Source: a virus. From it: a stretch of DNA of 35,984 bases. The stretch covers positions 1 through 35,984 of IMG/VR virus record IMGVR_UViG_3300034063_000370. One strand, given 5' to 3'. Positions 1 through 35,984 of the stretch are shown piece by piece. A program made the translations under genes and the position numbers. Below the pieces are notes generated by a model, which was not told the DNA's origin, did not search any database, and was given only the letters and a program-made list of their open reading frames with translations. Position 1 is the stretch's first letter; each line of letters opens with the position of its first letter.

Positions 1-192
1 CTTGATCGTTACTACGGTCTTCTGGAACTTGGTGAGATTGGTGGACTCTGGAAGAATGTAGCAGGACGCTATGAGATGGACGGTAAGAAAATTTATGCTA
101 AACAGATTTTAGCAAATCCAGAAGAATACTTTACTCCAGAAGTAATGCAAGCACTTGATGAAATTGCTCAAAAGGAATTTTCTTATGGCTGA
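1..192 (+). CDS. uvsX: UvsX-like recombinase, C-terminal end (partial)
   Basis: An open frame enters from the left edge and stops at TGA 190-192, giving the last 63 residues of a protein. The tail contains YYGLLELGEIGGLW, then RYEMDGKKIYAK, and ends KEFSYG. This resembles, from memory, the C-terminus of cyanophage UvsX, the RecA-like strand-exchange protein of T4-type recombination-dependent replication. The position directly upstream of the gene 41 helicase and mazG fits the cyanomyovirus order. The catalytic ATPase core lies outside the window, so identification rests on the tail and on context only. The stop codon overlaps the start of the next gene (ATGGCTGA), suggesting translational coupling. 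Confidence 0.7.
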   Translation, partial: LDRYYGLLELGEIGGLWKNVAGRYEMDGKKIYAKQILANPEEYFTPEVMQALDEIAQKEFSYG

Positions 193-742
193 TTTAGTAG
201 ATTTAATTCATGTTCATGATAATGTTTTAGATAGTCAAACATGTCAAGTTCTGATTGATTTTTATGAATCAAATGAAAATCTTCAGGAAAGAATTGATAA
301 TGATGGAGTTCCTAATTTCAATCAGATTAATCTAACAGAACATCATAATCAAGATGACAGCATAAAGAACATTCATAACTTTTTGATCTCAAAAGTTTTT
401 GAGTACAAAAAAAAGTATTATGATTTTATTGATTCTAGATGTTTTCCTGAACAACACGCATTTGAACAATTTCGCATAAAGAAGTATAATCCTGGTGGAG
501 AAGATCGTTTTGATACTCATGTTGATGTTAAGGATTATGCAAGTGCAAGAAGGTTTTTATCATTCCTCTGGTATCTTAATGATGTAGATGAGGGTGGAGA
601 AACTATTTTTGTTGATAAGATTATTAAACCAAAGACTGGAACAATGTTAGTATTTCCTCCATTGTGGATGTATCCACACAGAGGAGCACCACCAATAAGT
701 GGATCAAAATACATTATGAGCACATATTTGCATTATAAGTAA
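185..742 (+). CDS. 2OG-Fe(II) oxygenase (prolyl 4-hydroxylase-like)
   Basis: A 185-residue protein with the double-stranded beta-helix iron site of 2-oxoglutarate-dependent dioxygenases: HVD at residues 112-114 supplies the first His and the Asp, His165 in YPHRG the second His, and Lys175 in GSKYIMS is the likely 2OG-carboxylate contact. The spacing and the GGETIFVD segment fit the prolyl 4-hydroxylase-like family common in cyanophages. The substrate is unknown; hydroxylation of a protein side chain is the family norm. The ATG at 185 is chosen because it overlaps the uvsX stop; a longer version would need a TTG at 155 inside uvsX. The stop overlaps the helicase start by one base (TAATG). Confidence 0.85.
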   Translation: MADLVDLIHVHDNVLDSQTCQVLIDFYESNENLQERIDNDGVPNFNQINLTEHHNQDDSIKNIHNFLISKVFEYKKKYYDFIDSRCFPEQHAFEQFRIKKYNPGGEDRFDTHVDVKDYASARRFLSFLWYLNDVDEGGETIFVDKIIKPKTGTMLVFPPLWMYPHRGAPPISGSKYIMSTYLHYK

Positions 743-2118
743 TGGATCGTATTGAGACAACAATTCTTCAAAATTTAATTTTTAATGAACAATTTTTAAG
801 AAAGGTATTACCTTTTATTCAATTGGACTATTTCACCAATCGTGAAGAAAAGGTAATCTTTGAAGAGATTGCTAAATTTACTGTTAAGTATAACAATACG
901 ATTCCAAAAGAAGCACTTCTAATTGAACTACAGAATAGAACAGATCAAACGCAACAAGAAATGGATAAAATCATTTCACTTGTTAATGATCTGCAAAATT
1001 CTGCTACTGAGTTTAATTGGTTGGTAGATACCACAGAAAAGTGGTGTCGTGATCGTGCAATTTATTTGGCGTTGATGGAATCTATTCAGGTTGCTGATGG
1101 TCAAAATGAACAGAAAAGTAGAGATGCAATTCCATCAATTCTTTCTAAAGCATTATCAGTTTCTTTTGACAATCACATTGGACATGATTATCTACAGGAT
1201 TATGAAGAAAGATTTGAATCTTACCATAGAAAGGAGGACAAAATTGCATTTGATCTTGAGTACTTTAACAAAATTACCAAAGGTGGTCTCCCTAACAAAA
1301 CTCTTAACATCGCACTTGCTGGTACGGGTGTCGGGAAGTCTTTATTCATGTGCCATGTTGCTAGCTCCGTCTTGCTCCAGGGACGGAACGTATTGTACAT
1401 TACGCTTGAAATGGCAGAAGAAAAAATTGCTGAACGAATTGATGCAAATCTCTTGAATGTAAACATCCAGGAGATTGCTGACCTTCCTCATAAAATCTTT
1501 GAAAGTAAAGTTTCAAATCTTGCTAAAAAGACGCAAGGTACTCTTATAATTAAAGAGTATCCAACTGCTTCTGCTCATAGTGGACACTTTAAAGCACTTC
1601 TTAATGAACTCGCACTTAAGAAGTCATTTAGACCTGACATTATTTTTATTGATTACCTTAACATTTGTGCTTCCAGTAGGCATAAAGCAAATAGCTCTAT
1701 CAACTCTTATTCATACATTAAGTCAATTGCAGAAGAATTACGTGGATTGGCAGTGGAATTCAATGTTCCCATTGTCTCTGCTACCCAGACCACTAGGAGT
1801 GGTTATGGGAACTCTGATGTTGAACTTACTGATACTAGTGAATCCTTTGGTCTCCCTGCTACTGCTGATCTTATGTTTGCCCTTATTAGTACAGAAGAGT
1901 TGGAACAGTTGGGGCAGATTATGGTGAAGCAATTAAAGAATCGTTACAATGATCCCACAATCTATAAGAGATTTGTAATTGGTATTGATCGTGCTAAAAT
2001 GAAACTGTATGATTGTGAGCAGTCAGCACAAAATGACATTCTTGACAGTGGGCAAGAAGAGGAGTATGATTACGAAGAAAGAAAACCAAAAAAATCATTT
2101 GAGGGATTTAAATTCTAA
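742..2118 (+). CDS. 41: Replicative DNA helicase, T4 gp41-type
   Basis: 458 residues, DnaB superfamily. The N-terminal helical domain covers about residues 1-150. The RecA-like motor domain has Walker A GTGVGKS at 194-200, Walker B IIFIDY at 300-305, and the SATQTTRSG segment typical of the DnaB/gp41 motif H3 region. The acidic, lysine-tipped C-terminus (EEEYDYEERKPKKS) is like other cyanophage gp41 tails. In T4, gp41 is the hexameric 5'-3' helicase that works with primase gp61 to form the primosome; a gp61 candidate is found here at 9136. The gene is coupled to its neighbours on both sides by TAATG overlaps (starts 742 and 2118), so helicase and MazG are probably made from one early or middle transcript. 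Confidence 0.95.
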   Translation: MDRIETTILQNLIFNEQFLRKVLPFIQLDYFTNREEKVIFEEIAKFTVKYNNTIPKEALLIELQNRTDQTQQEMDKIISLVNDLQNSATEFNWLVDTTEKWCRDRAIYLALMESIQVADGQNEQKSRDAIPSILSKALSVSFDNHIGHDYLQDYEERFESYHRKEDKIAFDLEYFNKITKGGLPNKTLNIALAGTGVGKSLFMCHVASSVLLQGRNVLYITLEMAEEKIAERIDANLLNVNIQEIADLPHKIFESKVSNLAKKTQGTLIIKEYPTASAHSGHFKALLNELALKKSFRPDIIFIDYLNICASSRHKANSSINSYSYIKSIAEELRGLAVEFNVPIVSATQTTRSGYGNSDVELTDTSESFGLPATADLMFALISTEELEQLGQIMVKQLKNRYNDPTIYKRFVIGIDRAKMKLYDCEQSAQNDILDSGQEEEYDYEERKPKKSFEGFKF

Positions 2119-2522
2119 TGTCGATTGATCTTAAAAAATATGTCGAATTTGTTGATACAACCACATCAAATCCAAGCAAACAACATAGTGAATTTATCAA
2201 GCGTCTTCAAGATCTTGAAACGCAAGGATTTCCTACCGAGCGATTGCTTACTGCTGCTGTAGGAATGTCTGCAGAGGCAGGTGAGTTTACTGAAGTGATT
2301 AAGAAAATGATCTTTCAAGGCAAACCAGTAAATGAAGAAAATCTGTTTCACTTGAAACGTGAACTTGGAGACATTATGTGGTATGTTTCACAAGCATGTC
2401 TTGGGTTAAACATTTCTTTAGAAGAAGTAATTCAAATGAATTTTGAAAAACTGAGTGCTCGTTATCCTGAAGGTGCATTTAGTATTGAGCGTTCCGAAAA
2501 TCGTGTTAAAGGAGATGTATGA
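2118..2522 (+). CDS. mazG: MazG-like nucleoside triphosphate pyrophosphohydrolase
   Basis: 134 residues with the all-alpha NTP-PPase metal site: ExxE at residues 53-56 (EAGE) and ExxD at 82-85 (ELGD), in the context GMSAEAGEF and LKRELGDIMWYV. The family hydrolyses (d)NTPs to monophosphates plus pyrophosphate. Cyanophage MazG was once proposed to act on the alarmone ppGpp; dGTP and dCTP hydrolysis to feed DNA synthesis is the other view. The protein is single-domain, shorter than the duplicated E. coli MazG and typical for cyanomyoviruses. It is coupled to the helicase at TAATG and to the next small gene by ATGA, which points to expression with the replication genes. Confidence 0.93.
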   Translation: MSIDLKKYVEFVDTTTSNPSKQHSEFIKRLQDLETQGFPTERLLTAAVGMSAEAGEFTEVIKKMIFQGKPVNEENLFHLKRELGDIMWYVSQACLGLNISLEEVIQMNFEKLSARYPEGAFSIERSENRVKGDV

Positions 2523-2704
2523 GTAAAGAAAAGCAAGTAACAGTTAAGATGGACACTTATACTGCTGCCGCAGTTCGTCAGGTTCTTTTTGACTCTCAAA
2601 AATCATACACTTATGATGAGGTAAGTGTTCCTCCGAGGATTGTGAGTATTAGATCGGTGATTGTGGATTTGGATAAAAAAATTGAAGAAAACCTAGTAGA
2701 ATAA
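2519..2704 (+). CDS. Small conserved hypothetical protein
   Basis: A 61-residue protein starting MSKEKQVTVKMDTYTAAAV. I do not recognise a functional family. It has no membrane segment, no cysteines, and ends in a charged helix (DLDKKIEENLVE). The start overlaps the mazG stop in an ATGA junction, with AAAGGAGATG-like purines just upstream, so it is very likely a real, translationally coupled gene. It is the last gene before the strong terminator at 2710-2739 and therefore the end of the uvsX-41-mazG block. Confidence 0.75.
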   Translation: MSKEKQVTVKMDTYTAAAVRQVLFDSQKSYTYDEVSVPPRIVSIRSVIVDLDKKIEENLVE

Positions 2705-2709
2705 ATTAG

Positions 2710-2739
2710 ACCCTTCCATAAATAAATGGAAGGGTTTTT
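2710..2739 (+). terminator. Intrinsic terminator after the uvsX-41-mazG block
   Basis: Perfect 10-bp stem ACCCTTCCAT (2710-2719) / ATGGAAGGGT (2726-2735), six-base loop, then a U-tract to 2739. It sits six bases after the preceding stop codon. Most of the loop and the adjoining stem bases form a late-promoter box (ATAAATA at 2718-2724), so the same DNA seems to end one transcript and begin another. Confidence 0.9.
2717..2724 (+). promoter_or_regulatory. Late promoter box CATAAATA
   Basis: Matches the T4/cyanophage late consensus NATAAATA read by the phage late sigma factor (gp55 type). The ATG of the next gene is at 2747. By T4 spacing, transcription would begin near 2730, inside the 3' arm of the terminator, so late transcripts would lack the complete hairpin. 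Confidence 0.65.
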
Positions 2740-2746
2740 ACTTAAA

Positions 2747-4087
2747 ATGGCAGTTACTGATTCTGAAATTTTATTGGCAATTAACAGAATTTTATCCCCA
2801 TATAAAACAAAGGTTGTTGCAGCAGGACCTAAAGTAGATAAAATAAGAATAATTTCAGCACAAAGAAGTGATGACCAGTCAAATATATCTAATCAGTTAA
2901 AAGCACAAAATATAAAGTATGTTAATGAGATTGATAAAAGCGAATCATCATTTCCAGTAACAAAAATTACATTACCAAAATCAAATTCTGTAATTAAATT
3001 AATTTATAAAAAATCCTCTGGTGGTGGGTCTGGTGCAGGAGCGGCACTTACTCAATTATCAGAATCTGCACAAGCACTTTATGCTGCAGTGGTTTTTAAT
3101 GTTTTGAATAGACCAATGCAGATTACTGACGTAACTAAGGAAAATTTTTTAAAAGCATCTTCAACAGCGTTTATTACAGCATCAGTTCCTAGTATACTCA
3201 ATGATCTGCCAGATGATTGGATAAATTCTTCTATTGCTGGTGCTAATGCTCTTTATAGAAAGTTTGGATCTAAAGGAAAATTTACTTTTCATAGAGGATC
3301 ATCTGCAGTTGGTTTGATAGAGTCTACATTCAATAACATTAATAAAACTGAAAAAGCATTTGGTAATTTAAATAAATGGAGTCCTGCTGATATCTACATG
3401 ATTTCAACCAATGCTAATGTCAACATGATTAGCAATGAAAAATCTTTAAAATCATTAAATGTCACAATGATGGAATTGATTAAGAAAAATGAAGTAGTTG
3501 GGGTTTCATTAAAAAAAATAACTGGTGGTGGTTCAATATCTCAAAAAAATTTTTCATCAGATACCAAATCTACAGATGCAAAATATAGAGGAGTAACAAC
3601 AAATTTAGATGCCATGGATGGATACATCCAATGGGGCAAATCCACTTCTGAAAAAATTCAATTTAGAAGTTTTGGTGGAGATACATCATTGACTGGTTGG
3701 CAGGGTGAAATTAAAGGGGCATCTGCAAACCAAGGTAAAATTTCTCTTGGACCAATAAATTTTATTTTGAAGAGGCATGGTCTAACACAAATTCCTACCT
3801 CAGCACAATCTGCATCTCTTGCTACATCAAACAAAATTGAGCACTGTAGAGACATTGCAAAAATGATGGCAAGTAGTGGTATTATTTCTCCTTCTCAAAT
3901 TGAAGAAACTGCTAGTTCTATTCAGGGAAAAACTAATAAGTATAGATATTCAAAATATCTTGTTATGAAATTATTTGAAACAATTTCTTCTGCACCCTCT
4001 AATGTAAGAGATGATGTTGTTCAAGATTTTTATCTTTACGCAAGTTCGCAAGCAGCATATGCTGCTCCATACTATAAACTAGAGTAG
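2747..4087 (+). CDS. Large conserved phage protein of unknown function
   Basis: 446 residues from the ATG at 2747 (MAVTDSEILLAINR). An earlier in-frame ATG at 2726 lies in the terminator stem and upstream of the predicted late transcription start, so it is less likely. No enzyme family is recognised. Visible features are a Gly-rich SSGGGSGAGA linker near residue 100, a KWSPADIYMIS motif near 215, a second GGG segment, and a Ser/Ala-rich C-terminus ending YAAPYYKLE. There is no signal peptide or membrane helix. It is driven by its own late box, which suggests a virion or late-stage role, but a virion location is inference only. Confidence 0.75.
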   Translation: MAVTDSEILLAINRILSPYKTKVVAAGPKVDKIRIISAQRSDDQSNISNQLKAQNIKYVNEIDKSESSFPVTKITLPKSNSVIKLIYKKSSGGGSGAGAALTQLSESAQALYAAVVFNVLNRPMQITDVTKENFLKASSTAFITASVPSILNDLPDDWINSSIAGANALYRKFGSKGKFTFHRGSSAVGLIESTFNNINKTEKAFGNLNKWSPADIYMISTNANVNMISNEKSLKSLNVTMMELIKKNEVVGVSLKKITGGGSISQKNFSSDTKSTDAKYRGVTTNLDAMDGYIQWGKSTSEKIQFRSFGGDTSLTGWQGEIKGASANQGKISLGPINFILKRHGLTQIPTSAQSASLATSNKIEHCRDIAKMMASSGIISPSQIEETASSIQGKTNKYRYSKYLVMKLFETISSAPSNVRDDVVQDFYLYASSQAAYAAPYYKLE

Positions 4088-4093
4088 TAAAAC

Positions 4094-4101
4094 AATAAAT
4101 A
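4094..4101 (+). promoter_or_regulatory. Late promoter box AATAAATA
   Basis: NATAAATA match in the 50-base gap after the stop at 4087; the next ATG is at 4138, which leaves a leader of about 30 bases. Confidence 0.6.
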
Positions 4102-4137
4102 CATAAAAGACTAAGGGTTTGGTGTAATAAAAATACA

Positions 4138-5373
4138 ATGAAAAGTTTTTTACAGTTCTTATCGGAAGTAACAACTGACGCATCTAAGCAAGCCCATGAG
4201 ATGGGATTGAAAGGAGATGGTCATGGTGGATGGGTTGATGATAAAGGAACTTATGTTGCAAAAACTGTAAAGGGAAAGTTATACTTTTTTGGTAAGGGTA
4301 AAGGTAAGGAAGCACCACAAAAAGCAGCACCAGCAGCAAAAGCAACTGCATCTGCCCCTGCATCCCAACTCCCACAAATGCCTGCTGCACAGCAGGTAAG
4401 TATGCCACAGGCACCAATGCCAGCATCACAGGATCAGGGGGCAGAACAGGAAGCAGTTCCACTGACAATAGTGTTTGGTAGATTTAATCCTCCTACGATT
4501 GGTCATAAAAAACTTTTAGACAGAGCAAAGGGAATGTCAAAGGGAAGTGATCTTTTAATCTTCCCATCAAGATCTCATGATCCAAAGAAAAATCCTTTGT
4601 CTCCTGCAGTTAAAATTGATTTCATGCGTCAAATGTTTCCGAAGTATGCGGATAACATTGTTGATGATGCAAATGCAAAAACAATTTTTGATGTCTTGGT
4701 AGATGCACAGGAACAAGGTTATACTGACATTACGATTGTTGTAGGTGCTGATAGATTAAAGGAATTTGAAAATCTTGCATTGAAATATAATGGACAACTG
4801 TATAACTTCAATTCAATTCAGGTTCTTTCTGCTGGGGAACGAGATGCTGAATCGGAAGGTGTGGAAGGAATGTCTGCATCAAAACTCCGTAAATCAGCAG
4901 CAGAGGGAGATTTTGAATCATTCGTGAGAGGTGTTCCAAAAGAACTTGATGATAAGTCGGTAGATAAACTTTACAACATTCTTCGCAAATCAATGAACAT
5001 TAAGGAGGGAGTTTCTCTTTGGGAGATTTCGCCAAAACTTGATTATTCTGGATTGAGAGAAAACTACATTAACGGATGTGTATTTGAAGTTGGAGATGTG
5101 GTTCAAAATGACAATACTGGACTTTCTGGAGAAATTATTCGTGCTGGTGCAAATCATGTAATTGCTATCACTGAAGATGGCATTATGTTTAAGTCGTGGA
5201 TTAAAGACATTAGTGAGGTCTTTACGAATGTTTCTGGTGTTCCTGCAGATCAAAGATTAGTTGGTACTGATTCCTATAGGGAGTATGTGAGAAGACTTAC
5301 TCCACCAAAAGAAGCGATTCTTAATTTCATAAATAAATCTAGGAAGTCTCGTTCAACTGGCAATGTACGATAG
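4138..5373 (+). CDS. Nucleotidyltransferase (NMN adenylyltransferase-like) with capsid-targeting-like N-terminus
   Basis: 411 residues in several parts. Residues 1-10, MKSFLQFLSE, resemble the T4 capsid-targeting sequence of internal head proteins (MKTYQEFIAE type), which the prohead protease cleaves after the Glu. Residues 25-52 form a small GGWVDDKGTYVAKT/KLYFF module, then comes an Ala/Pro/Gln-rich linker (60-105). Residues 108-290 are an HxGH-superfamily nucleotidyltransferase: FGRFNPPTIGH (113-123), GADRLKEF and SASKLRKSA (the ISSTxxR-like motif). The C-terminal region (about 310-411) is a separate domain ending near GTDSYREYVRRLTP. The family transfers AMP or CMP to NMN, pantetheine phosphate or similar; the substrate is not readable here. 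It is transcribed from a late box, unlike typical metabolic genes, which fits a packaged enzyme. Confidence 0.8.
   Translation: MKSFLQFLSEVTTDASKQAHEMGLKGDGHGGWVDDKGTYVAKTVKGKLYFFGKGKGKEAPQKAAPAAKATASAPASQLPQMPAAQQVSMPQAPMPASQDQGAEQEAVPLTIVFGRFNPPTIGHKKLLDRAKGMSKGSDLLIFPSRSHDPKKNPLSPAVKIDFMRQMFPKYADNIVDDANAKTIFDVLVDAQEQGYTDITIVVGADRLKEFENLALKYNGQLYNFNSIQVLSAGERDAESEGVEGMSASKLRKSAAEGDFESFVRGVPKELDDKSVDKLYNILRKSMNIKEGVSLWEISPKLDYSGLRENYINGCVFEVGDVVQNDNTGLSGEIIRAGANHVIAITEDGIMFKSWIKDISEVFTNVSGVPADQRLVGTDSYREYVRRLTPPKEAILNFINKSRKSRSTGNVR
5328..5335 (+). promoter_or_regulatory. Late promoter box CATAAATA inside the upstream gene
   Basis: Lies in the last 45 bases of the preceding coding region, 53 bases before the ATG at 5381 (35 before 5363), a usual distance for a late promoter of the next gene. 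Confidence 0.5.
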
Positions 5374-5380
5374 AGAAGAA

Positions 5381-7258
5381 ATGGAAATCCAAGAAAAGGC
5401 ACCTCCTGGTGCTAAGTATGAGCGTATGGTCAAACACATTAAAAAAAGTCTTGCTAAGAATGGTTTGACTGACAAAGAAAAAGCAATTGCTTATGCTACT
5501 ACTTGGAAGTCATATAATAAAACTCATAAAGAAGAAGTAGAACAGATTGATGAGATTGCGCCTTTAGTTGCTGCTGGACTTGCTGCTGGTGGTATTGGAT
5601 TAGCTGCAAATGCTATCGGAAGGGGGATGAAAAAATTTGTTGATACTCATTCAAATACTAAACCATCCGATTATAAAAACCAACAAGGTCTTGGTGCAAA
5701 TCTTGCAAAGAAAAGAGAGATGTTGCAAAAAAATTCTTACCAACCAGAAGGTGAAATGGTTGATGAAGGGAAACAATCCTTCCCCGCAAAGAAAGTTGCA
5801 AAGCAAATGGAAAAGGCAAGAAAAGGTTCTGTTTATGGTAGAGAAACTGAAAACAAACCTAATCCCAATACAACTGATTCTGAAAAGAAAAACACAACTC
5901 GCTTTAGTAAGATGTTCCATGCATCCGAAAAGGCAAAAAGAGAAAAACAGAATGCTGATAAGGAAAGACGCTCATCAACTTTCTACAAGGATACACATCC
6001 TGCAAGTGCTCCTAAGATGAAGAAAGCAAATGAAGAATTTGAAATTCTTGACGAAAGAAGAAAGGAAGATAAAGTAGCAGGTACTCCAAGAAAACCCCGT
6101 GATAAAGCATTTGAATTGGTTGCTAAATCTATGGGAACTGGCAGAATGGGTGTTAAACCAAGAGGAGAGAAAAAGGAACCAGGCAAAAAACCACCTGTTG
6201 CGGGTGAGTATGGCGGACCTGCATCACCAGCACAAAAAGTTGCAAAGCGTCGTGCTGATGCTCAAAGAGCACAGGACATGATGCATTCAAGATTTGATCA
6301 TTTTGAAATGGATGGTGACGATCTTCAGGAGAAGTATCTTTATACTTATCTCTATGAGCGTAATTATGATGCTCTGGATAAGGATGCTGATGGTGATAAA
6401 GATTTTGCTGATGTAATGATTGCTAGAATGATTGCTTCTGGAAAGAGTAGAGAAGATGCAATTAAAGCAACTATGAGTAAGGATTATAATAAAAAAGGCA
6501 AAAAAGTTAAAATCTCCGATGGATTTTCTGATTGGAGAACTGAGATGGGAGAAGAACACGCAAAAAAGTCTCCATTCATTGACGTGATGCCTAAAGATGA
6601 TACTTCGACTGATGAAAGTGAAAGTTTAAAAGCAGCAAGAAAGAGACAACAACCAAACCAAAAGGTAACAGCAGAAAGTCTTGAACAATTTGCTGATTCT
6701 ATTGGTGGTTATCTTGTTGAAGCAGAGCAAATTGATGAAAGCATTCTTGGTAGAGTTGTGACTACTGCATTTAAGACTGCAACTAAAGCAGCAAAACCTT
6801 CTCTTAAGTTGGGTACAGAAAAAGCAGGAGCTTTAGCAGTAGTGAGACCAGCAGAAAAAGCAGTTGAAAGGGGGGTAAAAACCTCTGCGATCGTAAAGGC
6901 AAAACCAAAAACAACTGCAATTGCAAAAGCAAAACCAAAAACAACTGCAATTACAAAAGCAAAACCAAAAACAACTGCAATCACAAAAGCAGAAACAAAA
7001 ACCAGTACATTGGTAAAGCAGGACATTAAGACTGGTGTTCCAGTAAAAGTAGAAACATCAGCAAAAGAACTTTCTAAACAAAAACCAAAAGTAATTGCTG
7101 CACCTGCAGACATTAAAACTGGGGGTACTAAACCACCTGGAGGTGGTGGAGTTGTTGGTGGACCAAAGGGAAGAGGATTTGGTGGTCCAATTCCAATACC
7201 TGGGTTACCAAAATTGAATTATCAGCATGTAGTCGGGTACACACAAAATCCCCAATAA
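5381..7258 (+). CDS. Long repetitive late protein with many potential prohead-protease sites
   Basis: 625 residues from ATG 5381; an in-frame ATG at 5363 would overlap the previous gene by 11 bases and lacks a ribosome site. The N-terminus, EKAPPGAKYERMVKHIKKS followed by LTDKEKAIAYATTWK, is a module I recall from several cyanophage proteins. A small Ala/Gly-rich apolar stretch (VAAGLAAGGIGLAANAIG) follows. Acidic motifs EQIDE, MVDE, EILDE, DDLQE and EAEQIDE recur between Lys-rich segments; several fit the (I/L)xE consensus of the T4 gp21 prohead protease. DKDADGDKDFAD looks like an EF-hand calcium loop. Then come 10-residue AxxKAKPKTT repeats and a Gly/Pro-rich tail. I infer a head-associated or internal protein; no enzyme domain is seen. 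Confidence 0.75.
   Translation: MEIQEKAPPGAKYERMVKHIKKSLAKNGLTDKEKAIAYATTWKSYNKTHKEEVEQIDEIAPLVAAGLAAGGIGLAANAIGRGMKKFVDTHSNTKPSDYKNQQGLGANLAKKREMLQKNSYQPEGEMVDEGKQSFPAKKVAKQMEKARKGSVYGRETENKPNPNTTDSEKKNTTRFSKMFHASEKAKREKQNADKERRSSTFYKDTHPASAPKMKKANEEFEILDERRKEDKVAGTPRKPRDKAFELVAKSMGTGRMGVKPRGEKKEPGKKPPVAGEYGGPASPAQKVAKRRADAQRAQDMMHSRFDHFEMDGDDLQEKYLYTYLYERNYDALDKDADGDKDFADVMIARMIASGKSREDAIKATMSKDYNKKGKKVKISDGFSDWRTEMGEEHAKKSPFIDVMPKDDTSTDESESLKAARKRQQPNQKVTAESLEQFADSIGGYLVEAEQIDESILGRVVTTAFKTATKAAKPSLKLGTEKAGALAVVRPAEKAVERGVKTSAIVKAKPKTTAIAKAKPKTTAITKAKPKTTAITKAETKTSTLVKQDIKTGVPVKVETSAKELSKQKPKVIAAPADIKTGGTKPPGGGGVVGGPKGRGFGGPIPIPGLPKLNYQHVVGYTQNPQ
6881..7000 (+). repeat. Four tandem 30-base repeats coding a Lys/Ala/Pro/Thr decapeptide
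   Basis: Units begin at 6881, 6911, 6941 and 6971. Units two and three are nearly identical; the first and last have drifted. Each encodes a 10-residue unit around KAKPKTTAI. The repeats stay in frame inside the long late protein. The Lys-rich, proline-spaced composition is typical of flexible, DNA-contacting or linker segments. Confidence 0.9.
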
Positions 7259-7265
7259 ATAAATA
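7254..7265 (+). promoter_or_regulatory. Two overlapping late promoter boxes
   Basis: AATAAATAAATA contains two overlapping NATAAATA matches and spans the stop codon of the previous gene. The next ATG is at 7291. Confidence 0.65.
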
Positions 7266-7290
7266 GTTTTATTGTAATCAGGAGGTCATC

Positions 7291-7470
7291 ATGTCTGCAG
7301 TAATCGCATGGGCAATCGCTAATCAAGCACTTATCGCAACTGTACTTTTTGCAGTTTCGGAAGCACTTGGAGCAAATCCAAAGGTAAAATCAAACGGTAT
7401 TCTTTCACTCATTCTTCTTCAAGTTCAAGCACAACTAAAGAACAAGGGTGCTAAAGATCTAACACCTTAG
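7291..7470 (+). CDS. Small conserved cyanophage protein (59 aa)
   Basis: ATG at 7291 preceded by a near-perfect ribosome site (AGGAGG at 7280-7285). The 59-residue product begins MSAVIAWAIANQALIATVLF, has a second apolar stretch GILSLILLQVQAQL, and ends KNKGAKDLTP. It is mostly helical and weakly amphipathic. I recall similar short proteins in cyanomyovirus genomes but know no function. It has its own late promoter boxes and is followed at once by a terminator, so it is probably a highly expressed single-gene late transcript, which suggests a virion or abundant accessory role. Confidence 0.85.
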   Translation: MSAVIAWAIANQALIATVLFAVSEALGANPKVKSNGILSLILLQVQAQLKNKGAKDLTP

Positions 7471-7477
7471 AAATTTT

Positions 7478-7509
7478 AAAAGAGGTTCTATTACTAGAAC
7501 CTCTTTTTT
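7478..7509 (+). terminator. Strong intrinsic terminator
   Basis: 13-bp perfect stem AAAAGAGGTTCTA (7478-7490) / TAGAACCTCTTTT (7495-7507), TTAC loop, and a run of T to 7509. It closes the transcript of the 59-residue protein and directly abuts the next late promoter. Confidence 0.92.
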
Positions 7510-7516
7510 ATAAATA
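7509..7516 (+). promoter_or_regulatory. Late promoter box TATAAATA
   Basis: Exact T4 late consensus TATAAATA starting on the last T of the terminator tract. The next ATG is at 7543. Confidence 0.75.
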
Positions 7517-7542
7517 ATAACAGGAATTTATAGGGAAGGAAC

Positions 7543-8100
7543 ATGTCTCTTTGGGGCGATACGGATGCAGTACCATCAGCAATAACTGCAACAGTTACGT
7601 TGGTTGGTAATACTGTTACTGGAACTGGTACATCATTTGGTCTTGCTGGATGTGCTTCAACTGGTGACATCATTAGATTTGGTGCTCCCAGCAGAGGAGC
7701 AACTGGTGCAGGACATACTTATTACGGTGATGCTGTAATCACTGGTATTACTAGTGAAACAATTTGTACAATTGGTTCAACTGCTGGATTGAGTGATTAT
7801 GCTGGACTGAGCACACATTTCACTGTCAGCAGATATCCAAAGTATCTTGTTAAAGATTCTCTGTATAGTCAGACAAGAACTGATGCAGATGCAGTTGTTT
7901 ATGGTATTTCTACAACATCATCTACAACTTATTCTGTAACTCATCAAGGTTGGGTGGGTGTTACCACTTACATTGACAATCATGGAAATCTGAGAGTGAA
8001 GAATGAAGTTATGGTAGCAATGTCTGGCATCACCACAACTGCTGATGTTATTAACTCAACTCCATCAATTACTTTCCCAACTGACGCTGGACGTTCTTGA
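7543..8100 (+). CDS. Predicted virion structural protein
   Basis: 185 residues starting MSLWGDTDAVPSAITATVTL, rich in Thr, Ser, Gly and Val, with alternating beta-like segments (TVTLVGNTVTGTGTSF) and the motif THQGWVGVTTYIDNHGNLRVK near residue 135. From memory, cyanophages carry structural proteins with this opening and this GWVG/NHGNLRVK signature. The composition fits an extracellular beta-structured virion component. GGGAAGGAAC upstream is a good ribosome site. It is the first gene from the exact TATAAATA late promoter. Whether it belongs to the head, neck or tail cannot be told. Confidence 0.75.
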   Translation: MSLWGDTDAVPSAITATVTLVGNTVTGTGTSFGLAGCASTGDIIRFGAPSRGATGAGHTYYGDAVITGITSETICTIGSTAGLSDYAGLSTHFTVSRYPKYLVKDSLYSQTRTDADAVVYGISTTSSTTYSVTHQGWVGVTTYIDNHGNLRVKNEVMVAMSGITTTADVINSTPSITFPTDAGRS

Positions 8101-8111
8101 TAAGATAGAAT

Positions 8112-8483
8112 ATGAGATTTGATGAGTTGAATGAAAATAATTATTTAATGTTTGCCATTAAAAATTATGAAAATCCTCAAGCTGTTACGCAAGAGGATTT
8201 TTATCAAGACCTAAAGAGATTCAAGTACATTACTCGTCTCTTTAGGCATTATAAAAAAACAGGTGAGTTGAAGTATCATTTAATTCTCAATCATTTCATT
8301 TGTCTTTATAATGTTTTTGGTGAAGCAGCAACTCCTTTGATTTTCTTCAAGATGGATAATGAGTTTTGGTCTTTAATTAAAACATTCTTATTTTATCTTG
8401 ATAGAATTCCTGAGTATCCAAGATCAATTTTGAATGAAATTCCAATAGATGAAATTTGCTTAAATTGCTTAAAAAAGGTATGA
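8112..8483 (+). CDS. Conserved phage protein of unknown function (123 aa)
   Basis: A helical 123-residue protein beginning MRFDELNENNYLMFAIKNYE, with YITRLFRHYKKTGELKYHLI, NHFICLYNVFGE and a Cys-containing C-terminus (IDEICLNCLKK). Small proteins of this type (NNYLxFAIxNYxNP... FKRFKYIxRLF) are, to my recollection, common in T4-like phages beside structural genes, without an assigned role. No membrane segment or catalytic motif is visible. It overlaps the next gene by four bases (ATGA), so the two are coupled. Confidence 0.8.
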   Translation: MRFDELNENNYLMFAIKNYENPQAVTQEDFYQDLKRFKYITRLFRHYKKTGELKYHLILNHFICLYNVFGEAATPLIFFKMDNEFWSLIKTFLFYLDRIPEYPRSILNEIPIDEICLNCLKKV

Positions 8484-8689
8484 TGAATCCCAGAAAGTTG
8501 GATAAAATAATCGGAATCATTAAGGATCTCAAAGAAGATGCTGCAATTGCAAATTCATTATCTGGTGGAAAAATTGCGGGAACAGTTGAAGCAGGAGACA
8601 ATCCTCCTGTTGATTTAAGAAAGAAAAGAAATTGGAATCCATTTTTTAAAAATCTTGCAAAAGTTCAAAGAAGAAAATCATCAAAATAG
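8480..8689 (+). CDS. Small conserved phage protein (69 aa)
   Basis: The start is taken as the first of two adjacent ATGs (8480), overlapping the previous stop, with AAAAAAGG just upstream; a TTG at 8456 would extend it without a ribosome site. The product begins MMNPRKLDKIIGIIKDL and ends in a strongly basic tail (DLRKKRNWNPFFKNLAKVQ followed by RRKSSK). The basic, aromatic C-terminus suggests contact with nucleic acid or a protein surface. Function is unknown; by position it belongs to a set of small late genes. Confidence 0.75.
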   Translation: MMNPRKLDKIIGIIKDLKEDAAIANSLSGGKIAGTVEAGDNPPVDLRKKRNWNPFFKNLAKVQRRKSSK

Positions 8690-8697
8690 ATAAGGCA

Positions 8698-9120
8698 ATG
8701 TTTCCACCATCATCCACAGATACAAAAATTGCAATCTTAGAAGAAAGATTATCTGTGTATGAACAGATGATGGAAAGAATTGATACTGCAATTCAAAAGA
8801 TTGGAGAGACAAGTCAAAACATAAGTCAGATGCTTGCTATTCATAATGAAAAGATTGAACAGTGTAACCGAACAGACAATATTATCGTAAAGATGATTGA
8901 GGATATTAAAGTATCATCAAAAGAGCAACACGAAGCAATTAGTAAAGAACTTGGTGAAAGAATAGAAAAGGTAGAAGAAAAGGTAGAAGAAATATCTCAG
9001 TTCAAATGGAAAGCAGTTGGAGCAATTGCAATCGTTGCATTTATAATTGGAATTTTTCCAACAGTAAGTTCTTTCTTGACATCTCATAATTCCCCTGCTA
9101 CACTAGAGAGAGCAAGATAA
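8698..9120 (+). CDS. Coiled-coil protein with one C-terminal membrane helix
   Basis: 140 residues. Residues about 8-100 form a heptad-rich helix (KIAILEERLSVYEQMMERID through ERIEKVEEKVEEI), followed by a single hydrophobic segment (AVGAIAIVAFIIGIFPTV, about 106-124) and a short polar tail. The predicted topology is a long soluble coiled coil anchored in a membrane near its C-terminus. The same layout occurs in phage proteins near lysis or tail genes, so a spanin-like or holin-accessory role is possible, but no lysis gene is adjacent. I do not assign a function. It is the last gene of this late group before the primase. Confidence 0.75.
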   Translation: MFPPSSTDTKIAILEERLSVYEQMMERIDTAIQKIGETSQNISQMLAIHNEKIEQCNRTDNIIVKMIEDIKVSSKEQHEAISKELGERIEKVEEKVEEISQFKWKAVGAIAIVAFIIGIFPTVSSFLTSHNSPATLERAR

Positions 9121-9135
9121 TACCTCTCTTTTGTA

Positions 9136-10137
9136 ATGAGTTTTATTGAAAGCAAATATGTTGGATTGATTTCTGTCCGACTTCGAAAATTTTCAAAGAA
9201 AAAAATTGGTCTCTACAACTTTCGCTGCCCTTATTGTGGAGACTCACAGAAATACAAAAACAGAGCAAGAGGTTATCTATATCAATTAAAAAATGATTAT
9301 AATTTTAAGTGCCATAATTGCGGAGTAACCAGAACATTTGCTAATTTCTTAAAGGATCAAGACAGATCTCTTTATGATGAGTATGTGATGGAAAGGTATA
9401 AGGAAGGTTTAACTGGAAAAGCAACAACTGTTGCCCAACCAGAATTTAATTTCAAAAAACCAGAATTTAAAACCAAATCAATTTTATCTGAATTGGATAC
9501 TATTGATTCACTAAATACATCACATCCAGCAAAACAATACCTCATAAACAGAAAAATTTCAGAAAAAGATCTAAAAAAAATTTACTATTGTCCAGAATTT
9601 AAGAAATGGACAAACAAACACATTCAGATCTTTGATAGCATAGATTTAGACGACGAAAGAATTATTATCCCATTAAAAGATTTGGATGGAAATCTTTTTG
9701 GTTATCAAGGTCGATCTTTAAATCCAAATGCAAAACTTAGATACATTACAATTATGTTGGATGAATCTGTTCCTAAAGTTTATGGATTAGACCAAATTGA
9801 TAAAAATGAACTTGTATACATCACTGAAGGACCATTTGACTCATTATTCATACGCAACGCGGTTGCTATGTGCGGAGCTGATGTTTATCTTGATAACTGG
9901 GGTATTAACGATGTGGTTTGGGTATATGATAACGAACCACGTAACCAGCAAATTGTATCAAGAATCTCCCGTGTCGTTGAGAATGGACAAAAAGTTGTAA
10001 TTTGGCCTTCATCAATAAAAGAAAAAGACATCAATGAGATGGTGTTATCTGGTTATGATGTTGAAAATGTGGTAAAATCAAATACTTACCAAGGTCTTGA
10101 AGCAAAGTTAAAACTACTAGAATGGAAGAAAGTATGA
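9136..10137 (+). CDS. 61: DNA primase, T4 gp61-type
   Basis: 333 residues with the two modules of a bacterial or phage primase. An N-terminal zinc ribbon has CPYCGDSQKYKNRARG and CHNCGVTRTF (four Cys, residues about 31-62). A TOPRIM domain has ITEGPFDSLFIRNA (about residue 229 onwards, with the conserved Glu) and a later acidic WVYDNEP that supplies the DxD-like metal site. In T4, gp61 makes RNA primers with helicase gp41, and a gp41 candidate is at 742. The start follows the previous stop by 15 bases and the stop overlaps nrdA in an ATGA junction, a cyanophage gene order. Confidence 0.93.
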   Translation: MSFIESKYVGLISVRLRKFSKKKIGLYNFRCPYCGDSQKYKNRARGYLYQLKNDYNFKCHNCGVTRTFANFLKDQDRSLYDEYVMERYKEGLTGKATTVAQPEFNFKKPEFKTKSILSELDTIDSLNTSHPAKQYLINRKISEKDLKKIYYCPEFKKWTNKHIQIFDSIDLDDERIIIPLKDLDGNLFGYQGRSLNPNAKLRYITIMLDESVPKVYGLDQIDKNELVYITEGPFDSLFIRNAVAMCGADVYLDNWGINDVVWVYDNEPRNQQIVSRISRVVENGQKVVIWPSSIKEKDINEMVLSGYDVENVVKSNTYQGLEAKLKLLEWKKV

Positions 10138-12428
10138 GCAACGGTACAAAGGTTAAAAAACGTAATGGAAATCTTGAACCATTGAATCTTGATAAGATTC
10201 ACATGATGGTTGATTGTGCTTGTGGAGGTCTCTCTGGTGTTTCTCCATCGCAAGTTGAAATTAATTCTGGAATTCAATTCTATGATGGAATTAGCACAAA
10301 TGAAATTCAAGAAATTTTGGTTAGGTCTGCTAGTGATTTGATCAGTCTTGATTCTCCTAATTATCAGTTTGTTGCTGCTCGCCTTCTTTTGTTTGGTCTT
10401 TATAAACAAGTATTTGGTGATGAGTGGAAAACTGGATTTCCCCAGATCGGAGATCATCTTTATAGTGGTATTATGAAGGGGATCTATGATAAAGAATTAT
10501 CTTCAAAGTATACTGACGAAGAGTGGGATAAAATCAATTCATGGATTGATCATGAACGTGATTATTTGTTTACTTATGCTGGTCTTCGTCAGGTTGTAGA
10601 TAAATATCTGGTACAGGATAGAAGCAGTGGGAGTGTCTTTGAGACACCACAATACGCTTACATGTTGGTTTCCGCAACCATCTTTGCAGAGTACCCTAAA
10701 GAAACTAGACTTTCATACGTTAAAAAATATTACGATGCGATCAGTAAGCACAAAATCAACGTTCCAACTCCCATCTTGGCAGGAGTTAGAACGCCTCTCA
10801 GACAATTTGCAAGCTGTGTTCTTGTTGATGTTGATGACACCCTCGACAGCATCTTTAGCAGTGACATGGCTATTGGTAGGTATGTTGCTCAGAGGGCAGG
10901 AATCGGTATTAACGCGGGTAGAATCCGTGGTATCAACAGTAAAATTAGAGGCGGAGAGGTTGCCCATACTGGCATTGTACCATTCCTCAAAAAATTTGAG
11001 GCAACTGTCCGATGCTGCACTCAAAATGGCATCAGAGGTGGATCTGCTACGGTCCACTTTCCAATCTGGCACCAAGAAATAGAAGACATTATTGTTCTTA
11101 AAAACAATAAGGGTACGGAGGACAATCGTGTTCGCAAACTTGACTACAGTATTCAAATCAGCAAACTCTTCTATGAAAGGTTCATTCAAGATGGTGAGAT
11201 CACGCTTTTCTCCCCGCATGATGTCCCTAGACTTTATGATTCTTTCGGAACAATTGAGTTTGACTCTCTTTACATTGGATACGAAAACAATCCGACCATT
11301 CCGAAAAAAACTATTAAAGCGCAAGAACTCATTCTTAGTCTCCTCAAAGAACGTGCTGAGACGGGTCGTATCTACATCATGAACATTGATCATTGCAACT
11401 CACACTCTTCATTTATTGATAAAGTTGAGATGAGCAATCTGTGTCAAGAAATTACTCTACCTACAAAACCACTTACTCACATTGATGATCCAGATGGTGA
11501 AATTGCACTTTGCATTCTTTCTGCAATCAATGTAGGTAAAATCAAGCACATAGAAGAAATGGAAGAACTTTGTGATCTTTCAGTTCGTTCTTTGGATGAG
11601 TTGATTGATTATCAAAACTATCCAATTGTTGCTGCCGAGAAGTCTACTAAAGCACGTAGATCTTTGGGTATTGGTTACATTGGTTTGGCACATTATCTTG
11701 CTCGTCACAATGTCAAGTATAGTGATAATGCAGCATGGGATCTTGTTCATGAACTTACTGAAGCATTTCAGTATTATCTTCTCAAGTCATCAAACAAACT
11801 TGCAGAAGAAAAAGGTAAGTGTGAATACTTTGACAAAACCAAATACTCACAAGGTATTCTTCCTATAGATACTTATAAGAAAGACGTTGATGAAATTATA
11901 AACCAGGAGTATAAGTATGACTGGGAAGAGTTACGCAGAAAGATTATGGATGGAGGTTTACGGAACTCCACCTTGTCTGCTCAGATGCCATCAGAAAGCA
12001 GTTCCGTTGTGTCTAATGCCACAAACGGAATTGAGCCGCCTAGAGGGTATTTGTCCACTAAAAAGTCGAAGAAAGGTCCGCTCAAACAAATTGTTCCTCA
12101 ATATCAAACTCTTAAGAATAGTTACACTCTTCTTTGGGACATGCTTGATAATACTGGGTATATTAATATTGTTTCTATAATGCAAAAATTCTTTGATCAA
12201 GCAATCAGTGGTAACTGGAGTTATAATCCAGAGAACTATCCTGATAATGAAGTTCCAGTATCTGAAATGGCAAAGGACTTGTTGAGGACTTATAAGTATG
12301 GATGGAAGACATCCTATTATCAGAATACTTATGATAATAAGACTGATGAAGTTCAAGAAGAAAAAAATAATCTAATTGACAGTATTTTAAATTCTGTGGA
12401 GGAAGATTGCGAATCTTGTAAGATTTAA
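10134..12428 (+). CDS. nrdA: Class Ia ribonucleotide reductase, large subunit
   Basis: 764 residues from ATG 10134, chosen because it overlaps the primase stop (ATGA) and has GGAAGAAAG just upstream; an ATG at 10122 would add four residues. Family signatures are clear: FASCVLVDVDDT carries the first redox cysteine, MSNLCQEITLPTKP the thiyl-radical Cys and catalytic Glu, EIALCILSAIN the partner Cys, LRNSTLSAQMPSESSS and NATNGIEPPRG the substrate loop, and the C-terminus DCESCKI has the CxxC that relays electrons. It reduces ribonucleotides to deoxyribonucleotides for phage DNA. The N-terminal ATP-cone-like region is short. It works with the NrdB encoded 36 bases downstream. Confidence 0.97.
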   Translation: MSNGTKVKKRNGNLEPLNLDKIHMMVDCACGGLSGVSPSQVEINSGIQFYDGISTNEIQEILVRSASDLISLDSPNYQFVAARLLLFGLYKQVFGDEWKTGFPQIGDHLYSGIMKGIYDKELSSKYTDEEWDKINSWIDHERDYLFTYAGLRQVVDKYLVQDRSSGSVFETPQYAYMLVSATIFAEYPKETRLSYVKKYYDAISKHKINVPTPILAGVRTPLRQFASCVLVDVDDTLDSIFSSDMAIGRYVAQRAGIGINAGRIRGINSKIRGGEVAHTGIVPFLKKFEATVRCCTQNGIRGGSATVHFPIWHQEIEDIIVLKNNKGTEDNRVRKLDYSIQISKLFYERFIQDGEITLFSPHDVPRLYDSFGTIEFDSLYIGYENNPTIPKKTIKAQELILSLLKERAETGRIYIMNIDHCNSHSSFIDKVEMSNLCQEITLPTKPLTHIDDPDGEIALCILSAINVGKIKHIEEMEELCDLSVRSLDELIDYQNYPIVAAEKSTKARRSLGIGYIGLAHYLARHNVKYSDNAAWDLVHELTEAFQYYLLKSSNKLAEEKGKCEYFDKTKYSQGILPIDTYKKDVDEIINQEYKYDWEELRRKIMDGGLRNSTLSAQMPSESSSVVSNATNGIEPPRGYLSTKKSKKGPLKQIVPQYQTLKNSYTLLWDMLDNTGYINIVSIMQKFFDQAISGNWSYNPENYPDNEVPVSEMAKDLLRTYKYGWKTSYYQNTYDNKTDEVQEEKNNLIDSILNSVEEDCESCKI

Positions 12429-12464
12429 TTTTGTTATAGTAAACCTTAAAGTTAGGAGAGTTTT

Positions 12465-13604
12465 ATGAAAGGAATGACAGTTTTTAATACAAAAGATGTT
12501 GAAACTAAAAAGCAACCAATGTTTTTTGGTCAACCTTTGGGTGTTCAAAGATATGATTCTTACAAGTATCCAATTTTTGATAAATTGACAACACAGCAAC
12601 TGGGATATTTTTGGAGACCTGAAGAGGTTTCTCTTCAGAAAGATCGTGCTGATTATCAAACACTTCGTCCCGAACAAAAGCACATCTTTACTTCTAATCT
12701 GAAGTATCAGATCATGCTTGATTCTGTTCAGGGTCGTGGTCCTGGTATGGCATTTCTTCCTTATTGTTCTCTTCCTGAATTGGAAGCATGTATAACTGTG
12801 TGGGAATTTATGGAAATGATTCACTCACGTTCATACACATACATTATCAAAAATGTTTATTCAGATCCATCTGAAGTTTTTGATCAAATTTTACATAATG
12901 ATAAAATTTTAGAGAGAGCATCTTCTGTGACTAGTTCATACGATGATTTTATTAACTCAGCACAAGAATATGGAACTTCTAATGCATGGAAATTTGCACA
13001 AGAAGGTGCAGGATATGCAAGAGAAGAACGTATTGAACTTAAAAGAAAACTTTATCGTGCAATTTCAAATGTCAACATTCTCGAAGGTATCAGGTTTTAT
13101 GTCTCGTTCGCTTGCAGCTTTGCGTTCGGAGAACTTAAACTTATGGAGGGATCCGCTAAAATTATCTCTCTCATCGCCAGAGACGAAAATCAACACCTTG
13201 TCATTACTCAGAACATCCTCAATAAGTGGCGCGAAGGAGATGATCCAGAGATGCAACAAATTGCTAAAGAGGAAGAAGAATGGGTAGCATCTGCATTTGA
13301 AAACTGTGCCAATCAGGAAAAATCCTGGGCACAATACTTATTCAAAGACGGATCTATCATTGGTCTGAATGATAAGTTGCTCAACAATTATGTCGAATGG
13401 ATTACCAATCGTCGTATGAAATCTATTGGTTTGAAACCCCTGTATGATGTTTCTGCGAAGAATAATCCACTTCCATGGACCGAGCATTGGATCTCCTCTA
13501 AGGGTCTTCAAGTGGCACCACAGGAGACGGAAGTGGAGTCCTACGTTGTTGGTGGCATCAAACAGGATGTCACCAGAGATACGTTTGCAGGATTTAAACT
13601 GTAA
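12465..13604 (+). CDS. nrdB: Class Ia ribonucleotide reductase, small subunit
   Basis: 379 residues. The di-iron and radical site is intact: Asp60 in LQKDRADY, Glu117 and His120 in WEFMEMIHSRSY, radical tyrosine Tyr124, and the later Glu and Glu/His ligands in ILEGIRFYVSFACSF and ARDENQHL. The tyrosyl radical generated here starts catalysis in NrdA. The ATG at 12465 has a good ribosome site (TAGGAG, 12453-12458). The C-terminus ends DTFAGFKL, the sort of tail that docks on NrdA. The NrdA-NrdB gap holds no terminator, so they are probably co-transcribed. Confidence 0.97.
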   Translation: MKGMTVFNTKDVETKKQPMFFGQPLGVQRYDSYKYPIFDKLTTQQLGYFWRPEEVSLQKDRADYQTLRPEQKHIFTSNLKYQIMLDSVQGRGPGMAFLPYCSLPELEACITVWEFMEMIHSRSYTYIIKNVYSDPSEVFDQILHNDKILERASSVTSSYDDFINSAQEYGTSNAWKFAQEGAGYAREERIELKRKLYRAISNVNILEGIRFYVSFACSFAFGELKLMEGSAKIISLIARDENQHLVITQNILNKWREGDDPEMQQIAKEEEEWVASAFENCANQEKSWAQYLFKDGSIIGLNDKLLNNYVEWITNRRMKSIGLKPLYDVSAKNNPLPWTEHWISSKGLQVAPQETEVESYVVGGIKQDVTRDTFAGFKL

Positions 13605-13639
13605 CAAATGTTACAAAAGAAATTGTATAAATTATTATA

Positions 13640-13700
13640 ACGTTCATTCGCTATTTGCAAATAGCGAACGGAAGTAAGACGACTCGGAACGGAACGTTCA
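13640..13700 (+). promoter_or_regulatory. Candidate glutamine-II riboswitch (Downstream-peptide RNA motif)
   Basis: Between nrdB and a 50-codon ORF is a compact RNA. The 5' strand ACGTTC (13640-13645) can pair with GAACGT (13692-13697) as P1. A perfect 22-base inverted repeat (13647-13668, TTCGCTATTTG/CAAATAGCGAA) forms P2, followed at once by CGGAAGTAAG (13669-13678), then GACTCGGAACGGAACG. This matches the conserved parts of the glnA/Downstream-peptide RNA family (GUUCA, hairpin, ACGGAAGUAGG-like box, GGAACG), which binds L-glutamine and is known from marine cyanobacteria and their phages. P1 closes four to seven bases before the ATG at 13704 and would mask the only purine-rich ribosome-site-like stretch, which suggests control of translation. 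Confidence 0.8.
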
Positions 13701-13703
13701 TCT

Positions 13704-13856
13704 ATGGAAGCACTCATTCTAACGTGCCTACAAGCACAGTTAATGATTGGGAGAGTTCATAAGGTTGTTATCCCAAAACAAGCCAAGAATGATTTGATTT
13801 GGGAAATCAAACAAATTACTCCAAAAGAGTGTAAAATAGACGCAAAAGCCGACTGA
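13704..13856 (+). CDS. Riboswitch-controlled downstream peptide (50 aa)
   Basis: ATG 13704 to TGA 13854-13856, 50 residues: MEALILTCLQAQLMIGRV, then HKVVIPKQAKNDLIWEIKQ, ending TPKECKIDAKAD. It lies immediately after the candidate glutamine riboswitch, exactly where that RNA class carries short ORFs. From memory, similar peptides occur in other cyanophages. It has two cysteines and an amphipathic helix and no export signal. The role is unknown; its link to glutamine suggests it adjusts host nitrogen or pigment metabolism, which is inference. Confidence 0.85.
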   Translation: MEALILTCLQAQLMIGRVHKVVIPKQAKNDLIWEIKQITPKECKIDAKAD

Positions 13857-13896
13857 AGGAACGCCACCTAACTCACTAAGTAAAGGAGCAAACCTA

Positions 13897-14028
13897 ATGA
13901 CAACAGCAACCTATCGTGGCGTTAAGTATAACGTCGAAGATCGTAAGATCAATGTACTTCAACTCATTAAAGAACAGATTGAAAAGGAGCAACGCCGTAA
14001 AGATGCACAAATAGCAGCAATTAAATGA
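13897..14028 (+). CDS. Very small YRGVKY protein (DUF4278-like, 43 aa)
   Basis: ATG 13897 with AAAGGAG at 13882-13888 as ribosome site; 43 residues ending at TGA 14026-14028. The opening MTTATYRGVKYNVEDRK has the YRGVxY signature of the DUF4278 family, found as short proteins in cyanobacteria and their phages; the rest is a charged helix (LQLIKEQIEKEQRRKDAQI). Function is unknown. It is 40 bases after the riboswitch peptide and probably shares its transcript, so it may also respond to glutamine through readthrough or coupling. Confidence 0.8.
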   Translation: MTTATYRGVKYNVEDRKINVLQLIKEQIEKEQRRKDAQIAAIK

Positions 14029-14036
14029 AAATAAGG

Positions 14037-14058
14037 ATTAAGATTTTTTAATCTTAAT
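14037..14058 (+). terminator. AT-rich hairpin after the YRGVKY gene
   Basis: 9-bp inverted repeat ATTAAGATT (14037-14045) / AATCTTAAT (14050-14058) around TTTT. There is no clear U-tract after it, so it may be an RNA 3'-end or pausing element upstream of the stronger terminator at 14083. Confidence 0.45.
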
Positions 14059-14082
14059 TCTACATTAGTATGCTGTGATACT

Positions 14083-14111
14083 AAGAGGGTCTTGACAGAC
14101 CCTCTTTTTTT
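14083..14111 (+). terminator. Strong intrinsic terminator
   Basis: 10-bp stem AAGAGGGTCT (14083-14092) / AGACCCTCTT (14097-14106), TGAC loop, long T-tract to 14111. Its loop is also part of the -35 hexamer of the following promoter. Confidence 0.93.
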
Positions 14112-14120
14112 GTGTATAAT
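14092..14120 (+). promoter_or_regulatory. Consensus sigma-70 promoter nested in a terminator
   Basis: TTGACA (14092-14097), 17-base spacer, TATAAT (14115-14120): a full match to both hexamers at optimal spacing. The -35 box lies across the loop of the terminator at 14083-14111. It would drive the nuclease gene at 14166 using host RNA polymerase, so expression is expected early. Confidence 0.88.
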
Positions 14121-14165
14121 AACTCTGTCAGGGTTGATAGATAGTATTAGATATAATAATACTAT

Positions 14166-14501
14166 ATGAAGACTAGTAGTGCAAAGAACAAAGGAAGAAC
14201 ACTACAGAAATGGGTTGTAGAAAAACTCATAGAAACATTCAACATTCATCCAGAGGATATTAAATCCTGTTCTATGGGAGCAGGAGGGGAAGATGTTGTA
14301 ATGGCAAGAGCAGCAAGAGAGAAGTTTCCTTTTAGTGTTGAGTGTAAAAATGTTGAGAAACTCAATGTATGGGAAGCATACGAACAAGCAAAAAGTAACT
14401 GCAATGGTTATGAACCAATAGTGATTATGAAAAAGAATCATAAGAAACCGTTAGTTGTTATAGATGCTGAGTTTTTTATTAGTCATTTTGGCAAATCTTG
14501 A
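14166..14501 (+). CDS. Small PD-(D/E)XK nuclease-like protein
   Basis: 111 residues beginning MKTSSAKNKGRTLQKWVVEK. Motifs expected of the restriction-endonuclease/resolvase fold are present: a GGEDVVMA strand carrying the catalytic Asp, then FSVECKN with the ExK pair about 20 residues on, then a helix with EAYEQAKSN. The size is right for a single-domain Holliday-junction-resolvase-like or VRR-NUC-like nuclease, as found in other cyanophages. The target is not known; recombination intermediates or host DNA breakdown are both reasonable. It is driven by the consensus promoter at 14092-14120. A second promoter overlaps its 3' end. Confidence 0.75.
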   Translation: MKTSSAKNKGRTLQKWVVEKLIETFNIHPEDIKSCSMGAGGEDVVMARAAREKFPFSVECKNVEKLNVWEAYEQAKSNCNGYEPIVIMKKNHKKPLVVIDAEFFISHFGKS

Positions 14502-14526
14502 CGAAAGATAAATAATAACTTATAAT
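14498..14526 (+). promoter_or_regulatory. Sigma-70 promoter overlapping the nuclease stop
   Basis: TTGACG (14498-14503), 17-base spacer, TATAAT (14521-14526). The start site would fall near 14533, the first base of the terminator hairpin that follows, so most initiations may yield only very short RNA. Confidence 0.65.
14507..14514 (+). promoter_or_regulatory. Late promoter box GATAAATA
   Basis: NATAAATA match within the spacer of the sigma-70 promoter. It gives a leader of more than 100 bases to the lysozyme gene at 14655, longer than for the other late genes here. Confidence 0.5.
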
Positions 14527-14532
14527 GTGTAG

Positions 14533-14555
14533 ACCCACTATCTGGTGGGTTTTTT
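14533..14555 (+). terminator. Intrinsic terminator after the nuclease gene
   Basis: ACCCAC (14533-14538) / GTGGGT (14545-14550) with loop TATCTG and six T residues (14550-14555). Confidence 0.85.
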
Positions 14556-14565
14556 ACTATGAGTC

Positions 14566-14654
14566 ATTGATGTGACATTAGAGCCTAGGAGATTGCCCCT
14601 TGAGAAAGGGGAAGTGCGCTTTCTCTATTAGGATGTAGAGTTCAATCGGAGTTA
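14566..14654 (+). other. Structured untranslated leader of the lysozyme gene
   Basis: No ORF. Readable pairings are GTCA/TGAC (near 14562-14576) and a GNRA-capped hairpin CCCCTT-GAGA-AAGGGG (14596-14611), possibly enclosed by CCTA...GAGA pairing with TCTC...TAGG (14584-14632). It looks like a folded 5' leader, but I cannot match it to a known RNA family. It is not a tRNA: the TTCAATC near 14641 lacks a T-stem. Confidence 0.35.
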
Positions 14655-15287
14655 ATGCAACAATTCTTTACTGTAGCCCTGCCCCTTCTGGCATCGGTTA
14701 CAACCAATGTGGCAACACTGCCCCTGTTTCCTCCTTTGACGACGCCCCCAGCGCCGTTTTCTGTTATTAAGGAGTTTGAAACGCCGACAGCGACCAAAGA
14801 GGTTGCTCCCGAAAAGCCAAAAGAGAAAAGGCTAATTTGTAAAGGGTGTAATGAAAATGAAAATGTAGCCCTGAATTATTTTCAGGACATTGGAATTAAA
14901 GACAGAAACGCCCTTGCTACCATTATGGGTAACATTCGTCAGGAATCAACTTTTGTTCCTAACATTTGTGAAGGTGGTAGCAGAACCAGTTGGCATAGCT
15001 GCTACGGCGGTTACGGACTGATTCAATGGACATCTGCCGATCGTTATCATGGATTGGGTGATTTTGCTAAGAGGTATGGTGGTTCTCCATCAACACTTCC
15101 TACGCAACTTCGTTATCTAACGACTGAGGTTCAATGGAAACGAATTGAAAACAGGATGAAAACTCCTGGTAAATCTATCAATCGTTACATGGACTATGCG
15201 TATAGTTGGATTGGCTGGGGCATTCATGGTGCCCGTACATCTTATGCACATGAGTATGCTTCCAAACTGATCACGGTAGAAGTTTGA
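14655..15287 (+). CDS. Secreted or membrane-tethered lysozyme-like endolysin
   Basis: 210 residues. Residues 1-22 (MQQFFTVALPLLASVTTNVA) are apolar and could be a signal or anchor, though they lack basic N-terminal residues. A Pro/Thr/Lys-rich linker (25-60) leads to the catalytic domain (about 65-210): NYFQDIGIKDRNALATIMGN, RQESTF with the likely catalytic Glu97, GYGLIQWTS (119-127) and a C-terminal GIHGARTSYAHEY. This is the phage-tail-lysozyme/Phage_lysozyme2 type of muramidase or transglycosylase, which cuts the peptidoglycan glycan strand. With the next gene it may form the lysis module. CGGAG six bases upstream of ATG 14655 supports the start. Confidence 0.8.
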   Translation: MQQFFTVALPLLASVTTNVATLPLFPPLTTPPAPFSVIKEFETPTATKEVAPEKPKEKRLICKGCNENENVALNYFQDIGIKDRNALATIMGNIRQESTFVPNICEGGSRTSWHSCYGGYGLIQWTSADRYHGLGDFAKRYGGSPSTLPTQLRYLTTEVQWKRIENRMKTPGKSINRYMDYAYSWIGWGIHGARTSYAHEYASKLITVEV

Positions 15288-15294
15288 ACAACTG

Positions 15295-15302
15295 AATAAA
15301 TA
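15295..15302 (+). promoter_or_regulatory. Late promoter box AATAAATA
   Basis: Located between the lysozyme stop (15287) and the next gene; the predicted start near 15308 lies inside the following hairpin. Confidence 0.6.
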
Positions 15303-15303
15303 G

Positions 15304-15326
15304 GGGGGAGTGTTATGCTCCCCTTT
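15304..15326 (+). terminator. GC hairpin with short T-tract after the lysozyme gene
   Basis: GGGGAG (15305-15310) / CTCCCC (15318-15323) with loop TGTTATG and then TTT. The loop holds ATG 15315, and the 5' arm GGGGGGAG would be its ribosome site. The hairpin could therefore end readthrough or limit translation of the next gene. Confidence 0.55.
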
Positions 15327-15731
15327 ATGATTAACTTTAATTTCGGCAAAAAGAAACCAGATAAAAAACAACTTATAATACTCAGTACAGTATTATCATT
15401 TCTTATCACAGCACTCTCACAATGCACTGGAGTTTCTGAAAATGGACTTTGGGACTTATTGGATGAGATTCAGAGAAAGTATTTCCCACAAACTATTCTC
15501 AATGAGATTTTTATTCAAGATCCTAACAAAGTAGAACGCAGAGTCAAACGTGATGTTGATCGAGCACTCGATGAAGTCACTCCAGAGTATGACCGTATTA
15601 TTCAAGAATCGAACAAGCGTTATAAACCACGATACTCTGAGAAACCACCAGACGGCAGTGAGGCACAAAGACTGCTTGGTGGAGAAATGAGAATCTGTGC
15701 TGTATGGGTTGACGACTGCCCCAAGCAGTAG
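15315..15731 (+). CDS. Single-span membrane protein next to endolysin (holin/spanin candidate)
   Basis: 138 residues from ATG 15315, which has a purine-rich ribosome site but lies in a hairpin loop; ATG 15327 (MINFNFGKKK) is an alternative that fits the usual late-promoter distance better. Lys-rich residues precede one hydrophobic segment (LIILSTVLSFLITALSQC, about 20-37), then a long charged helical region (EIFIQDPNKVERRVKRDVDR) and a polar tail. A short basic cytoplasmic end, one membrane span and a long outer domain directly after an endolysin is a layout seen for holins and spanins. I recognise no defined family, so the lysis role is inference from position and topology. The 3' end contains the -35 box of the tRNA promoter. 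Confidence 0.7.
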   Translation: MLPFMINFNFGKKKPDKKQLIILSTVLSFLITALSQCTGVSENGLWDLLDEIQRKYFPQTILNEIFIQDPNKVERRVKRDVDRALDEVTPEYDRIIQESNKRYKPRYSEKPPDGSEAQRLLGGEMRICAVWVDDCPKQ

Positions 15732-15737
15732 TATAAT
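15709..15737 (+). promoter_or_regulatory. Sigma-70 promoter for the tRNA-Arg/tRNA-Asn group
   Basis: TTGACG (15709-15714), 17-base spacer, TATAAT (15732-15737), with expected start about ten bases before tRNA-Arg. The -35 lies within the end of the upstream coding region. Confidence 0.8.
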
Positions 15738-15753
15738 AAGAAGGTCACCAAAT

Positions 15754-15827
<74 letters not shown>

Positions 15828-15829
15828 TT

Positions 15830-15872
15830 GGGGAAGTGATCCTGCGGTTCCGTCCAAGAGCTCTCCTTCCCC
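15830..15872 (+). other. Stem-closed spacer element between two tRNAs
   Basis: A 43-base segment closed by a perfect 7-bp stem GGGGAAG (15830-15836) / CTTCCCC (15866-15872), with AGAGCTCT and CGGTTCCG palindromes inside. Too short for a tRNA, and there is no T-tract for a terminator. It may be a processing signal or tRNA remnant. Confidence 0.4.
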
Positions 15873-15892
15873 TCATACATAAAATAAAATAT

Positions 15893-15964
15893 TGGGGTGT
15901 AGCACAACGGCAGTGCGTCGAGCTGTTAACTCGCAGGTTACTGGTTCGAATCCAGTCACCCCAG
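15893..15964 (+). tRNA. tRNA-Asn(GUU)
   Basis: Acceptor TGGGGTG / CACCCCA (15957-15963), D-arm AGCACAACGGCAGTGC, anticodon GTT at 15925-15927 in loop CTGTTAA, T-arm GGTTCGAATCC. One mismatch at the outer pair of the anticodon stem. No encoded CCA. Confidence 0.95.
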
Positions 15965-15965
15965 T

Positions 15966-15988
15966 TGAAAGAATTAGTAATTCTTTCA
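15966..15988 (+). terminator. Inverted repeat after tRNA-Asn
   Basis: 10-bp perfect stem TGAAAGAATT (15966-15975) / AATTCTTTCA (15979-15988), three-base loop. Only a weak T-rich stretch follows (CGTCTTTAATTTT), so it is either a weak terminator or a 3'-processing hairpin. Confidence 0.5.
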
Positions 15989-16019
15989 CGTCTTTAATTT
16001 TGAATTTGATGTTCTTTTT

Positions 16020-16625
16020 ATGAATAAAGAAAACATACTTGGATTTCCAATTTATAGGTTTTATTATCCTAAAGAAAAACAAAATCAAATTAAAGATGAA
16101 ATTCTAAAACTAAATTGGATTGAAAATCCACAAAACATGATGTGGATTGGGTGTAACACTGGAGAAAATCTTCATGACCTTCCCCAATTTAAGGATCTTT
16201 TTGACTGGTTTCATGAATGTTTAAATGATGTTAAGCATGATTTGAATTTGACATGTGATGATTTAAAGGTCGTTAGTTCTTGGGCAAATTTAAATCGAAA
16301 AGAACAATCTTTTCATAATCACATTCATCCAAATGCTTTCATGAGTTCAAATTATTATGTCTCTGGTGGGAAAGAAACTCACACAGTATGGCACATGGAA
16401 AACCCCTACTTTCAAAACAATTTGTATCCAACGGAATCAGATACTCGTTTGTATCATTATGAACCAACAGAACCAGGAAAGTTTATTGTTTTCCCACCGC
16501 ACATTTATCACTATTCAACACAAAACAAATCGGATGAATATAGAATCACTATAGCAGCAAATATTTTTCCATCTGGAAAAGTTAGTTATGGTGGCGTATC
16601 TAAAATGAAAATTAGTGTCATCTAA
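16020..16625 (+). CDS. 2OG-Fe(II) oxygenase-like protein (second copy type)
   Basis: 201 residues. The central part has FHNHIHPNAFMSSNYYVSGG, where the HxH/P pattern followed by S-x-YY matches the putative 2OG-Fe(II) oxygenase family found widely in cyanophages. Towards the C-terminus PGKFIVFPPHIYHYSTQN carries the distal His and DEYRITIAANIF the Arg that would hold 2OG. The first metal-ligand position is less standard than in the 185-742 enzyme. It is not closely similar to that protein. The substrate is unknown. It sits alone between tRNA-Asn and tRNA-Val, with no clear late box; readthrough from the tRNA promoter is possible. Confidence 0.8.
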   Translation: MNKENILGFPIYRFYYPKEKQNQIKDEILKLNWIENPQNMMWIGCNTGENLHDLPQFKDLFDWFHECLNDVKHDLNLTCDDLKVVSSWANLNRKEQSFHNHIHPNAFMSSNYYVSGGKETHTVWHMENPYFQNNLYPTESDTRLYHYEPTEPGKFIVFPPHIYHYSTQNKSDEYRITIAANIFPSGKVSYGGVSKMKISVI

Positions 16626-16636
16626 AACAAACTTTA

Positions 16637-16708
16637 GGGCGATTAACTCAGCGGTAGAGTGCCTCGTTTACACCGAGTATGTCGGCGGTTCGATCCCGTC
16701 ATCGCCCA
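16637..16708 (+). tRNA. tRNA-Val(UAC)
   Basis: Acceptor GGGCGAT / ATCGCCC (16701-16707), D-arm AACTCAGCGGTAGAGT, anticodon stem CCTCG/CGAGT with TAC at 16669-16671, T-arm CGGTTCGATCC, A73. No encoded CCA. Starts 11 bases after the preceding stop codon. Confidence 0.95.
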
Positions 16709-16712
16709 CTTG

Positions 16713-16720
16713 CATAAATA
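16713..16720 (+). promoter_or_regulatory. Late promoter box CATAAATA
   Basis: Just after tRNA-Val and 23 bases before the Dps-like start at 16736; would leave a very short leader of about ten bases. Confidence 0.55.
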
Positions 16721-16735
16721 CTTGAAAAAAATATA

Positions 16736-17173
16736 ATGGAAGAACTTTACAATTCTCTTTATACTGCTCAGGCAAGTCTTTTTCAACTGTTCCAAAAAAC
16801 TTGGGTGTATCATTGGAATGTAATTGGTGCTGATTTTCATCAATTACACACCGTATTTGGTGAACAATATACAACCATGTTTGAGGAAATTGATAGGTTA
16901 ACTGAGCACATGCGTTATCTTCGTATGAAAGCTCCTGCACAATTGACTAGGGTGATGGACTTATCTGAAATTGCAGAGGCAGATCCAACCCCAACTGACA
17001 AGGTTATGATTGGTCAATTGATGAATGATAATAAAAAAATCATTGAGATTTTTGCTAAAGTTTCTGAAGAAGCAGAAAAGCAAAAGTCATACGCAACCGC
17101 AAACATTGTTCAGGATTTGATGGAGTCTCATGGTAAATTTGTTTGGATGTTAAGATCGTTTTTAAAGGAATGA
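16736..17173 (+). CDS. Dps-like ferritin-family protein
   Basis: 145 residues, a length near the Dps norm without the DNA-binding N-terminal tail. The inter-subunit ferroxidase signature is intact: His26 (KTWVYHWNV), His38 (DFHQLHTVFGEQY), Asp53 and Glu57 (EIDRLTEHMR), equivalent to the iron ligands of Dps. Dps forms 12-mers that oxidise ferrous iron with peroxide and store it, limiting Fenton damage. A phage copy may protect DNA in a photosynthetic, peroxide-producing cell, or sequester iron; both are inference. It is transcribed from a late box, so it may act late or be packaged. A six-base gap structure with an AAGGAATGACC ribosome site links it to the next gene. Confidence 0.88.
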   Translation: MEELYNSLYTAQASLFQLFQKTWVYHWNVIGADFHQLHTVFGEQYTTMFEEIDRLTEHMRYLRMKAPAQLTRVMDLSEIAEADPTPTDKVMIGQLMNDNKKIIEIFAKVSEEAEKQKSYATANIVQDLMESHGKFVWMLRSFLKE

Positions 17174-17176
17174 CCA

Positions 17177-17428
17177 ATGTTAACTATAAGATGCAAAGAT
17201 TGCAATAAAGAATTAGTTGCACACGAATCAAAAACACAATGTTGTGGTTGTCCTAACATGGCAACAATTAAAGGAGATAAGATTTCTGCAGTTGACTTAT
17301 CCCGTGTTGTCATGTTAAACTCCTATCATAATAAATCAAAATCTGGTGTTCTTACAACTGAAGATCTTGCTTTTCAAGAAGCGAGAAGACAACGTAAAGT
17401 AAGACGTTTAGATTTTGAAGTCCGTTGA
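17177..17428 (+). CDS. Small Cys-rich (zinc-ribbon-like) protein
   Basis: 83 residues. The N-terminus has CKDCNKEL followed by CCGCPNMATIKGD, four or five cysteines that could bind one zinc; the C-terminus is strongly basic (EARRQRKVRRLDFEVR). The combination suggests a small nucleic-acid or protein-binding adaptor. The start has AAAGGAATGACC upstream and lies four bases after the Dps-like stop, so the two genes are probably coupled. I know similar short proteins only as conserved hypotheticals in cyanophages. Confidence 0.8.
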   Translation: MLTIRCKDCNKELVAHESKTQCCGCPNMATIKGDKISAVDLSRVVMLNSYHNKSKSGVLTTEDLAFQEARRQRKVRRLDFEVR

Positions 17429-17439
17429 GGACTTTTATT
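17418..17439 (+). terminator. Weak terminator spanning the stop codon before tRNA-Ser
   Basis: AAGTCC (17418-17423) / GGACTT (17429-17434) around GTTGA, then TTATT. It contains the stop codon of the preceding gene and ends on the base before tRNA-Ser. Confidence 0.55.
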
Positions 17440-17525
17440 GGAAGATTGGCCGAGTGGTTGATGGCGATAGTCTTGAAAACTATTAACGTTAGTAGCGTTC
17501 CAGGGTTCGAATCCCTGATCTTCCT
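17440..17525 (+). tRNA. tRNA-Ser(UGA)
   Basis: Class II tRNA with long variable arm. Acceptor GGAAGAT / ATCTTCC (17518-17524), anticodon stem ATAGT/ACTAT, anticodon TGA at 17474-17476, T-arm AGGGTTCGAATCCCT. The discriminator base would be T73, whereas bacterial tRNA-Ser normally has G73. No encoded CCA. Confidence 0.93.
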
Positions 17526-17577
17526 TCAGTTACCATTGATACCAAATTTAAAGTAATGTCTTGACATTCTTACAAAA

Positions 17578-17605
17578 TTGACAAACTTAGATGTGATGTT
17601 ATCAT
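17578..17605 (+). promoter_or_regulatory. Sigma-70-like promoter with dyad around the -10
   Basis: TTGACA (17578-17583), 16-base spacer, TATCAT (17600-17605). A 10-bp inverted repeat TAGATGTGAT (17588-17597) / ATCACATCTA (17616-17625) brackets the -10, as an operator might. Another TTGACA occurs at 17561-17566. Confidence 0.6.
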
Positions 17606-17625
17606 AAATGTTAGTATCACATCTA
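17588..17625. repeat. 10-bp inverted repeat, possible operator or 5' hairpin
   Basis: TAGATGTGAT (17588-17597) and ATCACATCTA (17616-17625) are perfect inverse complements separated by 18 bases containing the -10 box. The right arm ends eight bases before the ATG at 17633. Confidence 0.7.
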
Positions 17626-17632
17626 TACAATT

Positions 17633-17782
17633 ATGGACCAACATACTTATAATAATTGGGTCCGTATTAAAGAGACTTTTGAAATCTCTGGAAATACCGA
17701 TAACATGTTCTATAAAAGATCATGTGAAATCGTAAAAACAAAAAAAGATCCTCTAGCAAAGTATCTTGGTGATGAGAAATGA
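17633..17782 (+). CDS. Very small hypothetical protein (49 aa)
   Basis: ATG 17633 to TGA 17780-17782; 49 residues (MDQHTYNNWVRIKETFEISG, then a lysine-rich helix and PLAKYLGDEK). No recognisable family. The case for a real gene is its promoter with operator-like dyad just upstream, absence of other coding potential, and an ATGA overlap with the next small gene. No clear ribosome site is visible, as the leader would be very short. Confidence 0.65.
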   Translation: MDQHTYNNWVRIKETFEISGNTDNMFYKRSCEIVKTKKDPLAKYLGDEK

Positions 17783-17937
17783 CTCCAGAAGAAATTCAAG
17801 AAATGATCAATCAATCAATTGCTGAAGCAATTGACAAACACAATAAAACTGCTACAATTATAAGTGCCAGTATTGGTTCAATCCTTCTTTTCTTTTATGC
17901 TCATGGTCTTCTTGCAGTGGTTGACAAGGTTAAGTAG
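17779..17937 (+). CDS. Small single-span membrane protein (52 aa)
   Basis: ATG 17779 overlaps the previous stop. The 52-residue product has an acidic helical start (MTPEEIQEMINQSIAEAIDK), then one membrane segment (TIISASIGSILLFFYAHGLLAVV) and a short basic end. I recall similar short membrane proteins in cyanophages. The function is unknown; tiny single-span proteins often modulate host membrane complexes. Its last codons overlap the -35 box of the promoter for the following tRNAs. Confidence 0.75.
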   Translation: MTPEEIQEMINQSIAEAIDKHNKTATIISASIGSILLFFYAHGLLAVVDKVK

Positions 17938-17949
17938 GAGTGGTATAAT
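17921..17949 (+). promoter_or_regulatory. Consensus sigma-70 promoter for the four-tRNA group
   Basis: TTGACA (17921-17926), 17-base spacer, TATAAT (17944-17949), both hexamers perfect. Expected start near 17956, four bases before tRNA-Pro. The -35 lies inside the preceding small gene. Confidence 0.9.
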
Positions 17950-17959
17950 ACTTCAATGA

Positions 17960-18031
17960 CGGAGCATAGTTCAGCGGTAGAATGCTGGTTTTGGGAACCA
18001 GAGGTCGCAGGTTCAATCCCTGCTGCTCCGA
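17960..18031 (+). tRNA. tRNA-Pro(UGG)
   Basis: Acceptor CGGAGCA / TGCTCCG (18024-18030), D-arm AGTTCAGCGGTAGAAT, anticodon stem CTGGT/ACCAG with TGG at 17992-17994, T-arm AGGTTCAATCCCT, A73. C1-G72 is typical of bacterial tRNA-Pro. Confidence 0.95.
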
Positions 18032-18035
18032 CCTT

Positions 18036-18108
18036 GGGGAATTAGCTCAGTTGGTAGAGCACCTGCTTTGCAAGCAGGCTGTCAGGAGTTCGAGTCTCCT
18101 ATTCTCCA
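18036..18108 (+). tRNA. tRNA-Ala(UGC)
   Basis: Acceptor GGGGAAT / ATTCTCC (18101-18107) including one G-U pair at the third position, the hallmark of tRNA-Ala. D-arm AGCTCAGTTGGTAGAGC, anticodon TGC at 18069-18071, T-arm GGAGTTCGAGTCTCC, A73. Four bases after tRNA-Pro. Confidence 0.96.
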
Positions 18109-18111
18109 TAT

Positions 18112-18183
18112 GGGACTGTCGCCTATTGGTTAAGGCCCACTGCTTATAACGGTGTGAACGGAGTTCAATTCTCTGCGGTCCTA
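18112..18183 (+). tRNA. tRNA-Ile(UAU)
   Basis: Acceptor GGGACTG / CGGTCCT (18176-18182) with a G1-U72 wobble, D-stem GCC/GGC, anticodon stem CACTG/CGGTG, anticodon TAT at 18145-18147, T-arm CGGAGTTCAATTCTCTG, A73. A UAU anticodon reads AUA directly, whereas most bacteria use a lysidine-modified CAU tRNA. Confidence 0.88.
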
Positions 18184-18268
18184 TTGGGTGCAACAAGGAA
18201 CGTTGTATTAAACGAAGGGTCCCCTCTGCTGAATCGTAGATTATCGTGGTCAGACACCCTCGCCCAAA
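18184..18268 (+). ncRNA. tRNA-sized structured element inside the tRNA cluster
   Basis: Starts on the base after tRNA-Ile. TTGGGTG (18184-18190) can pair with CGCCCAA (18261-18267) as a 7-bp acceptor-like stem closing an 84-base element, followed by A. Inside are CAAC/GTTG (18191-18204) with a seven-base loop and CGAAGGGT/ACCCTCG (18213-18262). No canonical T-loop or clear anticodon arm is found, so it is not called as a tRNA. It could be a degenerate class II tRNA or an independent small RNA co-transcribed with the tRNAs. Confidence 0.4.
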
Positions 18269-18270
18269 AT

Positions 18271-18343
18271 GCTCCTTTAGCTCTCTGGAGAAAGCACCGA
18301 ACTCATAATTCGGCTAAGGTCGGTTCGATCCCGACAAGGAGCA
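18271..18343 (+). tRNA. tRNA-Met(CAU)
   Basis: Acceptor GCTCCTT / AAGGAGC (18336-18342), anticodon stem CCGAA/TTCGG, anticodon CAT at 18304-18306, T-arm CGGTTCGATCCCG, A73. It lacks the three G-C pairs of an initiator, so it is an elongator. A CAU tRNA could also be the lysidine-modified Ile type, but a UAU tRNA-Ile is already next door. Confidence 0.9.
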
Positions 18344-18344
18344 C

Positions 18345-18374
18345 TTGACAGAAACCCTGTCAAACCTGTATAAT
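18345..18374 (+). promoter_or_regulatory. Sigma-70 promoter after the tRNA cluster
   Basis: TTGACA (18345-18350), 18-base spacer, TATAAT (18369-18374). The -35 is one arm of the inverted repeat TTGACAG/CTGTCAA (18345-18363). It drives the two small genes at 18397 and 18609. Confidence 0.85.
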
Positions 18375-18396
18375 ACATAGGTCAACAATTAAAGCA

Positions 18397-18612
18397 ATGA
18401 CTCTCATTTCAAAATTCAAGAAAGACGTTCAAACCCTTCGTGGTGCTGCCAATGGCGAATTTTACCTTGATGTAAAGAATCCGAAACTTTTCAAAAAAGT
18501 TCGTCGTTATTATGAAAACGAAGGTGTAGTATTTTCTGGTGATCCTCTTGACGATTATGAAATCTTGATGGAGTATGTTCTTGCAGATCTTGAAACTGTT
18601 GAGGTTGCATGA
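18397..18612 (+). CDS. Small conserved hypothetical protein (71 aa)
   Basis: 71 residues, MTLISKFKKDVQTLRGAANG, then FYLDVKNPKLFKKVRRYYEN and an acidic C-terminus (DDYEILMEYVLADLETVEVA). Basic first half and acidic second half; no membrane span. It is driven by the promoter at 18345-18374 and coupled to the next gene by an ATGA overlap. I know such proteins only as conserved cyanophage hypotheticals; early expression suggests a host-takeover role. Confidence 0.8.
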   Translation: MTLISKFKKDVQTLRGAANGEFYLDVKNPKLFKKVRRYYENEGVVFSGDPLDDYEILMEYVLADLETVEVA

Positions 18613-18842
18613 CAAAGGTTCTTTTGGAACGTGAAGGATACCGCTTCGTTGAGGCAGGTGTTCTTGAAATCAACGGTAAACCTGATTACCGTTTACAAAA
18701 ACAAAATGAGTACACTAAACGCTGGAATGACATTTATCTTTTTGATAATGTGCTACAATGTTCTACTGCAATGGAGGATATTGAGTATGCGAAATGGTTA
18801 GATCCAGATCGAGTTCCTTGTTATGTGAAAGATGATGAATAG
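18609..18842 (+). CDS. Small conserved hypothetical protein (77 aa)
   Basis: 77 residues, MTKVLLEREGYRFVEAGVLE, with a beta-like opening, a KPDYRLQKQNEYTKRWNDIYL segment and the ending WLDPDRVPCYVKDDE. The start overlaps the upstream stop (ATGA). There is no known domain. It is the last gene before the long structured RNA region; its stop codon is the first base-pairing position of that RNA. Confidence 0.8.
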   Translation: MTKVLLEREGYRFVEAGVLEINGKPDYRLQKQNEYTKRWNDIYLFDNVLQCSTAMEDIEYAKWLDPDRVPCYVKDDE

Positions 18843-19040
18843 TCTCGGGATGACTTAAAAAGCGCCCTGGTCGGGATAGTACCCCCTTTAGTCACGGAGA
18901 GACTTTAAAAGTACTGGTGGAGTCAATATGACCCCTTATGAGTTTACGGCATCTCTCAAATGACGTTGGTGCGGATGGAGGCAACTCCCGCCCAGTTTCT
19001 TGCCTCTGGTCAAAGGGCAAGTGGCGAGCCTGAAAGACCT
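18841..19040 (+). ncRNA. Large structured RNA upstream of the sugar cluster (wcaG/manA-like candidate)
   Basis: About 200 bases without a credible ORF but with many pairings. AGTCTC (18841-18846)/GAGACT (18899-18904) closes a domain containing TGACT/AGTCA. GGAGTCA/TGACCCC forms a small hairpin near 18919-18935. A bulged stem at 18966-18997 is capped by GCAA (GGAG-GCAA-CTCC). CTTGCC (18999-19004)/GGCAAG (19016-19021) is a hairpin whose loop GGTC (19008-19011) can pair with GACC (19036-19039) as a pseudoknot. It leads into a terminator and a promoter ahead of nucleotide-sugar genes. The wcaG and manA RNA motifs of cyanophages occur in such contexts, but I cannot confirm membership by eye. Confidence 0.6.
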
Positions 19041-19070
19041 AAAGGAGAGTTGCATAAACTCTCCTTTTTT
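19041..19070 (+). terminator. Strong intrinsic terminator before the sugar cluster
   Basis: 11-bp stem AAAGGAGAGTT (19041-19051) / AACTCTCCTTT (19057-19067), GCATA loop, T-tract to 19070. The 5' arm GAGAG could alternatively pair with CTCTC near 18953-18957 in the upstream RNA, a possible antiterminator. Confidence 0.93.
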
Positions 19071-19078
19071 AGTATAAT
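19050..19078 (+). promoter_or_regulatory. Sigma-70-like promoter overlapping the terminator
   Basis: TTGCAT (19050-19055) lies in the terminator loop; after a 17-base spacer comes TATAAT (19073-19078). The first sugar gene starts at 19100. This repeats the geometry seen at 14083-14120. Confidence 0.7.
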
Positions 19079-19099
19079 AACAAAAAACCGTGCAAATAA

Positions 19100-20041
19100 A
19101 TGATACTAGTCACTGGTGGTGCAGGATTTATTGGAAGCAATTTCCTACACTTCATTAAGGATAAGACAGATGAAAAAATTATCGTGATTGATAATCTGAC
19201 TTATGCTGCTGAATTAGATTACATCCCCAATGAATCTAAGTTTGAGTTTGTTTGGTGTGACATTACAAATGAAAATCATGTAGATTATTTGTTTAAAAAG
19301 TATAAACCAAATAAAGTATTTCACTTTGCAGCAGAAAGTCACGTAGATAATTCTATTAAAAATTATAGACCATTCTTAGAATCTAATGTAGTTGGAACTA
19401 TTAATCTTTTAAATTCTAGTTTGGCAATTGATGTTGAAAAATTTCATCACATTTCTACTGATGAAGTTTATGGATCATTGGAGTACGATGATGAGAATGT
19501 CTTTACAGAAAATACTCCTTACGATCCAAAAAATCCTTATTCTGCGAGCAAAGCAGCATCGGATCATTATGTGAGGACATGGCATAATACCTATGGTCTT
19601 CCTTATCTGATTACAAATTGTTCAAATAACTATGGTCCACATCAACACATTGAAAAACTTATTCCCAAAGTAGTCATAAATTCTTTGAATGATAAAGTCA
19701 CTTACATGTATGGTGGTGGGGAACAAATTCGTGATTGGTTGCATGTGATGGATCATGCCAATGCTATTTGGATGTTGGAAGAACAAAACGTATTGAATGA
19801 TCGTTTTAATGTTGGTGGTTCTTGTGAACTTAAAAACATTAATGTAACTAAAAAAATTCTTGACATTTTGGATAAACCATATAGTTTGATAGAAACATCT
19901 GATGAACGTCCTGGACAGGATAAAAGATATGGAATGGATCATTCAAAACTAACAAATAAAATTGGATGGGTTCCTGAAGTAAAATTTGACAAAGGATTGG
20001 AAGATACTGTAAAATGGTATGTGAATAGAATCAAGTTATGA
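19100..20041 (+). CDS. rmlB: dTDP-glucose 4,6-dehydratase-like enzyme (RmlB/RfbB)
   Basis: 313 residues, extended SDR fold. The N-terminal NAD motif is ILVTGGAGFIGSNF; HFAAESHVDNSI, the HISTDEVYG segment with the Thr-Asp-Glu catalytic triad typical of 4,6-dehydratases, PYSASKAASDHYV (YxxxK) and TNCSNNYGPHQHIEKLIPK follow in the RmlB order. The enzyme converts an NDP-glucose to the 4-keto-6-deoxy sugar, the entry to deoxy- and dideoxyhexoses. Nucleotide specificity (dTDP or CDP) cannot be settled, but the sequence motifs look RmlB-like. First gene of a coupled three-gene block that follows the structured RNA. Confidence 0.9.
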   Translation: MILVTGGAGFIGSNFLHFIKDKTDEKIIVIDNLTYAAELDYIPNESKFEFVWCDITNENHVDYLFKKYKPNKVFHFAAESHVDNSIKNYRPFLESNVVGTINLLNSSLAIDVEKFHHISTDEVYGSLEYDDENVFTENTPYDPKNPYSASKAASDHYVRTWHNTYGLPYLITNCSNNYGPHQHIEKLIPKVVINSLNDKVTYMYGGGEQIRDWLHVMDHANAIWMLEEQNVLNDRFNVGGSCELKNINVTKKILDILDKPYSLIETSDERPGQDKRYGMDHSKLTNKIGWVPEVKFDKGLEDTVKWYVNRIKL

Positions 20042-20856
20042 CTTTATCTCTTTATGGTGGTAGTGGATTTGTTGGAGGAAATTTCAAACGAATTTATTCT
20101 AACTTTGTTGAAATGCAAAGAGACGAACGGAAACCAAAAACAAATCAAATTTTATATTTTATTTCCACAGTAGATAATTATAATGTACATGATAACATCA
20201 CATTAGATGTAAACACCAACTTGGGTGTTTTATGTGAGGTTTTAGATTATTGTAGATCAGAAGACATTGTTTTTAACTTCATTAGTTCTTGGTTTGTTTA
20301 TGGTAAAACTCCCTATCTTCCTGCTCATGAAGATAGTATTTGCAATCCAACAGGATTCTATTCCATCACTAAAAAATGTGCAGAAGATTTACTGATTTCA
20401 TTCTGTACTACATACAATGTCAAGTATCGTATTATGAGATTGTGTAATGTTCTTGGATCTGGAGATCAGAAAGCATCCAAGAAAAAAAATGCAATTACTT
20501 GGATGATTAATGAACTTAAACTTAATCATGACATCTCTCTTTATGATCAAGGAAGCAATTGTAGAGATGTGATGCATGTTCAAGATGTATGTGGAGCAAT
20601 TAAACTTATTTGTGACAAGGGTGAATACAATCAGATCTATAATGTAGGATCTGGAAAACCAACTACAATGGGAGAAATTATTTCTCTTGCAAAACACTAT
20701 CTAAAGTCGCAATCAAAAATTAATTACATTGAACCACCAGAGTTTCATAATACAGTTCAAACTAAAAACTTTTGGATGGATACTAAAAAATTAAAGTCTC
20801 TTGGGTTTGAACAAAAACTTTCTTTAGAATTTATTATTAAAGATCTATGTCTGTAA
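20038..20856 (+). CDS. NAD(P)-dependent sugar epimerase/reductase (extended SDR)
   Basis: 272 residues. GGSGFVGGNF near the N-terminus is the dinucleotide site; FISSWFVYG and YSITKKCAEDLL (YxxxK) give the SDR active site; RDVMHVQDVCGAI and NVGSGKPTTMGEI are the usual C-terminal sugar-binding motifs. It is short for the family. It most likely reduces or epimerises the 4-keto-sugar made by its neighbours; the product is not predictable. It overlaps the previous gene by four bases and the next by ten. Confidence 0.85.
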   Translation: MTLSLYGGSGFVGGNFKRIYSNFVEMQRDERKPKTNQILYFISTVDNYNVHDNITLDVNTNLGVLCEVLDYCRSEDIVFNFISSWFVYGKTPYLPAHEDSICNPTGFYSITKKCAEDLLISFCTTYNVKYRIMRLCNVLGSGDQKASKKKNAITWMINELKLNHDISLYDQGSNCRDVMHVQDVCGAIKLICDKGEYNQIYNVGSGKPTTMGEIISLAKHYLKSQSKINYIEPPEFHNTVQTKNFWMDTKKLKSLGFEQKLSLEFIIKDLCL

Positions 20857-22163
20857 ATCAAAAAGTTTCTGAATTTATTTCAAATCTTCAGAATGATAAC
20901 GAAAATCTTTTTCCTTACTTAACTAATAATAATTGGAAAAAAGGAAATTCTGTTTACTATTCTGGACCCTATTGGGATGAACAAGAAGTTACTGCAGCAA
21001 TTACTACTCTTCTAACTGGCAAATGGTTGCCAGCAGGTGATGAGGTTAATAAATTTGAACGCCAGTTCTCTAAGAAGTTTGGTTTCGAACATTCTTTAAT
21101 GGTGAACTCTGGTAGTTCTGCTAATCTTGTCATGATTGCTGCACTAAAGAAATACTTTGGTTGGCAAGATGATGATGAAATCATTGTTTGTGTCTGTGGA
21201 TTTCCAACTACAATTAATCCTATTATTCAAAACAATCTAAAACCAGTATTTGTTGACATTGATTATAGTGATCTCAATTGGGACATAAATCAAATTGAAC
21301 AAAAAATTACCAATAAGACCCGTGCTGTATTTTCTTCACCAGTTCTTGGGAATCCTTACGATTACGATGCTATCATTGATCTTTGTAATCGCCACAATAT
21401 TAAACTTATTGCTGATAATTGTGACAGTCTTGGGAGTAAATGGAAAGGGGAATACTTAACACAACATGCAGTCGCAGCATCATGTTCATTCTATCCTGCA
21501 CATCACATCACCACGATTGAAGGTGGAATGGTGTCTTCAAACATCAAAGAGATTGTAGACATTGCTCGTAGTTTTGCTTGGTGGGGTCGTGATTGCTATT
21601 GCGTTGGTCCACAAAATCTGTTAGAGTGTGGAGTGTGTGGTAAAAGATTTGATACATGGTTGGAAGGTTATGATAAAGTTGTTGATCACAAATATGTGTT
21701 TGGGCAAATTGGTTATAACCTGAAACCAGCAGATCTTCAAGGAGCAATTGGTTCTGTTCAACTTCAAAAATTTGAAGATGTTCATCAAAAACGTAGAGCA
21801 AATAAAGAAAAGATTCAAAAGATTTTTGAATCTATTCCTAATGTTAGAGTGATTAATGAAAGGCAAGAGGCAGAGACTAGTTGGTTTGGTGTTCCAATCG
21901 TTGCTGATTATGATAAGGCAACTTTGGTTAAGTTTCTTGAGAATCATAAAATTCAAACAAGAAATTATTTTGCTGGGAACATTTTAATGCACCCTGCATA
22001 CAAACATCTAGAAGATGCAAGTAATTATCCTAATGCTTCTAAAGTTTTAGATAATGTTTTCTTTGTTGGATGTGCTCCCATTATCAATGATTCTATGATA
22101 GAATACATAGAGGAAGTTGTGAATGAGTATAAAGAGAAGCATCTCTTTTATCATCCAGTCTAG
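20847..22163 (+). CDS. E1/RfbH-like PLP and [2Fe-2S] 3-dehydrase for dideoxysugars
   Basis: 438 residues, DegT/DnrJ/EryC1 aspartate-aminotransferase fold (NSGSSANLVMIAAL, IADNCDSLGSKW). The residue that is Lys in ordinary members is His220 in SFYPAHHIT, exactly as in CDP-6-deoxy-hexulose 3-dehydrase (E1, RfbH, AscC). Cysteines 192, 250, 252 and 261/264 match the C-x57-C-x-C-x7/8-C [2Fe-2S] pattern of E1. Such enzymes remove the C3 hydroxyl of a 4-keto-6-deoxy sugar, using an iron-sulfur reductase (E3) that is not in this window. The product would be a 3,6-dideoxyhexose precursor. The gene ends at a terminator spanning its stop codon. Confidence 0.88.
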   Translation: MSVNQKVSEFISNLQNDNENLFPYLTNNNWKKGNSVYYSGPYWDEQEVTAAITTLLTGKWLPAGDEVNKFERQFSKKFGFEHSLMVNSGSSANLVMIAALKKYFGWQDDDEIIVCVCGFPTTINPIIQNNLKPVFVDIDYSDLNWDINQIEQKITNKTRAVFSSPVLGNPYDYDAIIDLCNRHNIKLIADNCDSLGSKWKGEYLTQHAVAASCSFYPAHHITTIEGGMVSSNIKEIVDIARSFAWWGRDCYCVGPQNLLECGVCGKRFDTWLEGYDKVVDHKYVFGQIGYNLKPADLQGAIGSVQLQKFEDVHQKRRANKEKIQKIFESIPNVRVINERQEAETSWFGVPIVADYDKATLVKFLENHKIQTRNYFAGNILMHPAYKHLEDASNYPNASKVLDNVFFVGCAPIINDSMIEYIEEVVNEYKEKHLFYHPV

Positions 22164-22180
22164 GGGAGTATTCCCTTTTT
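22162..22180 (+). terminator. Terminator spanning the stop codon before tRNA-Gly
   Basis: AGGGGA (22162-22167) / TTCCCT (22171-22176) with GTA loop and a T-tract to 22180. It separates the first sugar block from tRNA-Gly. Confidence 0.7.
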
Positions 22181-22252
22181 GCGGACATAGTTCAGTGGTA
22201 GAACGCTATCCTTCCAAGTTAGATGTCGTCGGTTCGAATCCGATTGTCCGCT
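22181..22252 (+). tRNA. tRNA-Gly(UCC)
   Basis: Acceptor GCGGACA / TGTCCGC (22245-22251), D-arm AGTTCAGTGGTAGAAC, anticodon TCC at 22213-22215, T-arm CGGTTCGAATCCG, U73 as is normal for Gly. The anticodon stem CTATC/GTTAG contains one U-U mismatch. No encoded CCA. Isolated 3.8 kb from the other tRNAs, between the two sugar blocks. Confidence 0.93.
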
Positions 22253-22277
22253 TGTCAAATCAATGCTAATCTAGTAG

Positions 22278-22285
22278 AATAAATA
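22278..22285 (+). promoter_or_regulatory. Late promoter box AATAAATA for the second sugar block
   Basis: NATAAATA match 33 bases before the ATG at 22311, the usual distance here. No other promoter is obvious in the following 13.6 kb, so one late transcript may cover all fifteen genes. Confidence 0.65.
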
Positions 22286-22310
22286 TGATTAGTGAAAATT
22301 AATTATTCAA

Positions 22311-23342
22311 ATGAGAACAGCATTGGTTCTAGGAGCAGGTGGCTTCATTGGAAGTCACATGGTAAAAAGATTGAAGAGCGAAGGATACTGGGTTCGTGGT
22401 GTAGATTTGAAGTATCCAGAATTTTCTCAAACAGAAGCAGATGAATTTATCCTTGGCGATCTTCGTGATCAAAATTTTGTAGAAAGAGTTCTGATTTTTA
22501 AAGGAAATTTGGGAAATTTCTACAAAGAAATTCCTTATAGGCACTACCTTCCTTTTGATGAGATCTACCAGTTTGCTGCTGACATGGGTGGTGCAGGATT
22601 TGTTTTCACTGGTGAGAACGATGCAGACATTCTTCACAATTCTGCAGTCATTAATCTTAATGTATTAGAGTATCAGCATAAATTAAATGAAAGACTTGGT
22701 TGTAATCTGACCAAGATTTTCTATTCTGGATCTGCATGTATGTATCCAGAAGAAATTCAAATGAATACTCAAAATCCAGGTCTGAAGGAAGATGACGCAT
22801 ACCCAGCAAATCCAGATTCAGAATACGGATGGGAGAAATTGTTTTCGGAACGTCTGTATTTTGCTTATAATCGCAACTATGGTATTCCTGTACGTGTCGC
22901 TAGATACCACAATATTTTTGGACCAGAAGGAACTTGGACTGGTGGTAGGGAAAAAGCACCTGCAGCTATTTGTCGCAAAGTAGCAGAACTTCCTAGTGAA
23001 GGAGGAACAATAGAAGTCTGGGGAGATGGAAAACAGACTCGTTCGTTTCTTTATGTTGATGAATGTATTGAAGCAACACGTCGTATGATGGATTCGGATT
23101 TCATTGGACCAGTGAACATTGGTTCGGAGGAAATGGTAAGTATCAATCAACTTGTAGAAATTGTGGCAAAGATTGCGAACAAGTCTGTTGAGAAAAATCA
23201 CATTCCTGGTCCTCTTGGAGTTCGTGGTCGTAATTCAAATAATGATTTGATTCGTGCTAAACTTGGTTGGGATTATGAACAAACTCTAGAGGAAGGTATC
23301 TCTAAAACTTATTCTTGGATTGACACACAAATTAAAAAATGA
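22311..23342 (+). CDS. GDP-mannose 3,5-epimerase-like SDR
   Basis: 343 residues with ALVLGAGGFIGSHMVKRLKSEG as NAD site (motif GxGGFIG). The diagnostic stretches of GDP-mannose 3,5-epimerase are present: QFAADMGGAGF, YSGSACMYPE, EYGWEKLFSE (YxxxK), RYHNIFGPEGTWTGGREKAP and DGKQTRSFLYVDEC. The family converts GDP-D-mannose to GDP-L-galactose or GDP-L-gulose through a 4-keto intermediate; Cys in SACMYP and Lys in the GREK region are the epimerising acid/base pair. It opens the second sugar block and suggests an L-sugar donor is made. Confidence 0.85.
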   Translation: MRTALVLGAGGFIGSHMVKRLKSEGYWVRGVDLKYPEFSQTEADEFILGDLRDQNFVERVLIFKGNLGNFYKEIPYRHYLPFDEIYQFAADMGGAGFVFTGENDADILHNSAVINLNVLEYQHKLNERLGCNLTKIFYSGSACMYPEEIQMNTQNPGLKEDDAYPANPDSEYGWEKLFSERLYFAYNRNYGIPVRVARYHNIFGPEGTWTGGREKAPAAICRKVAELPSEGGTIEVWGDGKQTRSFLYVDECIEATRRMMDSDFIGPVNIGSEEMVSINQLVEIVAKIANKSVEKNHIPGPLGVRGRNSNNDLIRAKLGWDYEQTLEEGISKTYSWIDTQIKK

Positions 23343-24190
23343 AAGTAACTATTCTTGGTTCTAGTGGTCAGATTGGCGCGTATCTGACTGATTATCTTCG
23401 TTCAAAAGGACACATCGTTCAGGAATTTGATGTTGTCAATGCTGACTATCAGGACATGACACGTATTCCTAATGTTAATTTGCATGATGCGATGTCTGAT
23501 ACTGATTTCTGTTTCTTTCTTGCATTTGATGTTGGTGGATCTAGGTATCTGAAAAAGTATCAGCATACTTATAATTTCATCAATAACAACACTCGTTTGA
23601 TGGCAAATGGATTTCAGTATATAAAACAATTTAACATTCCGTTTGTGTTTGCGAGTAGTCAAATGAGTAACATGAGTTACTCACCTTATGGTGTATTAAA
23701 GAATGTTGGAGAACTTTATACCAAATCTCTTAATGGTTTGATTGTTAAGTTTTGGAATGTTTATGGAATTGAAAAGGATCATGAAAAAGCACATGTTATT
23801 ACTGATTTTATTCGTAAAGGATTTGAAACTGGTGTAATTGACATGCTTACTGATGGTGAAGAAGAAAGAGAATTTCTTTACGCAGAAGATTGTTGTGAAG
23901 CACTAGAAATGTTGATGTTGAATTATAAAGAATTTAGATCAGAAGATAATCTTCACATTACTAGTTTTCATCCTACAAAAATTAAAGACATTGCTTCTAT
24001 GATTGTTGGTCAATTTAATTTGATCGGTAATTATGATGTAAAAATCTTACCATCAAAAGAACAAGATTCTGTTCAGATGGATAAAAGAAATAGACCTGAC
24101 ACCTTCATAACAAAATGGTGGCAACCAAAAACAACAATTGACAAAGGTATTGCAAAAGTATTTGAGGTAATGAAAAATGATTGGGTTTGA
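23339..24190 (+). CDS. NAD-dependent epimerase/dehydratase (SDR)
   Basis: 283 residues. GSSGQIGAYL is the nucleotide motif; FASSQMSNMSYSPYGVLKNVGE contains a Ser and YxxxK pair; EEREFLYAEDCCEALEML is the C-terminal SDR motif. It is more divergent than its neighbours, so I assign only the superfamily. It is coupled by ATGA to the GDP-mannose epimerase gene, which hints that they act on the same nucleotide sugar, for instance to reduce a keto intermediate. Confidence 0.82.
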   Translation: MKVTILGSSGQIGAYLTDYLRSKGHIVQEFDVVNADYQDMTRIPNVNLHDAMSDTDFCFFLAFDVGGSRYLKKYQHTYNFINNNTRLMANGFQYIKQFNIPFVFASSQMSNMSYSPYGVLKNVGELYTKSLNGLIVKFWNVYGIEKDHEKAHVITDFIRKGFETGVIDMLTDGEEEREFLYAEDCCEALEMLMLNYKEFRSEDNLHITSFHPTKIKDIASMIVGQFNLIGNYDVKILPSKEQDSVQMDKRNRPDTFITKWWQPKTTIDKGIAKVFEVMKNDWV

Positions 24191-25031
24191 TGCACTAGGA
24201 ACAATGGGTCGTCTGGGAAATCAGATGTTTCAACATGCAGCAATTAAAGGAATTGCTAGGCATCATGGATACCAGTATTGTATTCCTCCCAAGAATCCTG
24301 AAATTCAAATTGATAATTATGGATTGCTCGATGCTTTTGAAATGAAAAATGTGGATGCAATTAAGTTCTGCTATAATTTTATTCCAGCACAAGAAGGTCA
24401 TTTTCATTTTGATGAAGATCTCTTTGAAAATTGTTCAGATGGTTCAAACATTGCTGGATTTTTTCAGAGCGAAAAGTATTTCAAACATGTTGAGCAAGAG
24501 GTCCGAGAAGACTATCATTTTAAGAAAGAGTGGTTAGACCCCTGCCAAGAGTTTATGAGTCAGTTCCAGGGGCAGGAAGTGGCATTTCTGCACGTTCGTA
24601 GAGGAGATCCCAACCTTACAGATAAACGGGGATTTAAGTGGGCATATGTAAACTGTTCTGATCAGCATCCAGTTCAACCTTTGGAGTACTATGAGCAGGC
24701 AATCAAGCATCTTCCAGATGAGATGCCAATTCTTGTTTTCTCAGATTCTATTGATTGGTGTAAGGAGCAAGAGTTTTTCAAACCAGAAAGATTCATGTTC
24801 TCAGAACCAGAAGATAAGTATGATGATGGAGCACTAGTTCCTTACATTGATCTGTGCTTGATGTCTCTCTGTGACCATGCTATAATTGCAAATAGTTCTA
24901 TGAGTTGGTGGGGTGCTTGGTTAATTAATAACCCGAATAAAAAAGTGATCGCACCAAGTCGTTGGTTTGGACCAGCATATTCTTTTCACGATACTAAAGA
25001 TCTTTATTGTGATGGGTGGGTAATTGTATGA
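24177..25031 (+). CDS. GT11 family glycosyltransferase (alpha-1,2-fucosyltransferase-like)
   Basis: 284 residues with the three GT11 signatures in order: GRLGNQMFQHAA near residue 11, FLHVRRGD near 138 (the Arg-rich donor-phosphate motif), and ANSSMSWWGAWL near 240. GT11 enzymes move L-fucose, or a related GDP-L-sugar, to the 2-position of galactose. No GDP-fucose synthesis pair is evident here, but the upstream GDP-mannose 3,5-epimerase-like enzyme could supply GDP-L-galactose instead. It overlaps the previous gene by 14 bases and the next by four. Confidence 0.9.
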   Translation: MIGFDALGTMGRLGNQMFQHAAIKGIARHHGYQYCIPPKNPEIQIDNYGLLDAFEMKNVDAIKFCYNFIPAQEGHFHFDEDLFENCSDGSNIAGFFQSEKYFKHVEQEVREDYHFKKEWLDPCQEFMSQFQGQEVAFLHVRRGDPNLTDKRGFKWAYVNCSDQHPVQPLEYYEQAIKHLPDEMPILVFSDSIDWCKEQEFFKPERFMFSEPEDKYDDGALVPYIDLCLMSLCDHAIIANSSMSWWGAWLINNPNKKVIAPSRWFGPAYSFHDTKDLYCDGWVIV

Positions 25032-25729
25032 TTCCTTTATTTGCTATTACAACTTGCAATCAACTTGATCATTATGAGAAGTTGATTAACTCGATCAACT
25101 TTCCAATTCAAACAGTATCTGTTTTAGTTAATTCTAATCTTGATTATTTTGATCAGGTTCGTAAAGTTTCTAAAACACCTTTTGTAGGTAAGTTTGAATT
25201 TTCCCTCTGTCCACAAAACATGGGTTGCGGTCCTAGTTGGAATTACCACATAAAACATTATCCAACAGAAGATTACTGGGTTCTTTGTAGTGATGATGTT
25301 CAACTTGGAGAAAATGATCTGTCACAGATTCATTCATTGATTCAAAATCATGATGGAGTTTTTGGTGATAAGGATTGTGAATACATTCTATTTGCTTTGA
25401 ATCGTAACATGATCCGTAAAGTAGGATTGTTCGATGAAAACATTTATCCTGCTTGTTATGAAGATAATGATTACCGCACAAGAATGTCATTATCTAATGT
25501 AAAAACTTGTCATTTTGACATCACTGCATTGCACAATGATCTACCCGCAGGATCTCCACATGGATGTGGAACTGCATCAAGACTCTCTGAGGATAAGTTG
25601 AGATCCTACCAAGATTGTGTTCAAAAAAATGGAGAATACTTTTATCGTAAATGGTCAACACAACCAGAAAAAATTGATAGTTGGGTTTTTGACATTGATG
25701 AAAGAGCAAAAAAGGAATTTAGAATATGA
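25028..25729 (+). CDS. GT-A (GT2-like) glycosyltransferase
   Basis: 233 residues from ATG 25028, chosen for its ATGA overlap; a GTG at 25016 would extend it. The sequence starts MIPLFAITTCNQLDHYEKL, then NMGCGPSWNYHI, YWVLCSDDVQL with the DxD-like metal motif, and ENIYPACYEDNDYRTRM, the ED acceptor motif of family 2 transferases. It should transfer a sugar from a nucleotide donor with inversion. Donor and acceptor are unknown. It lies between GT11 and GT6 genes, so a role in the same oligosaccharide is likely. Confidence 0.82.
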   Translation: MIPLFAITTCNQLDHYEKLINSINFPIQTVSVLVNSNLDYFDQVRKVSKTPFVGKFEFSLCPQNMGCGPSWNYHIKHYPTEDYWVLCSDDVQLGENDLSQIHSLIQNHDGVFGDKDCEYILFALNRNMIRKVGLFDENIYPACYEDNDYRTRMSLSNVKTCHFDITALHNDLPAGSPHGCGTASRLSEDKLRSYQDCVQKNGEYFYRKWSTQPEKIDSWVFDIDERAKKEFRI

Positions 25730-26451
25730 AATTAGCAACCTTAGCAGTTATTTTTATTGGCACCGATAAGTATCTAAACTTTTTGCCATCTTGGTATGAG
25801 AGTTGCGAAAAGAATTTAGTCACTGATCATAAGAAACATTACTTTGTGTTTACCGATGGAGAGATGAAAGATCTTCCAGAAAACATCAGTGCTTATACGC
25901 AAGAACATCAAGCATGGCCATTCATTACTCTTCTGAGATTTAATACTATTTTAAAGGCAAAGGAAGAACTGAAAGATTATGATTGGATGTTGTTCATTGA
26001 TGCTGACATGCAGGTTGTAAGTGAAGTTCATCCAACAGAATTATTCACTGATAAAAAATACATTGGTGTACATCACCCTTGCCACTATCTTCAAATGCCG
26101 CCACATAATCAAGGAACTGGTGCATTTGAAACAAGTCCATTGTCAAAGGCAGGAATTGTAGATGGTGATGATACGTCTGTTTATTATCAGGGTTGTGTGT
26201 GGGGAGGTAAAGTTCCTGAGGTTATTGAAATGATGGAGGAACTGCAGAAAAGAACCCAAGAAGATTTGGATAATAATGTGATTGCTAAGTGGCATGATGA
26301 AAGTCAAATGAATAAGTTCTTTGCGGAAAGACCTGATGAGGTGAATGTTCTTTCTCCATCATTTGCTTTCCCAGAGGACTTTGCACAATACTGTGAGTTT
26401 GAACCAAAGATTGTTCATTTATCAAAGGATAATTCTTCCTATCATCAATGA
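25726..26451 (+). CDS. GT6 family glycosyltransferase (ABO blood-group/alpha-1,3-Gal(NAc)T-like)
   Basis: 241 residues, the size of the catalytic domain of mammalian GT6. Signatures: MLFIDADMQ with DAD at residues 92-94, YYQGCVWGG at 153-161, and WHDESQMNKFF at 189-199, which is nearly the conserved HDESHLNKYF of ABO and alpha-1,3-galactosyltransferases. These enzymes add Gal or GalNAc in alpha-1,3 linkage with retention, often to a fucosylated acceptor; a GT11 gene is nearby. Most bacterial GT6 proteins have NxN instead of DxD, so the metal-dependent DxD is notable. From memory, a cyanophage GT6 of this sort has been noted before. Confidence 0.9.
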   Translation: MKLATLAVIFIGTDKYLNFLPSWYESCEKNLVTDHKKHYFVFTDGEMKDLPENISAYTQEHQAWPFITLLRFNTILKAKEELKDYDWMLFIDADMQVVSEVHPTELFTDKKYIGVHHPCHYLQMPPHNQGTGAFETSPLSKAGIVDGDDTSVYYQGCVWGGKVPEVIEMMEELQKRTQEDLDNNVIAKWHDESQMNKFFAERPDEVNVLSPSFAFPEDFAQYCEFEPKIVHLSKDNSSYHQ

Positions 26452-27293
26452 CAAATTTAAATTGTGGATTATCAGGATGTAAAATTGAACTGATTGACAA
26501 TCACACAATCAGGAAGTATTCTTCTGGATTGAATTACAATTCAAGACTTTCTAAGCAAATTGACAAACAAGTTTTTTTCTCAAATAAAATTTTTAAGTCA
26601 ATTCATGTTCCTAAAATTAAAAATGTACGGAGAGAAAATCTATTCTCCTTTGAAATGGAGTATGTAACTGGTCATTCGTTTGATCAGTTTTTTTCTTTCT
26701 GTAGCATTGATGACATTGAGTTTGTTGTTGAAGCACTTATAGAATACTTTGATTATGTCCTTGCATCGGCAAAGATGTATAGTGAAGATGAAGCAAAATC
26801 TAAAATCATTTCAAAAATAGAATCATTAGAAACTAAGTCAGATTATCCTGATTATATTTCCTATCTTAAACAGTATGTTGAAAATGAAGTACTGAACATA
26901 CCAAAAGCATTTTGTCATGGAGATTTGACTTTTACAAACATTATTTTTAATAGTAAAAGACTTTATCTCATAGATTTTCTTGATTCTTATTTGGACACTC
27001 CTTTGGTTGATTTTGTAAAACTTAAACAAGATCTTGTTCATTGTTGGAGCTTAAATGTTCAGGAAATAGATAGTCTAAGAATTCGTCAGATCTATAAAAA
27101 AATTTGGACAATTTTGTATAATAAGTACAAATGTATTATTAATACATCAGCATTTGAAATTCTTGATGCTTTGAATGCGTTCAGAATAGAACCATACTTG
27201 ACTAATTCACGACAACGATTTATATTAGAAACAATAGTAAAAAATTGCCAAGTCTATGAAAACTTTAATTGTTCCCATGGCGGGACAATCTAG
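26448..27293 (+). CDS. Small-molecule kinase (choline/aminoglycoside kinase-like fold)
   Basis: 281 residues. The catalytic loop is HGDLTFTN at 157-164 (Brenner motif HxDxxxxN) and the metal motif IDFLD at 175-179, as in choline kinase, LicA and aminoglycoside phosphotransferases. The N-terminal lobe is divergent. It overlaps by 38 bases the next gene, a nucleotidyltransferase with HAD domain, so the pair probably phosphorylates and then activates a sugar or amino alcohol. LicA/LicC-type CDP-choline synthesis or sugar-1-phosphate activation are both possible; the substrate cannot be read. Confidence 0.8.
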   Translation: MTNLNCGLSGCKIELIDNHTIRKYSSGLNYNSRLSKQIDKQVFFSNKIFKSIHVPKIKNVRRENLFSFEMEYVTGHSFDQFFSFCSIDDIEFVVEALIEYFDYVLASAKMYSEDEAKSKIISKIESLETKSDYPDYISYLKQYVENEVLNIPKAFCHGDLTFTNIIFNSKRLYLIDFLDSYLDTPLVDFVKLKQDLVHCWSLNVQEIDSLRIRQIYKKIWTILYNKYKCIINTSAFEILDALNAFRIEPYLTNSRQRFILETIVKNCQVYENFNCSHGGTI

Positions 27294-28314
27294 TAGATTT
27301 CCCAACACAAGACCCAAATGGATGTTGACACATCCTTCTACAAATAGGTTTATGGTTACTGAATCTATTCTTGGATTGAATCTTGACTTCTTTGATCAGA
27401 TTTATTTTGTTTGTCTTCAGGATCATCAAGATAAGTATATGTTTTTAGATGGATTCTTGAGAGAGTTGGAAGAATTGGGATTGGATGATAAATCTAAAGT
27501 TGCCTTTCTTCCAGAAAAAACTGGATCACAATCCGAAACTGTTTATCAATTAATTAAATCTCAACAGATCGAAGGATTCATCTTCATAAAAGATTCTGAT
27601 GGTTTTTTTAAATGCACTCTTGAAGACACTAAAAACCAAGTAGCATATTTTGATCTCAATGATCTAGATAACATTAATGCAAGGACAAAAAGTTATTTGC
27701 AGTTGGATGTTAATAATGTCATTGCAAACATTGTAGAAAAGAAAGTTATTAGTTCCACTTTCTGTGTTGGTGGTTATGGATTTGAAGATGCACTAGATTT
27801 TTGTGAAACGTATGAAAAACTTAGTGATCTTCCTGGTGAGTGTTATGTGAGTCACATCATTTTTGAAATGATGTTATTTGGTGCGTCGTTTTATGGAACA
27901 AAAACAACACAGTTTAAAGATTGGGGAACACTTGAAGAGTGGAATAAATTTAAGCGAGAGCATAAGTGCTTGTTCGTTGACATTGATGGAACAATTGTAA
28001 CTAATTCGTCTATTCATTTCCCTCCCTACGTTGGAACTGGAGAACCATTGCAAGATAACATTAAGTTTTTAAATGAACTGAGAGAAAGTGATAAAGTTGC
28101 AATTGTACTTACAACAAGTAGACCAGAGAATATGAGAGAAGCAACTATAAGAGAACTAAAGAGAATCGGTATGGGATTTGATAGTCTGGTTATGGGGTTA
28201 CCTCATTGTGAAAGGATTGTTATTAATGATTTTGCAAATAGCAATCCTTACCCATCTTGTAGAGCAATCAATCTTCCACGCAATTCTGATAAATTGAGAG
28301 AGTTTTTTGAATGA
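27256..28314 (+). CDS. Nucleotidyltransferase fused to HAD phosphatase
   Basis: 352 residues. Residues 1-232 are a sugar-nucleotidyltransferase: MKTLIVPMAGQSSRFPNTRP with Lys21 is the GxGxR...PK signature, IKDSDGFF the metal motif and KDWGTLEEW its end. Residues 237-352 are a HAD hydrolase: LFVDIDGTI (DxDGT at 242-246), TTSRPE near 287 (motif II) and INDFANSNP near the end (motif IV). The fusion would both activate a phosphorylated substrate with NTP and remove a phosphate, as in heptose or capsular-sugar pathways. Partner kinase is encoded directly upstream with a 38-base overlap. Confidence 0.85.
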   Translation: MKTLIVPMAGQSSRFPNTRPKWMLTHPSTNRFMVTESILGLNLDFFDQIYFVCLQDHQDKYMFLDGFLRELEELGLDDKSKVAFLPEKTGSQSETVYQLIKSQQIEGFIFIKDSDGFFKCTLEDTKNQVAYFDLNDLDNINARTKSYLQLDVNNVIANIVEKKVISSTFCVGGYGFEDALDFCETYEKLSDLPGECYVSHIIFEMMLFGASFYGTKTTQFKDWGTLEEWNKFKREHKCLFVDIDGTIVTNSSIHFPPYVGTGEPLQDNIKFLNELRESDKVAIVLTTSRPENMREATIRELKRIGMGFDSLVMGLPHCERIVINDFANSNPYPSCRAINLPRNSDKLREFFE

Positions 28315-29303
28315 AATTATTAATTACTGGTGCCGCAGGACAAATTGGATCTGGTCTTGCTAAAAGATTAATTCATAATGGTCACGATCTTGTCCTTGTA
28401 GATAATTTACGCAATGGGTATGCATCTAATCTCAGGGTTGATGACGACTATGTTGCTCCATTTTATTATCTTGACATCTTAACTCCGCAGTTCTTTGAAA
28501 TGTGTGCGGGAGATTATGATGCTGTGATTCATCTTGCTGCGATTACATCTCTTCCAGATTGTGAAAGCAATCCATTGGAAACTATTATGATTAATGTTGC
28601 AGGTACTGCAGCAGTTATGGAATTTGCCAGAAATAATAACATCCCACACGTTATTTTTGCAAGCACAAGTGCTGTTTATGAGAATACGGATGCGGAAACT
28701 TTTACTGAGGAAATGGAAATTAATCCACGACTTTATTATTCTTTGTCTAAAAAGATGGCAGAAGAAGTCGTCCAATCTTATAGAGAAAATTATAACAGTA
28801 AAGCCACTGTACTTCGTTTCTTTAATGTGTTTGGTCCTGATGGCGATTCGACTAGACCCAATCCTCCTCTCCTTAATTTTTTGGTTAGAGAGTTTAAGAA
28901 AGGAGTACAACCAGAATTAAGTGGTGATGGCGAACAAGTTCGTGATTTTATTCATGTTGAAGATGTAGTTTCAATGATTGAACTTTGTTTAGATAAAAGA
29001 CCAGATGATGTCTTCAATGTATGCACTGGTAAAGTTTTGAGTGTTAATCAGGTGGGTCAGTGGGTTGCTGAAGCACTTGGTTGTGAAGAGATTGGACTTG
29101 CACATAAACCAGCAAAAGAACTTTGGAGTCGTTATCCTGAAATGTTTGAAGGTAAGTATCCGCTGAGCAAAGAAGTCGTTGCCAAGGAAACAACTAGATG
29201 GTCTAAAGGATCTTATCAAAAGGCAAAGGAAGTTCTTGGTTGGGAACCTAATACTAATTTGGAAGAACTCATTAAAAAAGTTGCTAAAGAAGTCAAACTA
29301 TGA
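28311..29303 (+). CDS. UDP-sugar 4-epimerase-like SDR (GalE/WbpP type)
   Basis: 330 residues: GAAGQIGSGL (NAD), VIHLAAITSLPDCES, FASTSAVYENTD with the catalytic Ser, LYYSLSKKMAEE (YxxxK), RFFNVFGPDGDS, and SGDGEQVRDFIHVEDV. The order and length fit NAD-dependent 4-epimerases and related GDP/UDP-sugar SDRs. It could interconvert UDP-Glc/Gal or GlcNAc/GalNAc, which would supply the UDP-Gal or UDP-GalNAc donor of the GT6 enzyme. That pairing is inference. Confidence 0.88.
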   Translation: MKLLITGAAGQIGSGLAKRLIHNGHDLVLVDNLRNGYASNLRVDDDYVAPFYYLDILTPQFFEMCAGDYDAVIHLAAITSLPDCESNPLETIMINVAGTAAVMEFARNNNIPHVIFASTSAVYENTDAETFTEEMEINPRLYYSLSKKMAEEVVQSYRENYNSKATVLRFFNVFGPDGDSTRPNPPLLNFLVREFKKGVQPELSGDGEQVRDFIHVEDVVSMIELCLDKRPDDVFNVCTGKVLSVNQVGQWVAEALGCEEIGLAHKPAKELWSRYPEMFEGKYPLSKEVVAKETTRWSKGSYQKAKEVLGWEPNTNLEELIKKVAKEVKL

Positions 29304-30058
29304 AGTTAGCAATTTGTTTTTCTGGACAACCTAGATTTATTAAAGAAGTATCCCCATTTATTATTAACAATGTAATTGGCGATAATGATGTAGATGTGTT
29401 TGCACATTTATGGTTTGATGATGATCTTCAAAATAAACCATATAAGTATGGTGGAAATGATTGGAAAGAACAGAGAATTCCATCAACTGCTATAGATGAT
29501 TTTAATCAAATCTATACACCAAAAGCAATTAAGATAGAATCAAGCAAGAAATTTTTAAATTCTAATCTCTCTGATAATTATCTTCCATCATTACGAAGGT
29601 ATAAGTGGGGATCTATTGATAATCCAAATGATCCAAATTTTTCTGTTAGAGATGTTAATAACATTACTTCCTATTATTATAGTTTAAATCAAGTGTGTTT
29701 GTTGAAAAAAGAACATGAGTATCAGAATGATTTTAAGTATGACTATGTAATTAAGATTAGAACAGATTCTATTATTCATAATAAAATTGATTATAAAACT
29801 TTTGATAAACAAACTGTCTATTATTCTGGAATGCAAAATCAACCAGATGGTATGATTAACGATTGGTTTAATTTTGGTGGATCCAAAGTTATGGATGCCT
29901 TTATGGGTTGTTTTCCTGTTTTAGATTTTTTGATTGAACGTTGCATGAAAGAAACTGATGATGCTTGGTGTTGTGAATTGATTCATAGAAAGATGTTAGA
30001 TTACTTCTGTGTTAATCATCAAGCACTTCCTATTCACATTACTCTTCCTAGATTCTAA
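29300..30058 (+). CDS. GQPRF-family protein, copy 1 (putative glycosyltransferase-like)
   Basis: 252 residues opening MKLAICFSGQPRFIKE, with VDVFAHLWFDDD, a DFNQIYTPKAIKIE segment, YDYVIKIRTDSII near residue 150 and MINDWFNFGGSKVMD. Related to the next gene along most of its length. The family is known to me from cyanophages and marine bacteria as uncharacterised proteins of glycan clusters; the RTD motif could act as a DxD-like metal site, consistent with a GT-A fold. I would not assign a reaction. It is coupled to both neighbours. Confidence 0.75.
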   Translation: MKLAICFSGQPRFIKEVSPFIINNVIGDNDVDVFAHLWFDDDLQNKPYKYGGNDWKEQRIPSTAIDDFNQIYTPKAIKIESSKKFLNSNLSDNYLPSLRRYKWGSIDNPNDPNFSVRDVNNITSYYYSLNQVCLLKKEHEYQNDFKYDYVIKIRTDSIIHNKIDYKTFDKQTVYYSGMQNQPDGMINDWFNFGGSKVMDAFMGCFPVLDFLIERCMKETDDAWCCELIHRKMLDYFCVNHQALPIHITLPRF

Positions 30059-30747
30059 TGAAAATTGCTCTTTGCTTTGCTGGTCAACCTAGATTTATTG
30101 ACCGAATGAATTTTGATAATCTTACTCAAGATCATCAAGTAGATACTTATGCTCATTTTTGGTGGGATGAAAGTTATCGGGGTGAGCAGTTTGCTTGGAA
30201 TAGTACTTTGACTTATCCAGAAGATTATGATCCTATTGAAGATTTTAATCAAAGAATGAATCCTAAAAAGATTGTATTTGAGAAGTATCCAGATCTTGAT
30301 CTAAGTTCTTTTAAAATGGTAAGTCAAATGGAATTTCCTTTGACAGAAGAAGTTGTAGAGCAATCTATTTTCCGTCAAAAGTGTCAATGGATTTCCGTCA
30401 AAAACAGCATTGGATTGATAGAGGAACCTTATGATCTTGTTATTAGAATGAGAACTGATCTTGAGTTTCCAGAGAGAGTTCCTTTAGAAGAACTTGATGG
30501 TGATGGACTTTACATGATGGATGGATCAATGCAAGCAGGTAGAGGTAGAGAGTATTGTGATTGGTTCTATTGTGGTCCGCTACATAGAATGAAGGAGTTT
30601 GATGTTCTAAAAGTTTACGACGAATTTTATAAGAATGGAATTCGCCACATGCATGAATTGATGATCGAAACATTGGCAACTTTACAAATGCCACATCAAG
30701 TATTAGACTTGAAAGCGTGGATGACCGACCGCAATAAAATTAAATGA
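30058..30747 (+). CDS. GQPRF-family protein, copy 2
   Basis: 229 residues opening MKIALCFAGQPRFIDR, with VDTYAHFWWDES, IEDFNQRMNPKKIVFE, LVIRMRTDLEF and YCDWFYCGPLHRMKE. All of these have counterparts in the same order in copy 1, so the pair arose by tandem duplication; copy 2 is about 20 residues shorter. The TAATG junction (30056-30060) gives a one-base overlap with copy 1. Probably a glycosyltransferase-like protein with a different acceptor or donor. Confidence 0.75.
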   Translation: MKIALCFAGQPRFIDRMNFDNLTQDHQVDTYAHFWWDESYRGEQFAWNSTLTYPEDYDPIEDFNQRMNPKKIVFEKYPDLDLSSFKMVSQMEFPLTEEVVEQSIFRQKCQWISVKNSIGLIEEPYDLVIRMRTDLEFPERVPLEELDGDGLYMMDGSMQAGRGREYCDWFYCGPLHRMKEFDVLKVYDEFYKNGIRHMHELMIETLATLQMPHQVLDLKAWMTDRNKIK

Positions 30748-31658
30748 AAATCGTAATTTGGGGATACCCACTTCATACCCATACCCATTCATACATTCAT
30801 AACGGATTTAAAAAAGGATTTGAACATCTTGGTCAAGAAGTTTATTGGTTTCATGATGAAGATTATCCAGAAGATTTTGATTATGATGACTGTGTTTTTC
30901 TCACCGAAGGATTTGCTGATAAAAACATTCCTCTGAGAAAAACTAGTACATACTTTGTACATGTATGCGTAAATCCTGAAAAGTATTTGGGTAACGTCAA
31001 AAAATTAATTGATGTCCGTTACTTGCAGGAAAGTATGGACAAAGATAATTATGAATTTGTTTTGGATCGTTCCAATTGTGAAGAACTTGATAGAGGAGTT
31101 TTGTACGATAAAAACTCTAAAGAGTATGACATTGTTTATGCTGCTTGGGCAACTGATCTTTTACCCCATGAAATTAATGATGAATGGGTAAACATTGAAA
31201 GAGAAAATCATTATTATTTTGTTGGCAGTGTAAGTGGTACTGGAAGATTTGCAAATGCACAATTGATTCAGCAGTTTGTAGATTGTTGTTCTGAAAACAA
31301 CATAGGTTTTACATACATCAATCCTTGGCAAACTCCTATTAGTGATGAAGAAAATCGCATCATTACTCAAAGAAGTATTCTATCACCAGACTTTCGTAAT
31401 GTGACTCATAAAAAGTGGGGATACCTTGCGTGTAGATTGGTGAAGAGTATTAGTTATGGTCACTTGGGGATGACAAATTCACCAATTAATGCTAGATTTA
31501 TTGATGATAGTATCGTGTGTGAAAATGAAATTCCTAAGTTATTTGAACAAGGAATGAAACTCAAAGATGATAAAGACATAATTCTTCACCAGATGAATGT
31601 AGTTAGAAATCATCATACTTATCTGAATCGTATCAATGGATTGCTTAAGTTAGTATGA
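30744..31658 (+). CDS. GT-B-like putative glycosyltransferase
   Basis: 304 residues. The N-terminus, IVIWGYPLHTHTHSYIHNGF followed by KGFEHLGQEVYWFHD, is the glycan-acceptor half expected of GT-B enzymes (gly-poor here). The C-terminal half has NHYYFVGSVSG, FTYINPWQTPIS, CRLVKSISYGHLGMTNS, similar to the E(x7)E region where GT-B enzymes hold donors and place 'KE.ISxG' motifs. Assignment to GT-B is tentative. It overlaps its neighbours by four bases each. Confidence 0.65.
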   Translation: MKIVIWGYPLHTHTHSYIHNGFKKGFEHLGQEVYWFHDEDYPEDFDYDDCVFLTEGFADKNIPLRKTSTYFVHVCVNPEKYLGNVKKLIDVRYLQESMDKDNYEFVLDRSNCEELDRGVLYDKNSKEYDIVYAAWATDLLPHEINDEWVNIERENHYYFVGSVSGTGRFANAQLIQQFVDCCSENNIGFTYINPWQTPISDEENRIITQRSILSPDFRNVTHKKWGYLACRLVKSISYGHLGMTNSPINARFIDDSIVCENEIPKLFEQGMKLKDDKDIILHQMNVVRNHHTYLNRINGLLKLV

Positions 31659-32371
31659 ACTTATCTGTTTTTCATCAGTGCTATAAACAAAAAGTAGCAA
31701 CTAAGGAATGTATCAAAGCATTCCGAAGATTTTATCCAAAAAATAATTATTTTTTAATTTCTGATGGAGGGGATGATTTCTCAGATCTTGCATCAGAATT
31801 TAATTGTAGTTATTATCATGATCCAGTTAATCTTGGATACAGAGATCATACTCATGAATCTGGAATTTATGGTATGACTAAAGATGAGGTCTTGCTCTGG
31901 TTAGGAAGATTTAAACTTGCCTGTGAGATTAATGATACCAAATACATTTTAATGATGGAGGATGATGTTCTTGTTCGTGGTGAGATAACAATTCCAGAAG
32001 ATACAGAGTTTGCTGGGTTGGGAATTCCTGGAAATAAATTTCAACCAGAATTTATGAATTATTTGATTCATAAGTATGATGTTGAATTTAACGTAGATTA
32101 CTATGGAACTCCTGGAGGAAGTATTTTTAATGCTCATACATTCCTGGAGAATTATGATAGGGTTATTCAAATTTTTCAGGCAGAATTTGATTACATCAAA
32201 GACAACTTATCTGGCAATTTAGGATGGGTTGATGTTTGGATGCCAACTTATTATTTTCTTTGTGGTAAAAAGTTTACACAAAATCCCAATTTGACAGAAA
32301 CAACAAGGTGCTATGATTGGGAATTTTCAAATTATTCTTTAGTTCATCAATTTAAAAAATACTATGTCTAA
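31655..32371 (+). CDS. GT-A glycosyltransferase-like protein
   Basis: 238 residues: LSVFHQCYKQKVATKECIKA, an FLISDGGDD segment early on, and YILMMEDDVLVRG near residue 100 with the acidic metal motif of GT-A folds. GTPGGSIFNAHTF and LGWVDVWMPTYYFLCG complete the acceptor side. It shows no close match to the other transferases here. Donor unknown. Coupled by ATGA upstream and an eight-base overlap downstream. Confidence 0.75.
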   Translation: MNLSVFHQCYKQKVATKECIKAFRRFYPKNNYFLISDGGDDFSDLASEFNCSYYHDPVNLGYRDHTHESGIYGMTKDEVLLWLGRFKLACEINDTKYILMMEDDVLVRGEITIPEDTEFAGLGIPGNKFQPEFMNYLIHKYDVEFNVDYYGTPGGSIFNAHTFLENYDRVIQIFQAEFDYIKDNLSGNLGWVDVWMPTYYFLCGKKFTQNPNLTETTRCYDWEFSNYSLVHQFKKYYV

Positions 32372-33221
32372 GATTACATTCGGATACATTGTTGGTGGAG
32401 AAGATAAACATTATAATAATCTTCTTCGTTCTATGGAATCCCTGGAAAGAATTAAACAACCTTATGAAATTATTATCTTAGATGCAGATGGTCGTCTTCA
32501 GATGGAGGATGATAATCCAAATGTTCGTATTATTCATTTTCCTGTAGATGAAGAGAAGGATGGTTCTTGGTTTAAACCTCATTATTGGCAGATGCGTTAT
32601 CATCTGAATAAGTATCTGGAAACCGATCATTGTTTCTACATGGATACTGATACTGTGATTGTCAATGATAGAGTTGATGAACTGATTGAAGAAGCAGAAG
32701 ATAAATTTCTAATCTGCAATCACTGGTGGGTTCCTACACTGGATGCTTATCTTAGGAATGTGAGAGTGAATTTAGGATTGGTAGATCACCTTCTAGATAC
32801 TAATAACCTTGACATACCTTACTTTGCATCTGGGTTGTTTCTTTTTCAGAAAGAAAAGCATGATGCTCTCTTTGAAATTTTCTTAAAGAAATTTAATAGC
32901 ATCTTTGAGAATCTTCCTAATAACACAAATGCACATGGCATTACTGATGAACTCCTTCTTGCTTTGTCTTTAGAGGACTTTAAAAATTATAAAATGACGA
33001 ATGGTTCTATGAACCACAGTTCTGAACAAGATCAAATGCCATTGACTTATAAGGATGGAACATTCTGGGGTAAAAATCCACAGGATGATGAGTTCAAAAA
33101 AGTATTTGCATTTCATAATGATACTCTTGAATTCTACACTCTTTCTTATTTCAGAAAACCTGGATCTGTGAACGAAGAATTCATTGAGAATTTCAAAAAA
33201 GTTTGTTTGATTTCGTCATGA
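32364..33221 (+). CDS. GT-A glycosyltransferase-like protein
   Basis: 285 residues: ITFGYIVGGEDKHYNNLLRS, YEIIILDADGRL, HYWQMRYHLNKYLETDHCFY and YMDTDTVIVNDRVDEL with DTD as the metal motif, then PYFASGLFLFQKEKHD and GITDELLLALSLED. The ASGLFLF and DEL pattern resembles GT8-type and related enzymes that handle nucleotide sugars with retention. I assign fold only. The stop overlaps the next start (ATGA). Confidence 0.75.
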   Translation: MSKITFGYIVGGEDKHYNNLLRSMESLERIKQPYEIIILDADGRLQMEDDNPNVRIIHFPVDEEKDGSWFKPHYWQMRYHLNKYLETDHCFYMDTDTVIVNDRVDELIEEAEDKFLICNHWWVPTLDAYLRNVRVNLGLVDHLLDTNNLDIPYFASGLFLFQKEKHDALFEIFLKKFNSIFENLPNNTNAHGITDELLLALSLEDFKNYKMTNGSMNHSSEQDQMPLTYKDGTFWGKNPQDDEFKKVFAFHNDTLEFYTLSYFRKPGSVNEEFIENFKKVCLISS

Positions 33222-34183
33222 AAATAGCATTAGTTGGTCCTGGTATTATACCCATCCCACCTAAGGGATGGGGTGCAGTAGAATCTCTTATTTGGGATTA
33301 TGCTACGGAACTTGGAGAACTTGGTCATGAGGGATCAATCATCAATACTCCAGATCCAAATCAAATTATAAGGGAGTTGCAATCCGATGATTATGATTTT
33401 ATACATGTTCATTATGATGTTTTTTATCCTCTCATGGATTACATTCATTCTGCATGTCCTAAGGCAAAACTTGCGATAAGTTCACACTATCCATACATTG
33501 ATCAACCAGAAAAACATAAGTATGATGGGTATGATAGGATTTATGAATGGTTGATTCATAATGATAAGTATTATAATTTTTGTATCTCTAGAAAAGATTA
33601 CGAAACATATAAAGCAGATGGAGCACCATTAGACAAACTTTTAGTTTGTGAAAATGGGGCATCTCATCGTAGTTATGTCTTTCAGGAGAAAGCAGTTAAA
33701 CCAGATAAAACTCTGTATCTTGGTAAGATTGAACCAAGAAAAAGACAGTATGTTTATCAGAGTATAGATAGTATAGAATTCGTTGGGCATTATACCAATA
33801 CAACGTCTTTTGATCCTAATAAAAATTATCTTGGAGAATGGGAACATGAACATAAGTTGCAGCATGTAACTGATTATGGTAACATGTTACTTCTATCTGA
33901 TGGAGAGAATGGAACTCCGTTAGTAATTAAAGAAGCACTTATTTCAGGATTGGGTGTAGTCATATCACAATACGCAGCACATGATCTTGATAAATCTCTT
34001 CCATTTGTTACGGTAATACCTGATGATAAATGGAATGATGTTGAGTATGTTGAGAAAGAACTAATTAAAAATAGGGAAATTTCAATTACAATGAGAAGTG
34101 AAATTCGTAGTTATGGTGTGAATAATTTTTCTTGGGAACATCTTGTCAAACTGTATGTTAAAAACATTGAGGAAATGAAATGA
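33218..34183 (+). CDS. GT-B glycosyltransferase (GT4-like), copy 1
   Basis: 321 residues from ATG 33218 (ATGA overlap); a TTG at 33203 would add five. The opening ALVGPGIIPIPPKGWGAVES is the Gly-rich acceptor-domain loop of GT4 enzymes such as those acting on glycans; VCENGASH, LYLGKIEPRKRQ (donor Rossmann domain) and LLLSDGENGTPLVIKEALIS with the Glu-x7-Glu-like donor motif follow. Shorter than the usual 350-400 residues. The next gene begins with a close relative of the entire protein. Confidence 0.85.
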   Translation: MKIALVGPGIIPIPPKGWGAVESLIWDYATELGELGHEGSIINTPDPNQIIRELQSDDYDFIHVHYDVFYPLMDYIHSACPKAKLAISSHYPYIDQPEKHKYDGYDRIYEWLIHNDKYYNFCISRKDYETYKADGAPLDKLLVCENGASHRSYVFQEKAVKPDKTLYLGKIEPRKRQYVYQSIDSIEFVGHYTNTTSFDPNKNYLGEWEHEHKLQHVTDYGNMLLLSDGENGTPLVIKEALISGLGVVISQYAAHDLDKSLPFVTVIPDDKWNDVEYVEKELIKNREISITMRSEIRSYGVNNFSWEHLVKLYVKNIEEMK

Positions 34184-35946
34184 AGATTAGCATTGTTGGT
34201 CCTGGATTGATGCCAATTCCACCTAAAGGATGGGGTGCTGTTGAGTCTCTTATCTGGGACATGAGCAATGCACTTCAAGAACTTGGGCATGAGGTTCAAA
34301 TCATCAACACTACAGATGCAAATGAAGTTTTAAAGTTGATCAACGATTTTAATCCAGACTTTGTGCATGTAAATTATGATGACTTTATTGTTCTCTATCC
34401 ATTTATCAGTAAACCAAAGGCAATGACATCGCACTTTGGTTATCTTGAAAGACCAGACATGATGAATGGTTATGTAAACATTTTCAATAAGTTTACTGAA
34501 ATTAAACCAAACATCTTTTGTTTGTCAGAAGGCATTAAAAAAATCTATAAGATCTTTAGTTCTTTTCCTGAGGAAAAACTTTTTGTTTCTCCGAATGGTG
34601 TCAATCTAAATGCATTTAAGTTTACTTCAGAACCAAAGTATTCTGATAGAAGCATTTACCTTGCTAAGATTGATTATAGAAAACGTCAAAATCTTTTTCA
34701 AGAAATTGAAAGTCTTTACTTTGCTGGGAACATCGTAGATGAAAGATACGACACTAAAAATAATTATCTAGGTGAGTGGTCAAAGGAACAACTGTTTCAA
34801 GAACTTACTGACTATGGAAATCTTGTTTTACTGAGTGATGGAGAGGCACACTCTCTTGTCATCATGGAAGCATTTGCTGCAGGATTGGGAGTTGTAATTA
34901 GTGAATTTGCTACATCTAACTTAGATCTTTCCAAAGAATTTATTACGGTTATTCCTGAGAAAAAAATTAATGACATAAACTTTGTAGAGGATGCTATAAT
35001 TAAGAATAGAGAATACTCTATACTTCATCGTGAAGAAATTCGTGAGTATGCAAAAGAATTTGAATGGAAAAATGTACTACAAAGACATTACATTCCAAAC
35101 ATTGAAAAACTTATTCGAGAAGAACAAAAGAACACTCTCATGACTTACAGTATTAATTACTCTGAAAACAATAAATCTAAAAATAAACTTTCTGGATTTG
35201 GTCCTCTTTACTATATTAATCTCGATGGACAACCAGAACGAGATGCTGAAATGCAAAAGATGCTTAATTACTGGGAAATTGATGCGACTCGTATCTCTGC
35301 TTATGATGGTAGAGATGATGATCTGAGTGAAATTATTTCGGGTCGTTATCCTGAAGGAATTACTTCAGGTGAGGTTGGATGTGTTACCTCACATCTGAAA
35401 GCAATTAAGCATTGGTATGATACGTCAGATAGTGACTATGCTATTTTTGCCGAAGATGATGTGAGTTTTGACACTGCTAGATTTTGGAAATTTAATTGGA
35501 AGGAATTCTTTTCAAAACTTCCTTACGATTGGGACTGTGTTCAACTTGCGATCATTAATCCTGGTGCTGTGTATGCAAACATCCACCTGCGTTGGGTAAA
35601 TGATTTTTCAACTGCTTGTTACATGATTACAAGACATCATGCAGAGAAGTTGATTAAACTGCATTGTAGGGGCGATAAGTATAAATTGGATAATGGAGTT
35701 GCTCCTCGTGCAGTTGCTGATGATTTAATCTATAATTGTGGTAAGACATACGCTATACCTCTCTTCCATTATAAGATTGAATTGGGGTCATCCATTCACC
35801 CAGAACATCTTGAAATTTTCCATAGATCTTCCTATACTGGCATTCTAGATTATTGGAGAGAGACTGCTTCTAGAATGGAAGATCAAACTGTTCTCTTTAA
35901 CTACGATCCTTATCTTGGTAGACTTCCACCAGAGGCAAATAAGTAG
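34180..35946 (+). CDS. Bifunctional glycosyltransferase: GT4-like plus GT25
   Basis: 588 residues. Residues 1-310 parallel the previous protein (PGLMPIPPKGWGAVESLIWD, VSPNGVNLNAF, YLAKIDYRKRQ, LLSDGEAHSLVIMEAFAAGL). After a polar linker (about 315-340), residues 342-560 are a GT25/LgtB-type domain: LYYINLDGQPERDAEM, ITSGEVGCVTSHLKAI (397-409) and FAEDDVSF (424-431, acidic metal motif). GT25 enzymes transfer galactose or glucose to lipooligosaccharide. The fusion would add two sugars in sequence. It is the last gene of the block; a late-promoter box lies just after the stop codon. Confidence 0.9.
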   Translation: MKISIVGPGLMPIPPKGWGAVESLIWDMSNALQELGHEVQIINTTDANEVLKLINDFNPDFVHVNYDDFIVLYPFISKPKAMTSHFGYLERPDMMNGYVNIFNKFTEIKPNIFCLSEGIKKIYKIFSSFPEEKLFVSPNGVNLNAFKFTSEPKYSDRSIYLAKIDYRKRQNLFQEIESLYFAGNIVDERYDTKNNYLGEWSKEQLFQELTDYGNLVLLSDGEAHSLVIMEAFAAGLGVVISEFATSNLDLSKEFITVIPEKKINDINFVEDAIIKNREYSILHREEIREYAKEFEWKNVLQRHYIPNIEKLIREEQKNTLMTYSINYSENNKSKNKLSGFGPLYYINLDGQPERDAEMQKMLNYWEIDATRISAYDGRDDDLSEIISGRYPEGITSGEVGCVTSHLKAIKHWYDTSDSDYAIFAEDDVSFDTARFWKFNWKEFFSKLPYDWDCVQLAIINPGAVYANIHLRWVNDFSTACYMITRHHAEKLIKLHCRGDKYKLDNGVAPRAVADDLIYNCGKTYAIPLFHYKIELGSSIHPEHLEIFHRSSYTGILDYWRETASRMEDQTVLFNYDPYLGRLPPEANK

Positions 35947-35947
35947 T

Positions 35948-35955
35948 AATAAATA
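35948..35955 (+). promoter_or_regulatory. Late promoter box AATAAATA
   Basis: Immediately after the stop codon at 35946; would start the next gene, outside the window. Confidence 0.55.
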
Positions 35956-35964
35956 CTCACTGAA

Positions 35965-35980
35965 GTTAGGGTTCACTAAC
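35965..35980 (+). terminator. Partial hairpin at the window edge
   Basis: GTTAG (35965-35969) / CTAAC (35976-35980) with loop GGTTCA. The sequence ends four bases on, so a T-tract cannot be judged. It again sits just after a late box. Confidence 0.35.
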
Positions 35981-35984
35981 AGGG

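Follow-up and report, generated by a model that had tools for sequence, protein, structure and literature searches.

The stretch of viral DNA analyzed here (35,984 nucleotides, referred to as the window) is part of a T4-like cyanophage genome, with the large and small subunits of ribonucleotide reductase, a DnaB-like helicase and a DNA primase encoded nearby. Its closest annotated relatives were the freshwater Synechococcus phages DSL-LC02, DSL-LC03 and S-SRM01. Nine phage tRNA genes (Arg, Asn, Val, Ser, Pro, Ala, Ile-tat, Met and Gly) were found at 15753-18344 and 22181-22252, and a wcaG RNA (88.7 bits) at 18938-19035, shortly upstream of a nucleotide-sugar epimerase-like gene (19100-20041). 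The locus studied comprises an RNA element and two small genes, laid out as follows, each line ending with the evidence for the feature:

13610..13638, + strand: weak sigma-70-like promoter candidate, GTTACA-17-TATTAT (consensus scan only)
about 13626-13632, + strand: T4-late-like TATAAAT, a candidate promoter (sequence)
13641..13645, + strand: 5' strand of stem P1, CGUUC (RF01739 alignment)
13647..13668, + strand: hairpin P2, a 22-base palindrome (RF01739 alignment, palindrome)
13669..13676, + strand: conserved Gln-I core CGGAAGUA (match to the RF01739 consensus)
13677..13684, + strand: 5' strand of P3, AGACGACU, proposed partner 13847-13854 (covariation over composites; nested Rfam alignment in S-H34)
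13687..13699, + strand: hairpin P4, GAACG-GAA-CGUUC (sequence; in 36/36 ORF-less composites the nested fold has the lower energy)
13701..13705, + strand: 5' strand of P5, UCUAU, overlapping the start codon (covariation across the ORF)
13704..13856, + strand: 50-aa ORF in the P5 loop, a PHROG 504 relative, predicted helical hairpin with conserved Cys8 and Cys43 (pN/pS, alignment, AlphaFold2, PHROG)
13836..13840, + strand: 3' strand of P5, AUAGA, within the ORF at the Ile45 and Asp46 codons (covariation)
13847..13854, + strand: 3' strand of P3, AGCCGACU, at the Lys48-Asp50 codons and the first stop base (near-invariant codons 46-50; covariation)
13855..13863, + strand: canonical GAAG linker and 3' strand of P1, GAACG (same sequence 3' of the inner hairpin in ORF-less composites)
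13882..13888, + strand: Shine-Dalgarno AAAGGAG for the next gene (sequence)
13897..14028, + strand: 43-aa YRG / DUF4278-like protein (DUF4278 E 0.056; homologues to 29.0 bits; PHROG 545 and 5049)
14083..14106, + strand: intrinsic terminator ending the transcription unit (terminator scan of the window)

Given the position of this terminator, the RNA element together with its two small genes seems to form a self-contained unit. A perfect consensus promoter, TTGACA-17-TATAAT (12/12), was also detected at 14083-14120 with its -35 box in the terminator loop, and phage P-RSM6 carries a similar terminator after its YRG gene, again with TTGACA in the loop; promoters that overlap terminators in this way may be a device conserved among phages.

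All the motifs named in the original prediction, which was made from the letters of the window, were found in place: ACGTTC (13640-13645), a perfect 22-base palindrome TTCGCTATTTGCAAATAGCGAA (13647-13668), CGGAAGTAAG (13669-13678), GGAACG (13686-13691 and again 13691-13696) and the ORF. The palindrome occurs once in the window and in none of 100 shuffles. The hairpin TTCGCTATTYGCRAATAGCGAA at this position is found again, as P2 or as the inner hairpin, in aptamers that otherwise differ, and a matching sequence adjoins tRNA-Ala in phages S-RIM8, S-RIM32 and S-RIM50. It is perhaps a mobile or gene-converted palindrome. The prediction had assigned these motifs to a Gln-II (Downstream-peptide) riboswitch, to be checked with covariance models. 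With cmscan on 161 bases, the Gln-II model RF01704 reached only 13.3 bits against a cut-off of 33, whereas the Gln-I (glnA) model RF01739 aligned at 13639-13695 with 34.5 bits (E 2.7e-6), 0.5 bit short of its gathering threshold of 35; when the whole window was scanned with RF01739 at that threshold the element went unreported. The difference between the two scores implies that the class, but not the presence of a glutamine-riboswitch RNA in a phage, had been misassigned: as judged from its sequence, the element is of the type I glutamine riboswitch class.

The first element (13641-13691) is followed after 12 bases by the ORF; however, comparison of the sequence with its relatives showed that positions 13641-13863 constitute a single larger composite RNA with the ORF inside, and not an element and then an ORF. 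Immediately 5' of the ORF, CGTTCA (13695-13700) represents a second, Gln-I-like 5' half, and the 3' half GACGCAAAAGCCGACTGAAGGAACG (13839-13863), which is similar to the 3' part of the Gln-I aptamer, overlaps the last codons and the stop of the ORF; it is present in a single copy in the window and absent from shuffles. All three Gln-I consensus motifs are present in the composite, namely CGUUCA (13641-13646), CGGAAGUA (13669-13676) and GAAGGAACG (13855-13863), the last one supplied by the second half, while the core of the inner element, CGCAAAA, is off the consensus. The three-stem frame of Gln-I is also present, with P2 as a perfect palindrome, covariation between the halves of P3 and invariant P1 strands. 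The ORF begins with a start codon in the 5' strand of one stem and ends with a stop codon on the 3' border of another. The proposal that a short peptide gene is controlled by an RNA just upstream was thus correct as to a real short coding gene but not as to its merely downstream position, since the RNA encloses the ORF and runs to 13863.

Relatives were gathered by an IMG/VR pattern scan for the Gln-I consensus and from loci encoding the 50-aa peptide. Composites were delimited by regular expressions, and the counts given here are samples among the matches listed, not frequencies. The exact 27-base junction of the window had no match in IMG/VR, and degenerate patterns were required. Among the matches listed there were 177 distinct composites, every one from cyanophages, of which 136 carried an ORF in the loop of the inner hairpin P5 and 41 did not. 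In ORF-less relatives (e.g. L004, L008, L011 and L207 of phage S-PM2) a plain hairpin, TTCGCTATTCG..AATAGCGAA, lies between CGTTCA and CGCAAANGCCGACTGAAGGAACG, exactly at the site of the ORF and with flanks identical to those of ORF-bearing relatives; therefore, the ORF is the occupant of a hairpin loop. The first loop also holds an ORF in 44 composites among the matches listed, and the marine phages P-SSM4, P-HM1 and AG-345-L05, among others, have ORFs in both hairpins. The P-SSM4 layout reads CGTTCATCCTATG-[66 aa]-CATAGGACGCAAGTAAGCCGACTCGGAACG-GAA-CGTTCATCCTTATG-[57 aa]-TAAGGACGCAAAAGCCGACTGAAGGAACG, and a manA RNA (184 bits; L005 2014-2199) was found directly upstream of this double loop-ORF riboswitch. 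The marine junction version appeared in 45 annotated phage records among the matches listed, all of them cyanophages or marine viruses. A host origin of the composite was unsupported: among the matches listed, only two contigs from cellular genomes (L338 and L339) bear the junction, and both look phage, as L338 has ThyX-, PhoH- and gp32-like genes (named by eye from translations) and L339 has sequence in common with the phage contig L270.

A signal for the enclosing fold came from P5, the stem that spans the ORF. In counts in which the tree was not modelled, 343 of 378 positions paired over 63 distinct stem pairs, against 269±8 in shuffles (0/5000 with as many), and the stems of the first loop formed 81 of 85 pairs against 72±2. 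Among 32 representatives whose proteins are at most about 60% alike, taken to reduce relatedness and counted in the same way, 177 of 192 P5 pairs were retained (136±5.4 expected from shuffles, 0/10000), that is, 92% pairing in register, falling to 41-55% once the register was slid. Single P5 pairs include C-G, U-A, A-U and U-G types, and such varied pairs at stem positions 3-5 would be hard to explain by descent alone. For P3, a hand alignment gave 114 pairs against 105±1.9 in shuffles, as illustrated by the 3' parts AGUCG/CGACU in S-SZBM1, AAACGAC/GUUGUUU in L077 and AGACAAC/GUUGACU in L030; the commonest P3 in this alignment has two mismatches, C·A and A·C. The outermost pair at the inner end was U-A in 150, G-C in 13, U-G in two and U-C in one of the matches listed.

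How the two elements pair with each other bears on the first of the alternatives. In this reading two Gln-I aptamers would stand in tandem, each with its own P1, and the P2 loop of the second would hold the ORF; they would act in series (pseudo-cooperatively), the ORF being controlled by the first and the DUF4278-like gene by the second. The strands of P4 would then act as P1 strands of the two aptamers. Tandems are common for glutamine riboswitches, with 157 doublets reported (PMC9481103), and we found true ones in five viral contigs (L029, L054, L104, L105 and L116), with two complete canonical aptamers joined by 6-9-base linkers and usually followed by other small proteins, e.g. MTKYQSMLFMRAVKKSLREKHLTSSVKNT. 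In addition, locus L045 combines two canonical aptamers, of which the second bears an ORF in its P2 loop, has a complete canonical core and closes this loop by an 8-bp stem, UUACUAUC/GAUAGUGA; this element scores 42.2 bits with RF01739, and a search with its peptide for further aptamers with a full canonical core and a loop ORF returned L045 alone among the matches listed. The first element of the window by itself also obtains its 34.5 bits from Rfam. Against two tandem aptamers, the GAAG linker is missing from element 1 of window-type composites and CGGAAGUA from element 2, so that the canonical 5' half belongs to the first element and the canonical 3' half (GAAGGAACG) to the second, the inner halves being abnormal; the linker is down to 3-5 bases; and the 3' parts of the two elements covary. 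In ViennaRNA the nested form was lower in energy than the tandem form in all 36 ORF-less composites (mean -25.0 vs -21.4 kcal/mol), although in the window with its ORF excised the gap was only 2 kcal/mol (-20.9 vs -18.8), and its P5, of just 5 bp, must close a loop of ~130 bases. In S-H34 the RF01739 model aligns in the nested form with 43.7 bits (cut-off 35), and in the record of S-CREM1 a single glnA riboswitch of 99 bases is annotated over both elements of an ORF-less composite. Covariation, folding energy and the Rfam alignment in S-H34 speak for a single nested aptamer rather than a tandem pair, and we regard the tandem reading as unlikely. As the strands of P1 and P4 never vary, they give no covariation signal, and because of this invariance tandem pairing, or switching between states, may still occur; a single switch may alternate between the nested and the tandem form.

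A similarly low probability is given to a conserved RNA that is no longer a glutamine sensor, having become a translational-coupling or attenuation device or a sensor of another ligand. This would agree with the CGCAAGUA and CGCAAAA cores of most copies, which are off the Gln-I consensus, CGCAAGUA being the core of the marine phages. On the other hand, the window and other freshwater phages retain CGGAAGUA and GAAGGAACG, and the downstream gene is of the type under glutamine riboswitch control in the hosts. Less probable still is a simple Gln-I riboswitch with an ordinary small gene after it, in which case the 3' similarity would be a functionless, decayed remnant of a duplicated aptamer. The start of the ORF 12 bases past the first element and the off-consensus core of element 2 fit this explanation, but it is strained by a closing stem that covaries over divergent ORFs, by codons 46-50 frozen at synonymous sites and by a fixed stop, which together imply that selection on the RNA goes on. 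A Gln-II riboswitch controlling the peptide, as first predicted, can practically be set aside: although CGTTCA, GGAACG and a short peptide 3' of the RNA are in common, the CGCAGUU core is absent and RF01704 falls some 20 bits below its cut-off. The best explanation, which we consider probable, is that 13641-13863 is one nested composite Gln-I-type riboswitch with a mutual-exclusion mechanism.

The protein encoded in the loop is under purifying selection, with a pN/pS of 0.37 over codons 2-43 in the 50-codon freshwater family. Codons 46-50 (GAC GCA AAA GCC GAC) hardly vary even in nucleotide sequence (pS 0.197 against 0.62), as expected from the overlap of RNA and protein at this place. Among the matches listed, all 136 loop ORF proteins contain exactly two cysteines, the first base of the stop codon occupies the same position in 128 of the 136, and the start codon lies 3-5 bases 3' of CGTTCA in 134. 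AlphaFold2 predicted a helical hairpin (H8-20 and H25-37; pLDDT 86.7), while a PDB search with the 50-aa peptide found no homologue or solved relative. The similarity of the window protein to PHROG 504 is weak (E 0.028), whereas its positional homologue from P-SSM4 matches this family with 5.6e-16; the two proteins align with Cys8 and Cys43 invariant, and these residues may form a disulfide. In many marine members the N-terminus is hydrophobic and suggestive of an export signal. Attenuation through a glutamine-rich leader peptide was rejected, as the marine peptides are not Q-rich.

The original prediction had also suggested that the gene at 13897 may share a regulon with the peptide, and this was borne out in that both belong to the same unit. 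A small DUF4278-like protein that begins with a YRG motif follows 162 of 170 composites among the matches listed. The window protein itself falls below the cut-off for DUF4278 (PF14105; 14.3 bits, E 0.056, cut-off 25.3), while the P-SSM2 orthologue is the best match with 29.0 bits; the window ORF, a truncated or fused version, retains just the N-terminal YRG portion. This portion continues into a helical segment, LNVLQLIKEQIEKEQRRKDAQ, which in relatives such as L011 and L026 constitutes a separate downstream ORF. In many relatives a hairpin, CUCUUUAA..UUAAGGAG, right after P1 masks the ribosome-binding site; it is weak in the window. Cyanobacterial glutamine riboswitches are mostly associated with DUF4278 genes, and glutamine activates expression (PMC6316151); by analogy, the 13897 gene is probably the main gene regulated by the composite RNA.

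For the nested composite we propose the following mechanism. As the comparison of relatives shows, the outer frame (CGUUCA, P2 and CGGAAGUA on the 5' side, GAAGGAACG on the 3' side) is that of a canonical Gln-I aptamer, with a P3 arm enlarged by the small hairpin P4 and the extra stem P5, whose loop contains the entire 50-codon gene. This aptamer would bind glutamine. In the folded aptamer the start region of the ORF would be locked in P4 and P5, and when the ORF is translated the elongating and terminating ribosomes would strip P5, P3 and P1; thus, the sensor could not fold while the inner peptide is being made, and vice versa. The balance between the two would set translation of the DUF4278-like gene, whose ribosome-binding site lies just 3' of P1, and glutamine would turn this gene ON if it acts as in the host riboswitches. 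The phage unit would then read the nitrogen status of the host and deliver a small protein resembling regulators of PII or GS together with the two-cysteine helical-hairpin protein. More tentatively, at somewhat less than an even chance, this could be a device common among phages, whereby protein genes travel as interchangeable passengers in the loops of metabolite-sensing RNAs, and ribosomes on the passenger compete with the ligand. If so, one transcript would integrate glutamine level and translation status into two outputs, namely the two-cysteine protein from the loop and the DUF4278-like protein encoded after the RNA, and phage small proteins without assigned function (T4-GC 429 and 430; PHROG 504 and 6471) would be tied to host nitrogen status in infection.

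Compared with the known Gln-I riboswitch (glnA RNA, RF01739; gifB of Synechocystis), the composite shares the P1/P2/P3 three-way junction, CGUUCA, CGGAAGUA, GAAGGAACG and a position before DUF4278-type genes; it differs in that P3 has two extra stems and a whole protein gene in its loop, in its restriction to cyanophages among the matches listed and in the altered core of most marine copies, and the sensor and the gene use the same nucleotides under both constraints. With Gln-II (RF01704) it shares CGUUCA/GGAACG and short downstream peptides, and the model does not match. Tandem pseudo-cooperative glutamine riboswitches (PMC9481103, PMC2864571) likewise have aptamer-like copies in series, whereas here the halves look fused and nested. 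The tandem-riboswitch review considered only tandems with no intervening ORF (PMC9481103), and for this reason ORF-bearing forms could not appear in it; as riboswitch surveys discard arrays with genes between, gene-hosting aptamer loops would be systematically missed. Glutamine riboswitches of Gln-I class were already known in phages S-CREM1 (PMC9964418) and Melnitz (PMC9004378), and the available portions of these reports and of the 2010 survey describe glutamine RNAs in tandem or in phages and no loop ORFs. Neither did the literature searched yield a description of protein genes in glutamine riboswitch loops. Since both marine and freshwater T4-like cyanophages show this arrangement repeatedly, the long-studied P-SSM2, P-SSM4 and P-HM1 among them, it can be tested directly. 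The nearest precedent, and the only one found, is the uORF uMetE2 within an aptamer extension of the M. tuberculosis metE B12 riboswitch, for which exclusion between translation and ligand-dependent folding has likewise been proposed (PMC11260477). While uMetE2 is very short, of limited conservation and confined to one bacterial lineage, the composite encloses conserved proteins of 49-67 aa, sometimes two of them, within covarying loop stems and across many phage lineages.
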